DNA of 64,000 nucleotides from positions 3,448,001 to 3,512,000 of the forward strand of contig CAIIXF020000002.1 of the NCBI GenBank assembly GCA_903813345.2, in the 5' to 3' direction. Shown here piece after piece: positions 1 to 64,000 of the stretch. The stretch's first letter is position 1; every line of letters begins with the position of its first letter. This DNA is from Owenia fusiformis. Lineage: Eukaryota; Annelida; Polychaeta; Sabellida; Oweniidae. A program made the position numbers and the translations under genes. The notes beneath the pieces are model-generated. The model did no database searches. It was not told where the DNA came from and saw nothing but the letters and a program-made list of their open reading frames with translations.

Positions 1-1534
1 TCAGATATATCTCTAAGTACTGTATGGCTTAACTCTATCCCGTGGTCAGTTAATATGTAACGTAGTGTTACTTTTGTAGGTTTAGTCTAAATGTTTCAAA
101 CCTCAATTCGTCATGCAAATGGTCATGATTTGTTTCCGTTAACAATTAATTCCTCCGTACAGTCATCTGCCTTTATTGTACACGAACTTCCTTTTAGCTC
201 CTAATTATCAAGTTTTAAAAAAACCAATCAAACTTTTAGTTTATTTTCATCACCAATTTATATATTAACAAACCTTAATTCTCCTACAGTCACGCGTGTC
301 TGCTTGCTTACTCACTAAGAGTGGAGTTCATCAGCACTTTTATTTAGAATATGCTTTTATTTGTTTTCAAGTACAGCGAACAAACTAAGTCGACATTTTA
401 AAGAACATGTGATGCTACAGACTGCCAAATATGCATAGGGTGTTTGTTTTCATAAATAGCTTCCCATGGGCTCTACGTGCTTATATTGTTTCTGGAAGAT
501 AGAGTATTGATGATTGACGGTTAACATGGTAACCATGTCGATGAGTGTATGAATAGATCGAGACTCCCAATAACAGATAGTAATCTGTCATCAATAAAGC
601 AATTTTGACACAATGCTGAACGGAGTGACCTGTCTCATATTCCTTCAAAAGAAACGAGTATTACTCTACAAAATAAGGCCAGTGGGCTCCTTAGTGACTT
701 TTGAATTATTTCTTCTACACCAAGGTTCCAATTAAAACCATTGAAAAGCTGAGAGTGTCAGCTTTAGGAATCTTAACCTCCATTTGAATTTTCTGAATTT
801 TCACTGAATGCAAAATTAGATATCAACCCTTAACCATTTAGCATATTGAACTCCCTTCCCAAAATGCGTCATTTCGTGTAAATCGAGCCATAATCGACTA
901 TCTTATGGATCTTTAAATGTAAAATACAGTTAATCGACACATATTTGTGAATCGGGTTCTGTTCACGAATTTGACATAAAAAACGGGTTTTCTCAAAAAC
1001 TATTTGATGAATGCCTTTGGAATTTTTATTGCGTCTTATTAAATATTCATGCAAACTGTAGTATATTAGAATTATAATGATGACCCTCTTCAAATTTTAT
1101 ATATGATTTTTATATTCTCCCCTACCCCTAACTTTTCGGGTTTCACTAATTGGATTTATATCCCGTTGCTTTGTGGTTGCTAGGCAAAAAATGGGACTTT
1201 TCATCTCTTATTTCGAAGAGTCGAGTAATTTTTTGTCGTTCTGCTGTTAAAAAAGTTGCTGCATTTTTACTTGTGAATATTGTAATAAATTTGTAACGAC
1301 CCTCACTGCGTTCATCGGGAGCCGAGTGAACGAATGATACATGACATCTTCAAGCACCACTTACAAAGGTGGGTCGATGTGCAACTAAGATCCCTCAGGT
1401 ATGGTTACGATAATATGCAGAATATTTCCTATCAAGTACAATATATACTCAAACAAAATTACATGATTACAGAGAGGCTTATGCTACAACAACACATTAG
1501 CCAGCTTATATATGCATTAATTCTACATTAACTA
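1..1534. other. No gene recognised
   Basis: AT-rich non-coding DNA. I find no coding exon, tRNA or clear repeat here. A short segment near 1,305-1,335, containing GGGAGCCGAGTGAACGAA, recurs at about 36,188-36,206, so the left end may share an old repeat with the middle of the window. Confidence 0.5.
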
Positions 1535-1536
1535 CA

Positions 1537-1769
1537 CATATATATAACATACAATGCTTTCACTGGTAGAGTGTAACGCAGCTGGTGACCAAATAAATAT
1601 ACATGGCAACATGCATTGCCAGTACTTTGCAACAATCTATGACAATGAAAACACATATAACATACAGGACTTTCATATGGTAGAGTGTAACACAACTGGT
1701 GACCAAATAAACATACATGGCAATATGCATTGCCATTACTTTGCAACAACATATGACAATGAAAACACA
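1537..1769. repeat. Two-copy tandem repeat, about 115 bp unit
   Basis: Two adjacent copies start near 1,537 and 1,652. Both carry GGTAGAGTGTAAC, GGTGACCAAATAAA and ACATGGCAA in the same order. The open frames on both strands here are by-products of the repeat and show no codon-like conservation. Confidence 0.8.
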
Positions 1770-2549
1770 ACCAAAACTGATATCCGAGAGCGCGCACATG
1801 ACGCAAAGATCCTAATTACAACCACCAAAATCCTTGTTCCAAGGGTATTTCACTTCTTTCCATACCCTTGGTTTGGCTTAGACAAATGTCGGGACTGAGC
1901 AAACAAACTTTCAAATAGCCCTTAAATCACCAGCCAATCAGAACAATTGTTACTTATCAAGGGTTGAAATAAACAAAGATTTTCCAAAGATGTTCACAGT
2001 GATAAACAGCCATTATATGTTCACTAATGAGTTTATTGCCCCAATCTGCATGCATTTCTTGTTAAGAATCCAATTCATAAGTAATTTGCATCTCATTAGG
2101 GGTCATAAACAGAGGGAGGACAAAACATTCCCATTGAATTGTGTATAGACATTATGATTGGAGAACACATTTTCTGCGTTAACCACTAGGAAACTGGCAT
2201 GTTCTAAAAGGTGTACTGGCTCCAATTTAGTGGACTCTGTGGCCTTATCCATTGTTTAGTCATTGTGTGGTTGAAATGACTAAAAGGTGGACTGATACAA
2301 AGGCCACTATTTAGGTATTTTGATAGAAGAATGACTAAAAAGTGGCTTCAAACTGGAGTATAAAGGGGTAAGTAAAAGGATGGTACTGAGTGATCTAACC
2401 CACCCAAGATGCATGCCTAATAGAATCATAAAACCTTATCAAGTGATACAATCTGTACCTGACACCATCAACTATTGTATCTTAGTATCCCTTGAAAATG
2501 TTATATCATTTTGTCAAAGTAACAATTATCACAAACAATGAAGCTCTGA
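1770..2549. other. No gene recognised
   Basis: Non-coding DNA. Around 2,200-2,360 short phrases such as CTAAAAGGTG and GTGGACT recur, suggesting a decayed local repeat. Nothing else is recognisable. Confidence 0.4.
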
Positions 2550-3530
2550 TTTTATAACTTTACATGACCCCAAAACAGCCTCGAGACAGCTTAATGTTGA
2601 GAGGTGGGGGTAAACAATGCTAAAAAAATTAATTACAAACTTTTCCACAACTTGCAGTTGGTAAGGGTATATATGTATCCCAATTGATATAGAATTTTCC
2701 CTATTAAATGATTATGTTGGAGGAGTTTGCAATCATTAGTTTTAAGCTGTGATTTGCAAAAAATAAAAGAACTAGATACAGTTGAATTCTATTGTTGATG
2801 AAAATTATGAAGTTACGTCATTTTTTGTAAATATATCAGAATCAATAGCATTCCATTGTAAGTTTAAGGCAGAGTAAATCTGGAATAGCTGAATTACAAG
2901 GCTCTCATACTTTATCTCTAAAATCTAAAATTGACATGCTTTATAAATTTAGTATGACCACACTTGTATAATATTTGCATAATTTGTCAAACTTAAATTA
3001 TCCTTCACATTCTTTTCAATTGGGACAATCTAGCCGACAATCTACCTAACACTGCACGCCACCTAAATATCTTTGTTGTTTCCCTTACAAATGTTGACTG
3101 TATATTTTGAAAAGTGAAGCTCCTCATGTTAAAATGTTGAACCCCGGGGCTGGACAACCAACCTTAACTCAATTTAATTTGGAGAGGGGGGTAAAATGGT
3201 AAAACAATTGATTAAATTTTCTTACTTTTTTTCCACAACTATCAATTTGCAAAGACAGGTGTGAATTCCAATTGATATAAAATGTTCCCTTACTGAAAAT
3301 ATCATAGAAGTTTGCAGTCAGTAGTTTAAATCCTTCAGTATATATTTATTTGGTATATATTTTATGAAAATGAAAAAAACATATGGCGTAGTGTTGAATT
3401 ATATTTTTGTAAAATGACCAATATAAAACCATTCATTTTTTTGTTTTGTAACTATATCAGAATTATTTATCATTCCATTAAAAGGGTCGACTCTTAATGG
3501 CAGGGAAATATGGAGGTAGGTGCGGAAAGT
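2550..3530. repeat. Diverged direct duplication, period about 600 bp
   Basis: The stretch near 2,590-2,850 resembles that near 3,180-3,480. Shared phrases in order are GAGAGG(T/G)GGGGTAAA, TTTTCCACAACT, CAATTGATATA(G/A)AAT, GTTTGCA and CATTCCATT. The copies are old and indel-rich. No coding potential is visible in either. Confidence 0.6.
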
Positions 3531-3882
3531 CACTTTTATTTGCTTTTTCCAGCCCCATGTCATTTGAATGGTAGCTTTTATCAAAAATTGCCACAAGTTT
3601 CGTTTATTCCTATAAAGACTAAATCTGAAAAATCTGTTTTCCTAGGAATTCAGGAGACTCTTGAGAATTTTACACCTCTAGTTTTCAAAATCATGTAACT
3701 TTGAAACACAAAAGTTTTGTCCGATTTACGGTCGTAAAAGGTACATTGTATGACATTTAATATTACTAGGATACTCTATAAACATTACTTTTGAAGAAAT
3801 TATTTGATATCTACACTATCGTGAAATTTAATATGATACTCCGATGTTTATCCAACGATTAAATGAATCAAGGACGTTCTTC

Positions 3883-4098
3883 AGGCCCGTAGCCAGGGGG
3901 GTTCGCAGGGTTCGGGCGAACCCCCCCCCCCCCTCCCCCCTGGCCAAGAATTCTTTCAAAATCATGCAGTTTTTCACCATTTTGAGCACTTCTCAAGTGA
4001 TTTTGATCATATTTGGGCCTTAATTGTCAAATGTGAACCCCCCTGGAAATTTTTGAAAACTGACCCCCCCCCCTTTGCAAATCCTGGCTACGGGCCTG
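3883..4098. mobile_element. Short TIR element of the GTAGCCAGG family
   Basis: Terminal inverted repeats GGCCCGTAGCCAGG (left) and CCTGGCTACGGGCC (right) enclose about 190 bp with C-runs. There is no coding capacity, so this is MITE-like. Related or decayed members occur near 31,147, 34,971, 36,520, 40,556, 51,755 and 54,967. Confidence 0.75.
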
Positions 4099-5715
4099 TC
4101 CTTGTATGAATCAATCCTTATGAATAGAGATCAAAGTTCAAGAACATCTAATTTCAATGACCGTAGAAGTATTATAAAAGATTAATTATCCTGCATTGTC
4201 AAATGAAAGTGTATATTTACTTAAATGAATAATTCATTAAATTTGAATGTGCAACCAGTACCAGAAGCTTCCAATCCAATATATTGACTGAAAGTTATTC
4301 AATATACATTAAACCGGAATATGAACAAAGATATTTGTTTATTGATGGAGCGGTATATATGAATCAAAGGAGAGTTTAAGCGTGTATATAAAATCGAAAG
4401 GCAACCTCGAGAATAGGAACGCATGAGAATAACTTTGTACAAACTGTCATTTTTTGAGAATGAGATAAACATGGACTTTTACTATTCAAAGTACAGGCTT
4501 TCATCCCAGATACATGTCCCATGTCAATTCCCTCTCAAATAAGCTGAAATCCAGTGTGAAAGTGTACCATCACCAGACAAATCTAGCAAACTTAGTTTAA
4601 AATTGTCATATATGAATTAACTCACTGTATCAACCTTCTTAGAATTAGTCGTGTGAATATGTTTGTGATTTCATGTCAATGATTCAACACACAGACTTGC
4701 TGGGTCTATAAAGACGCCAATACAATTGTCAAGGAACGCTCACGTGTCTATCACGTATCTGGTGAGTTCAGCAGCCAATTGTACTGTAACATCTCTTGAG
4801 AATGTTGACATTGAGAGTAAGAAAGGTGGGCAGACTCTAAGATTCAATAAGAACTTTCTCCTTTACAACAAATCATTACAGTATTTGTGTTGACAAATTA
4901 TTTTCAATGCCTGGTCAATTTTTTTTATGGATTTACCCCGAAGCATGAGTTTTCAAAAGATTCCGAGAAAATAGATGAATCAATGGCACGGATAATCAGA
5001 GTTGCCTCCATTTTCGTCTGTAACGCGTTGCAGCCTCGTTTTGAACAGCTACGCGTGGCTGGAATGCGTTATCTCTGTCCACTTTTAATTAATTAATACA
5101 ATAATAATCACATTGGCGTGCATGTACCCATGGACAATAATCGAATAGGTGTTGGCACATTTGGTTGGTAACCATCTTGATTCACAAGGTTTCGATTGTT
5201 CCTACCTCACCTTGATAAATCTGCCCGATTTAACCGACCACTGTGTAAATAAACTCCAGCTGAGTTCACTCTCAATATTGCTTCTCCTTACAGTTGCCCG
5301 CAGAGTTTTGTCAGACGCAACCAAACCAATCGGCCAATCAACGATGGGATATTCATTCAGTCCGTATAGACATTTTAAATATTTTGTCACGTGATAAATC
5401 AGAGCGTTCTGATTGTTCCCGTGGACTTAACACTGGCCCATGAATTGCCACGTATGAACGGGAGAAACAAATTGATCTTTTTTATGTCTCTAGACCCAGT
5501 GGAAAGCGACAATGGTTGTTGACGTTAACCGCTGTCTTCTTATAAAAAAACTAATCAAAACACTATGATGACTGGGGGACACTGCTGTGCATATTACATA
5601 CTTATTTTCCTTAATTACTTTGGTATTTTAAGCTTATCAGTTTGACGCCTAGTCCAGATGTGGTCTTCACTGAAGAGATCGCCTTCAGAGGTGAATATTG
5701 AATTAGTTTGAAATC
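4099..5715. other. Unassigned DNA upstream of the GPCR fragment
   Basis: No protein family is recognised. A TATAAAG motif near 4,708 and a pyrimidine-rich tract ending in AAG near 5,630 could be a promoter and a splice acceptor for the GPCR-like sequence at 5,716, but this is weak. The short open frames here look random. Confidence 0.3.
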
Positions 5716-6084
5716 ATGATGAATGGAACAAGTTCTCCTGAAGAATATGTGCACCTTCTACAGACTCATCCCGTAGAGACGTTCATCTTCATTGTTATTC
5801 TTCTGGTTCTCACAATCATCGGACTCGTTGGGAATGCTTTAATTATGGGAACAGTCTCTGTCACTAAAGGCTTGTGGACAATTGCAGACGTGTTCGTTGT
5901 GAACCTGGCGATCTGCAATGTATCATCCTAGCCAGTTTGGTGATAGTGTTTTTGGGAGAGAAGTGGTTTTGGGATCGTGAAGAGTTTTGTGATGTTGTGA
6001 GCTTCTGCTTGAGCGCGTGTTTGTGCCCATTAGTAAACGTTCTAGCCTTACCCAAGTCGGTATTTTTAGGCAGTGTCGACTCAT
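5716..6084 (+). pseudogene. Truncated, frameshifted class A GPCR
   Basis: The frame from the ATG at 5,716 encodes a short N-terminus with an N-glycosylation site (NGTS), a first membrane segment containing the class A hallmark GLVGN, a short loop and the TM2 start VVNLA. The frame then ends at TAG. A second frame, overlapping from about 5,910, continues as DLQCIILASLVIVF, an ECL1-like W, the expected TM3 cysteine (EEFCDVVSF) and the start of TM3. A loss of length 1 mod 3 (7 nt fits N-L-A-x-x-D spacing) explains the switch. After about 6,060 the sequence becomes a tandem repeat, so the DRY motif and TM4-7 are missing. The TM2-TM3 pattern resembles amine/melatonin-like receptors, but the subfamily is uncertain. 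A live gene using an unseen intron is possible but unlikely. Confidence 0.7.
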
Positions 6085-6545
6085 AAAACGCAGTATTTCT
6101 TTAATTCATATCAAAGCATCGAATGTAGAACGAGTACACACCTCAGTATGTCGACTCAGTCTCTTGGCATCGAATGAAGAACGAGTACGCTACACAGAAC
6201 TGAGCCAGTATGTTGACTCATGGAACGCATTGTTTCTTTAATTCATATCAAAGCATCGAATGTAGAACGAGTACACACCTCAGTATGTCGACACAGTCTC
6301 TTGGCATCGAATGTAGAACTAGCGCTACTCAGAAGTGAGCTAGTATGTCGACTCATGAAACGCATTATTTCTTTAATTCGTCTCTTGGCATCGAATGTAG
6401 AACGAGTACACACCTCAGTATGTCGACTCAGTCTCTTGGCATCGAATGTAGAACTAGCGCTACTCAGAAGTGAGCTAGTATGTCGACTCATGAAACGCAT
6501 TATTTCTTTAATTCGTCTTTTGGCATTGAATTCAGAATGAGTACG
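6068..6545. repeat. Tandem array with about 135-bp units
   Basis: TGTCGACTCATGAAACGC-like phrases recur near 6,075, 6,211, 6,347 and 6,480 (spacing about 133-136 bp). Each is followed by GCATCGAATGTAGAAC and by copies of CAGTATGTCGACTCAG. Long frames on both strands come only from the repeat. The array starts exactly where the GPCR homology stops. Confidence 0.85.
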
Positions 6546-6974
6546 CATGAGTATGTCATCCTCCTAAGCAGGTATCATCCAGAATCCGCACCTCCTTCTT
6601 CCCCCTGCTATAACCAATTTGGAAACGCCCGATTAAACTGAATCACGTGATCTTATTATGCGCAACGACTTATACATGATTTCTGTCGCAGTGTTGCGAC
6701 AGCCAATCAGATTGCGAGTTCTTAATCGGGGAAAGGCCAACTGCTTATCGCAGGGGGTAAAAAGAAAGAATATATTCTGGATTTTGAAGCCCTGTGATCG
6801 GAGGATGGAGTATGTCGACTCAGTCTCTTGGCATCGAATGTAGAACCAGATGGTGCTACTCAGAACTGAGCCAGTATGTCGACTCATGAAACGCATAATT
6901 TCTTTAGGACTATTTTTACATATGGGCGTTCTTAACACGCGTCATAAGGGTTCCTCTGGAAAATACTTGTTATA
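6546..6974. repeat. Spacer with an isolated copy of the 135-bp unit
   Basis: About 250 bp of unrelated sequence is followed at 6,808-6,903 by another diverged unit of the preceding array (GTATGTCGACTCAGTCTCTTGGC and later GTCGACTCATGAAACGC). No gene is seen. Confidence 0.6.
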
Positions 6975-8739
6975 TTAGGACGTGAAAAATAATCCGACCA
7001 ATCAGATTGCTCATTCACTGTTCATTATTATCATTTTAGACGTGACACAAATGCTCCAACCAATCAGACTATTCATTCACTGTTCATTATACTTGTACAA
7101 TGCACGACGACTAGTTTTTGTGCATGGTAATAGTTCAAAATACCCGTTTTATTCCATCTAAAAAGACTAAATCAGTGACGTCATTCCTAAGCCCGATCCT
7201 AATTGATGAACCCCAACCAATCTCAATATAAATCAAGTTCACAGTTTTCAATTTATCAATCTTTGAAATTAATAACGAATTAGATACAAGAATAACTGGG
7301 AACTGTCTTCATACCATATCGTATGATAGGAGATCGTTTGAATTACTAATTACTTATATTGAGATGAAAGAGCCTACGTTCTTATGGTCATTAACAACAT
7401 CTGAGGAAGGGGCCGTTATACAAACTATAATTATCGGTATATTAGAAATATATATATACAATTAGAACCGTCTTTTCATTTCATATCGTTTGCTAGGATA
7501 GTGTTCAAATTACTGATTGCTTATTTTAAGATTAAAAGCCAACGAAATCCCATCAAAGCGATCGTATGACTAATTATAACTTTCGGTATGTTAAATGCAA
7601 ATATAAAATAAGAGAATCAAGTAAAACTTACCCAGTGGACAAGGTTGTCGAAATGAATTTCTAATTGCAATTTAAACCTCTATTTTAGATAAACAATATA
7701 TAATATTAGTATAGAAATTGCTACACTCCCCTCCATAAGTTTGGCAACCTTTTTTCCCCCATTGAAAACTACGTGTTAAAGCCTCTTTACCTTTGAATTT
7801 TTATTTACTTAACCTGCGATGAAAATACTTATACAATTGATGGAAACGTAATTTGACTTTTATTCCAATACCTCCAAATTTTCTCAATTTTTTTCCTCAA
7901 TTACAATAGGTCGAAAATTGATGATAAATTTGATGAATTTTTGAAAATCGACATTCCCATGTTAACCAATGGGAAATGGTAGGTTTGCCGCAAGTCATAT
8001 GACAGAATATCCATCCATCCGAGTCCTTGCAAAAAATACGAGTGAGGCAGACAATTGAATTTGCTAAATTTATTTAACAAAAAATTGATATGTTTCTTCA
8101 GGTTCAACAAAGTTATAGGGCTTTAAAGTCAAAATTGTTTTTCAAAAAACCTCTCCCATTGAAATAACACAGGAGGCGAAAAATTATTTTCAAACATGAG
8201 TTTGAAGCGCTGTAACTTTAATATTCAAATAAACTAAACACTTAGTGATAAAAAAGTAAGACGATTCAATTTTCTATATAAAAATATTTTTTGCTGAATC
8301 TTTTACTGAAAATATATCCTGATTTCTGATTTGCCCCGAACCCTCCATTTCCCATTGGATTACATTGGAATGACGATTTTCAAAAATTCATCAAATTTAT
8401 CATCAATTGTCGACCTATTGTAATTGAGGAAAAAAATTGAGAAAATTTGGAGGTATTGGAAATAAAGGCAAGTTACGTTTCCATCAATATTATAAGTTAT
8501 GTCATCGCCGGTTAAGTAAATAAAAATTCAAACGAAAAGAGGCTTTAACACGTAGTTCAATGGGGAAAAAAGGTTGCCAAACTTATGGAGGGGAGTGTAA
8601 TTGCTAAGTGCACAACTCTTGCGACGCTCAACACAATTGTAACCTACAATGGCATCAAATATAATAAAGGTATGTATATTTTGATTCATATAAGAAACAA
8701 AAAGAGTGTACATATGAGTGTTTAAATCTACTCTAAACA
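6975..8739. repeat. Local segmental duplication, copy P1
   Basis: Apart from the element at 7,724-8,597, this segment matches 9,868-11,119 (P2) in the same order: an ATTAGGACGT start, CAATGCACG, ACCCGTTTTATTCCATCTAA, GATCGTTTGAATTACTAATT, and CTAAGTGCACA near the end. No coding sequence is recognised. Confidence 0.85.
7724..8597. mobile_element. 874-bp foldback/TIR element with TA duplication
   Basis: The two ends are long inverted repeats of about 240 bp (about 7,724-7,965 and 8,355-8,597), beginning CACTCCCCTCCATAAG and ending in its complement. TA flanks both ends at 7,722-7,723 and 8,598-8,599. The paralogous locus at 10,971-10,984 lacks the element and has a single TA, so this is a real insertion. 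It has no transposase and resembles Tc1/mariner-type MITEs. Shorter relatives lie at 20,109 and 42,185. Confidence 0.9.
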
Positions 8740-8838
8740 AGGCACAGGACGTGAACGAGATCACAACATCAAATAGGCAGACACATGAACCAGGACAACT
8801 GTTCTTCTATTAAGTTTACAAATTTCAAGAACAAGAAA

Positions 8839-9416
8839 CAAGATTTTTCAAAAAAACTTCAAAATGGCCACCAGAAAAAAGATGGCCGCCAAAAATTAAT
8901 CAGCTCTAGTACCTGATATCCTCTATCATTTGTGTAAATTTGAAAGAAATCCGATGAGCGGTTTTCCTGAAATAGCGATGACAAGATTTTTCGAAAAACC
9001 TTCAATATGGCCACCAGAAAACAAGATGGCCGCCCAAAAGGTAATCAGCTCTAGTACTTGATATCCTCTATCATGTGTGTAAATTTGAAGGAAATCCGAT
9101 GAGCGGATTTTCTGAAATGGCGATGACAAGATTTTTCGAAAAATCTTCAAAATGACTGCCAGAAAACAAGATGGCCGCCCAAAAGTTAATAAGCTTTAGT
9201 ACTTGATATTCTCTATCATTTGTGTAAATTTGGAGGAAATCCAATGAGCGGTTTTCCTGAAATGGCGATGACAAGATTTTTCGAAAAACCTTCAAAATGG
9301 CCGCCAGGAAACAAGATGGCCACCCAAAAGTTAATCAGCTCTAGTATTTCATATGCTCTATCATCTCTGCGAATTTGGAGAAAATCTGATGAGCAGTTTT
9401 CCTTAAACGGCGATGA
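8839..9416. repeat. Four-unit 145-bp tandem array
   Basis: Units start near 8,839, 8,982, 9,127 and 9,272, and each opens with CAAGATTTTTC. Every unit contains an AAAATGGCC-type motif and a CAAGATGGCC(G/A)CC motif, then GATGAGCGGTTTTCCTGAAA. The open frames on both strands here are products of the period. Confidence 0.9.
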
Positions 9417-9419
9417 CAA

Positions 9420-9464
9420 AAAAGCGGGACGATCACGATCACGACCACGATCACGACCAGAATG
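9420..9464. repeat. Simple repeat (CACGAT/CACGAC)n
   Basis: Short degenerate hexamer run directly after the 145-bp array. Confidence 0.8.
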
Positions 9465-9484
9465 ACGACTATATCCCACCGATG

Positions 9485-9950
9485 GTGTGATAAAAACATT
9501 TTGTAGAAAGTGGAAATATTTTTCTAACAATCTAACTATTCATCAGTTTTAGTGGTTCACTTTATATACCCTAAATGTATCTGATAGTTATACAAATCAA
9601 AATAAATCCAGTAAAAGAAAATATGTATCTGCCCAACACAAGAAAATATATTTCCATTTTTGTGACTTTACAACATGGGGGCTATGGGGAATCTCCCCGA
9701 CCTAGAAGTCAAATTTTCAAAGAAAATTATATTTTCAAAGTTGATAAACTCTTTTTAAAACCATATTTCTAGATGTAATTTTACATGTAGATTCCAACAT
9801 CAGTTTGACTTAATTTTGAATTTTTAATGGCGTAAATCAAGATTATTTCTACTCGCATCTAGGCTATTAGGACGTTAAAAATAATCCAATCAATCAGATT
9901 GTTCATTCACTGTTTTTTTTAATTGTGCAATGCACGGTGATTAGATTTTG
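9485..9950. repeat. Repeat block with direct and inverted copies at 11.1-11.6 kb
   Basis: The first part (about 9,485-9,650, opening ACATTTTGTAGAAAGTGG) is repeated directly at 11,118-11,275. The second part (about 9,640-9,950) returns inverted at 11,277-11,590, including TAGGTCGGGGAGATTCCCC. Together they bracket the P2 duplication copy. Confidence 0.8.
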
Positions 9951-11119
9951 TGCATGAATAGTTCAAAATACCCGTTTTATTCCATCTAAAAATACTAAAT
10001 CACACTTTTCTATGTATCAATTTTTGAAATTAATAACGAATCAGATACCAAAATAACTGGGAACAGTCTTCATGACATATACTATGATAGGCGATCGTTT
10101 GAATTACTAATTGCTTATATTGAGATGATGAGGAAGGGGTCGTTATACAAACTATAATCCCGGTATATTATAAATACAGGGTGGTCAAAAAAGCGGAAAC
10201 CCTGCATTTTCCTCATATCTTTGTCATTTTAAGAAATTACTCCCTAATATTCCACACGTTTGTAAATCATTCAGTTTCCTACTACCCTACCATATTTCAT
10301 GAACATCAGATCGATAGTCAGAATTTTACAGCACTTTGAACAACATGCTTCGGGTTTGGCCATCATCGCGCTGTAGGCAAACCTGCTCAGTTGTCAATGA
10401 TCCAAATGCATTCCTCTGCAGGTATGGCCTGAATGATACAGATGATCTCACTTTTGAGGTCAGCAATTGTCCTGAGGTCATTCTTATACACTCTATATCT
10501 GCCATACCCATAGGTAGGGATATTTGGACGACATGTGTAGGTCGGTGTAAAGTGCTGTAACACTGTGACTATCAATCTGATGGTCATAAAATAAGATAGG
10601 CAGGTAGGAAAGCGAGTGATGTACAAATGTCCAAAGTTATTTCTTAAAATGACACATATATTAGGAAAATGGTGTAAGGGTTTCCAGTTTTTTGACCACC
10701 CTGTATATATATAGAATTAGAACCGTCTCTTCATTTCATATCGTTTGCTAGGATAGTGTTCAAATTACTGATTGCTGATTTTAAGATTAAAAGCCAACGA
10801 AACCCCAGCAAAGGGATCTTATGACTAATTTTAACTTTCGGTATGTTAAATACACATATAAAATAAGAGGATCTAGTAAAACTTATCCGGTGGACAAAGT
10901 TGGCGAAATGAATTTCTAATTGCGATTCTATTTTAGATTAGACAATATATAATAGGCCTACTAGTTTAGAAATTGCTAATTGCTAAGTGCACAGCTCTTG
11001 CACAACGCTCCACAGCATTATAACCTACAATGGCATCAAATATAATGAAGGTATGTATATTTTGATTCATATAAGAAGCAAAGAATGTGTGCATGTGAGT
11101 GTTTAAATCTACTCTAAAA
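9868..11119. repeat. Local segmental duplication, copy P2
   Basis: Second copy of P1 (6,975-8,739). It lacks the 874-bp element of P1 but contains the 527-bp element at 10,177-10,703, which P1 lacks. Confidence 0.85.
10177..10703. mobile_element. 527-bp TIR element with TA duplication
   Basis: Ends are CAGGGTGGTCAAAAAA and its complement, with GGTTTCC/GGAAACC just inside. TA flanks at 10,175-10,176 and 10,704-10,705. P1 near 7,455 continues without it. It has no transposase and is a mariner-type MITE by ends and target. Right-half copies truncated at the left end lie at 11,580-11,787 and 28,711-28,918. Confidence 0.85.
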
Positions 11120-11276
11120 AACATTTTGTAGAAAGTGGAAATATTTTTCTAACAATCTAACTATTCATCAGGTTTTGTGGTTCACTTTTCATATTACCCT
11201 AAATGTATCTGATAGTTATTCAAATCAAAATATATCCAGTAAAAGAAAATATTATCTGCCCAACACAAGAAAATAG

Positions 11277-11590
11277 GACGTTAAAAATAATGCATTGCAC
11301 AATTAAAAAAACAGTGAATGAACAAACTGATTGATTGGATTATTTTTAACGTCCTAATAGCCTAGATGCGAGTAGAAGTAATCTTGATTTACGCCATCAA
11401 AAATTCAAAGTTAAGTCAAACTGATGTCATATTTGGAATCTACATGTAAAATTACATCTAGAAATATGGTTTAAAAAAGAGTTTATCAACTTTGAAAATT
11501 TAATTTTCTTTGAAAATGTGACTTCTAGGTCGGGGAGATTCCCCATAGTTGTAAAGTCACAAAAATGGAAATATATTTATATCTGCCATA
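11277..11590. repeat. Inverted copy of 9,640-9,950
   Basis: Runs opposite to 9,640-9,950, sharing GACGTTAAAAATAAT, TAATCTTGATTTACGCCAT and the AGTCACAAAAATGGAAATAT end. Together the two form a potential long-range foldback of about 2 kb. Confidence 0.8.
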
Positions 11591-12392
11591 CCCATAGGTA
11601 GGGATATTTGGACGACATGTGTAGGTCGGTGTAAAGTGCTGTAACACTGTGACTATCCACCTGATGGTCATAAAATAAGATAGGCAGGTAGGAAATTGAG
11701 TGATGTACAAATGTCCAAAGTTATTTCTTAAAATGACACATATATTAGGAAAATGGTGTAAGGGTTTCCAGTTTTTTGACCACCCTGTTGTATTTCAAAT
11801 ATTAATTAATTTTTTCTGTTTTGAAAATTAGATATTTTATGTATATTTCTTAGTTTTTCAAAGAAATCTATAAATAGTTCATTACATCGTAATTTCGATC
11901 ACCACCATCACTTTTCGAACGAGTTACATTGAAATATCAAGACGTCATGCTGTTCTCAAACTTATAGAACTCAATGTAACTGTCCTTGACCATTTATTAA
12001 GCAGTAAAAATTAATTTGCTTCATGGGTGACAAAATGTTTCTACTTTCCTGGTGAATGTCGAGTCTCGCATCATACGAAATGTAATTTTAGGCGATCTGT
12101 TTACATGGGGTGAGTTTCTGACCCTATCTTCGAGTGTAAGATACAAATACCACTGAATATTTACAATGTGGATCGTTAATAAAAAGAAAATCAGCTTTGA
12201 GATATTGATTTCCTCTCATCTTAAATACTGTTTCTTCTTTTTGTAAGTAAGAGGTTGAGATTGTAGATTCAAATTTTTACGTTAACAGTTAAAACCTAGG
12301 AATGCAGGTTAAACACAAAACTTTCAAAAATCAGAGACATCTACAGGGTGTCCCAAAAGTATGCCCCCCCCCCCTAGGCAGACATATACCAA
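11522..12392. repeat. Left flank of duplication unit D1
   Basis: Matches 28,646-29,499 almost base for base: the truncated CAGGGTGGTC-type element, then the stretch with CATCACTTTTCGAACGAG, then ACAGGGTGTCCCAAAAGTAT and a C-run. No gene is recognised. It marks the start of the large tandem duplication. The match is interrupted after the CAA at 12,390-12,392, where D2 carries an 8.64-kb insertion. Confidence 0.85.
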
Positions 12393-12560
12393 TGTCTCCA
12401 TATTATGTGTCATATATCATTTTAAAGCTCATTCAAAGTTACATTAATATGCCAAGTATCATGATTCAACTCACAAATGGGAAAAAGTTACAGGTATTTC
12501 AAAATTTGATATTCAAATACAGCATTCAGTTTGGCAAAAAGTTAATAAATATGTTTGATT
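12343..12560. mobile_element. Mariner-type MITE remnant
   Basis: Begins CAGGGTGTCCCAAAAGTATG, a typical mariner-like end, followed by CATTTTAAAGCTCAT(T/C)CAAAGTTAC, which resembles the interior of the MITE at 14,515. The right end is not recognised. The D2 equivalent is split: its left part lies at 29,452-29,499 and the rest resumes at 38,142. Confidence 0.55.
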
Positions 12561-13158
12561 AAATGTTGATTGTGAAAAAAGTATGGATTAAACGTTATTA
12601 ACCCCCACTTAGGTAGCAACCCAATAGAATGAACAGTATTCGTCTTTGTGAAACAATTTATTGTTTTGTGGACTATTTACCTTTCACAAGAGTCATTGTG
12701 AAGTTTAAGTAAGATAAACCATTCGTACTTGCTCTTATGAGAAATAACCAAATTGCTAGTACTCATAGTTTATCCATTACTAAAGCTTTGTGAAATAAGT
12801 AAGAAATGAACTGATATTTTCTTTTATTGACATTTTGTATCAAAACATGACACATTAGTCTATGTACAAACTAGGCTGTCTTGACACAAGACAATACTAC
12901 ACTATTAACTAAATGCTAGACTACATTTATAACTAAACTTTATACATGTAACACATAATCATTAGTATGAGGCTACAGGCTTTCTATATTAAACTTGATG
13001 CATAAAAGATAAAAAGAAGATATTAGCAGTGTAGCACAGTAATTGTAGTCTACTCTAAATTTTGGAAAGAATGGTAAACATATTTGCCAATATGCCTTTG
13101 AACAGTAATATTTTACGAAGACAATAGCATTTTAAAATTTGTTTCATTGATTAGAAAA

Positions 13159-15305
13159 TCAGGTCCAAATATTTTCATTCATTTTTTCTAGAAGGACACT
13201 CCTTTGTGCATCATGTTTTTTACAATTAATAAAAAAATGTTTTTCATCTTCTACAGATTTACAAGTTAGGCAAAGTCTATCATTTATTGGAATAGGTTTA
13301 GGTTTAGAATAGCGGCCTGTTTCAATTCGAAGTTTGTGTGAGCTTAGTCTAAACCTGGCTATTGATTGTCTATATTTTCTATTATCAAGTTTTGTATAAG
13401 TATCCAAGGAAAAGTCATTCTTAAAGGTGTAATATGTGCGAAGTATAGGGAAGTTGTGATTAATATCAGTTTTCCATTTATCAACAAAGTTACTCCTCAA
13501 GGTTTTTTCAACATTGAATGGTACCATTTCTTTATTTTCTAAATTATCTTGATCCTCCCAGTGTTTCGTCATATTAGTTTTACATAAAATATCATAAACT
13601 TTTGTAGCCCAAGTTTGAAAACCGTATTCGTGCATTTCCTTTTCATAGGAATATGCTTTATGGAGTATATTTGTTGGGGGGAGTTGGAGGATTCTTATCC
13701 AGTATTTTATTAATGCAGTCTCAAATTTTACAGAAATTGGAAAACGGCCTAAGTCTCCATAAATTGCTGGACTGGCAGTTTGTCTTTTTACTCCGAGAAT
13801 TGATTTAATAAATCTCAAGTGCACCATTTCAAGATCATTTATATGTTTTTCTGTTTGCCATATCTCACACCCATATGTAAGAATGGGTGTTACTAGGGTG
13901 TCAAAAAGATGTAAAGCTACATTGACTGGTACATCACCAAATTTCTTATATTGGCTTTTTATTTTAAAAATTGCCTTTCTTGATTTACCAATTAGATGTT
14001 TAAAATTTTTGTCAGATTTATTATCGGTAGTTTGGATACACCCAAGATATTTATATTCAGAAACACATTCTATTTTTGGCCATTGAAGTGAAAGAAAGTA
14101 TCTATTTTCTTTGTATTATACAAGAGAACTTTTGTTTTTATTGTATTAACTATCATTCTATAACTTTTGCAGAAATTAAATAAAGCATCAAGTTGTCGAC
14201 CCTCGGCAGTGGTTGAGATTAGTTTCAAATCGTCTGCCCACAAAAAGTGATTGATCATCTCATCCTGAATCTGTACACCACGGTCATTTGGTAGAAATTC
14301 AGTCAGATCATCTAAGAAGTGATTAAATAAATAAGTACTGAGCACACTACCTTGCATAATTCCTACCACAGTATTAAATGTTGATGTTATACCAGCTCTA
14401 AATTTCAGACAAGCTTTTGATTTTGAATACATGCTTTTTATTATAGTAAATATTTTACTCGAGGGACGTATTCCTGATTTGCATAATTTAAAAAGTAAAA
14501 CATCACGATCAATACAGGGTGTCAAATAAGTCCCGTCCCCCCTGCTACAGCTAAAGCCTTAACAGACGGTACCTAGTGTAATATACCATTGGAAAGATCA
14601 TCCAAAGTTATGTTAACTCATCAACTCTCAAGTATTTTGGATGAAATTTACCTATATTTTTATGATGTCTTTTATAGTTTACGTGCCCTCCTTTAAGTAG
14701 CTTTTTTTGCGTCAAAATGACAAGGATATGACCTCAGAAATACGTCAAAAAGTTGATTTTTTTCGCATTCCACTTGTTACAAAATGGTTTTCAGCACTTT
14801 CCTTGCCCCTCTATTTTCTACAAATCTAACCCTATCCAGAAATTGGTTAAATTCATTGCCATAAACATATTTAGTCATCTTTTGGTCCCTTGACCTTTCT
14901 TATACCCGATTCTTAAAATCCTGCCAAATATGCCAAATTGCCATGTTTCTAGGCATATGGTCACCTCAATTGATACAATGTAAAAATTTGTGAGATTGAT
15001 TGACATGTGTCAGATATATGCCAATCAACGTAACTTTGGAAGACCTTTCCAATGATATATCACACTTGGTACCAAATATCTTGGTTTTGGCTGTAGAGGG
15101 GGGGACGGGACTTATTTGACACCCTGTATAGTCAAACGCTTTCTTGAAGTCAATTACACATGTATAAAGGATTTTCTTATGTCTTTTAAATTTGTTTTTT
15201 ATTGTTTGAAAAATAAAAAGATTGTCTGTGGTCCTGCTATTTTTCTTATAGGCACCTTGAAATGGATCTTGTAAGTTAATTGTTTCAGCATTAAAGACTA
15301 ATCTA
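13159..15305 (-). pseudogene. Non-LTR reverse transcriptase, broken
   Basis: Minus-strand reverse transcriptase with the usual motif order. The N-terminal part (15,305-15,127) has QGAYKKNSRTTDNL and motif A (VIDFKKAFDY). The next part (14,514-14,080) has GIMQGSVLSTYLF and a catalytic motif read as FLWADD. The thumb and C-terminal part (14,070-13,159) has TYGCEIWQ and a zinc-knuckle-like C-x2-C...H...C near the end. Three lesions are visible: 5' truncation, a MITE at 14,515-15,126 interrupting motif A, and a 1-nt loss in an A-run (plus-strand T-run 14,073-14,077) that ends the middle frame. Otherwise the frames are open, so the copy is fairly young. The LINE clade is not assigned. Confidence 0.88.
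14515..15126. mobile_element. 612-bp MITE nested in the LINE
   Basis: Ends CAGGGTGTCAAATAAGTCCC and its complement, with a GGGGGACGGGACTTATTTGA right end. TA flanks at 14,513-14,514 and 15,127-15,128. Removing the element with one TA joins the interrupted reverse-transcriptase codons in frame, which independently confirms insertion and target duplication. No transposase is encoded. Confidence 0.93.
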
Positions 15306-15474
15306 TGATGAAGGCACACCATTAAACACACAGGAGGAAATTATATATAATCCAAAACCAAGAATTCATTGTCTTTATGAAGCCTCGTAAAAGACTTCGT
15401 AAGATTGGCCTAGTTGGACAACCTAAAGTTGATTCTGATTTACAATTATATTATTTCAGAGTGTGTTGTTGAAA

Positions 15475-16677
15475 ATGTTGATGGTGTGTGCTCTACTAAA
15501 AGCTGTCTTCCCCTGGCAAAACAGCAACGTTGTGGACATGAGCAAGAACAACATCACTATAGTAAGAGATGGCGTGTTCATTAACCACACACATTTGGAA
15601 TATTTGGATCTGAGCTACAACAAAATATCTGAGATCTCATCCGAGGCATTTTCAGGTCTGAAATCATTAAATATACTCAACTTGGAAGAAAACAATCTTA
15701 AAATCTTAAAAACAGGAATTTTCAGTGACCTGATATCCCTTTGGGTCATTCATCTGCAGGGAAACGAAATATCAGAGATAGAAACTGGCGCATTTACAGG
15801 TTTGCTATCATTGCATACCCTTTCCCTTCAAAGAAACAAACTTTCAGTATTGAAAAATGGAATATTCAAGAACCTTGCATTCTTAAAAATTCTCAACCTT
15901 TACGACAATGGCATTTTAGAGATTGAACCTGAGGCTCTATTTGGTTTGCAGGCATTAGAAATACTTCAACTGCAAAAAAACAAACTCAAAATGTTGACAC
16001 ATATGATATTCAGTAACCTCAGATCCTTGAAAGAACTTATACTTGATAATAATGAAATTTCAGTTATAGAATCAGATGCATTTTCCGACTTGCAATCATT
16101 AAATATAATATTGTTATTTTCAAATAACCTCACAAAGGTGTCAGATGGCATATTCAGTAATTCATCCTCCCTCAAGAGGATCGATCTCACAGATAATAAC
16201 ATATTCATGATAGAACCAGGGTCATTTTCTAATTTGAAACAGTGTGATTTCCTAGATTTATTCCACAATAAACTCACAAAACTTTATGCTGCTATGTTCA
16301 ATGGCATGTCCTCGCTACAGGAGTTATCTTTAACTGTTAATGAGATAACAGATGTTGAATCTGGCGCATTTATGGGACTTGAAAATCTTGAATACCTCTT
16401 CCTAGATAAAAATAACTTGAGTAAAATACCAACTGATGTTTGCGAACATTTACCAAAATTAAATTATTTAACAATTAGAAGTAACATCATGATGGATGGC
16501 CCTTCTGAATACGAAAGTAGTAATGAAATTAGGGAACTATGTTTAACCATGGAACCTTCACATGTCGAAACTGGAACGTCATTTGACAACGCAACAGTTT
16601 CATCATCTCAAACGGTACAACCATTGATTTGTATATTATGTGGATATTCAGTTTTTATACTGTTAACTATTACTTGA
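15475..16677 (+). CDS. LRR1 (D1): extracellular leucine-rich-repeat protein, GPI-type tail
   Basis: A single exon encodes about 400 residues, almost all consecutive 24-residue leucine-rich repeats (LxxLxLxxNxIxxIxxxAFxxL); I count about 12. Several N-glycosylation sequons (NHT, NNLT, NSSS, NNLS, DNAT) suggest secretion. The C-terminus is Ser/Thr-rich followed by 18 hydrophobic residues (PLICILCGYSVFILLTIT) with nothing after, as in GPI-anchor signals or a tail-anchored end. I chose the first ATG at 15,475, but a TTTCAG acceptor at 15,454-15,459 lies in frame just upstream, so a 5' exon may supply a better signal peptide. No classic cysteine-rich LRRNT is seen; two cysteines near residues 340-370 could be a minimal C-cap. 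The D2 paralogue is at 38,913. The ligand is unknown. Confidence 0.85.
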   Translation: MLMVCALLKAVFPWQNSNVVDMSKNNITIVRDGVFINHTHLEYLDLSYNKISEISSEAFSGLKSLNILNLEENNLKILKTGIFSDLISLWVIHLQGNEISEIETGAFTGLLSLHTLSLQRNKLSVLKNGIFKNLAFLKILNLYDNGILEIEPEALFGLQALEILQLQKNKLKMLTHMIFSNLRSLKELILDNNEISVIESDAFSDLQSLNIILLFSNNLTKVSDGIFSNSSSLKRIDLTDNNIFMIEPGSFSNLKQCDFLDLFHNKLTKLYAAMFNGMSSLQELSLTVNEITDVESGAFMGLENLEYLFLDKNNLSKIPTDVCEHLPKLNYLTIRSNIMMDGPSEYESSNEIRELCLTMEPSHVETGTSFDNATVSSSQTVQPLICILCGYSVFILLTIT

Positions 16678-16769
16678 GTGTCTCTGGCATAGGTTTTGGG
16701 CCGATATAAGATGGCAGTGTTATAGAATTATTTTAATTTCTCTTTAAAGAGATGTATAAATAGACATGG

Positions 16770-18283
16770 GTTGATAGACTCGTACCCCGATATCCATGGG
16801 ACATTCGCGTAGCAAAATAATACCCATAATACCATGAATAAATGATAATAGACGCAACACCGATACACATGAGATATTCGCGTAGCAAAATATTACACAT
16901 GATACCATGAAGGAATGACTGAAATAATAAGAGACTCAACCCCAATACCCATGGGACATTCAAGTAACAAAATAATACACATACCATGAAGGAATGACTG
17001 AAATGATAAGAGACTCAACCCTAATACCCATTGGACATTCGTGTAACAAAATAATACACATGATACCATGAAGGATTGACTGAAATGATAAGAGACTCAA
17101 CCCCAATACCCATGGGACATTCAAGTAACAAAATAATACACATACCATGAAGGAATGACTGAAATGATAAGAGACTCAACCCTAATACCCATTGGACATT
17201 CAAGTAACAAAATAATACACATACCATGAAGGAATGACTGAAATGATAAGAGACTCAACCCAAATACCCATTGGACATTCAAGTAACAAAATAATACACA
17301 TACCATGAAGGAATGACTGAAATGATAAGAGACTCAACCCAAATACCCATGGGACATTCACGTAGCAAAATAATACACATGATACCATGAAGGAATGATT
17401 GGAATGATAAGAGACTCAACCCAAATTCCCATTGGACATTCAAGTAACAAAAACAATACACATGATACCATGAAAGAATGACTGAAATGATAAGAGACTC
17501 AACCCCAATACCCATTGGACATTCAAGTAACAAAATAATACACATGATACCATGAAGGAATGGCTGAAATGATAAGAGACTCAACCCGAATACCCACTGG
17601 ACATTCACGTAGCAAGATAATACACATGATACCATGAAGGAATAACTGAAATGATAAGAGACTCAACCCGAATACCCATTGGACATTCACGTAGCAAGAT
17701 AATACACATGATACCATGAAGGAATAACTGAAATGATAAGAGACTCAACCCGAATACCCATTGGACATTCAAGTAACAAAATAATACACATGATACCATG
17801 AAGGAATGACTAAAATGATAAGAGACTCAACCCAAATACCCATAGGACATTCAAGTAACAAAATAATACACATGATACCATGAAGGAATGACTGAAATGA
17901 TAAGAGACTCAACCCAAATACCCATAGGACATTCAAGTAACAAAATAATACACATGATACCATGAAGGAATGACTGAAATGATAAGAGACTCAACCCAAA
18001 TACCCATTGGACATTCACGTAGCAAAACAATACACATGATACCACGAAGGAATGATTGAAATGATAAGAGACTCCACCCAAATACCCATGGGACATTCAC
18101 GTAGCAAAATAATACACATGATACCATGACGGAAGAGAGACTCAACCCCAATACCCATTGGACATTCACGTAGCAAAACAATACACATGATACCATGAAG
18201 GAATGACTGAAATGATAAGAGACTCAACCCAAATACCCATGGGACATTCAAGTAACAAAATATAACACATGATACCATGAAAG
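16770..18283. repeat. 79/82-bp minisatellite, about 19 units
   Basis: Unit contains GAGACTCAACCC, ATACCCAT(G/T)GGACATTC, AAAATAATACACA and ACCATGAAGGAATGACTG. Left-side units are mostly 79 bp and right-side units mostly 82 bp, differing by a 3-bp gain in ACACATGATACC against ACACATACC. All the minus-strand frames here are phase products of the period. D2 has little more than one unit (40,205-40,318). The array starts about 90 bp after the LRR1 stop. Confidence 0.95.
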
Positions 18284-18344
18284 GACATTTGCACGATCGT
18301 TTGATTCATGTTGAGCAAGAAAGATATGCCACTTGCAGATATAT

Positions 18345-18350
18345 TAAATA
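18345..18350 (+). promoter_or_regulatory. Candidate poly-A signal shared by LRR1 copies
   Basis: AATAAA in TTAAATAAACTAATTAG, conserved in D2 near 40,380. If used, the D1 transcript would carry the whole minisatellite in its 3' UTR. An earlier AATAAA occurs near 16,838 in D1 only. Confidence 0.35.
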
Positions 18351-18486
18351 AACTAATTAGTATTTATAGAAGACATGTCTTTTACTTTTAAATTTTATCT
18401 GAGAAATCAAAATAAATAAAATAGTGTGAAAATGGGAACATGATGTGTGTAGTATTAAGGAAAAAATGATCTGTCTTTGTTATTTG

Positions 18487-19450
18487 TTACGTCTTTATAA
18501 CAAAATGGATAAACTACAGTCAGAGGAAATTTCCTATTTTCATCATTTTCACCAAGATGTCGATTTGTATCCAAATGTTTTATCCATATGTTCATTCATA
18601 GTAATATCCGGTATCTGAAAATCTAGTCAGTCACGGGCAAATATATCTAGCAGCTTCAATAATCGAGTGAGAATTCCTCACTTCTAGTGAATTTCATGGC
18701 TTTGTATAAAAAACCTCCTACCTCATATCCACCTACCCACGTACGTGGGACATGATACAGTCTTTGAAGGGTTCAATTTTAAAGATCTTGGGCTATTAAA
18801 TCTTAGTTTATGATGAATTATAGATGCATTTGTAAGAACCCTTGATAGCAAGTTGCTACTACATCCTAGCTGGGTTTGATTCCCACTCGGGGCATCGAAT
18901 TTAGCACACTTTCTTTCAATTTCTTAATCTGACTTGTTAGACCTATGCTCGCGGTCGTTAGTTACTTATTCCCCTGGGGCGCCCTCGGCACATTAAAATG
19001 CATCCATATGCTTTATTTATGGATCTGTCATCTGTCTAGTCATAAAATAAAGCCGGAATTGTAGAAATGTTAATAATTTGAGCTATTTTGAGATTTAATA
19101 ATCTAATTAAACCCTTCAATGACTGTATCATGTTCCACGCAGGTGGGTAGGTGGGTATGAGGTAGGAGGTTTATTATACAAAGCCGAATTTCATAACGTC
19201 TTAGTTGCTTTTTGTTATGGCCTATTAACGTCCTGGTTGCTGAAGTGAGGAACTCTCACTCGATTATGAGAGCCCTTGGATGGATATACTCCTGACTGAT
19301 TCGCTATTCAGTGACCGAATGCTTCTATTAACGTAAGGGTAAAATATTTGGATACAAATCGACCCCCCTCTAGGTGAAAATGATGAAAATACTTTCGTCC
19401 GACGGAAGTTCATCCATTTTGTTATAAAGACGTCATGTTACGTCTTTATG
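18487..19450. mobile_element. Foldback element of about 0.96 kb
   Basis: Inverted arms of about 300 bp: 18,487-18,790 (TTACGTCTTTATAACAAAATGG, GGATACAAAT complement, CCTCCTACCTCATA, CCACCTACCCAC) pair with 19,105-19,450 (GTGGGTAGGTGGG, TATGAGGTAGGAGG, CCATTTTGTTATAAAGACGT). No coding sequence. Only the outermost left end is kept in D2, where other repeats follow. Confidence 0.8.
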
Positions 19451-20108
19451 GGGACCAGTGACCGTAAAAAGCTTTTCAACATGATATTATATTCATATCA
19501 TATGGTGTATCCAGGGGGTCGTTTCCAGCTTATGGTGATTTTTATTATACTATATGTTATTGGGACTAAGTGAGGATTGGGTGTTTAAGGTTTCACAATT
19601 AAAAACCACTTTCGATCACAGCTTATTTCACACTCGAAAATAGCACAAAATAAATGACGTGGGGGAATAGGCGATTTCTGTAGCTTTGTTTCAAGACTAT
19701 GGACCTCATCGCCCCAATGAACAATTTGCTTGACTCAACAAACACAACACAAACAGTAGATCAGTGGGGAGGTGTCCATCGTCTTAAACAAGACAACGAT
19801 TTCTGCTAGAAAATTCAATAAATCTGTTTTATTTTTTATGAAAAAGTTTGCAAATAATTTGCAAAATGATTGTAGTATTTACGACAAGTTGTATACTATT
19901 TTCCTTCATCGAATTTTTTTCTAATTTCGATTGTAGCATTTAATTGGTTCCTATCCCGATTCCTGAATGCTGGGGGAGCGGTTGTTTGACACTGTTTCTT
20001 TGTGTTTTCGATCATAACTTTGTTTTTTTCTTTACAAAATCCGAATAGATCATTATCTTGCTTTGTTGTTTAATAGTCGGTTCTCTTCCCTATCAGCATA
20101 TTAAGGTA
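19451..20108. other. No gene recognised
   Basis: Non-coding DNA. The part from about 19,735 matches D2 from about 41,955 with indels. No exon or repeat end is identified. Confidence 0.4.
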
Positions 20109-20316
20109 CACTCCCTTCCGTAAGTTTGTCAAACGAACGTTTTTTTCATTTGATAGCATATCAAAGCCTTGCAATGTTTGAACCTTGACTTTGTTCCTTA
20201 TAACGAGAATTGTTGAATATATGACAAATTTGATAAATCCTTTAAAATTGTCACATATAAACAGCCGTTGATAAGTGATCCGAAATTTCCGTTTGCGAAA
20301 CTTATTCAGGAGAGTG
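20109..20316. mobile_element. 208-bp MITE shared by D1 and D2
   Basis: Ends CACTCCCTTCCGTAAGTTTG and the complementary CAAA/CTTATTCAGGAGAGTG, flanked by TA at 20,107-20,108 and 20,317-20,318. The D2 copy is at 42,185-42,383, so it predates the tandem duplication. Its ends resemble the 874-bp element at 7,724. Confidence 0.8.
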
Positions 20317-20464
20317 TATGAGCTTCATACCTTGGAATTCCAAAATAATTTGTTCATTCGCTTTTAACAATATGCAATTATTATCGGTATCATAATGTCA
20401 AAAGTTAAAACAATAGGGTCATATTTTAATAAAAGTTTTCTTTAAATAATCTAAATTGTACTTT

Positions 20465-21793
20465 GATACGACGTCAGATACTGTACATCACGGCGTAACA
20501 GTGTAATTGTTCATTTTACCGACAAAATGCAAAGATTTACGCGATAAATATGCGCATTGCTCCTCCAAGTAATTGCAAACGTTTTAATATTCGTGGAATC
20601 TTCTTAAAAACTTCAAGTTTTGTTCAGATTAATGTGCGCTTCAATACAATTCTATATTCAAAAAGGTTGTGTCACGATATACAGAATTAGAATCACCAGA
20701 AAGTAGACATTTCAAACCCTACCCGTTTTCTTTTTTGTCGCGCTTTTCGGCCCTGCGCTCTCGTTGTCGCACCGTCTTTCTAGACTCTTTCACAATACCC
20801 CTTGTCATATTCAACTGATAAACACAGACGGGAAGATATTAAGGATTGTTAAATGCATTATTTGTAATTTATTTTAACTCGAATATTTAGTTTTATTTAT
20901 TTAAAGCAATGAATAATAAAGGAGAACATATAATAAGCTAACGGCGTAACGTCTTATTTTGTAAAGGCTTCACTTGGGTTTGCGGTGATAAAACGATGTC
21001 TATCTCAATATATACTGGTTTAAATTTAATGAAATTAATTATATGTAGTAAGGGGTATATTTAAAAGAACATGCTGAAACATTGGAAAGTTTTGAATGTT
21101 TATCCCTTAATTAGAAATACTTGAACTCAAAAAATGAAACGTAATTTTGTGAATTTTTCACATGGCTTCACTTCATATTTCTTTCAATTTATACTTCTTA
21201 CAGACTGAATTTTAATCGAAATGATATAGTTTTTTGATAAAAATATAGAATATGGTATGCCTTTCGGGAATCAAAAAAGAATATTTCACCTTTCAAGCGA
21301 TTTAATGTTTAATTGATCAAAATATATATCTTGTTGGTACGAAATTCTGCCTGTCGACACTTTTTTTGCATAAATATAAGCGTTAAGTTAGCATTGTTAT
21401 ATTATGACGTCATCACACAGAATCTGTTTGTCTTTTCCAAAATGGTGAATTTAAATATTGTGAAAATTTGAGAAAGATCCGTTGGGAAATGAAAAAGTTA
21501 TCTTCATTTTTCGTTTAAAATTAATATCACTTTTCTTCAAAATGTTACAGTCGACACCCGGTTTTAGCATAGAAAGTCGCATAGTACGGCTTGCGTGATT
21601 CTCATTTAATAAGTCCCAAATCAGTTATTTGGCATTCTGATAGGCAAAATATTTCATGGACATACGTGTCCAACTGATGACGAAAAATTGTAGAAAAATA
21701 TGATTTTGCTGTCGAGATATTGCGGTTTTAAAAGTAAGTACGCATGTAAAAATGCAGTAAAATGCCGCGATGTACAGTATCTGACGTCGTATC
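20465..21793. mobile_element. 1,329-bp TIR element, D1 only
   Basis: Ends GATACGACGTCAGATACTGT and its complement (about 28 bp). D2 reads TGTACTTTATAG near 42,525-42,537 without it, giving a TTT duplication at 20,462-20,464 and 21,794-21,796. The interior is AT-rich with only short frames and no recognisable transposase. Confidence 0.85.
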
Positions 21794-22760
21794 TTTATAG
21801 TTAGTATAATGTTTATAAACAATAGTTCGATGGCACTTACGAAGCAATATAACTTTAGGTTCGCCTGTTTCAAGTGTCATCTTTACCCTTATGCTCGAGT
21901 ATATACTTTTAAAATTGAACACGTAGAAATATTTGAGTTTCTTAAAGGTTCTGTGTAATGTTTGACTACATATTTGTTCACGGAACCAGGTGTGTGGAGA
22001 ATAATAGTTACCATGGTCATGACTTTGATGAGATGATGGGAAGCAGGGCCGTAACAAATTACGAACCTAAAGTTATATTGCTTCGTAAGTACCATCGAGC
22101 TATTTATATAAACATTAACAAACTATAGCCTAAAGTACAATTTAGATTATTTAAAGAAAAGCATTTTATCAAAATATGTACAAACACTACTAACTTAAAT
22201 ATCTAGAATTCAATAACCTTGGTGAAAAAATCTCATCACAGTTTACTGATATTAAATGTCAAACTTTAAAGTAAAAGGTTGTATGTATGACTCGATGTAC
22301 TATAATTTCACAATATAGAATAAAAAAAGCACCTAGGTATGTGGCATTTTCCCCATGATCCAATATGCCACAAATGGCGCCTGAGGCATTCAACTTTTAC
22401 AAAAGAGAAATATAATTACAGCGTCAGTTTAGCATAAAACCATTTACAATATAATGTGATAAAAAATATATTATTATCCAATAATGATTTAAATTCGGCA
22501 ACTTATCTTGTTTGCGCACGACCTTTTCTGAAAATAAGACAAGCGGGTGCAATACTGTAATTTAATATTATTACACGGCATCTTTAACAAGAAAGGCTTG
22601 ACCAGAACAGTGAACAAAACCCAGTCAGTGTCAATTTAGTTGCGTATTGTTACAAGTGGTTGTAGCGTTGTAATACTAATAACTGATAAAAATCAGACTT
22701 TAGTGGAGTTCCGTTTTGGCACAATTTTTGAAATAGATTAGTTTTTGGAAGACATGGGAA
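21794..22760. other. LRR2 upstream region with a partial inverted repeat
   Basis: Sequence around 21,800-21,870 (TAATGTTTATAAACAATAG, ACGAAGCAATATAACTTTAGG) returns inverted at 22,060-22,170, a palindrome not conserved as such in D2. From about 22,440 to the LRR2 start D1 and D2 align well (TTGTTTGCGCACGACC, AAGACAAGCGGGTGCAATAC), so promoter elements may lie here. Confidence 0.5.
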
Positions 22761-22765
22761 ATACG

Positions 22766-22773
22766 TATAAATA
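22766..22773 (+). promoter_or_regulatory. Candidate TATA box of LRR2 (D1)
   Basis: TATAAATA 41 bp before the ATG, in a context (ATACGTATAAATAAGACGTT) identical in D2 at 43,322-43,329. It implies a very short 5' UTR and no upstream intron. Confidence 0.5.
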
Positions 22774-22813
22774 AGACGTTCGACATTGTCAACAGAATTA
22801 GTAAACTTCAAAT

Positions 22814-24508
22814 ATGGCCACAGGAAAATTTCGATACGCGCTGTTTATAATCGCTGTTCTGGAAGTGGTGAACGCAGATGATGGTAAAAGGCTTTGCACA
22901 ATCAGTGAAACGTATGTCTGCGAATGTGAACCCGCTGCAGGTAATGGAAATATGACATGGATCGTAAACTGTGCCGATCAGAAGATCGAAGGAGCGGTCA
23001 AACCGATTAATCCGTACCCGTTCGATGTGTCAATCTTGAAGCTGGACAATAACAATCTGAAAACAGTTCCAGCTAATACATTCGATGGTTTGCCGATGCT
23101 ATGGTCATTGAGACTCAATGAAAATCAAATTGAAACGATAGCGGATGATGCATTTGTCGGGCTTGAAGATCTTTTGCGCTACCTCAATATCGGGCACAAC
23201 AAACTTACGGAATTCCCTCGGGGGATTTCTAAACTGTACGGCCTGACGCATCTTCATCTTCGTGATAATCAGATAGCATTCATACCCGATGGTGCTCTGG
23301 ACAAACTAATTCACCTGGAAAAAGTTTATTTCAGCGATAATCTGCTCACATCATTGATTATCCCTAGCACTCTGACAGAGTTGAATTTTTTCGACGCAAC
23401 TGATAACCTGATTGAAGATGTTACCATTGACTCTGGTCTACAAAAACTAACCAACGTTCAATTGGCGCATAATAAACTAACCGTGAAAATCTTTTTCACC
23501 AGAACCTTCACAAATATTCTGAAAAATATGGAGACCTTGAATCTGAACTATAACAATTGGTATTGCGTGTGTAACTCGTTTCTAGATTGGCTAATGATGA
23601 GGGGATTTCATGAGGCGTGCTTGCTTCCGACTATTGTCCGGGGGCAGTCTGTTGCGCAGTATCACTCGGAAAACTGCCCTCCTTTACCGACCACTACAAG
23701 AGATCCTTATGATGACATCAAATTCGATACAACGCCCTACAATTGGCAACCGGACTCTTCAAGAACAAAACAACCTATCTATCGTACAACAAACGATCGT
23801 TTTAAACCCGAAACGAGCAAATCAAGTCGCACCACAGTCTGGAATTGGGAACATAAGCCAACAGAAAAAGATCAGCCGGATCATCGCACTACGACAGTCG
23901 ATCGATGGGAACCCATCCCAACAAAGACAGAACAAGCAGATCATAGCGAAGACCCGTCTTCTCACCCTAAACTCGAATTAGACGCCTACAATGATGACGA
24001 GAAACTGTTACTCACGTGGACAGTGGTGCCCGTGACACCACACACGAAACTGTTCGTCCTACAGATCCAAAACCACACAAATGTCGTAAAAACGGAAATT
24101 TTGGAACAATACTCCGTAGAATACGTTATATCTGACTTGGATTTAAACATGAATGGTGATTATGAAGTTTGCGTTCTGCTCATGGACCAGTCTCTGCCAC
24201 TTTTAGGGTGCAAGAAGGTCAAGGTCCCAGATCTACCGGATTACAGCGCCCTTCATAATGGCGAGTCGGGCTCTGTGAATAGTACTGTTGTTGTATTGGT
24301 AATTGTGGTGGCTGCTCTTATGCTACTCATGGTATTGGGCGCCGTGTTCATTTTGTGGAAGGGCCATCGGAGCAAGCACGACGCCGACCGCCAAAAGGTA
24401 CTTGGTGAGGACGCCATCTACCAGGCAGATGGTGCTGAGGCGGATACGGAGACCAATCCGATATATGAGACTAGTGAAGGCATGTATGGGTCTGCTGACC
24501 CCAAGTAA
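22814..24508 (+). CDS. LRR2 (D1): LRR-FN3 single-pass receptor
   Basis: Intronless 564-residue type I membrane protein. In order: signal peptide 1-21 (cleavage after NA); cysteine-rich LRRNT cap with Cys 28, 36, 38 and 53; about six leucine-rich repeats (66-230); LRRCT-like cap around NNWYCVCNSFLDWL with two later cysteines; a Thr/Pro/Trp linker (about 295-395) with three RTT...W-P-like repeats; an FN3-like domain (about 398-485); one membrane segment (about 493-516, VVVLVIVVAALMLLMVLGAV); and a cytoplasmic tail of about 48 residues. The tail has three tyrosines, AIYQAD, NPIYET and GMYGSA; NPIY fits the NPxY class recognised by PTB and endocytic adaptors. The architecture is like LRIT/LRFN-type adhesion or immune receptors, but I cannot assign orthology. 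D2 copy at 43,371. An AATAAA lies at 24,637. Confidence 0.9.
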   Translation: MATGKFRYALFIIAVLEVVNADDGKRLCTISETYVCECEPAAGNGNMTWIVNCADQKIEGAVKPINPYPFDVSILKLDNNNLKTVPANTFDGLPMLWSLRLNENQIETIADDAFVGLEDLLRYLNIGHNKLTEFPRGISKLYGLTHLHLRDNQIAFIPDGALDKLIHLEKVYFSDNLLTSLIIPSTLTELNFFDATDNLIEDVTIDSGLQKLTNVQLAHNKLTVKIFFTRTFTNILKNMETLNLNYNNWYCVCNSFLDWLMMRGFHEACLLPTIVRGQSVAQYHSENCPPLPTTTRDPYDDIKFDTTPYNWQPDSSRTKQPIYRTTNDRFKPETSKSSRTTVWNWEHKPTEKDQPDHRTTTVDRWEPIPTKTEQADHSEDPSSHPKLELDAYNDDEKLLLTWTVVPVTPHTKLFVLQIQNHTNVVKTEILEQYSVEYVISDLDLNMNGDYEVCVLLMDQSLPLLGCKKVKVPDLPDYSALHNGESGSVNSTVVVLVIVVAALMLLMVLGAVFILWKGHRSKHDADRQKVLGEDAIYQADGAEADTETNPIYETSEGMYGSADPK

Positions 24509-24621
24509 CTTATGGATGATTAGATAGCCTTGTGCAAAATCAATTTAGTGAAACATTTTGGCACGGAATGCTTTCCGTGTCACCCTAGTCATCAATATAG
24601 TTACAGGAACTTGTACTTTAA

Positions 24622-25628
24622 GGCGAAGCTAAATTAAATAAAAAGTACAAAAAATGACTGCCATATTTTTTTGATGAAGACACATGTTTTTAAAATCTGT
24701 TTACCTTGTATATGAATTGTATATCTTGACTAATGAAACATCTCAAAGTTAACATCACACATAAACGCAGTTTTTCAAACTATGAATTGGAGGTGTATGG
24801 ATCCCCAAAGCTAGCATGAAGAGTGCGAAGTGAGGCTAATTTTTGAAAGTTTCAAAGAGTAGCCTTGCAACAGTCACACATTTGCAAGAATCTAAAATTT
24901 CCACAAATCATCTTACCTTTCCCAGGAACAACGAAGGAGCATGAAAATGTGCACTCCCTGTATTGTTAGAGTATAATAAAGCTCAAACCATTGTAAATTT
25001 AAATATTTCATGTCTACCATTTTGTTTGCCGGAACTACTTCTAGACTTCCTGATTAATTCTCATACAAGTTTTGTGACTACACCAAGTGGCATGGATTAT
25101 CACTTGTATATTTTATCTATTACAGTATAATTATCATGATAGATACATGATAGAGGCTTTATGAATGAGAAACAATGGATACATGAATGAGGATAACTCT
25201 GGACTAAAAAATAGTTCCAGGAAACAAAATGGTGGACATGAAATATTTAGAATTCACAATGGTTTGAGCTTTATTATACTCTGACAATGCAAGAAGTACA
25301 CATTTTCATGCTCCTTCGTTGTTCCTTGGTAAGGTAAGATTATATCTGGAAATTTTGAATTCTTGCAAATGTGTGACTGTTGCAAGGCTACTCCTTGAAA
25401 CTTTGAAAAAATAGCCTCACTTCACACTCTTCATGCTAGCTTTTGGGAGCCATGCACCTCCAATTCATAGTTATGAAAAATGCGTTTAAATGTGAGGTTT
25501 TCTTTTATGAATCTCTTTAGTCAGGAAATGCATTCACATACAGGGAAAACAGTATACAAAATCTTCTGACTTTATCAAAAAAATATGTCTCCCATGTTTT
25601 TGTACTTTTGATTAAATTAAATGTCACC
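24622..25628. mobile_element. 1.0-kb foldback element with TTAA duplication, D1 only
   Basis: TTAA at 24,618-24,621 and 25,629-25,632; D2 has one TTAA at 45,179-45,182. Arms of about 430 bp are inverted copies (GGAGGTGTATGG, GCTAGCATGAAGAGTG, AGCATGAAAATGTGCA and their complements). Termini read GGCGAAGC and GGTGACAT. A TTAA target fits piggyBac-type mobilisation; no transposase is present. It supplies the AATAAA at 24,637, just inside its left end. Confidence 0.88.
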
Positions 25629-26023
25629 TTAAGGAACATGGACAAGACAAAACGTTTTAAATATTTTACCTAAAGTTGACATAAATCAGACAAAATAACC
25701 TGATTTTATATTTTACTTTGATTTTACATACGCTAAAAGTCGCATATATTATACTTCGAGCCTATGGTCATTTTTTCACAAAAAGCCGTGATTGGTCTTT
25801 GATTTTATCCACATGTGTCTATTTGATACCTTATGCCTCGGTCATGTATTCAATTTTGAACAAAATACTCAATCGGCCGGGCGCCGTAGTGAAAATCGGA
25901 GCAAATGTGACCAAGGCATTATAGAAAAGGATTTATCAAAAAGGTTGTGCTATTCATTTTTAGCGACGCAGTATGCATTACACTTCTCTGGAAAACTGTG
26001 AGATGGAAAAATGTAAAATAGTC
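25629..26023. other. LRR2 downstream region
   Basis: No gene. Aligns with D2 45,183-45,277 and 46,573-46,900 with insertions. The part 25,830-25,920 is a shortened version of the hairpin at 46,671-46,807 in D2. Confidence 0.5.
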
Positions 26024-26550
26024 CGGCTCACTGTTCCACAACTGGATGACTCTAACTGCAGTTAGGTTCATTCAAGATGTTTGCCGAGATTCTTTCGTTT
26101 TCGATAAACCTCCAATTTCAGCTAAAATAAGTTGAATCTGGATTCCAAATGTTTCGCCATGCAAATTAATAAAGCTACGATGGTAAATAACCACAAATAA
26201 ATGCTCAAACAACCGCGATATTGGAGAATTTTAAAGAAAACGGCTTCACTTAGAATGACTCTAACTGAAGTTGATGATGACGTCATGATGGCGTAGATCA
26301 TCAACTTCAGTTAGAGTCATTCTAAGTGAAGTCGTTTTCTTTAAAATTCTCTAATATTATGGGTGTTAGAGCATTCATTTGTGGTTGAATACAATCATAG
26401 TTTTATTAATTTGCATGGCGAAACTTTTGGAATCAAGATTCAACTTAGTTTAGCTGAAATCGGAGGTTTATCGAAAACGAAAGAATCTCGGCAACCATCT
26501 TGAATGAAGCTAACTGCAGTTAGAGTCATCCAGTTGTGGAACAGTGCGGC
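26024..26550. mobile_element. Near-perfect 0.53-kb palindrome, D1 only
   Basis: Arms of about 240 bp meet at about 26,285 (GATGACGTCATGATGG). Ends are CACTGTTCCACAACTGG and its complement; CTAACTGCAGTTAG lies just inside both. D2 (46,900-46,920) continues without it. The exact target duplication is unclear. Confidence 0.85.
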
Positions 26551-27850
26551 TGTAGTTTGTAGACGTAGACCCCGAAGGCCGACGTCGGTTTCAAAAACAA
26601 TGGATAATAATGTCATTTTTGGCGAGGATATCAAATCAACTGTTCTCACAAAAAATGAATAACATCTTAAAGTACATATTAAAGTATCTAATAAAACATA
26701 AATAAAGGTCAGTGGGACAAACGTGCTAGTATGATCTGATGTCAAACTTCTCTCAAATCTTCAATTTATTTTGACAACTATTCTCTTTGATTTACATTCG
26801 TTTTATGTCTTAACTTTTCTTCGGGTAAACAATTGATCTAATTCTGAAATAATCACACTCGTTTCGACAATAATCATAACTGATTTATTATGCATTGAAT
26901 TGAATATATTGTCCACTTCAAATGTTTGATATAAATTTAAAACACATTTAATTTTCACTATTGAAATATATAAGCAATCGACCCACATGACAATGTAGAC
27001 CTAGTCGAAAAGATAGGTATCGATATGGCTAACTGAATTCAACAATGTTTTTCTTTTTCTTTTAATCCAATTATTGAAATCATTCTGTAAAAAACACGGT
27101 CCTTTATGTAATGTTGACTGATTGACAACAATTAAATACGAAAATTATTTAGAAATATTTTAAATAACTGTTTTTGTTAACATCTTATGTTTTTTAGTGC
27201 CATTTTTTGGTCCTTTCTACCAATTCTTGAGAATGAAATAAAATGTCTTTTCGAACCTTGTTGGAACAAAATAGCACATACATTTTCTTAGACCTCTCAA
27301 CTGGACTGGTTTAAGAGAAACGTGTGTTTAAAAAGTTCACCATATCGCTACCACTCCTTTAGCGAATTGCGAAACTTGGATATGACTCGAAACGTCCTTG
27401 TATTTCTTCACTTGGGAATAAGGTCAATTAGGCCTACAATCATATTTCAATTGTTTGAAATATGATAGATTCTTAATTAAAATCAAGAAGCCATGGTGCT
27501 ATATTTTAAATATTAACTTTTACTCGAAGGCTTCCAATAAGAATATCATTTTTGATGGCATCTACGTGAGCATACGGTCAAATCTCAAGGAATTAATATT
27601 GCATGCATTAAAAATAAGAAAGTGTTGCTTTGTGTGAGTCTGGGTGGACATTTTCAAACCACTATAACTCTGTCTATTTAGGCCTATGTAGGAAAGTCTC
27701 ATACAGCATACGATAATAACGAAATGGCTTTTCTTCATCCTAGGTCAAGCTTATTGTAATTCATAAATCGACGTGCCTTAGTGTTCCGGGCTGAGTTCCG
27801 GGCTGAGTTTCGTATCTCAAATTAATCTCAAAAGCATGTGTGTAACAGAT
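26551..27850. other. Intergenic DNA conserved between D1 and D2
   Basis: Aligns to D2 46,911-47,196, 49,735-50,200 and 50,590-51,160, showing that these D2 stretches were once contiguous. No exon is recognised on either strand. Confidence 0.55.
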
Positions 27851-28085
27851 TCATTTAATTCTGAAAGATGGCTGGTGATCCCAGATTTCGAATTTTTTGT
27901 AATAAGTGAATGTATCAACAGCAGAGGCCCATCGAGATGACGATCCTCCAAAGAACGTGGAAAAATAGATGGCGTTTGTCATGACGCTGGTTGTACCACG
28001 GTAGTTGATATCCGTCATAGAGAGAACAAGTCGCCCGTCGACCCATACCCTGGCAATACCGTTTCTGCGTCCAGGAGCGTTCATT
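27851..28085 (-). pseudogene. Orphan last exon of a PL14-like lyase (D1)
   Basis: Minus-strand exon of 235 nt with an intact acceptor (TACTTTTTCAG before 28,085), open frame and stop. It encodes 77 residues ending the polysaccharide-lyase fold (GIARVWVDGRL, then IYFSTFFGGSSSRW). It differs from the D2 last exon at only three residues. The upstream lyase exons are missing: homology to D2 fades at about 28,165 within the preceding intron, and I find none of the other exons in 28-38 kb. It is probably a duplication remnant, though it lies downstream of the D2 gene on the same strand and could be an alternative last exon. Confidence 0.8.
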
Positions 28086-28165
28086 CTGAAAAAGTATAGA
28101 AAATTAATTTTTACACTACATCATCATTCTCTACTTAAAAATGTATATGCGCATCAATTGATGGA

Positions 28166-28645
28166 GTGAATATACATAGTCTATATAAGTTTAGAGGCCC
28201 CGGGTTTGGAGGTTAAGTTAAACGTATTTGGGAGAACTTAAACATAACGTATTAAGACCCGGGAATTGCTGTCTACCCCTAAAAATGGGAGAAAGGGTCG
28301 ATGGCAAACACTGACAAAACCCGGGTTTCTAAAACCCGTGCTAGAAACACGTACTGAAATAGTCTCGCAACCAGTGCTATTTACTGAACGAAACGACACG
28401 AAAACCCCGGGACAGCGTCCTATCAGAGTATTATGGATACGAAACACGTACTAAAATAGTCTCGCAACCAGTGGTATTTACTGAACGAAACGACACGAAA
28501 ACCCCGGGACAGCGTCCTATCAGAGTATTTATGGATAGGACCCCCGTATGACCGACCATGCTATCAGTTTGAATCTATCATTAAAAAACTTATGTAACAG
28601 GCCAGGACCCTCTACCATTGCCAAAAATGCTTTCAAAACCATGCA
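28166..28645. repeat. Spacer between D1 and D2 with a 97-bp tandem pair
   Basis: Two copies of a 97-bp unit start at 28,344 and 28,441 (GAAACACGTACT, AATAGTCTCGCAACCAGTG, CCCCGGGACAGCGTCCTATC). The rest is unassigned. This spacer holds the junction of the large duplication. Confidence 0.8.
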
Positions 28646-29499
28646 TTCTAGGTCGGGGAGATTCCCCATAGCCCCAATGTTGAAAAGTCACAAAAATGGA
28701 AATATATTTATATCTGCCATACCCATAGGTAGGGATATTTGGACGACATGTGTAGGTCGGTGTAAAGTGCTGTAACACTGTGACTATCCACCTGATGGTC
28801 ATAAAATAAGATAGGCAGGTAGGAAATTGAGTGATGTACAAATGTCCAAAGTTATTTCTTAAAATGACACATATATTAGGAAAATGGTGTATGGGTTTCC
28901 AGTTTTTTGACCACCCTGTTGTATTTCAAATATTAATTAATTTTTTCTGTTTTGAAAATTAGATATTTTATGTATATTTCTTAGTTTTTCAAAGAAATCT
29001 ATAAATAGTTCATAACATCGTAATTTCGATCACCACCATCACTTTTCGAACGAGTTACATTGAAATATCAAGACGTCATACTGTTCTCAAACTTATAGAA
29101 CTCAATGTAACTGTCCTTGACCATTTATTAAGCAGTAAAAATTAATTTGCTTCATGGGTGACAAAATGTTTCTACTTTCCTGGTGAATGTCGAGTCTCGC
29201 ATCATACGAAATGTAATTTTAGGCGATCTGTTTACATGGGGTGAGTTTCTGACCCTATCTTCGAGTGTAAGATACGAATACCACTGAATATTTACAATGT
29301 GGATCGTTAATAAAAAGAAAATCAGCTTTGAGATACTGTTTCTTCTTTTTGTAAGTAAGAGGTTGAGATTGTAGATTCAAATGTTTACGTTAACAGTTAA
29401 AACCTAGGAATGCAGGTTAAACATAAAACTTTCAAAAATCAGTGACATCTACAGGGTGTCCCAAAAGTATGCCCCCCCCCCTAGGCAAACATATACCAA
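28646..29499. repeat. Left flank of duplication unit D2
   Basis: Near-identical to 11,522-12,392, including the half element at 28,711-28,918 and the MITE start at 29,452. No gene is recognised. Confidence 0.85.
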
Positions 29500-30299
29500 C
29501 ACAAGACAAAATCGTGTTTAATAACTTGCAATAAACTGCTTATTACCATCTTACTCGGTGCTTAGTTGTCGCTATCCTTGATTATTGATACACTTATTTG
29601 GAAGGTTACTTCTGCTTACCCCTAGGTATTGATACACGTATCCGTGGTTTTTAGGCCCGAATACCGAGGTTTATCTTTTTAATTATCGTGTCTTATTCTA
29701 TTGCATTAACATGTTGTTAACTTTAGAACTACGCGCGTGATATGATAGGCCTACATTCTGACATTTATTTGAATATGCTACATGTGTATGCTTGGTTTTT
29801 GGACTGACAACGAGTAGTAAGTATCGATGTGTTTAGCTAAATAGAAGCGTGATAATCCATAAAGCTAGATAAGGACAATTCGTTTAAAAGAAAGCTACAC
29901 TTTATAAATCTATTAATAAAAATGTAATATTTTAAGAAAAACAGATTTTTAGATTTACCAGACGCCAGCAAGGTGTTGTGGTTTACGATATTAATTGAAA
30001 TTGCAGATTAAATATTCTTATTTAAAGACGTCTTTATGCAAAAAGTCTGATCTATTTAAGACATCAGTATTCTCAGAAATTGGTTATCCGAAGTGGATAC
30101 CAAGTTCTGACCAGCAGACGAACAATTGGAGACATAGGTTATGTTTGTTTATTTAACGGTCAGACTTGTTGACTTGCCATCCGTATTTTCAACTTTGTGC
30201 GAACACGTTCTGTTTATTATTCCTTTATACTTTCTATTTGCTGAGCAATGACTGATTTGATAGTTTTATTCAAAAATTTTATTGTCCATTTTTTATATT

Positions 30300-31130
30300 T
30301 TTAATAAGTGATGTTTGATAAGTAAAAAATTAAGAAACGGTGTAATTCTTTGTGGTAAATCATAAGATTGATGATGTCGAACCATGAGATAATGAAATGA
30401 CTGAGGTAAGATATAAGCATTTGTTATGGAAGACATATTATCAATATATCAGGTATATCACATATAAAAATAAATACAGCGTTGTTGCAAATTGAGCAAT
30501 TGTTTTAATAATATAATAAACGGGGCCGTTGGAAGAAACATTACAACATATTGATATTGAGCGTCATGTGTTGTTTGAACTGTCTTGTCGCTCATAATTA
30601 CATCAGCCAGTTGTCCATAATCTGGCGTTTCTCAGTCTGGTATCTTTACTGATTTTAGGAATGGTTGCAAAACGGCAAGATTTCCCATGTTATGTCCTTT
30701 TAATGGCCATTTTGTATATGCCTTTTATTTCCACACCATGTTTTGATTTTGCCTTGATGCTATTGTGTCATAGTGTTTTTGCTTTAAAAAAGCAAGAAAT
30801 ATCAACTTTTTAATTAAGAAATGTTGGTTAATCTCTTGTTGTAAATCACATTGTTGATGATGTTAACGGACCATGAGATAACATATTGTCAGGGGAAAGA
30901 TAAAATATAATAATGTAAAATAAATATCATAGATATTAATTGTTTGCACTGAAGTAATGTGACTATTCTAGCGAATCAGGTAGATATTTCTACGGTTTTC
31001 CAGTTTTTCCGTAATGAAAGCATTTATTTTTCGTTTCCATTAATTTGACTAGTAGGGTCGTTGATAAACACATTAAAACTGTAAAAGTATTTATTGGAAG
31101 TACTTGTTTTAACTGTCTTGTCGCCTCTCT
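30300..31130. repeat. Old direct duplication, about 520-bp period
   Basis: About 30,325-30,620 and 30,815-31,130 share AATTAAGAAA, TGATGATGT, ACCATGAGATAA and AACTGTCTTGTCGC in order. Strongly diverged; no coding potential. Confidence 0.5.
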
Positions 31131-31146
31131 TTTTGACTCTCAAATG

Positions 31147-31370
31147 GCATAGCCGTAGCCAGGGGGGGGGGGGGGGGTGCGATGCATAACCAATAAAATT
31201 GAACCATGAAATAGAAGAAGAGAAAGAAGCTTCTAGCTCAATTTTGAAGGAAGTTGCATCTTTTTGCCTGCTTTTGCCACGATTGCACCCCTCTCCCGAC
31301 TGAAAACCGAGATTGTTTTTCTTGGCGATCGTACCCCCCCCCCTGACTGAAAGTTGGCTATGCCCCTGAA
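31147..31370. mobile_element. GTAGCCAGG-family element
   Basis: Left end CATAGCCGTAGCCAGG plus a G-run, right end GTTGGCTATGCCCCTG. Interior shares CTTCTAGCTCAATTT and GAAGTTGCATC with the element at 34,971. Confidence 0.65.
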
Positions 31371-34300
31371 CATGGATAATAGGGGCACTATTACCCTGCG
31401 TACAGAGTCTAGTTATAAACTATAAGAAGACGCAACTCTCTTTTTCATACACATGCCTGCATAACAATCGGAGACAGAAGTTTTAAAATTGTCCAACAAA
31501 AATAATAAGAATCTAACATTTAATGATAACAAAAGGATTAATTGCTATATAGTCTTTGTTTTTTAACTGCGGACGTGTACCAACATCACCTTGATTACAG
31601 AAAAGATTATCTAACAGTCTAGAATTGCTCCTGGGTTTTAATTACAGTTTATGAATAGAGTTATTTTTGCCTCTATTCTCATTTTTAAACCGGTCTCTGT
31701 TTGCTTATCCATTATTTGTGATAAATTATTTCAGTTAGAGTCGAAATCAAACACCAAATAAACCGGATTAAAATAAGCCAGTCTGATTGCTAATTTGCAA
31801 ATCCTGTAAAAGTAACTTAAAGCCGCCTTTTAATTAGAGAAAACAATAAGCTTATCCATCTGATTAAGAAGAAATCAATGCTATTAGATTTGTGCATTAT
31901 CTTCAAGCAAGCCAGTAAGACAATCAACGATCTGGCGTTTTGTCTAATCCCCGCCAGTTTAAATTCAATATTGACCAATGCATGACTTAATATTTTCATT
32001 CTACAAACATTGCAGTGTTTTAATGATTGTATAAACCACATTGTTACCATCCCCGATGCACCATCAGGCCTGTCTCTCTGCGCAAAATAAAGCATTCCGA
32101 CCCAAAGTTGTATATCTGTAATTTGGGGGAGGGGGGCGACGTTCATGTAGAAATATACAATAATTATGTCCGTGTAAAAGCTTAAATTATAAAAAATCTA
32201 ATTTCAAAGTCATTCTATTCATGGAAGCGTCAAGTTAGGAAAAACAATGCTAAACACTAAAATAAACAAATCGACTAGATTACTTTTGAAAACTTCCTGA
32301 GAGGAAATGGACAAATGTATTTTGCTAACTCATTAGAACGTCTGTCTGATTGAAATACTATTTTTCTAATTACAATATAAATGAATAAATCTTGGTTGCA
32401 AAATAATGCTGAGCCTAATAAAAAATTCAAATACTTTCTTTTGCAAATTCCTGAAGAAACTAAAGGATTACAGGTTTGGTTAGAATAAACTGCTTAAATT
32501 GTACATTTTAAAACTATAAGTGTGATTTGAAACCCGGGATTTGAAACAAGTTTGTATTGAAGGTCTGTTACAGAGGGGGCATACAATGTCCCATTTACTC
32601 ACCCCTCATCTCCCGTACCCGATCTTATTTATGTCTCCAGTTTGTTTCTTGTATATTAATATTTGAAATCAAGTCATTAAGAATGCCAGGGGCCAGTTTG
32701 GGGGTTTGATTCTAGTTATTTTCCTTTAGTCATCGTCTGACTTATTTGAAAATATGGAAATTCGGAAGATACCAATTACCTATTTCAAATGGCAACATAG
32801 TGAAATTTTAGCACAAGAGCACGAATCAACAGTTTAAAGCAAAAGCATTTGGATATTGTAATTTAAAGCGTTTAAACTTTCATAAGATTATACTTTTGGT
32901 TCCCATGATTTGACATCTTTGATCACCTGCAGTTAAGTATCTAGAAAAACATTGCTACTGTAATTAACTGTTAGACGCAGACGATCTTTTTTCCTTCACA
33001 CAATATACATATTCACAAAAGGCATTCCCAGCTAAATCACACGAATTGGTGTCAAACTTAACACATTGCCCTTGGTATATAACCAATATCCCCCGGAACC
33101 CCTAAATACCCTGCATGATTAAATCGAGTTACAAGCCCTCCTGACAGTTGTTAAAGTGGATTGTCCAGGGTCTTGATGATTTACTGTACATGTAAAACAA
33201 AATGGTAATCGCGCATTTGCTGCACAATCATTCCCCGATTCAACAGTGGTGCAAAAAGCCATCCTTTGATCATTTGTTTAATCTAAAGTTCATGTAATGA
33301 GGATTAGGATAAATAATGAAGTCTTAAATAATAATCTCTGCTGAAAATGATACCCTTATACTTGCAAAATCAAACCCCGACTCGACATATTTCTAGTGAT
33401 GCAATGAACGACCTGCGATTTTTAACAAACGCCAAATCCCAACCGCCGAACATTAACACTTAATGCTGAATATTAACACATTAAAAAGTGACAAGAAACA
33501 AAAGGATTGTCTTCAATATGCCAAACAGCCCCTGGAAACAGTCACATGTTTATTTCTATGCTACCGTATATCGATGGAAAATATGTTAAAACTAACTTTA
33601 AACAATATCAAGTTGGTCTATTTTTAAAATTAATAATCTTGCATATAAGTGGCTTATCAGATCAATGATCAATCACTTATTCCATTTTAATCCTACAGGT
33701 CGGGAGGGAGCTGTGGGGGGTTACATATAATGAAATTTCTACATGCAAGATCATTTTCACATGTGCAGATACATGTATGATTAATAAAGTCGATGCCATG
33801 AGATTTGTGATTGGGTTTTATCGAAAAGAATATCACCAAAATATTTTATCATCGTGTAGAAAGTCCAATCTAAAATCTGGTAAATGTGTTGCATTTATTG
33901 AAGCAATAACACTGTAATTAATACCACTGTAAAACTATATTGCAAATGTTTGATATGAAATTCGATTGTCAGGAGTACGAAATACACATCAATACTTTTA
34001 CATAATATCCAGTGTATTATAATAAGATGTTATAACAAAGTCAATTGAAAATCTTCAGTTTCAGTAAAACTAGTTGTAAAACTCCCTAAATCTGTTAAAG
34101 GGAAGCCCCGGGGGAAGCCTTCATTCAAGCACTGACGTTTAAGTTTATGTTTAAGAGGAGGAATTCAGTATCCCGTGTGTTCACTACCCCCTCCCATCCC
34201 CAATTATTTAACTTCATGTATGCTCCAATGTGTTTCATTTCTGTGATTGATAAATGTAATCAATATGATAGCTCTATATTACTCAATTCTTAAGTCGCCA

Positions 34301-34660
34301 GGAGGCGTTAATTAAAAGTGCCTCTTCGAATCTCAGCCTGAAAAACAATTCCTAGCCGATCTCCTGTAATCAAGTTAAACATTCCCAGTTATGAAAACAA
34401 TGAAATTGATATGACTGATTGATTGGACAAGTATTAGAAATTTGTCTCCAATTGTAATACATACATGTGTATCGTATTTTGAAATCCTGGGGATATGCAT
34501 TAAGTGAAGCAAATCTGAAAAGTTTCATCTTAAACATAACCAAAATTAAGCACAGAGCTACATTTTGCACTTTGGAACTTTCAACGTGTATCTAGTTTTT
34601 TGAAGCTCCGGCCGCCGTACGACCCCCGTAGAGAAAATGTGCGCAAGGTTTAATTTTAAT
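31371..34660. other. Non-coding interior of the 8.64-kb insertion
   Basis: No gene recognised. The stretch 32,200-32,350 (GAAGCGTCAA, CTAAACACTAA, TCTGTCTGATTG) has a diverged counterpart at 36,720-36,860. The 109-codon minus-strand frame at 31,817-32,146 resembles no family I know, has no splice context and is probably chance. Confidence 0.45.
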
Positions 34661-34960
34661 CTTACTGAATTATGTTAATTAGTTGCTTGGATGGTAGATT
34701 GATTGTTTGCTTGCTTATTTGCACGATTGATTGCTTGATTGACCGTTTACTTGCTTACATTCTTTCTTTGTTGCTTAGTTGCTTCCTTGGTTTCTTTGCT
34801 GGATTAGAGTTTGATTAGTTACTTGATTGGTTGGTTTGTCGGTTGTTTGCTTGCTTTATTTGTAAGTTGCATGTTTTTTTACTTGCTTAGTTTCCTGCTT
34901 GCTTTGATGGTCGTTTGCTTGCTTGGTTGCACGGTTGGTTGCTAGATTATTTATTTGAAA
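34661..34960. repeat. Degenerate TTGC/TTGA/TTGG tetranucleotide tract
   Basis: About 300 bp built mostly from TTGCTTGCTTGG-like tetramers with substitutions, an aged microsatellite on the Tn-G side. Confidence 0.85.
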
Positions 34961-34970
34961 CTTGTCTAAA

Positions 34971-35242
34971 TATCCATAGGCTTAGCCAGGGGGGGGGGTT
35001 GAGAATAAGAATAAGACCCTGAGAAAGAGGAGAAAAAGAACTTTAAAGCTTTTTATTTGAAGCTTCTAGCTCAATTTGGAATGAAGTTGCATCTAATTTT
35101 GTAAAATTCAATATAAAAATCATTTTTTGGCTGGTTTATGTCACAATCGCACCCCCCGATTATGTCACAATCGCACCCCCCCCCCCGACTGAAACCCGAA
35201 ATCTTTTTGGCGATCGCACCCCCCCCCCCTGAAAGTTGGCTA
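34971..35242. mobile_element. GTAGCCAGG-family element
   Basis: TAGGCTTAGCCAGG and a G-run at the left, GAAAGTTGGCTAA at the right, with two tandem C-rich stretches (GTCACAATCGCACCCCC) inside. The minus-strand glycine-rich frame here is a homopolymer product. Confidence 0.65.
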
Positions 35243-35295
35243 AATCGTTTCAAGTGAAATATTTAGAACTGAAATCGGGGTTCGCTTAGTTTGAG

Positions 35296-35832
35296 CATGG
35301 GCTTTCAACTAGAAGGGTATGCAACTCTATGTAATAACATGAGACCTTCAAAATGAGCAATGACATGCTTCCCTTTTATGGCAATATTTCAAAAAGTATT
35401 AGATAAATGTATATGTTTTAGTATTATTTTGAATAAAAATCAATTTTTTAATATGATTTAAGCATAGAATATATTCAATATCATATAAAAGTAAACAAAA
35501 GAGACCAATAAGAATAAGAGTTATCAAGATGTTCTCTTGAGTATTGCATTGTGGGTAATTATTCAAGAACACATTCCAATAAAAACATAATTTGTGGGAG
35601 AATGTTCACTTTCTGTATTGTCATAATTATGATGAATTCCAATTTTTATTAAATTATCAAGATGTATGGAGAAGATCATGTTTTTATTTTTGAGTTATTT
35701 CTTTTAATCATCAATAAAAAGTACAAAATAAGATTTTCTTGGAATGTGTACATTCTCCAATTTTGAAAACCCATGGCAATGTTTATGTATGAAATATGGG
35801 AAGTTGCCTACCCTTCTAGTTGAAAGCCCATG
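35296..35832. mobile_element. 537-bp TIR element with 7-bp duplication
   Basis: Ends CATGGGCTTTCAACTAGAAG and its complement (about 30 bp). GTTTGAG is repeated at 35,289-35,295 and 35,833-35,839. No coding sequence. A 7-bp duplication is unusual, nearest to the 8 bp of hAT elements. Confidence 0.85.
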
Positions 35833-35839
35833 GTTTGAG

Positions 35840-38141
35840 TCAGGGAACAATCACACAGACGGATTAATTAATATTTGTTTTGATACATGAGTATTATAGG
35901 TTATAGGCAGTATCATGAGAACCAAGTAAACGTGTATAGGATTATTTTATGTTTATTCGGAATTGAGTGAACCATCTGTAGTTTTAATCAAGATCAAATA
36001 TTAGAAATCTATTTTTGACTCGATAAATTTTTGTTCGAATGTCAAACAGAACCTTCACGTTCTTTATTCATTTGGAACTTTGGTTTGAATTGTTTCAATC
36101 AAATGTGTGTTGATACCCCGGGCCAATGCCATTAATTGACAAAATGTTGCAATACATCGCACGCTCGGTCTTAACTGTGTTCATCGACGGGAGCCGAGTG
36201 AACGAAGATGGTTGTAATAGGGGGGGGGGGCATTATTGTCTTTATTACAAATTACTTTTATACATTATAACATACATAGTAAACGGGACCCGATCGGGGA
36301 AGGGGTTGGGGTTGTGCACAATTTGCTATCTCTTAATACATGTTTTATTGCCAAATTAATATGAAAACAAGCTGGAGTAACATAAATATTTATTTAGTAT
36401 TTTGTTACCACACATCAAAAGGCGCATTTGAAGTTCAGAAAATGCAAGAAGACTTGGCTAGACATTATGTACTTATATATTTATATGTTACGTATTTATT
36501 TTGTATTCAATTCGAATTCTCGCACTCCTTGAACCACCCCCACCCCTTGGCTACGGGTATAAGTACATTCGGCACACGGAGAGAATAATATTAGACTTCT
36601 GCAATGCAACTAATAAGAGAGACCTAAAATGAAAATAATGTAACAAGTGCTCTACTTTGGTGATAAAAATAACTGTTCCTGTAAAAATATACAATTGTAG
36701 TCCATCACAAAGTTCATTTATTTCATGAAAGCGTCAATGGACAATGCATCTAAACACTAAGATAAACAATTAATTAACTTCTGAAGAAACATCCTGTAGT
36801 GGAAAAAACAAATGGCCTTTCATAACGGATTAGAATAGCCAGTCTGTCTGATTGTATAATATATAAGATACATTTTAAATTCCTTGGGAAATGAAAAAAT
36901 AGTTTTTTTCTGGCTGTTTAATGAAAACATAAAAATAAAAAGATGAAAAATTCCCATTCATTAACATCTACATACCCCTAGTGGTATGGGCCGTGTGATT
37001 GCTACAAATGGACAGGCATAATAGATGATGTGTTTGAAAGGTGGCGCATGGCTTTGCCTCGATGTATTGGTTAATAAATGATATTATAAACTTAATTGAT
37101 CGTGAATTCACCTTTCCAATTTCAAATTCCAAATAAATAAAGCACACAATTCAAGCGTGACACAAAAAGAGCAAAACTGAAAACCCTTTAACCTATAGTG
37201 CCCGACATTATGTTAATAAATAATTTCTACATGTTGAAATATATTGCTATTTGATTGAGTTCAAGACAAAACTTTTTGGAATTGTTTCACATAATGTAAT
37301 ATTCCTCGGATTTGGTGCATACAGATGTTTTACAATCAGAGACAAGGGTCTTATACGGGGTATTATATTTGGCAAACCAATCAATAAGTAGTATTAAATT
37401 ATCACAAGGTAAATAACTTAATCCCTTTTAAAATTGCGGTTAAGTAGCATCTTAATTACAGTAAAGAAAGATCATCTAGGAATTATATCTGCCTCTCATT
37501 CCTTAAACCGGCTTCGTTAAACAGTGTCAAGATATTTAAGTCAGAGCCAAAAACAAGACTATTTTTATATTTAAATCCCCTCACCTTGTCAATGTTTATG
37601 TCTGCATCTGGTTTTTCCTACCTTTTGAAGGGAGACAATATACACATAGATTAATTACTGGCCATGGACAGGGGGCACAGAAACGAACATTCTGGGGTCA
37701 TTAGGGATAATTGGGGAAGGGGGATGGGTGGTGTTGAATAGAAAAGTCCGGGAGTGAAGTTAAGGGGTCCTGAAATCTTCCTTTTGATATTTAGTGCTTG
37801 AATGAAGACTTGTTTTCACTCCACGCACTCTAGTAGAATTTAAATATTTGATCCAAAGGAGTTATTTTTAATCAAAAATCAAAAATGATTAAATGCTTGC
37901 TGCATGCAAACATACTACACTTAAATTGAAATGCTTTACTTAGTTAATTAACGCAGTAGTCACATGACACACGGATAAGACGTACCTGGGCCGAGGATAA
38001 GCAATATTTATCTCTCAATAGGTATGATAAGTGTGAACTTTTTATTCCTGAGAATTAGTAGTTAGTAGTGCTTATTACTTATGGATAAGACATTAAGTAT
38101 TCTTTCTTAGTAGTGCTTAGAAAATAGTGTTTCACGTTGTG
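35840..38141. other. Non-coding right part of the 8.64-kb insertion
   Basis: No gene recognised. A decayed GTAGCCAGG-type end lies at about 36,520-36,553. 36,720-36,860 is a diverged copy of 32,200-32,350. GGATAAGAC/GGATAAGC motifs cluster at 37,970-38,100. Confidence 0.45.
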
Positions 38142-38912
38142 CAATGTCTCCATATTATGTGTCATATATCATTTTAAAGCTCATCCAAAGTTACATTAAT
38201 TTGCCAAGTATCATGGTTCAACTCACAAATGGGAAAAAGTTACAGGCATTTCAAAATTTGATATTCAAATACAGCATTCACCTAAGACACTTTGGCAAAA
38301 AGTTAATAAATATGTTTGATTAAATGTTGATTGTGAAAAAAGTATGGATTAAACGTTGTTAACCCCCACTTAGGTAGCAACACAATAGAATGAAAAGTAG
38401 TTTAACAGTACAGTTGTAACAAAAGAAGAGTACATTCTTTTTCTGTTGTTTTGAAAGAATGGACACTTAGCAAACCAGTGTGGCACAAACGACGATTGGC
38501 AGTTTTTGATTGTTTCCATCATTTAAAAACAATATACAAACGTATATGTATTCGTCTTTTGTTACTGTGCATTCTTTAAAGTGAAACAATTTATTGTTTT
38601 GTGGACTATTTACCTTTCATAAGAGTCGTTGTGAAGTTTAAGTAAGATAAACCATTCGTACTTGCTCTTAGGAGAAATAACCAAATTGCTAGTACTCATA
38701 GTTTATCCATTACTAAAGCTTTGTGAAATAAGTAAGAAATGAACTGATGAAGGCATACCATTAAACTCAGGAGGAAATTATACATAATCCAAAACCAAGA
38801 ATTCATTGTCTTTATGAAGCCTCGCACAAAGACGTCGTAAGATTGGCCTAGTTGGACAACCTAAAGTTGATTCTGATTTACAATTATATTATTTCAGAGT
38901 GTGTTGTTGAAA
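38142..38912. other. LRR1 upstream region, D2 (LINE-free)
   Basis: Matches D1 12,390-12,815 joined to 15,306-15,474, giving the pre-insertion sequence of the LINE site. About 170 bp near 38,395-38,580 are absent from D1. Any LRR1 5' exon or promoter should lie here, but I cannot pick one. Confidence 0.5.
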
Positions 38913-40115
38913 ATGTTGATGGCGTGTGCTCTACTAAAAGCTGTCTTCCCCTGGCAAAACAGCAACGTTGTGGACATGAGCAAGAACAACATCACTATAG
39001 TAAGAGATGGCGTGTTCATTAACCACACACATTTGGAATATTTGGATCTGAGCTACAACAAAATATCTGAGATCTCATCCGAGGCATTTTCAGGTCTGAA
39101 ATCATTAAATATACTCAACTTGGAAGAAAACAATCTTAAAATCTTAAAAACAGGAATTTTAAGTGACCTGATATCCCTTTGGGTCATTCATCTGCAGGGA
39201 AACGAAATATCAGAGATAGAAACTGGCGCATTTACAGGTTTGCTTTCATTGCATACCCTTTCCCTTCAAAGAAACAAACTTTCAGTATTGAAAAATGGAA
39301 TATTCAAGAACCTTGCATTCTTAAAAATTCTCAACCTTTACGACAATGGCATTTTAGAGATTGAACCTGAGGCTCTATTTGGTTTGCAAGCATTAGAAAT
39401 ACTTCAACTGCAGAAAAACAAACTCAAAACTTTGACAAATATGATATTCAGTAACCTCAAATCCTTGAAAGAACTTATTCTTGATAACAATGAAATTTCA
39501 GTTATAGAATCAGATGCATTTTCCGACTTGCAATCATTAAATATAATATTGTTATTTGCAAATAATCTCACAAAGGTTTCAGATGGCATATTCAGTAATT
39601 CATCTTCCCTCAAGAGGATCGATCTCACAGATAATAAAATATTCATGATAGAACCAGGGTCATTTTCTAATTTGAAACAGTGTGATTTCTTAGATTTATT
39701 CCACAATAAACTCACAAAACTTTATTCTGCTATGTTCAGTGGCATGTCCTCATTACAAGAGTTATCTTTAACTGTTAATGAGATAACAGATGTTGAATCT
39801 GGCGCATTTATGGGACTTGAAAATCTTGAATACCTCTTCCTAGATAAAAATAACTTGAGTAAAATACCAACTGATGTTTGCGAACATTTACCAAAATTAA
39901 ATTATTTAACAATTAGAAGTAACATCATGATGGATGGCCCTTCTGAATACGAAAGTAGGAATGAACTTAGGGCACTGTGTTTAACCATGGAACCTCCACA
40001 TGTCGAAACTGGAACGTCATTTGACAATGCTACAGTTTCATCATCTCAAACGAGACAACCATTGATTTGTATGTTATGTGGATATTCAGTTTTTATACTG
40101 TTAACTATTACTTGA
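38913..40115 (+). CDS. LRR1 (D2): extracellular leucine-rich-repeat protein, GPI-type tail
   Basis: Same length and layout as the D1 copy at 15,475, with about 15 amino-acid differences in about 400 residues. Changes include H to N and R to K in one repeat, N to K in a repeat turn, and SSQTVQ to SSQTRQ just before the hydrophobic tail, which is kept (PLICMLCGYSVFILLTIT). No stop or frameshift in either copy argues that both are under constraint. The in-frame acceptor upstream of the ATG is also conserved (exon start about 38,898). Unlike D1, no LINE separates it from upstream sequence and only about one minisatellite unit follows, so expression may differ between the copies. Confidence 0.85.
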   Translation: MLMACALLKAVFPWQNSNVVDMSKNNITIVRDGVFINHTHLEYLDLSYNKISEISSEAFSGLKSLNILNLEENNLKILKTGILSDLISLWVIHLQGNEISEIETGAFTGLLSLHTLSLQRNKLSVLKNGIFKNLAFLKILNLYDNGILEIEPEALFGLQALEILQLQKNKLKTLTNMIFSNLKSLKELILDNNEISVIESDAFSDLQSLNIILLFANNLTKVSDGIFSNSSSLKRIDLTDNKIFMIEPGSFSNLKQCDFLDLFHNKLTKLYSAMFSGMSSLQELSLTVNEITDVESGAFMGLENLEYLFLDKNNLSKIPTDVCEHLPKLNYLTIRSNIMMDGPSEYESRNELRALCLTMEPPHVETGTSFDNATVSSSQTRQPLICMLCGYSVFILLTIT

Positions 40116-40204
40116 GTGTCTCTGGCATAGGTTTTGGGCCGATATAAGATGGCAGCAGCAGTATAATTATTTTAACTTCTCTTTAAAGAGAAGTATAAAT
40201 AGAC

Positions 40205-40318
40205 ATGGGTTGATAGACTCGTACCCCAATACCCATGGAACAACATGCAGCAAAATAATACACACGATACCCATTGGACATTCAAGTAACAAAATAATAC
40301 ACATGATACCACGAAAGG
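40205..40318. repeat. Minisatellite remnant in D2
   Basis: About one and a half diverged units of the 79/82-bp repeat that has about 19 units in D1. Confidence 0.85.
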
Positions 40319-40555
40319 ACATTTGCACGATCGTTTGATTCATGTTGAGCAAGAAAGGTATGCCACTTGCAGATATATTAAATAAACTAATTAGTATTAA
40401 TTTATAGAAGACATGTCTTTTACTTTTTAATTTTATGTGTGAGAAATCAAAATAAAAAAATAGTGTGAAAATGGGAACATGATGTGTGTAGTATTAAGGA
40501 AAAAATGATCTGTCTTAGTTATTTGTTACGTCTTTATAATAAAATGGATATACTC

Positions 40556-40688
40556 CAGGCCTGTAGCCAGGGGGGGGGGCTCTGGGGGCCCCTGATATCT
40601 CCTATTTTTGGGGGGGGAGGGGGTGCGGGGAGGGGGTTCGAGCAGCCCCCCCCCCCCTCTTACAAAAAGCTGGCTACGGGCATTGTAT
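40556..40688. mobile_element. GTAGCCAGG-family element
   Basis: AGGCCTGTAGCCAGG plus a G-run at the left, AGCTGGCTACGGGC at the right. The 213-codon plus-strand frame crossing it is driven by G/C runs and is not a gene. Confidence 0.7.
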
Positions 40689-41079
40689 TGCCCCTATTCC
40701 TCCTGTTTGAGTATACAGTATTAAGGAAAGGAGACGTTACTAGGTCATTGTGTCACTATATTGATGAGAAAGGGAGAGGGGGGATGGTGAACCAAATAGT
40801 CATTGTATTTGAAACTGATTTTATGTGGACCTACCTTTTTGCTTCCTTGAAGAAAAACTTGCTCTACCCCACATTCACTGGGAAATTAAGATTAAACTGG
40901 CATTACTGTGCATTGCTTTTCGAATTTGAGCATTACTTTTCAAAATTTGGCCTAATTTTTTCGGGGACCCTTTCCTTCTGTGCCCTTTTCCCTCTGTTTT
41001 TTTTTTTTAGGATCGTCCCTTGTGTTTTGTTAAACATAGCCTTCTGGCAGTTCCATGGGGGCATGGGGCCACCCCCCCC

Positions 41080-41560
41080 CCCCCCGGTTGGGCCCGGAAA
41101 AACTGTAGGCCCAAAAATATTGTAGGGCCTCTTTAATGGGCCATTTTAGGCACAACTTGACCTTTTTGGGCCTTATTTTTTCAATTTTAGGCCAAATTTT
41201 CAAAAACGGACTATAAATTTTGAAAATTTTGGCCCGAATTTTGGTTTTAGGGCTCTAAAAAATTTTACGCGCGGCCCTAGGATGGGCCCAGAAAACATGT
41301 TGGGCCAAAAATATTGTAGGGCCCCTTTAGTTGGCCTTTACTTGACCTTTTTACTTGACCTTTTTTGGGCCTTTTTTTCAAATTCAGGCTAAATTTTCAA
41401 AAACGGGCCATTAATTTTCAAAATTTAGGCCCAAATTTTGGATTAGGGCCCTTAAAGATTTTCCGCGAGGCCATAGGATGGGCCCAGAAAAAAATGTTGG
41501 CCAAGAAATATTGTAGGGCCTCTTCAGTGGGCCTCTTTGGGCATTAATTGACCTTTTTGT
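41080..41560. repeat. Tandem repeat of about 190 bp, 2-3 units
   Basis: Units contain AAAAATATTGTAGGGCC, GACCTTTTTGGGCC, AAATTTTCAAAAACGG and GGCCCTAGGATGGGCCC. GGCCC phrases recur throughout. No coding sequence. Confidence 0.8.
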
Positions 41561-42184
41561 ACTTTATTTTTTTCTATTGTTTGTTTGATATCATTTTATG
41601 GAAAGAGTAAAAGCTTATGCCATGTGGTCTAACACGTTTTTCTGATGGTAACGAACATTTTTTTTAAAACGAACTCATGGCACTGGCTTGTTTCTACTAG
41701 CAAATGTGAAAAATGCAGACACACCTCGGGCTTGACGCATGTCCTCTATTGAAAACATAAACAATCTTTCAAAATTACATTTTCGTTCATTTCTTATCTC
41801 AGTTCCAGACTCATATAATTGGAATGAATGAACCAAGTAACGATGATTTTTCTGAATTTTCTGAAACTGGCGACACCCCTTTGGAAGGCTGTACAAAATA
41901 ATATATCGTTCAAGATGGGCTTTGTTTATCATTTTCTCTTAGAATCATGCGGCTGCACAAACACAACACAAACAATAGACCAGTTGGGAGGTGTCTAGTT
42001 TCGATTGTAGCATTCAATTGGTTCCTATCCCGATTCCCGAATGCTGTGGGGAGGGGTTGTTTGACTCTGTTTCTTTGTGCATTCGATCATAACTTTGTTT
42101 TTTCTTTACAAAATCAGAATAGAGTTCATAGTTTAGATGCTTCATTGTCTTGCTTTGTTGTTTCCCTTTCAGCATATTAAGGTA
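41561..42184. other. No gene recognised
   Basis: From about 41,955 it aligns with D1 (19,740 onward). The preceding part has no counterpart I can see in D1. Confidence 0.4.
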
Positions 42185-42383
42185 CACTCCCTTCCGTAAG
42201 TTTGGCAAACGAACGTTTTTTCATTTGATAGCATTTTGCAATGTTTGAACCTTGACTTTGTTCCTTATAACGATAATTGGTGAATATATGACAAATTTGA
42301 TAAATCTTTTAAAAGTGTCACACATAAACAGCCGTTGATAAGTGATCCGAAATTTCCGTTTGCGAAACTTATTGAGGAGAGTG
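42185..42383. mobile_element. MITE, D2 copy of 20,109-20,316
   Basis: Same ends and TA flanks as the D1 copy, so it was already present before the duplication. Confidence 0.8.
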
Positions 42384-43321
42384 TATGAGCTTCATACCTT
42401 GGAATTCCAAAATAATTTGTTCATTCGCTTTTAACAATATGCAATTATTATCGGTATCATAATGTCAAAAGTTAAAACAATAGGGTCATATTTTAATAAA
42501 AGTTTTCTTTAAATAATCTAAATTGTACTTTATAGTTAGTATAATGTTTATAAACAATAGTTCGATGGCAATTACGAAGCAATATAACTTTAGGTTCGCC
42601 TGTTTCAAGTGTCATCTTTACCCTTATGTACCAACCCCATTGAACACGTAGAAATATTTGAGTTTCTTAAAGGTTCTGTGTAATGTTTGACTTCATATTT
42701 TACACGGCATTTTTCATATGTATTCGTCATAGGTGAGAATAATATTTCCCATGGCCATATTTTTGATGAGATAATTGGAAGGGCTTCACAAATTACGGAA
42801 GTATATCAGCTAATATACAAACACTAACTTATCTAGGATTGAAAAGCAATAGTCTAGCTTCAATTACCTAATGAAGTTGTGTCAATGATCCATGTGTCGC
42901 AAATGGCGCCTTTGGGTATTCAACTTTTACTAAAGAGAAATATGAATAATAATGAATGCATCAGTTTACAAATGAACGATTTACAATGTAATGTGATAAA
43001 AATAATACATAAGTATCCAATAATGATTTAATTTCGGCAACTAATCTTGTTTGCGCACGACCTTTTCTGAAAATAAGACGAAGACAAGCGGGTGCAATAC
43101 TATAATAGAATATTACACGGGACCTTTAACAAGAAAGTCTTGACCAGAACAGAACAAAACTCAAGGCAATATCAATTTAATTGTCTATTGTTACAAGAAG
43201 TGGTTGTATCGTTGTACTACTAATAACTTATAAAAATCAGACTTTAATGGAGTTTAGTTTTGGTACAATCCTTGAAATAGATTAGCTTTGAAAAGACATG
43301 GAACAATAAATTGGAAATACG
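42384..43321. other. LRR2 upstream region, D2
   Basis: Lacks the 1,329-bp element of D1. Conserved with D1 from about 43,020 (TTTGCGCACGACCTTTTCTG). No exon found. Confidence 0.45.
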
Positions 43322-43329
43322 TATAAATA
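43322..43329 (+). promoter_or_regulatory. Candidate TATA box of LRR2 (D2)
   Basis: TATAAATA 42 bp before the ATG; same context as D1. Confidence 0.5.
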
Positions 43330-43370
43330 AGACGTTCGGCATTGTCAACGGAATAATCAAACTTCAAAAA

Positions 43371-45065
43371 ATGGCCACTGGGATATTTCGATTGGCGCTG
43401 ATAATAATCGCTGTTCTGCAAGTGGTGAACGCAGATGATGGTAAAAGACTTTGCACTATCAGTGAAACGTATATCTGCGAATGTGAACCCGCTGCAGGTA
43501 ATGGAAATATGACATGGATCGTAAACTGTGCCGATCAGAAGATCGAAGGAGCGGTCAAACCGATTAATCCGTACCCGTTCGATGTGTCAATCTTGAAGCT
43601 GGACAATAACAATCTGAAAACAGTTCCAGCTAATACATTCGATGGTTTGCCGATGCTATGGTCATTGAGACTCAATGAAAATCAAATTGAAACGATAGCG
43701 GATGATGCATTCGTCGGGCTTGAAGATCTTTTGCGCTACCTCAATATCGGGCACAACAAACTTACAGAATTCCCCCGGGCGATTTCTAAACTGTACGGCC
43801 TGACGCATCTTCATCTTCGTGATAATAAGATAACATTCATACCCGATGGTGCTCTGGACAAACTAATTCACCTAGAAAAAGTTTATTTCAGCGATAATCT
43901 GCTCACATCATTGATTATCCCTAGCACTCTGACAGAGTTAAATTTTTTCGACGCAACCGATAACTTGATTGAAGATGTTACCATTGACTCTGGTCTACAA
44001 AAACTAACCAACGTTCAAATGGCGCATAATAAACTAACCGTGAAAATCTTTTTCACCAGAACCTTCACAAATATTCTGAAAAATATGGAGACCTTGAATC
44101 TGAACTATAACAATTGGTACTGCGTGTGTAACTCGTTTCTAGATTGGCTTATGATGAGGGGATTTCACGAGGCGTGCTTGCTTCCGACTATTGTCCGGGG
44201 ACAGTCTGTTGCGCAGTATCACTCGGAAAACTGCCCTCCTTTACCGACCACTACAAGAGATCCCTATGATGACATCAAATTCGATACAACGCCCTATAAT
44301 TGGCAACCGGACTCTTCAAGAACAAAACAACCTATCTATCGTACAACAAACGATCATTTTAAACCCGAACCGAGCAAATCAAGTCGCACCACAGTCTGGA
44401 ATTGGGAACATAAGCCAACAGAAAAAGATCAGCCGAATCATCGCACTACGACAGTCGATCGTTGGGAACCCATCCCAACAAAGACGGAACAAGCAGATCA
44501 TAGCGAAAAGCCGTCTTCTCACCCTAAACTCGAATTAGATGCCTACAATGATGACGGGAAACTGTTACTCACGTGGACAGTGGTGCCCGTGACACCACAC
44601 ACGAAACTGTTCGTCCTACAGATCCAAAACCACACAAATGTCGTAAAAACAGAAATTTTAGAACAATACTCCGTAGAATACGTTATATCTGACTTGGATT
44701 TAAATATGAATGGTGATTATGAAGTTTGCGTTCTGCTCATGGACCAGTCTCTGCCACTTTTAGGGTGCAAGAAGGTCAAGGTCCCAGATCTACCGGATTA
44801 CAGCGCCCTTCATAATGGCGAGTCGGGCTCTGTGAATAGCACTGTTGTTGTATTGGTAATTGTGGTGGCTGCTCTTATGCTGCTCATGGTATTGGGCGCC
44901 GTGTTCATTATGTGGAAGGGCCATCGGAACAAGCTCGACGTTGACCGCCAAAAAGTACTTGGTGAGGACGCCGTCTACCAGGCAGATGGTGCTGAGGCGG
45001 ATACGGAGACCAATCCGATATATGAGACTAGTGACGGCATGTATGGGTCTGCTGACCCCAAGTAA
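43371..45065 (+). CDS. LRR2 (D2): LRR-FN3 single-pass receptor
   Basis: Same 564-residue architecture as 22,814-24,508, with about 20 substitutions: several in the signal peptide (including E17 to Q), the others scattered in LRRs, linker and tail. All caps, the membrane segment and the three tail tyrosines, including NPIY, are preserved. I start at ATG 43,371, which matches the D1 start; the frame is open further upstream without an ATG, but that sequence includes the conserved TATA-like box. Stretches of the ectodomain are identical between copies at the nucleotide level, which may reflect recent duplication or gene conversion. Confidence 0.9.
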   Translation: MATGIFRLALIIIAVLQVVNADDGKRLCTISETYICECEPAAGNGNMTWIVNCADQKIEGAVKPINPYPFDVSILKLDNNNLKTVPANTFDGLPMLWSLRLNENQIETIADDAFVGLEDLLRYLNIGHNKLTEFPRAISKLYGLTHLHLRDNKITFIPDGALDKLIHLEKVYFSDNLLTSLIIPSTLTELNFFDATDNLIEDVTIDSGLQKLTNVQMAHNKLTVKIFFTRTFTNILKNMETLNLNYNNWYCVCNSFLDWLMMRGFHEACLLPTIVRGQSVAQYHSENCPPLPTTTRDPYDDIKFDTTPYNWQPDSSRTKQPIYRTTNDHFKPEPSKSSRTTVWNWEHKPTEKDQPNHRTTTVDRWEPIPTKTEQADHSEKPSSHPKLELDAYNDDGKLLLTWTVVPVTPHTKLFVLQIQNHTNVVKTEILEQYSVEYVISDLDLNMNGDYEVCVLLMDQSLPLLGCKKVKVPDLPDYSALHNGESGSVNSTVVVLVIVVAALMLLMVLGAVFIMWKGHRNKLDVDRQKVLGEDAVYQADGAEADTETNPIYETSDGMYGSADPK

Positions 45066-45277
45066 CTTATGGATGATTAGATAGCCTTGTGCAAAATCAA
45101 TTTAGTGAAACATTTTGGCACTGAATGCTTTCCGTGTCACCCTAGTCAATAGTTACAGGAACGTGTACTTAAGGAACAAGGACAAGACAAAACGTTAAAT
45201 GTTTTACCTTAAAGTTGATATAAATCAGACAAATTAACCTGATTTTATATTTTACTTTGATTTTACATTCGCTTAAA

Positions 45278-46567
45278 CACGGTGTATAACCCAAACGCTC
45301 CTACATGCACGACGGAGCGTTTCATTTACGCGGAAACCTCCGGAGCGAAATAAAATGGCGGCTAATGAAGATTCCACTATGACCGTAAGTATTGTTTCTC
45401 TCGTTTCTCTTACATATCATATGTTATGGTGAAATATTATGTACCATTCGATGAACAATACCGTTGGCAAAGATCTTATTTATTCAACTTCTGGTGGTAA
45501 ACTTTTATTTGCTTGATCAAAGCTCCGTAGTGCAGATCGAACGAATCTGAAGATGACGATTTGACCACAAATTACGAATTAAACAAGTATTTCTATGAAA
45601 ACGTTAATCTTTCTGTTCAAGTAGTAGATCACAAACTCGTATATTATCATTTTCTAAAATCCCAGTCCAAATCCATTACTTGTTCTCGAGAAATCGCTTG
45701 TTTTCCTCGAAACGCTCCGTCGATTTAGAACACAATTTTAGAAACGCTCTTACCATTTTGTTTTGATATCAGTTTCAGATTATTAGAGAAGAGTTTCGAA
45801 TCGAATCTATCTCTCAAAAACGTGTTGTACTTGTCAGGCAAATTGAAACATCTGAACCTGGTGGTGCTAAACGTGCAACAAGCTGATCTAAGCCTACATT
45901 ATATGATGTCATGCCTACATGTGTGCTAAATCATAAAACTATAGAAAAAACGAAACTTTATATGTGAATTAATCTTTCTTCTTTTGATACCAAGGGGTAT
46001 AATAGATCTTTTCTTTCTCTTCCTGAAAAGGAAAGGCAAGCTATATATTTCCTAAACTGATCTACACTACCGGAGCGTTTCCAGTTCACTGTGTTAACCA
46101 GATCGGAGCGTTTCTTGAATATGAGAAAGTCATCATTTTTAAGACTGGATTTTCGGTCATCAAATCACTATTACGATAATGTATGGTGCGTTGAAGCATT
46201 GGAATTTGACTAAACTATACGTTGGTGCTCTAATCTTGGCTCAACTAATCACATGTATCCATAAAAGGGGTTTTGACCGGTAGAATGACAAATACGTTTT
46301 TGAATTTTCATAACTATGCTGCTTCGTACAGCTCTTCCTAATTGCTTCAAACGTCAACAGCCAGCCAAGTACAACATGAATATCACACCCATCGAATGGT
46401 ATACTCGAAATATGTAACTCATACCTCTTATTCCCATTATTGGGGAAATCGTCAGACGGCTCATCATTCCCGCCAGCCAGTTTTCCTACTCCGGAGCGTT
46501 TCTTTGTTTAATTTCAGTAATGAAACACTGCGTCGTGCATGTCGGAGCGTTTGGGTTATACACCGTG
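45278..46567. mobile_element. 1,290-bp element with repeated GGAGCGTTT motifs, D2 only
   Basis: Ends CACGGTGTATAACCCAAACG and its complement (about 25 bp). TTAAA lies at 45,273-45,277 and 46,568-46,572; D1 has one version (GCTAAAAGTC). GGAGCG(TTT) or its complement recurs near 45,293, 45,314, 45,341, 45,714, 46,073, 46,103, 46,492 and 46,543, clustered toward the ends like transposase-binding repeats. No transposase is recognised. Confidence 0.85.
45355..45886 (+). other. Possible two-exon mini-gene inside the 1,290-bp element
   Basis: ATGGCGGCTAATGAAG opens a 10-codon exon (45,355-45,384) ending at a consensus donor (GTAAGTATTG). An acceptor TATCAGTTTCAG ends at 45,778, and the following sequence is open in the same phase for 35 codons to a stop at 45,886. 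The predicted 45-residue product is charged and unlike any family I know. It may be the leftover 5' end of a parent element's transposase gene, a captured host exon, or chance. Confidence 0.3.
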
Positions 46568-46670
46568 TTAAAGTCACATAACTTATACTTCGAGCCTATG
46601 GTCATTTTTTCACAAAAAGCCGTGATTGGTCTTTGATTTTGTCCACATGTGTCTATTTGATACCTTATGC

Positions 46671-46807
46671 CTCGGTCACATTTGCTCCGATCAATCGGCC
46701 GGCGCCCGGCCGATTGAGTGTTTTGTTCAATACTGTATTCAATTTTGAACAAAATACTCAGTCGGCCGGGCGCCGTAGTGAAAATCGGTGCAAATGTGAC
46801 CAAGGCA
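46671..46807. repeat. 135-bp hairpin sequence
   Basis: TGCCTCGGTCACATTTGCTC pairs with GTGCAAATGTGACCAAGGC, and CGGCCGGCGCCCGGCCG is itself a strong palindrome. The D1 copy (25,830-25,922) has lost most of the left arm. Confidence 0.75.
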
Positions 46808-47196
46808 TTATAGAAATGGATTTATCAAAAAGGTTGTGCTATTCATTTTAAGCGACGCAGTATGCATTACACTTCTCTGGAAAACTGTGAGATAGAAAAA
46901 TGTAACAAATAGTCTGTAGTTTGTAGACGTAGACCCCAAAGGCCGACGTCGGTTGCAAAAACAATGGATAATAATGTCATTTTTGGCGAGGATATCAAAT
47001 CCACTGTTCTCACAAAAAATGATTAACATCTTAAAGTACATATTAAAGTATTTAATAAAACAGAAATAAAGGTCAGTGGGACAAACGTGCTAGTATGATC
47101 TGATGTCAAACTTCTCTCAAATCTTCAATTTATTTTGACAACTATTCTCTTTGATTTACATTCGTTTTATGTCTTAACTTTTCTTCGGGTAAACAA

Positions 47197-49726
47197 TAGG
47201 GTGGTCCAAAATATGGCGAAAAACCAACTTTCTTTCGGATCATCTTCCTCATTTGACTTACTGTTGTCCATGACCTAAAACACCTGCACACCAAATTTTG
47301 AGACCCAAATCCCATGGGAAATTTACCCACGCATCGACTGAAAAATTCGGTTATTTCATGATTTTTTGCTATTTTCGATAAATTGCCATCTCCTTTTTCC
47401 TGGTATAAAATGTTTCTATATTTTCATAATAAACATTGTTGTAGGACTCTTTATTACTTAATAATACTAGGAGCCCAAACACCAAATTTTGAGACCCAAA
47501 TCCCATGTGAAATTTACCCATGCTTTGACTGAAAAATTGTGATTTTCACAGTTTTGTCCGATTTTCAATAGATTACTGTCTCCATTTTCCTGGTATAATA
47601 TGTTTCTATTTTTTCATAATAAATATTTTTGGATGACTCTTTATTACTTCATAATACTAGGAACCCATACACCAAATTTTGAGACCCAAATCCCATGGAA
47701 AATTTACCCATGGTTTGACTGAAAAATTGTGATTTTCACATTTTTTCCGATTTTCAATAAATTGCTGTCTCCATTTTCCTGGTACGATATGTTTTTATAA
47801 TTTTTGAGGACTCTTTATTACTTCATAATACTAAAAACCCATACACCAAATATCCACCAAATTTTGAGACCCAAATCCAATGAGAACGTTACTCATGCTT
47901 TGACTGAAAACTGGTGCTTATGATAGCTTATGGTGTCTGTTTTAGGGGCATAATATGTTAATAAACATTATGGTAATTCCTTCTTAATCCAAAGAAACAC
48001 CTAAATATCAAGACTTTAAGTCTTATTGCAAGGCGACAAATTCAGTAGTTTGGAGAAAATTTATGATCTTTTACTTGTACATTTATATACTGTGGTTAAT
48101 ATTAAGAAGTGATGACTCGACAGCAACTTAAATGCCTTGAAGATTTGGTTTGTTGGTTTCAGTAGGGATACATCACAGGACTTTGTTTGGATTTGTGTGA
48201 GATGTTATATTCTTTCTCACATCTTTGCAGGGTAAGGTCAAATATCAAATCTGATTTTCTTTGGAGAAATGATTTTTGATTGATCAATGTATCAATGGCA
48301 TGGTCTCTGTTGTAACCAGTAAGCCTGTACCAAATCTTCAAGGGATTCGAGCTTCCACTGAGCTTTGTCATTTCTCTGAAAATGTTCATGCCCTGAAAGT
48401 ACACAATGTAGAAGATAGGAAGAGCAATGAGAAACACTTAAGGTAATTCTGTATGTTCAGAAATTTTAAGTGGAGTCCAATGTTATTTCTGGAACTCGTT
48501 CCATACTTGGTCAGCTCTTTCAATTTTACACTGAGTTCAAATATGTATTTAGATTATTAGTTGATGGTTAGTAATTTTCTATAATGTACTATGTGCTATG
48601 TTTATACACTGTTTGTGCATCTGAATGGAATGAGTAACACGGGGCTCCAATTAGGAAGCCATTAAAACTGAAAATAAGGAATTACCTTAAAGTACTATAT
48701 AACCATCTTTCACGATGTAACGTATGTAAGGCCAAACAGGATAATTAAGACAACGTGTAATACAATTTATTACAAATTGCACATCACACAACAATGATAT
48801 GGTGCTCTAAACGACAAAAATCAAAAGTATATGATCAAAGCAAACGTGAATTTCCCATGGGGTTCAGGTCTAAACATTTGGTACATATTAAATGTATGGG
48901 TTCCTAGTATTAAGAACGTATTAATGTCCTCCTAAAATGTTTAAAAACTAAATATAAGATTAATGTTAATCTATTGAAAATAGGAGAAAATTCGCAGAAA
49001 ATCACAAATTTTTGATTGAAGCATGAATTAATTTCTCATGGGGCCAGGGTCTCAAAATTTGGTGCATATTTGGGGTATGGGTTCCTCGTATTATGAAGTA
49101 ATAAAGAGTCCTCCCAAAATATTTATTATAAAAAATAGAAACATATAATACCAGGAAAATAGAGATGTATTGTATTGTATATGAAATAACCCAATTTTTC
49201 AGTCGAAGCGTGGGTAAATTTCCCATGGGATTTGGGTCTCAAAATTTGATGTATGGGTTCCTAAGTATTATAAAGTAATAAAGAGTCATCCAAAAATATT
49301 TATTATGAAAAGACATCTACCATTTTATACCAGGAAAATGGAGATGGCAATTTATCGAAAATAGCAAAAAATCATGAAATAACCGAATTTTTCAGTCGAA
49401 GCGTGGGTAAATTTCCCATGGGATTTGGGTCTCAACATTTCATATATGGGTTCCTAGTATTATGAAGTAATAAAGAGTCCTACAAAAATGTTTATTATGA
49501 AAAAATAGAAACATATTATACCAGGAAAAGGGAGATGACAATTTATCGAAAATAGCAAAAAATCATGAAATAACCGAATTTTCAGTCGAAGCGTGGGTAA
49601 ATTTCCCATGTGATTTGGGTCTTAAAATTTGGTGTGCAGGTGTTTTAGGTCATGGACAACAGTAAGTCAAATGAGGAAGATGATCTGAAACAAAGTTGGT
49701 TTTTCGCCATATTTTGGACCACCCTA
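47197..49726. mobile_element. 2,530-bp hAT-like element with arrayed inverted arms, D2 only
   Basis: Ends TAGGGTGGTCCAAAATATGG and its complement. The 8-bp GTAAACAA at 47,189-47,196 is repeated at 49,727-49,734, and D1 (26,820-26,840) has a single copy. TIR start and 8-bp duplication fit the hAT superfamily. The left arm holds about four direct units of about 190 bp (starts near 47,290, 47,481, 47,671, 47,854), each with ACCAAATTTTGAGACCCAAA. The right arm holds about five inverted units (near 48,852, 49,030, 49,215, 49,410, 49,600). The centre (about 48,000-48,850) has a 92-codon minus frame with no known homology. No transposase. Confidence 0.92.
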
Positions 49727-49734
49727 GTAAACAA

Positions 49735-51161
49735 TTGATCTAATTCTGAAATAATCACACTCATTTCGACAATAATAATAACTGATTTATTATGCATTGA
49801 ATTGAATATATTGTCCACTTCAAATGTTTGATATGAATTTAAAACACATTTAATTTTCACTATTGAAATAACTAAGCAATCGACCCACTTGACAATGCGG
49901 ACCTAGTCGAAAGGATAGGTATCGATATGGTGAACTGAATTCAACAATGTTTTTCTTTTTCTTTTAATCCAATTATTGAAATTATTCTGTAAAAAACACG
50001 GTCCTTTATGTAATGTTGACTGATTGACAACAATTTAATGCGAAAATTATTTAGAAATATTTTATATAACTGTTTTTGTTAACATCTTTTGTTTTTAGTG
50101 CCATTTTTTTGGTCCTTTCTACCAATTCTTGAGAATGAAATAAAATGTCTTTCCGGACCTTGTTGGAACAAAATAGCATATACAACATGTTTTTAGACCT
50201 CTCAACATTATAGTTATACAAAGGAACTTTTGGTTGATTTTTTAAAAAGAATTCAAAAATTAAAACAACCCCCCCCCCAAACAAAAAATAGAAATCAAGA
50301 TAAACATTTATTTCATTAACAAGATACTTTTTTAAAATCAACAAAAATCTTTTTTGTACAATTACAATATTGGGAGACCTAAACATGTTGTGTTTATGGC
50401 TTTTTGTTCCAGTGAGGTTCCGAAAGATGTTTCATTTCATTCTGAACATATGATACCAAGAACAAAAGAAGTGTTTGATGTGTTTTCTAAAACAATATAG
50501 AGAAAACAATTTTTTTTTCAAATGATATTGTTACCATTCAAAAGATGACTATTAAATTGACGATGTGTAAAATCTTTAGAATTTTTTTATGACTGGTTTA
50601 AGAGAAACGTGTGTTCAAAAATTTCACCATATCGATACCACTCCTTTAGCGAATTGCGAAACTTGGATATGACTCAAAACGTCCTTGTATTTCTTCACTT
50701 GGGAATAAGGTCAATTAGGCCTACAATCATATTTCAATTGTTTGAAATATGATAGATTCTTAATTAAAACCAAAAAGCCATGGTGCTATATTTTAGATAT
50801 TAACTTTTATTCGAAGGCTTCCAATAAAATATCATTTTTGATGGCATCTACGTGAGGATATGGTCAAGTCTCAAGGCACGCATTAGAAATAAGAACGTTT
50901 ACTGCTTTTTGTGAGTCTGGGTGGACATTTTCAAACCAATATAACTCTGTCTATTTAGGCCTATGTAGGAAAAGTCTCATACAGCATACGTTAATAACGA
51001 AATTGCTTTTCTTCATCCTTGGTCAAGTTCATTGAAATGTACAGAAATCGACGTGCCTTAGTGCCCCGGGCTGAGTACCCACCTTGGTAAAGGGAACGCC
51101 GGGGGGCAACGCCAGCCGTTTCAGATCTCAAATCAATCTCAAAACCATGTGTGTAGCAGAT
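49735..51161. other. Intergenic DNA conserved with D1
   Basis: Aligns with D1 26,840-27,850 except about 50,205-50,590, which is D2-only or lost from D1 and contains C- and T-runs. No gene. Confidence 0.5.
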
Positions 51162-51396
51162 TCATTCAATTCTGAAAGATGGCTGGTGATCCCAGATTTC
51201 GAATTTTTTGTAATAAGTGAATGTATCAACAGCAGAGGCCCATCGAGATGACGATCCTCCAAAGAACGTGGAAAAATAGATGGCGTTTGCCATGACGCTG
51301 GTTGTACCACGGTAGTTGATATCCGTCATAGAGAGAACAAGTCGTCCGTCAACCCATACCCTGGCAATACCGTCCCTACGTCCAGGAGCGTTCATT
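51162..51396 (-). CDS. PL14-like lyase, last exon (D2)
   Basis: Contains the conserved YFSTFFGG strand and stop codon. The paralogous orphan exon is at 27,851-28,085. Confidence 0.75.
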
Positions 51397-53356
51397 CTGA
51401 AGTAGAGAAATAACATCATCATTCTGTACACCCAGAAAAAATCTCTTTAAGCTTACTGTAGTGTAAATGTGTATCAATCAACTAATAACCGGGATAATTA
51501 AACAAAGAAAATAGTTCTGTGTGAGAATTTAATTGGTAATTTGGCTTTGTTCATCTTAATTATCGAAACCCATTTGCCCAATCAAAATCTTCTCCAAATG
51601 TTAGCAGCCAACATTCACTGATTTTCAGACATTTAAAGCAGGTATGTGAAATAAGTAGTTCATACATAAGACAGACATAAGATGGCATTGTGGTGTTGTT
51701 AAAAAAAGTGGACTACACACTGCCATCTTTTTATGAACATTCTTTCAATTACTCCAGGCCCGAATCCCCTTGCCAAAATTTCTTCCAAAATCACGATGTA
51801 GTGTTTCACCATTTAGAACGTTTCTAAGTGATCTTTGGGCCAAATTTGGAAAATGCGAAGCCCATGATGTAGACTATAATGACCTTATGTATTGCTGAAT
51901 TTTTATCCATTTGCCCTTTGTAAAGTGGAAGGAACGACGTCCTAGAGAATGACCGTAATCAAAGTTACAATGCACTTCAGGACGACTGCAAAAGTCACTT
52001 GCTTGTGTCATAGGACTGTACAGGTAGATTTCCCCAGCGCCATTCCTCCTCCACATGAATCTTAAAGCACACACAATTTAATATTAAGAATCAGAGATAG
52101 ATGTGACCTTTAAATATCAATAATTGAATCTCTTTCCAAAAAACAATCGTAAAGTAATGGTGTGTTGGAAGTAAAATAATGGTGTGTTAGAAGTAAAGTA
52201 ATGGTGTGTTGGAAGTAAAGTAATCGTGTGATACCTGTACAAGTTGTCTCGTTTGTAAAATAAGATGCCTTAAAAAAGAATATGATGGAAAATTGTGTGA
52301 CTCTTATGATATTATGTATATTGTATATGTTAATGTAACTGCTTTCAAATGTTTTCTATGAATAAAAAGAGGAATTAAAAAAAGAAAAAAAGATTTAGAG
52401 CCTGGTGAATGCTCTGACGGGGGCTCTGAGGAGAAAATAAAGTTTTGATGCTAACTAGATAATAGTAATGACATATAAGTAAGCAGCCTTATTGATATTG
52501 GGTGTTTCGATGTTAAAAGATGAATGAATTTAGGATCGCATAAAATTCAGTGAATGCTGTTTGACTGATGGCTGGATTGCGATTCACCTAATCTGATTGG
52601 ATAAGACTTGATCAAAGGATCTTTAATTCGCTTTTTGAGAAAATAGAACTTTTTGAAAATGTTTCATCATTGCGCTGTAAAAATGGTTATACAGACATAA
52701 TATATGAGTGTTTTCTCAACTTACCTTGTAGAATAACACATTGAAGATCTTCCGCCACTACATGTACCCCTTCCGCCATATAATCCCGGCAACTTGCCAC
52801 CAAGCACAAAATGGAAGTTTGGGGCAAAATATATCTGGGAATAAAGAAAGGATAAGAATGATTAAAAGATGCCTATTCATTTATCACTTAATAACATTAC
52901 TCTTTCCATTCGTTCGTCTTCGCTTCTTAAAATTAGACTCTGTACGCAGGGGTATGATAAAATAATTCAATTGAGAAATAATTCACTTAAAATGAGTCTT
53001 CGCAGTTGAGTACGTCAAACAAATGGAATAGATAGAAGGGCATAAAAAGATAATTAAGGTAGAAATTAAATTAAAACGAACATATCGGACACAATTACAT
53101 ACCTCATAGGTTAATGTACAAGAATTCTGTGGGGGAAACGGTCGTGCTAGAAATCGCACACCCCCGATGTTGTTCTTTTTCCCTGAGACTGAATTTTTCT
53201 TGTAGGCAATCCTCAGTACATTTCCCGGTGCACCTGTGGGGTCAGGAACTACTTTCATATTGTGTCTGCGATGTATCACGTTCGTAACGTTCCACCCTGG
53301 CAACGGGTAACCAGTTGTAGGAAACGGGCGTTGTTGCCATAGTATCTTGCTTTCAA
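51162..53356 (-). CDS. PL14-like polysaccharide lyase, four 3' exons
   Basis: Minus-strand gene. Exons in transcript order are 53,356-53,103, 52,834-52,725, 52,060-51,884 and 51,396-51,162, with GT-AG borders and phases 0, 2 and 2 that join without stops, giving about 257 residues. Landmarks: GAPGNVLRIAY and GGVRFLARPF in the first; IYFAPNFHFVLGGKLPGLYG in the second; RFMWRRNGAGEIYLY and SFHFTKGKWIKI in the third; GIARVWVDGRL and YFSTFFGGSSSRW in the last. This order and GGKLPGLYGG are typical of PL14/PL20-type beta-jelly-roll lyases, known from molluscs, fungi and algal viruses, which cleave uronic-acid polymers such as alginate or glucuronan by beta-elimination. Substrate cannot be inferred. 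The 5' exon with a signal peptide was not found between 53.4 and 55.8 kb. Confidence 0.75.
51755..51866. mobile_element. Decayed GTAGCCAGG-family relative
   Basis: Interior sequence (CCAAAATTTCTTCCAAAATCA, TTTCACCATTTAGAAC) resembles the element at 3,883 but the ends are lost. Lies in a lyase intron. Confidence 0.45.
51884..52060 (-). CDS. PL14-like lyase, third visible exon
   Basis: 177 nt, acceptor GCTTTAAG, donor AAG/GTCATT. Encodes FMWRRNGAGEIYLYSP and a Cys pair (DFCSRPEVHC). Confidence 0.7.
52151..52231. repeat. Short tandem repeat, about 23 bp, 3-4 units
   Basis: AGTAATGGTGTGTTGGAAGT-like units in a lyase intron. Confidence 0.8.
52725..52834 (-). CDS. PL14-like lyase, second visible exon
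   Basis: 110 nt, acceptor TTATTCCCAG, donor ACAAG/GTAAG. Encodes the diagnostic GGKLPGLYGG and a glycine/cysteine-rich loop. No ATG-led frame covers this exon; I found it by reading between the flanking exons. Confidence 0.75.
53103..53356 (-). CDS. PL14-like lyase, first visible exon
   Basis: 254 nt, acceptor TTTATGTTCAG, donor TATGAG/GTATGT. Encodes the N-terminal strand region up to LTYE. Confidence 0.7.
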
Positions 53357-54155
53357 CTGAACATAAATCCAAATGTTTATCTATTCTTATTTTTGTGATA
53401 AACACCGTAAAAACTTTATAGATGTGATAAACTACAGTATATTCATTTTACAGAAGCCTTCAAAGGTTTTAGATATATAGATTTTTGCCGAATTCTTGGT
53501 AAATTATCTAACAAATATCATTATCGGACTCCGGTTTTTATATCGAAATCAAAACATAAATTAAATGCCCCCCCCCCCACCATGAATACTTACTGATGCA
53601 CACACACAATGAGAAAACAATCGTAGAGAAAAACATATTGTATATTTATATTTATTGTATATTTAATTATCTGTGGGGCAACTTTTATTTTATATTAAAT
53701 TTCTGGCCTAATTTTGATGACCTATTTAAAAAAACTAGTTTTGTTTCCAGAACGCCCATACCTACCTACATACCTACTTAACATAATATATTGCCTTGAC
53801 TCTGATATTTCGAACAACATGTTTCCACTGGCATATTCTTGTTAAAGCTAAATCCATATATTTTGCCCATTTTTGGATAAAAAGTTCTATAGTTGCAAAT
53901 TGATATACTGATGAATTGTACCTTAATGAATTGTTTGCAATAAATGCGTATACAATGACAATCTTAGCTGAGCAGTCGTTTCTTAAATTATTCAATAATC
54001 ATCAAGGTGACAATGACCTTAAATGACCATTCTGATTGCTTCAAGTATTCTGTACATATTCAGATTAAAATAATGAACGTAGACAAGAGAGATAAAGTAA
54101 AAATATCAAGTTACAAAACGTCAATTGTCCTTTTTTCTCTCAAATTTAACCGTAG
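53357..54155. other. No gene recognised
   Basis: Presumed upstream intron of the lyase gene. A C-run near 53,568; no signal-peptide exon identified. Confidence 0.4.
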
Positions 54156-55209
54156 GGGAACATGGGGCAAAATGGCCCCGTGTGGCAAAATGGCCCATCG
54201 AAATATCTCAGTTTGAACTATGAAAATAAGGTTCATCAAAAGTCACATAATATTGAATTTTGAAATTTCCATCACCTTCTCGACTGTCCTTTTTTAGCAT
54301 AGCAGCGTCTCGCCTTACGTAAAAGGTAGTTCTTCCTTTCATTCTCTTTTTGAAAATTACCCATCCCTCGAGAATCTCTAAAAAATCCGGCAACAATAGA
54401 ATATCGTTTTGAATTAATAACAGTTTACATAATGTATGCATATTCATTCATTATGTGTAAAAATTTCGAGCTTCAAATGTTAGGGAAATTAAAATGACGT
54501 CTATTTGAAAATTCACATGTGGGGCAAAACGGCCCACAAAGGTTACAACATACAAAAATCTAAATAAATTATAACAATTGATTTTCAGATATAACGATTA
54601 TAGCATTTGGTTTGTTCCTTATTTCCTTCCGACATCGAATGACTAGTTTAGTTTAGTTTTAGTTTATTTAGTTTATTTCAAACAAATAAATAAAACTAGA
54701 ATTATGGTAAGGGTTATAGTTAAAGAATACTTTATCTTTCTAAGGTTTTTACGTCTGAGATAAGATGTGTGTGGAAGAGTCTTGTAATTGATTAATCTTG
54801 GTTAAAAAAAACCATGTAATAGAGGGTCAGCCGTTTTGCCCCACCCATGGGCCGTTTTGCCGTCAGTCTCAACATTCACTCTCAACATTCGGTATTTTTG
54901 ACCACTGAAAAATCACAGAAAATAGTCCTAGGCAAGTATAAACACTCCAATTTAGATCACAACTGAAGGGCGTAGCCAGCTTTCAATCGGGGGGGGGGGG
55001 GGGGGGGGCGGGGGGTCGATCGCCAATTCGTTTTTCGGTTTTCAGTCAGGGGGTGAGATCTTGGCATAAGCAAGGCAAAACAAGAAAAATTAAGATCTGT
55101 TTGCTACGCCTATGCAACTCAGTGCGCGATGATTGACAGATAAGAAAATACCCCCAACGGAACAATTTAAAATTTAATTTTGAGGGCCGTTTTGCCCCAT
55201 ATGTTCCCA
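54156..55209. mobile_element. About 1.05-kb TIR element with nested insertion
   Basis: Ends GGGAACATGGGGCAAAATGG and, at the right, GGCCGTTTTGCCCCATATGT. GGGGCAAAA(T/C)GGCC-type phrases recur inside (54,520-54,540, 54,829-54,860). A GTAGCCAGG-family element is nested at 54,967-55,118. No coding sequence. Confidence 0.75.
54967..55118. mobile_element. GTAGCCAGG-family element nested in the 54.2-kb element
   Basis: GGGCGTAGCCAGC at the left with a long G-run, and TTTGCTACGCCTATGC at the right. Confidence 0.65.
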
Positions 55210-55830
55210 TGATACTTTCAAGAGTTAATTAATTAATTTAAATATTTTCATTAAGATTAAATTTCTCAAGTTGTTCAAAATTGAACTTCTGAAATTAAAA
55301 CAAATAAGCCGAAAGAAAAATCTAGATTAGTATACATCCGAAAGTAAATACATGTCCCTTTGAAGATGAAAATTAAATTGTTCGTTGTTTTGATACGTTA
55401 CAGAAAGTACGACCGCGAGCGAAAACAGCAACCGATCGTACTTTTATCAGAAATTGATTGCACTTGAAAACTCATCTCAGAGTCTATATTTCATGTATAA
55501 ACTACCTTATCTGAATAAAAGACACATATTCTGACTTCTGGTGTGATTAAATAGTACTTTTATCCATCGCTTATCATCACTAAACATGAAAACAAATTTG
55601 AACAATTCTTCTATTTTGCTACTGCGCACGCGCAAATTTCATGCCAAACTTGGAAATAACGAATCGAAACCTTTTAACAATTTTTAACTTATTCGGAATT
55701 ATAGCTCAAAATACCGCACTCGACGTCCTGAATATGATTTGATTGTTAATAATTCTATTTAACCCTATTAATCAAACCAGAATCAAACACAAACGATTAG
55801 ACAAATCTCATGTTATTTGGTTTACGTCAG

Positions 55831-55838
55831 TGACGTCA
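55831..55838. promoter_or_regulatory. Palindromic CRE site
   Basis: TGACGTCA nine bases upstream of the palmitoyltransferase ATG, preceded by an overlapping TTTACGTCAG half site. It is a full CREB/ATF consensus. Position in the promoter or 5' UTR is inferred, as the transcription start is unknown. Confidence 0.5.
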
Positions 55839-55846
55839 CAACAAAA

Positions 55847-55961
55847 ATGGCACCTTTAGTTGCAAGGTGTTGTTTGGCAGGGCTTAGAAGTATCCCTGTA
55901 GTGTTCATAGTAGCTGTCATTGTCTGGTCATACTATGCCTATGTATTGCAGATGTGCGCAT
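55847..55961 (+). CDS. ZDHHC15-like exon 1
   Basis: ATG at 55,847; encodes TM1 ([18 protein letters not shown]). The frame is open upstream but without an ATG, and this start matches family N-termini. Donor GTAAGT. Confidence 0.9.
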
Positions 55962-58900
55962 GTAAGTACAGAACATGTCAAATTGAAAATCAATCATAAG
56001 ACATCACGTAATTTAGCTTGCAAAGCTCAGAAATTCGAACAGGAAGTGATATTTTTGTGGTTTTGTTTACATTTTTAATTTTATTCGTCATTTCTTGTGA
56101 ACGGAATATCGCTGTACATGGTACCAGCAATGACCGTTAAACAAGTAGTGATTATTTCAGCAACATACATGAGAGTGATTTTGTTTGAAATGAATGTTGC
56201 AGTTTGGTGTTTGTGTTTACATAGTCTAGTCTAGTGAGTCACTCATTGACTTTTGTGACATTCGTTTACAATAAATGGGATGGTCGCCCAAAACTGTTCA
56301 TTTTCGCAGTACTATAGTTCAGTATCAGAATTTGGAACATAAGGTAGTACTTTTTGAAAAGAACAGGGCGCTACTCAAAACTGTTCCTATTTGTTGTGGC
56401 TGGCTCCTTTGGCCGCGCTCGAGCGGTAGAGCATCAGACTTTGGCGGGGAGGTTTCTGGGTTCAATTCCTGCACTGGGCTTACTATATTCGCACATAGCC
56501 ATCTTTAGATAGATGACTATGCAAACCTTGATATTCCCTGTCCATGTTAAAGGTCTTTTACAAAAATGTAAGAAATCTTGGGAACATTTTACCCTATTTC
56601 AATCGATGCATAACATTCTAAAGTATTATTTTTCCAACTATATTGGGCTATCTAGAGTCGGGAGCCAGTGTAATTGATGAAAAATGTATTTTGAACTTGT
56701 TATTTTCAATGTCGTCTGACCAGGAAGTCTTGCCAATGCGCATGCGTGTAACCGGAAGCGGAAATCTCATGGCATGGAAGCGAATGCGCATAACCAATCT
56801 TCCTGAGAAGCCATCTTGAAAATTATCAACTCTTCAACGTTTTTCGTCAATTACACTGGCTCCCGACTCCAGCTAGCCCAATATGGTTAGAAAAACAATA
56901 CATTAAAATGTTATGCATCGATTGAAGTAGGGTAAATGTTTCCAAGATTTCTTACATTTTTACAAAAGACCTTTATAAAGGACTGGGAATATCAAGATAT
57001 GCAAAGCTTTCTCTCAGGAGATAGCTTTGTGCAAACTAAGTAACACTGGGCATTGAATTAAGCATACTGCCTTTCATGTCTAGTAGCTGCCCAGGAGTCT
57101 AACTACTCATATACATGAAAATAACCGTTAATTTGAATTTTAGACTTACCAGGTGTTTGTAAATTAAGGATTGTGAGTCTCGTACTGCACTGTTTTTCTT
57201 CAAACAAAAATGCCTTTCTGTCGTTGCATTGTTTTAGTGTACAGAGTTTCTCGGTTTAGCGACGTTTGGGTCCCCAAACCATGGGCTTTCAATCTTTTGA
57301 GTGCCCATGGTATAACAGTACAATGTACCATCAGAAAGGCATTTTTGTTTTGCTTTTAATGGAATAAATTTAAAGAAAAACGATGTAGTTTGAGACTCAC
57401 AATCCTTAATTATCAAACACCTGGTAGGTCTAAAATTCAAATTAATGGTTGTTTTCATGTATAGTAATAGTTAGACCCTGTGCAGTTACTAGACATGAAG
57501 TTGGGACAATACAGACAAAGGGAAAAAGTCGGACAATGTCCCATTGGTGTACAGCTAGCTGAAGAGATGTAAAAAAACAACACATATTTCTGGACTAGGA
57601 TTAAACTGTTGATTAAATCTGTAAATTATATTTTTCCTGTGATAATTCACCTCTTTACCTCATATAAACCTCATTTAAATCAATTGATTGAATGTTCAAA
57701 TTTTAGCCTCAAATAGACAGAGGGATTAGATCTGATGCAAGATATAAATCTGCTATTCACCATAGTTAATCGTCTTCTTATGTTTTCAGGGACAGTAGAA
57801 AATACTGGTGAAAAAGGTAAGTTAATGTCACTGGAATATTCATCCAATATCTAAGTCTATTGAGTAAATGTATCATATTTTGGATTTTGCAGCCAAAATT
57901 ATCAATTTAAATTATCTTTCTAAATAGTATTAAATCAGTGGAATGCCCTTGCTGCCTTATGCACCTAAGAACAGTGTGCAATCTACTTACAGAGGTGAAA
58001 GAACAGTGTGTGAATGAACGTGTTCCACATAAGGAATTCTCCTTTGATGGGAAAAACAATTGTTTAAAAACTTTTATGTAATAAAGTCCAATTTAACCTT
58101 GATAATATGTTCCAAACTAATAATTGCTTAATATGTAATGAATTATACAGTATATATTTTTGATTTATGTATTTATCAATTAAATGTGTTCTCTGCACAA
58201 GTTTAAACATTTTGATATACATATGTAGGATACAGTATGCATTTCCTATGTTTCAGTGATTTACCTTGTACTCTACCATCCCCTGTTGTTTATGTTTGCC
58301 TGGGCCTACTGGAAAACAATATTTACCCCAGTCGGAACAGTCCCAAAAGAGGTAAGTTTATTAACAATTTTGTGTAACATTACCCAAAAATGAAATTTCT
58401 CAACTTTTATTTTATTTTAGTCTTTGTATTATTTCATGCATGGGAAATGATTTTCACTGACCCACTCAAACCCAAGGTGTGTACAATACTGTGTAAAAAT
58501 TGCATAATATTTATAAATTTCAGTTCTATCTTCCCCCTGCTGACTTAGAAAGGTTTGAACATGCAGATAATGAAGACATACAAAGGGATATATTAGTAAA
58601 AGTTGTACGAGAGCGGAACTTACCAGTTCAATGTAGGACAAACTCTGGAGGTAAAGAATTTTTGAAAATATTAGCAGAAGTTTCACTAGAATTTCTCACA
58701 ACAGGCTAAATAAATGAAAACAACAGGCAAAATTAAAGGAAATCATAAAGTAGGAGGGAAATTAACGCAACAGATTTCGGACAGTCATATGTTGGATTTT
58801 GGCTATTTTCTGAGGATTTAAACAGGTGCATATGTTAGGCCAATGCATTACCTCCAGGAAAAGCACTTCTAGAGATGATAAAATAATTTCGACTTTGAGA

Positions 58901-61900
58901 CAGGGTAGATGCAAACAAGCCACCCACATGTTTTTTTTGAAATGTTTTCCTGATTTTCAACCCCTTCCACTCTGGTTTTTGGTTTTTATAATTTTTCTTG
59001 CATAAATATATTGCGTTTTGACACACAGTTAACCCCTTTAAAGGAATAAGTGATTCCTTTTCGATAAAGTGGAAAACAAAATTTCCCATGTTATTTTCCC
59101 ATAGGGAAAACTCATGCGATCCATTGCTTTCAGCTAATTTTGGTCACCCATAATAGATATCTTTAAAACCCCTGAAGGAATCACTTATTCCTTAAAGTGG
59201 TTAACTGTGTGTCAAAACACAACATATTGATGCAACAAAAATTTAGAAAGCAGGGGTGGAAGGGGTTGAAAATCAGAACAACATTTCAGAAAAAACATGT
59301 GGATGGGTTGTTTGCACCTCCCCTGTCTCAGAGTCAAAATTATTTTATCATCTCTATGAGTGCTTTTCCTGGAGGTAATGCATTGATCTAACATACGCAC
59401 CTGTTTAAATCCTCAGAGAATAGCCAAAATCCAACTTATGACTATCCGAAATCTATTGCACTAATTTCCCTCCTCCTTTAACTTTGAAAAGTTCCTAAAA
59501 AAAACAGGCACTTTTGTGAAAACAACCGGTGAAAATTGCCTGTTGCCAACTGCTAATGAAACCCCTGATTAGTATATCAAAACTTGTTGTTCAAAAGCCA
59601 CCAAGACTGGCCAAAGGTGTTCAGATTGGTAGTTGTTCACAAAGTCTTCATTGAGAGTTGTTCATATTATTGGCTGGGCTCTCGCTAGGCTTTTAGAGTG
59701 TGGCACAGCACCACACTCTATTTAGCTCCCACCACAACCTATTGGCAAATCATGATTGATTCCACAGTCTAAACTTGAGCAAATACACAATTTCAGCATG
59801 TGAAAATGATAAAATAACATAAGATATGATTTATCACGATTGAACGGTTATGCTTAAGATGTTTCCACCACACCCTAAATTTTTCCTGGTGAGAGCGCTG
59901 ATTGGAGAGGTATTTGGTATACAAACCATAATATCAGGCCTCGTTGATCTCCACGCATAAAAGCAAGAAGGCACGGCTCCCAGTTCAGACTTCTAAATGA
60001 GGTTTACAGTCACCTGAAAACTTATTAAAAATGAGAAAAATTCATGACATAGTAAAAAATTTGGCACTCATTTATATTGAAAAAATAATTTTGACAAGAA
60101 CAGTTGCAAGTGTCGAACAATAAATTCAGACCCTTAGACATACTAAAATTTCTTTCAAAAACTTTTTCTTATGAAAATATACACAAAATAAATAATGATA
60201 AAAGATTTAGTCCAAAATTGTTGTTTCATTTGCAGCTATCCGATACTGTGAGAAATGCAAGTGTGTCAAACCAGATAGATGTCACCACTGCTCAGTGTGT
60301 GGAGCGTAAGTAGCAAAAAACATTTTAAGTCTGTCAAGTCACTTTGATGTTATTTAAGTCACCTTTTTTAAGAAATATCACATTAAACATTAATTTTAGT
60401 AGAATACCAATTGTTTACATGTAGTTAGCATTTGGTGTATGAATGTTCAAGTCAGTAAAGATTAAATTAAAAAATTATGGCGCCATATTTTTTTGATTTT
60501 TCTTTAATATGTTTTGCAGGTGTGTGTTAAAGATGGACCATCACTGTCCATGGTAAGATCTTTTATTTCATTTATTAAATTGAAAATAATACAGTGATAT
60601 TAATATTTAAGGTGGAAGACACCTTATACAGGCAGATTATCCATTCATGGTGGGTAAAAACCTTTATGATGCCCACGTGTTCTATAAGCATATTCATATT
60701 GTTCTTTTAGCGAAATCATTTTGACCTTAAAAGTCATAGTTAGTTAACCAAAAGTTGATTTCAATTTTGATTTCAAATTCACAACACCCAGAAATAGACT
60801 AAAAGGTTTTAATTATTTTTTTTACCAATATAATTGTATTGTATTTGTGTTTCAGGGTGAACAACTGTGTATGCTACACTACTTATAAATTCTTCGTCCT
60901 ATTCCTTGGATACGCTTTGTTATATTGCTTGTATATAGCAGCAACCTCAGCACAATACTTTGTCAAGTTCTGGACAGTAAGTTAAACTTTTCCTTTATTT
61001 GGTAGACCTTCCCTTATTTGGTAGATCTTCCCTTATTTGGCAGATCTTTCCTTATTTGGTAGATCTTCCCTTATTTGGCAGATCTTTCCTTATTTGGTAG
61101 ATCTTTCCTTATTTGGTAGATCTTTCCTTATTTGGTAGATCTTCCCTTATTTGGCAGATCTTCCCTTATTTGGTAGATCTTTCCTTATTTGGTAGATCTT
61201 CCCTTATTTGGTAGATCTTTCCTTATCTGGCAGATCTTCTTTGAGCCTCAGAATTGGAACATAAATGTCAATAGACATTTAAATGTTCAAGCTGAAGACA
61301 GATAAGGAATTTACACTTGTCATTTCTAAAGTCAGTAAAATATTCAGGTGAATGAAATATAAACTTAATTAAAGTATCCATTGTTTCTGATTCTCTTTCA
61401 TGAAATTTATGATTGTTATGTAATGATTCAAATGAAGATTTATCTCTAAATGATAGAAATATTGATAAAATAATTCAAACATTTATGATGAGTGATATAT
61501 TGAAAGGGTTTTGTATTGTATTGATGTATTATGTTCACAAATGGCATTTTTAAAATGCATAGAAGAAAAGCATTGGGCTCAGTGGAACCTGTAAAGTGGA
61601 TCAACCACAAGACCACAAGACCAACTGAACATCTCCCAAGTGGAACACTTTAAAATGTGTACCAAAGCTGTTCCACTTAAACATATTTCAATTCATTTTT
61701 TGTAGAAGGCAGGATTTTCCCATGTGACTGGCTTCGAATACAAATTTCGGGAATACACCAAAGAATCGTTCAATTGCGTACCAAATTATTAATCTTTTTA
61801 TGGCTTTATTGTTTTCAGAAACCTGAAAATTCAACTACCAAGATCATGGTTCAGTTTCTTTTTTTCGTCGCAGGAATGTTTGGACTAGCTTTAATAATAC

Positions 61901-63312
61901 TACTAGGATTTCATATATTTCTTGTTCACAAGAATAGGTCAACGATAGGTACATAAAGTATACAGAAAAACAACCAAGCAGAATTGTTTCATTTTTTGTT
62001 CCATTTCCTATTCAATATCAGAAAAATCAAAAGAGGTTGATCAATAGAAATAACAAATACTTGTCAGTTCTAGAATGTTCATGTATAGTTCTAGAACAGT
62101 TCATGAACAGTTCTTATGTTTTTCATGTGGGATTAGTGAACGTTTGAATGTAAATTAACTCATATGCACATGATCAAAAATTGTTATATAATATTCAAAA
62201 ATACATGAAAATGTATATGAAAAATGAAACAATTTGGACAGGTTATTTTAATATTGTTTGCACAGTTTTTTTTTCTTTTAGAGTTCTAACACCATGTAGA
62301 GGTGATTTTCCACATATGTTAACAATAGTCTCTGTAAAGAGAAAATAGTATGTCAGCATGAATCCATCTATACAAATCCTGGCTTCCATTAAACTTTCAA
62401 TCATCAGATTTAAAGAAAAGTATTAAGCACTGGTACTCACCAAGATGGAAGAACTTCCGGGCTTCGTTTTTGGTAAGATAACTTGTCAACAACTTGACTC
62501 ATAAGTGCCGTAGAATCGAAAAATAAAAATATCTTACTAAAAACGAAGCCCGGAATTTCTTCCATCTTGTTACGCTGACGTATCGTCAGTGTAACTTGGT
62601 GAGTACCAGTGATTAAGGTGTGCCTCACTTGCTTGTATTGCGTTATCAGATGATGTTTGGGTGAATCATTATCTTAGAAATTCAGCACTGCTTACCTTAA
62701 TCCTCTGACGCCCAGTAGAAACAAAGTTGAAATATTTTGTTTTGTCTTTATTTTGAGCCTGCTGTTGACATGGGGGATCTATTCCATAGTTTTGTAACAC
62801 TCAAGACTAATGAATATGTCAGTTGAGAATAGAGGCCTATCTGGAGTTTTTATGCAGAATTGCCAAGTTAAAATTGTGGCAAAGAGTACCCAATCCCCAG
62901 GTGTACAAGCTGCAAAGCCAGATCCACCTAGATATTATCTAAACTGACATATTGATCTGATACAGGGTGTCCCAAAAAGTAACAGCGCTGGTGTTGTCCT
63001 TTTGTAACCACTGATCATGTTAAAATTTTTACAGAATGTACTTTCATGTATTGCGACTTGAACATGATAAGTGCAGTATTAACTAAATGCCAGCACCATT
63101 CCTGATACTTTTTGAACACCCTTTGTTTGTTTTGTTTCTTTTTCTTTATTTCTAATGCTTTATTTTTTCTTAATTCTAGGGAGGTCTAGAACAAGGGGGA
63201 GGTCGTTTCCACATCCTCTTCCTGTTCTTTGTATCATTCATGTTCGGCCTTAGTTTAGTCTCCTTATTTGGGTATCATTTATATCTAACCTGCAACAATA
63301 GATCTACATTAG
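55847..63312 (+). CDS. ZDHHC15-like palmitoyltransferase, 5' part
   Basis: Exons: 55,847-55,961; 57,790-57,816; 58,257-58,351; 58,524-58,650; 60,236-60,305; 60,520-60,552; 60,856-60,976; then 61,819-61,948 or 63,180-63,312. All borders are GT-AG and phases are consistent. The protein has TM1 ending WSYYAYV, TM2 ([17 protein letters not shown]), the cysteine-rich domain ([20 protein letters not shown]), the catalytic DHHC ([12 protein letters not shown]), TM3 and TM4. DHHC enzymes transfer palmitate through the DHHC cysteine at Golgi or plasma membrane. RTNSGAIRYC and CHHCSVC are closest to the ZDHHC2/15/20 group, best to ZDHHC15. The C-terminal exons lie beyond 64,000. Confidence 0.93.
56395..57110. 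mobile_element. Inverted pair of tRNA-like SINEs
   Basis: At 56,395-56,500 a tRNA-like head has an A-box-like GAGCGGTAGAGC and a perfect B box GGTTCAATTCC. The following tail (TGATATTCCCTG, AAATGTAAGAAATCTTGG, GGGAGCCAGTGTAATTGA) returns inverted from about 56,845 to 57,030, with a decayed head complement to about 57,110. Two copies thus face each other across about 150 bp in intron 1 and can form a long hairpin. Confidence 0.65.
57110..57462. mobile_element. Foldback element in intron 1
   Basis: About 57,115-57,230 (TTTGAATTTTAGAC, ACCAGGTGTTTG, AAGGATTGTGAGTCTC) pairs with 57,335-57,462. The centre holds an inner CCATGGGCTTTCAA palindrome that resembles the ends of the 35,296 element. Confidence 0.75.
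57790..57816 (+). CDS. ZDHHC15-like exon 2 (27-nt microexon)
   Basis: Acceptor TGTTTTCAG, donor AAAAG/GTAAGT. Adds about nine residues (WTVENTGEK) between TM1 and TM2 and keeps frame between exons 1 and 3. Confidence 0.85.
58257..58351 (+). CDS. ZDHHC15-like exon 3
   Basis: Encodes TM2 and the start of the cytosolic loop ([12 protein letters not shown]). Confidence 0.9.
58524..58650 (+). CDS. ZDHHC15-like exon 4
   Basis: Encodes [20 protein letters not shown] through RTNSG, the linker before the cysteine-rich domain. Confidence 0.9.
58735..59490. mobile_element. Foldback element of about 0.75 kb in intron 4
   Basis: Arms of about 320 bp, 58,735-59,060 and 59,165-59,490, are inverted copies (GGAGGGAAATTA, GGATTTAAACAGGTGC, CAACCCCTTCCA and complements). 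The spacer is about 100 bp. The frames on both strands are arm products. Confidence 0.85.
60236..60305 (+). CDS. ZDHHC15-like exon 5
   Basis: Encodes the first half of the zinc-binding cysteine-rich domain: [20 protein letters not shown]. Confidence 0.92.
60520..60552 (+). CDS. ZDHHC15-like exon 6 (33-nt microexon with DHHC)
   Basis: Carries the catalytic motif [11 protein letters not shown]. Acceptor TTTTGCAG, donor TG/GTAAGA. It is too short to show as an open frame of its own. Confidence 0.92.
60856..60976 (+). CDS. ZDHHC15-like exon 7
   Basis: Encodes [13 protein letters not shown] and TM3, ending ...YFVKFWT at phase 0. Confidence 0.92.
60990..61240. repeat. 20-bp tandem repeat in intron 7
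   Basis: About a dozen units of TTATTTGG(T/C)AGATCTT(T/C)CC start 14 bp after the exon 7 donor. AGATCT in each unit is palindromic. Confidence 0.9.
61819..61948 (+). CDS. ZDHHC15-like exon 8a (alternative TM4)
   Basis: 130 nt, acceptor ATTGTTTTCAG, donor ATAG/GTACAT. Phase 0 in, phase 1 out. Encodes [19 protein letters not shown]...NRSTIG. Homologous in position and pattern to exon 8b. Confidence 0.8.
62428..62611. repeat. 184-bp hairpin between exons 8a and 8b
   Basis: CACTGGTACTCACCAAGATG at the left pairs with CTTGGTGAGTACCAGTG at the right, and CCGGGCTTCGTTTTTGGTAAG with its complement inside. The right arm holds an extra small palindrome (CTGACGTATCGTCAG). Confidence 0.85.
62964..63125. 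mobile_element. Short mariner-type MITE
   Basis: CAGGGTGTCCCAAAAAGTAAC at the left and GATACTTTTTGAACACCCTTTG at the right, with CAGCGCTGGTG/CCAGCACC inside. The right end is slightly decayed. Confidence 0.65.
63180..63312 (+). CDS. ZDHHC15-like exon 8b (alternative TM4)
   Basis: 133 nt, acceptor TTAATTCTAG, donor TTAG/GTAAGG. Phase 0 in, phase 1 out. Encodes [20 protein letters not shown]...NNRSTL, closest to the vertebrate TM4 pattern (FHVLFLFFV). Confidence 0.85.
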
Positions 63313-64000
63313 GTAAGGAGAAATAACCCCCCCCCCCCTGTTGATGGCACAAACTTATGGTCATCCATTTACATAACTAACCTGGGAGTCCAGGACTTGA
63401 TATTCATAGTGCCAAAGTAGTTATTTGCTACCAGAATTCATTGGATAATTACCTATTATTTTTTCCACAATTTTTGCTAACTTTCTTGGAATAGTATTGT
63501 GTACTTCCGTCTGGCCTCTGATTACCCTACCTACATGTGTGTTATAAAACCATTTTCTCTCTTATTCCCCCATTGGTAAGAAAATCCTTGAAATTCCGAA
63601 TAGAGTTCAATATCAATTTTTACATGTAGCTCATTATACCTGTTCAAGTCTATGGCTTTAGTTGACAACTACTTGATGGTAGCAAATAACTACCTCAAAA
63701 TGGGCCAGTAAGCTACTAGATAGTATTTTGGCAAGAATAATGTCAAGACCTGGATTACTGGCTGACTGGTACCATCATATTGTTTAGCTGGATTTAGCAA
63801 AGATAAACAATGACATTGACTGTCCCGGGGTCCAATGCTCAAACACATTAAAAAGTGAGAATTGTAAATCATAAAAATTGCTATTTTCAAGTATTGGACC
63901 CCCTATTTTTGAGCATCTTGATTTGAAATAATACAATAATTGAAATGAATGAATGTGTGTACCATATTCAAAACTGAAATGAATGTGTGGAGAGACCATA
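63313..64000. other. Intron 8, no further exon found
   Basis: Starts with a C-run. The next ZDHHC exon is not within the window. Confidence 0.6.

Follow-up and report, generated by a model that had tools for sequence, protein, structure and literature searches.

Can one gene supply several versions of a protein S-acyltransferase by exchanging a single membrane helix, and what would such an exchange alter in the enzyme? The question arises from a window of 64,000 nucleotides of the Owenia fusiformis genome (G000:C2:3448001-3512000), in which a preliminary description had noted two consecutive exons, A and B, that both encode the fourth transmembrane segment (TM4) of a DHHC palmitoyltransferase and had expected them to be used exclusively. 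The mutually exclusive use of exons is a well-established form of splicing. Little is understood of how DHHC enzymes select the proteins that they modify and the fatty acids that they attach. Here we argue, with a probability that we put at about 0.82, that the full explanation of the locus is one DHHC2/15/20-type gene with three tandem-duplicated, mutually exclusive exons, A, B and C. Three natural TM4 variants on a fixed enzyme body would amount to a clean swap experiment made by evolution, in which any difference between the isoforms would be traceable to a single helix with the two edges of it.

Identity of the enzyme

Judged from its sequence, the gene is an animal DHHC2/15/20-type S-acyltransferase. 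The exons spliced in silico through TM4 matched Pfam family PF01529 with 122.6 bits when B was included and 122.1 bits when A was included, the cut-off being 28.7. Among entries of the Protein Data Bank, those of human DHHC20 and 6BMS, which we take to be zebrafish DHHC15, scored 175-179 bits, and ZDHHC9, ERF2 and ZDHHC5 scored 71 bits at most; the subfamily assignment thus means the closest of the solved DHHC enzymes (DHHC20/DHHC15), in a tree-free comparison with DHHC2 outside it. The alignment to human DHHC20 (6BML) runs through TM4 and the C-terminal domain with any of the three exons, reaching 177.3 bits with B, 171.1 with C and 164.6 with A, so that of the three exons B comes nearest to the vertebrate enzymes and A scores lowest. 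The human DHHC20 structures (PDB 6BML, 6BMM, 6BMN and 7KHM) and 6BMS represent the same type of enzyme, with a continuous match from the DHHC domain over TM4 to the C-terminal domain, but these solved proteins have one TM4 each, whereas the Owenia gene has three TM4 exons. The TTxE motif which follows TM4 would read STIE or STLE in all isoforms; the second threonine and the glutamate are kept and the first threonine is replaced by serine, and 6BMS likewise has STLE at this site. The glutamate is supplied by the constitutive exon at 67224 (window frame). A structure of zebrafish DHHC15 is named in PMC8059564 (papers are cited here by accession).

In searches of the whole assembly, both the N-terminal exons and the exons following TM4 gave matches at this locus only, and the gene is apparently the sole one of the DHHC2/15/20 type in the assembly. 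Elsewhere in the genome the Pfam model found many more places with a DHHC domain (40 matches, including several that are pieces of a single gene). Fourteen of these 40 have a near-complete domain within a single open frame of 196-401 amino acids and are hence intron-free there. Such frames lie on G000:C1, C4, C7, C8 and C9, five of them within about 14 kb on C4 (e.g. C4:17652099-17666189), which suggests that intronless DHHC genes have expanded in this genome.

Gene layout and number of TM4 copies

The exons that we could place are collected in Table 1. The coordinates, lengths and borders given for A and B in the preliminary description agreed with our own reading, as did their entry in phase 0, their exit in phase 1, the NRST(I/L) ends and the position and phase at which the upstream TM3 exon stops. 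Both also encode the same TM4, since each aligns over this segment to human DHHC20. The part that did not hold is their number: A and B are real, but the cluster has three members. The third copy had been missed because the window ends before exon C, which lies about 1.0 kb further on and was first seen as a TM4 match at 3513051 in a search of the genome. All three exons are flanked by an AG acceptor and a GT donor, and the introns which separate the copies measure 1,231 nt (A-B) and 1,723 nt (B-C).

Table 1. Features of the Owenia acyltransferase gene; positions are in the window frame, in which numbers above 64000 lie beyond the end of the window.
Feature	Position	Strand	Basis
First constitutive exon, with the start codon and TM1 (MAPLVARCC...), exit phase 1	55847..55961	+	tblastn with human TM1 stretch; borders from sequence
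Tentative 27-nt exon, TM1-TM2 loop	57790..57816	+	sole candidate left by the filters for phase, open frame and pyrimidines
Constitutive exon, TM2	58257..58351	+	tblastn and borders
Constitutive exon, cytosolic linker	58524..58650	+	open frame with AG/GT borders
Constitutive exon, DHHC cysteine-rich domain, first part	60236..60305	+	sequence
Constitutive 33-nt exon, DHHC catalytic motif	60520..60552	+	sequence
Constitutive exon, TM3; phase 0 exit; common splice donor of the cluster	60856..60976	+	sequence, in-silico splicing
Predicted alternative TM4 exon A, 130 nt, entry phase 0, exit phase 1, donor GTACAT (weak)	61819..61948	+	sequence, splicing, constraint, donor score
Long hairpin between exons A and B, limits judged by eye	62429..62620	+	dispersed repeat; judged outside the mechanism
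Predicted alternative TM4 exon B, 133 nt, entry phase 0, exit phase 1, donor GTAAGG (strong)	63180..63312	+	sequence, splicing, constraint, donor score
Predicted alternative TM4 exon C, 133 nt, entry phase 0, exit phase 1, donor GTACAG (weak)	65036-65168 (G000:C2:3513036-3513168), past window end		
Next constitutive exon, entry phase 1	67224-67350 (G000:C2:3515224-3515350), past window end		

The three copies are clearly homologous. Their pairs share 16, 19 and 30 of 44 aligned amino-acid positions, and tblastn of copy against copy gave E values from 2.6e-8 to 1.1e-17. A profile built from exons A, B and C together with two vertebrate TM4s was run over 352 open stretches between 60977 and 67223, introns and exons included; it returned three hits of 83-92 bits, followed by noise at E of at least 0.5, and no fourth copy was found there. 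The duplication seems confined to TM4, as none of seven other exon pieces was duplicated within 38 kb, a test that included neither the tentative exon of the loop nor the 33-nt exon with the DHHC motif. At two other DHHC loci (10 kb on C10 and 8 kb on C3) no TM4 exon resembling A, B or C rose above noise (best E 0.08). The order of the duplications could not be read from the copies: in a likelihood comparison of six topologies, two of which reduce to one unrooted tree, the 44 columns did not usefully separate any from the others.

One further hit resembling exon A was met on C12. It reached E 0.13 in the genome (46% identity over 35 residues) and, within its own 2 kb, a tblastn E of 4e-8 and 15.6 bits with the TM4 profile. 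FLFFV and NRST are both missing from it, and we judged it to be a chance match, picked as the best one that 498 Mb offer outside the cluster.

Other features of the window were noted in passing. Two pairs of near-alike open frames (15439-16677 with 38877-40115, and 22805-24508 with 43281-45065) read by eye as leucine-rich-repeat proteins; they keep the same order and strand at a distance of 20-23 kb, and look like a tandem segmental duplication. On the minus strand, open frames at 13159-15340 read by eye as the reverse transcriptase of a non-LTR retrotransposon. A tandem repeat of about 19 nt, of the cttatttggtagatcttcc type, occupies 60990-61240, directly after the TM3 donor (by eye).

Reading frame and probable exclusive use

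Is the gene able to make an enzyme with any number of these exons? We spliced all eight subsets of A, B and C in silico. Each exon alone gave a frame that stayed open through the next constitutive exon (3/3), and the five other subsets, with none, two or three copies, all reached a premature stop. The lengths of 130, 133 and 133 nt each leave a remainder of 1, as the downstream exon requires. The preliminary description had reasoned that the use of both A and B would break the frame, and the A+B tandem indeed runs into a stop inside B. By their sequence the exons fit the mutually exclusive, tandem-duplicated kind, being homologous neighbours of equal phases whose frame is kept by single inclusion only. 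The exclusive use of A, B and C is well supported by the frame arithmetic and by the amino-acid constraint in every pair described below, as had been expected for two exons; it is the set of alternatives that has to be widened to three. Probably the gene gives rise to three enzyme forms. Transcripts that lack all of the copies, or carry more than one, would be subject to nonsense-mediated decay or would yield a protein cut short before the C-terminal domain.

How one exon might be chosen is less easily read from the DNA. Steric blocking is an unlikely cause of exclusion, given the 1,231 and 1,723 nt between the copies. When the four introns were compared in pairs by blastn, only short matches of 10-16 nt appeared, the best with E 0.005 over 14 nt, and no selector or docking element common to the introns was found by this blastn comparison. 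The hairpin between A and B was considered as a docking element and ruled out as a dispersed repeat: 141 nt of it (62429-62569) had 106 matches in the genome, on many contigs, although many places were counted on both strands since the sequence is palindromic. The hairpin as a whole resembles a palindromic mobile element. Retrocopies that could reveal the splicing of the gene were absent from the 36 matches of a genome search.

Constraint between the copies

Have all three exons been kept for the protein they encode? At the DNA level A and B are 51% identical, A and C 53%, and B and C 58%. The differences between B and C fall on the first, second and third codon positions 12, 8 and 35 times, so that 35 of 55 are at the third. 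Against neutral simulations that carried as many changes as observed, B and C differ at 14 of 44 amino acids where a mean of 30.7 was expected, and A and B at 24 of 43 where the mean was 33.4; in neither case was any of 5000 simulations as low. A and C are the weakest pair, with 27 differences in 43 against a mean of 32.7 (0.9% of 5000 simulations as low). For this pair pS is 0.62 and pN 0.43 over the whole exon, and the contrast is clearer in the TM core (0.72 and 0.34). Between 81 and 85% of the simulations gained a stop codon (81% for A/B). Because the test works on pairs, it does not single out selection on the lineage of A by itself; what the sequences show is that all three exons are intact and under amino-acid constraint in every pairwise comparison.

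Donor strength

The three copies differ in their splice donors, which were scored with assumed base frequencies. The donor of B scored 5.8, within the range of the four constitutive donors (2.9-7.6) and above all 320 intronic background GTs. Those of A (-0.1) and C (-1.4) have the weak form TAG|GTACA in common and lie below all four constitutive donors scored; the former is equalled or beaten by 28 of the 320 background GTs and the latter by 45. The difference between the strong donor of B and the weak donors of A and C suggests B as the default exon and regulation of A and C. We hypothesize that B would be included by virtue of its donor and that A and C, with their GTACA donors, would need activators.

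Could it be that only one or two of the exons are in fact used, most likely B, with A or C being a minor or dying copy? The strong donor is found in B alone and A scores lowest against 6BML, yet all three exons are intact where 81-85% of the neutral simulations gained a stop, and the amino-acid differences are below neutral in every pair, which makes this improbable to our mind. We think it less probable still that the cluster is a frame-based off switch, in which none or double inclusion is coupled to decay rather than different enzymes being made. The premature stop in all five of the non-single combinations would be explained in this way, but the constraint between the copies would not, because any poison exon would suffice. 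Lastly, an artefact of assembly or duplication is hardly credible: other duplicated stretches are present in the window, but an artefact would yield near-identical copies, whereas the exons are only 51-58% identical and the comparison of the inter-copy introns gave short matches only. The reading that we prefer is still that of three functional exons used one at a time.

Residues exchanged in TM4

More questions concern the consequence of the exchange. Each exon encodes the lumenal loop between TM3 and TM4, TM4 in full and the beginning of the TTxE motif. Residues are numbered below as in human DHHC20, by an alignment anchored on Cys156. The tip of the acyl cavity in human DHHC20 includes Ser29, Tyr181, Val185 and Leu213 (PMC9006032), and a simulation study placed Ser29, Val185 and Ser217 in its ceiling (PMC9105814). 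The earlier statement that TM4 borders this cavity is thus correct for the human enzyme, where Leu213 and Ser217 are at the tip and ceiling. Only 217 of these two published TM4 cavity residues differs among the exons: in the alignment, positions 217 and 218 are alanine and glycine in A, and serine and phenylalanine in both B and C. Leu213 is identical across A, B and C, as are F220, L224, L227 and H231. The constitutive partners in the ceiling are Ser29, in the sequence WSYY, and, by alignment, Ile185.

We placed the residues on a helical wheel, an ideal helix anchored on Leu213 and Ser217 and drawn without coordinates. For the positions invariant in all three exons a period of 100 degrees was the best in all five TM ranges tried. 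The invariant face points to 339-347 degrees (L213 = 0, S217 = 40), with permutation p values of 0.005-0.07 over the five ranges. In pairs the signal is uneven: B and C give p 0.03 with a best period of 110 degrees, and A and B fail (p 0.21, best period 145 degrees). On this model F220, L224, L227 and H231 would face the cavity, and the exon swap would mostly spare the cavity side and alter other faces of the helix. Human DHHC20 compared with 6BMS has a comparable face pattern (p 0.06), and a conserved cavity side may be a general trait of the TM4 helix rather than of the swap.

Most of the residues that change are found on other faces of TM4, in the loop on the lumenal side and at the edge towards the cytosol. 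A lipid-facing hydrophilic ridge on TM4 has been proposed as a dock for substrates (PMC9105814). Ser223, Ser226 and Tyr230 of B correspond to alanine, isoleucine and phenylalanine in A, where the polar character is lost, and C moves the polar positions (Thr225, Ala226, Ser229). At residue 211, A has glutamine and B and C have leucine. The TM3-TM4 loop is lumenal in DHHC20 (PMC8059564), and in this loop exon A has an Asn-Ser-Thr sequon, a putative glycosylation site close to the membrane.

Is the cluster instead a selector of acyl chains, in which the choice of exon resizes the top of the cavity and the isoforms prefer different acyl-CoAs? Ser217 belongs to the ceiling of human DHHC20 together with Ser29 and Val185; here its constitutive partners would be Ser29 and Ile185, and A carries Ala217 and Gly218 in place of the Ser217 and Phe218 of B and C. 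However, S217A alone did not shift the acyl length in the published simulations of human DHHC20 (PMC9105814), Leu213 and most positions on the same side are identical in A, B and C, and the coexistence of B and C would be left unexplained, as they are the same at 213, 217 and 218. Residue 217 is serine in human DHHC20, as in B and C, and alanine in 6BMS, as in A; given this alanine in the presumed zebrafish DHHC15, the difference may be tolerated rather than functional. A selector of acyl chains seems doubtful to us as the main function, though less so than the alternatives weighed above. The preliminary description had allowed for isoforms that differ in acyl chain or in substrate preference. 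The change at residue 217 speaks for its first half, and the constancy of most cavity-side positions, together with the lack of a shift in S217A alone, speaks against it. Switching of acyl length is therefore a possible, but not the best-supported, consequence.

The cavity side being mostly fixed and most of the changes lying elsewhere, we favour for our three-exon reading an altered recognition of protein substrates or of the membrane, which on the helix model appears at least as likely as an effect on the acyl cavity. Perhaps the choice of exon mainly alters this recognition, a step that we hold with less confidence than the exclusive use itself, and a secondary effect on the acyl chain might come about through the ceiling residue 217 and its neighbour 218.

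Comparison with known systems

Has such a cluster been described before? A mutually exclusive exon cluster in a DHHC gene was not found in the open-access literature, which was searched mostly as titles and abstracts, and isoforms of this sort may already stand in genome databases. The words ZDHHC and palmitoyl are absent from the main text of a survey of human exons (PMC5740500) and from that of a survey of human, fly and worm (PMC9741552), supplements aside. ZDHHC16 is named as a prognostic gene linked to splicing in PMC8017877, the accessible part of which does not state the kind of splicing, and PMC8116494, in the portion at hand, deals with carnitine palmitoyltransferase only. As far as these searches show, the TM4 cluster would be the first of mutually exclusive exons described in a DHHC gene.

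Splicing of DHHC genes is known in other forms. Alternative splicing of dhhc-4 in C. elegans gives different C-terminal tails (PMC13247117), mouse Zdhhc20 has an Srrm4-dependent neural exon (PMC11283458), and sheep ZDHHC21 shows exon skipping and intron retention (PMC11670804); in the extracts of these three papers no swap of homologous exons is described. The nearest likenesses are found outside the family. Homologous exons that can be interchanged occur in clusters in a membrane protein in mrp/ABCC, with eight in fly mrp (PMC7434440, PMC9741552), but this is an ABC transporter and not an acyltransferase. The coq-2 gene of helminths, annelids and molluscs has the mutually exclusive exons 6a and 6e (PMC7434440). 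Like the TM4 exons, these are internal exons that remodel the core of an enzyme in a lipid pathway, and in coq-2 they change the product. Unlike the Owenia gene, coq-2 encodes a polyprenyltransferase, has two exons and is backed by RNA and genetic evidence, whereas the Owenia cluster is known from its DNA.

With regard to the vertebrates, the two states of residue 217 that splicing would offer here are the states which they keep in separate genes. One may speculate that the three TM4 exons give S-acyltransferases with differing docking faces and cavity ceilings, splicing here doing the work for which vertebrates have separate DHHC2, DHHC15 and DHHC20 genes, and that the exon set is perhaps old and common to related phyla, an idea that we regard as rather unlikely in this full form. 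Set beside coq-2 and mrp, the TM4 cluster is, by its sequence, a fresh case of a known kind of splicing, with three members locked to one another by the reading frame.
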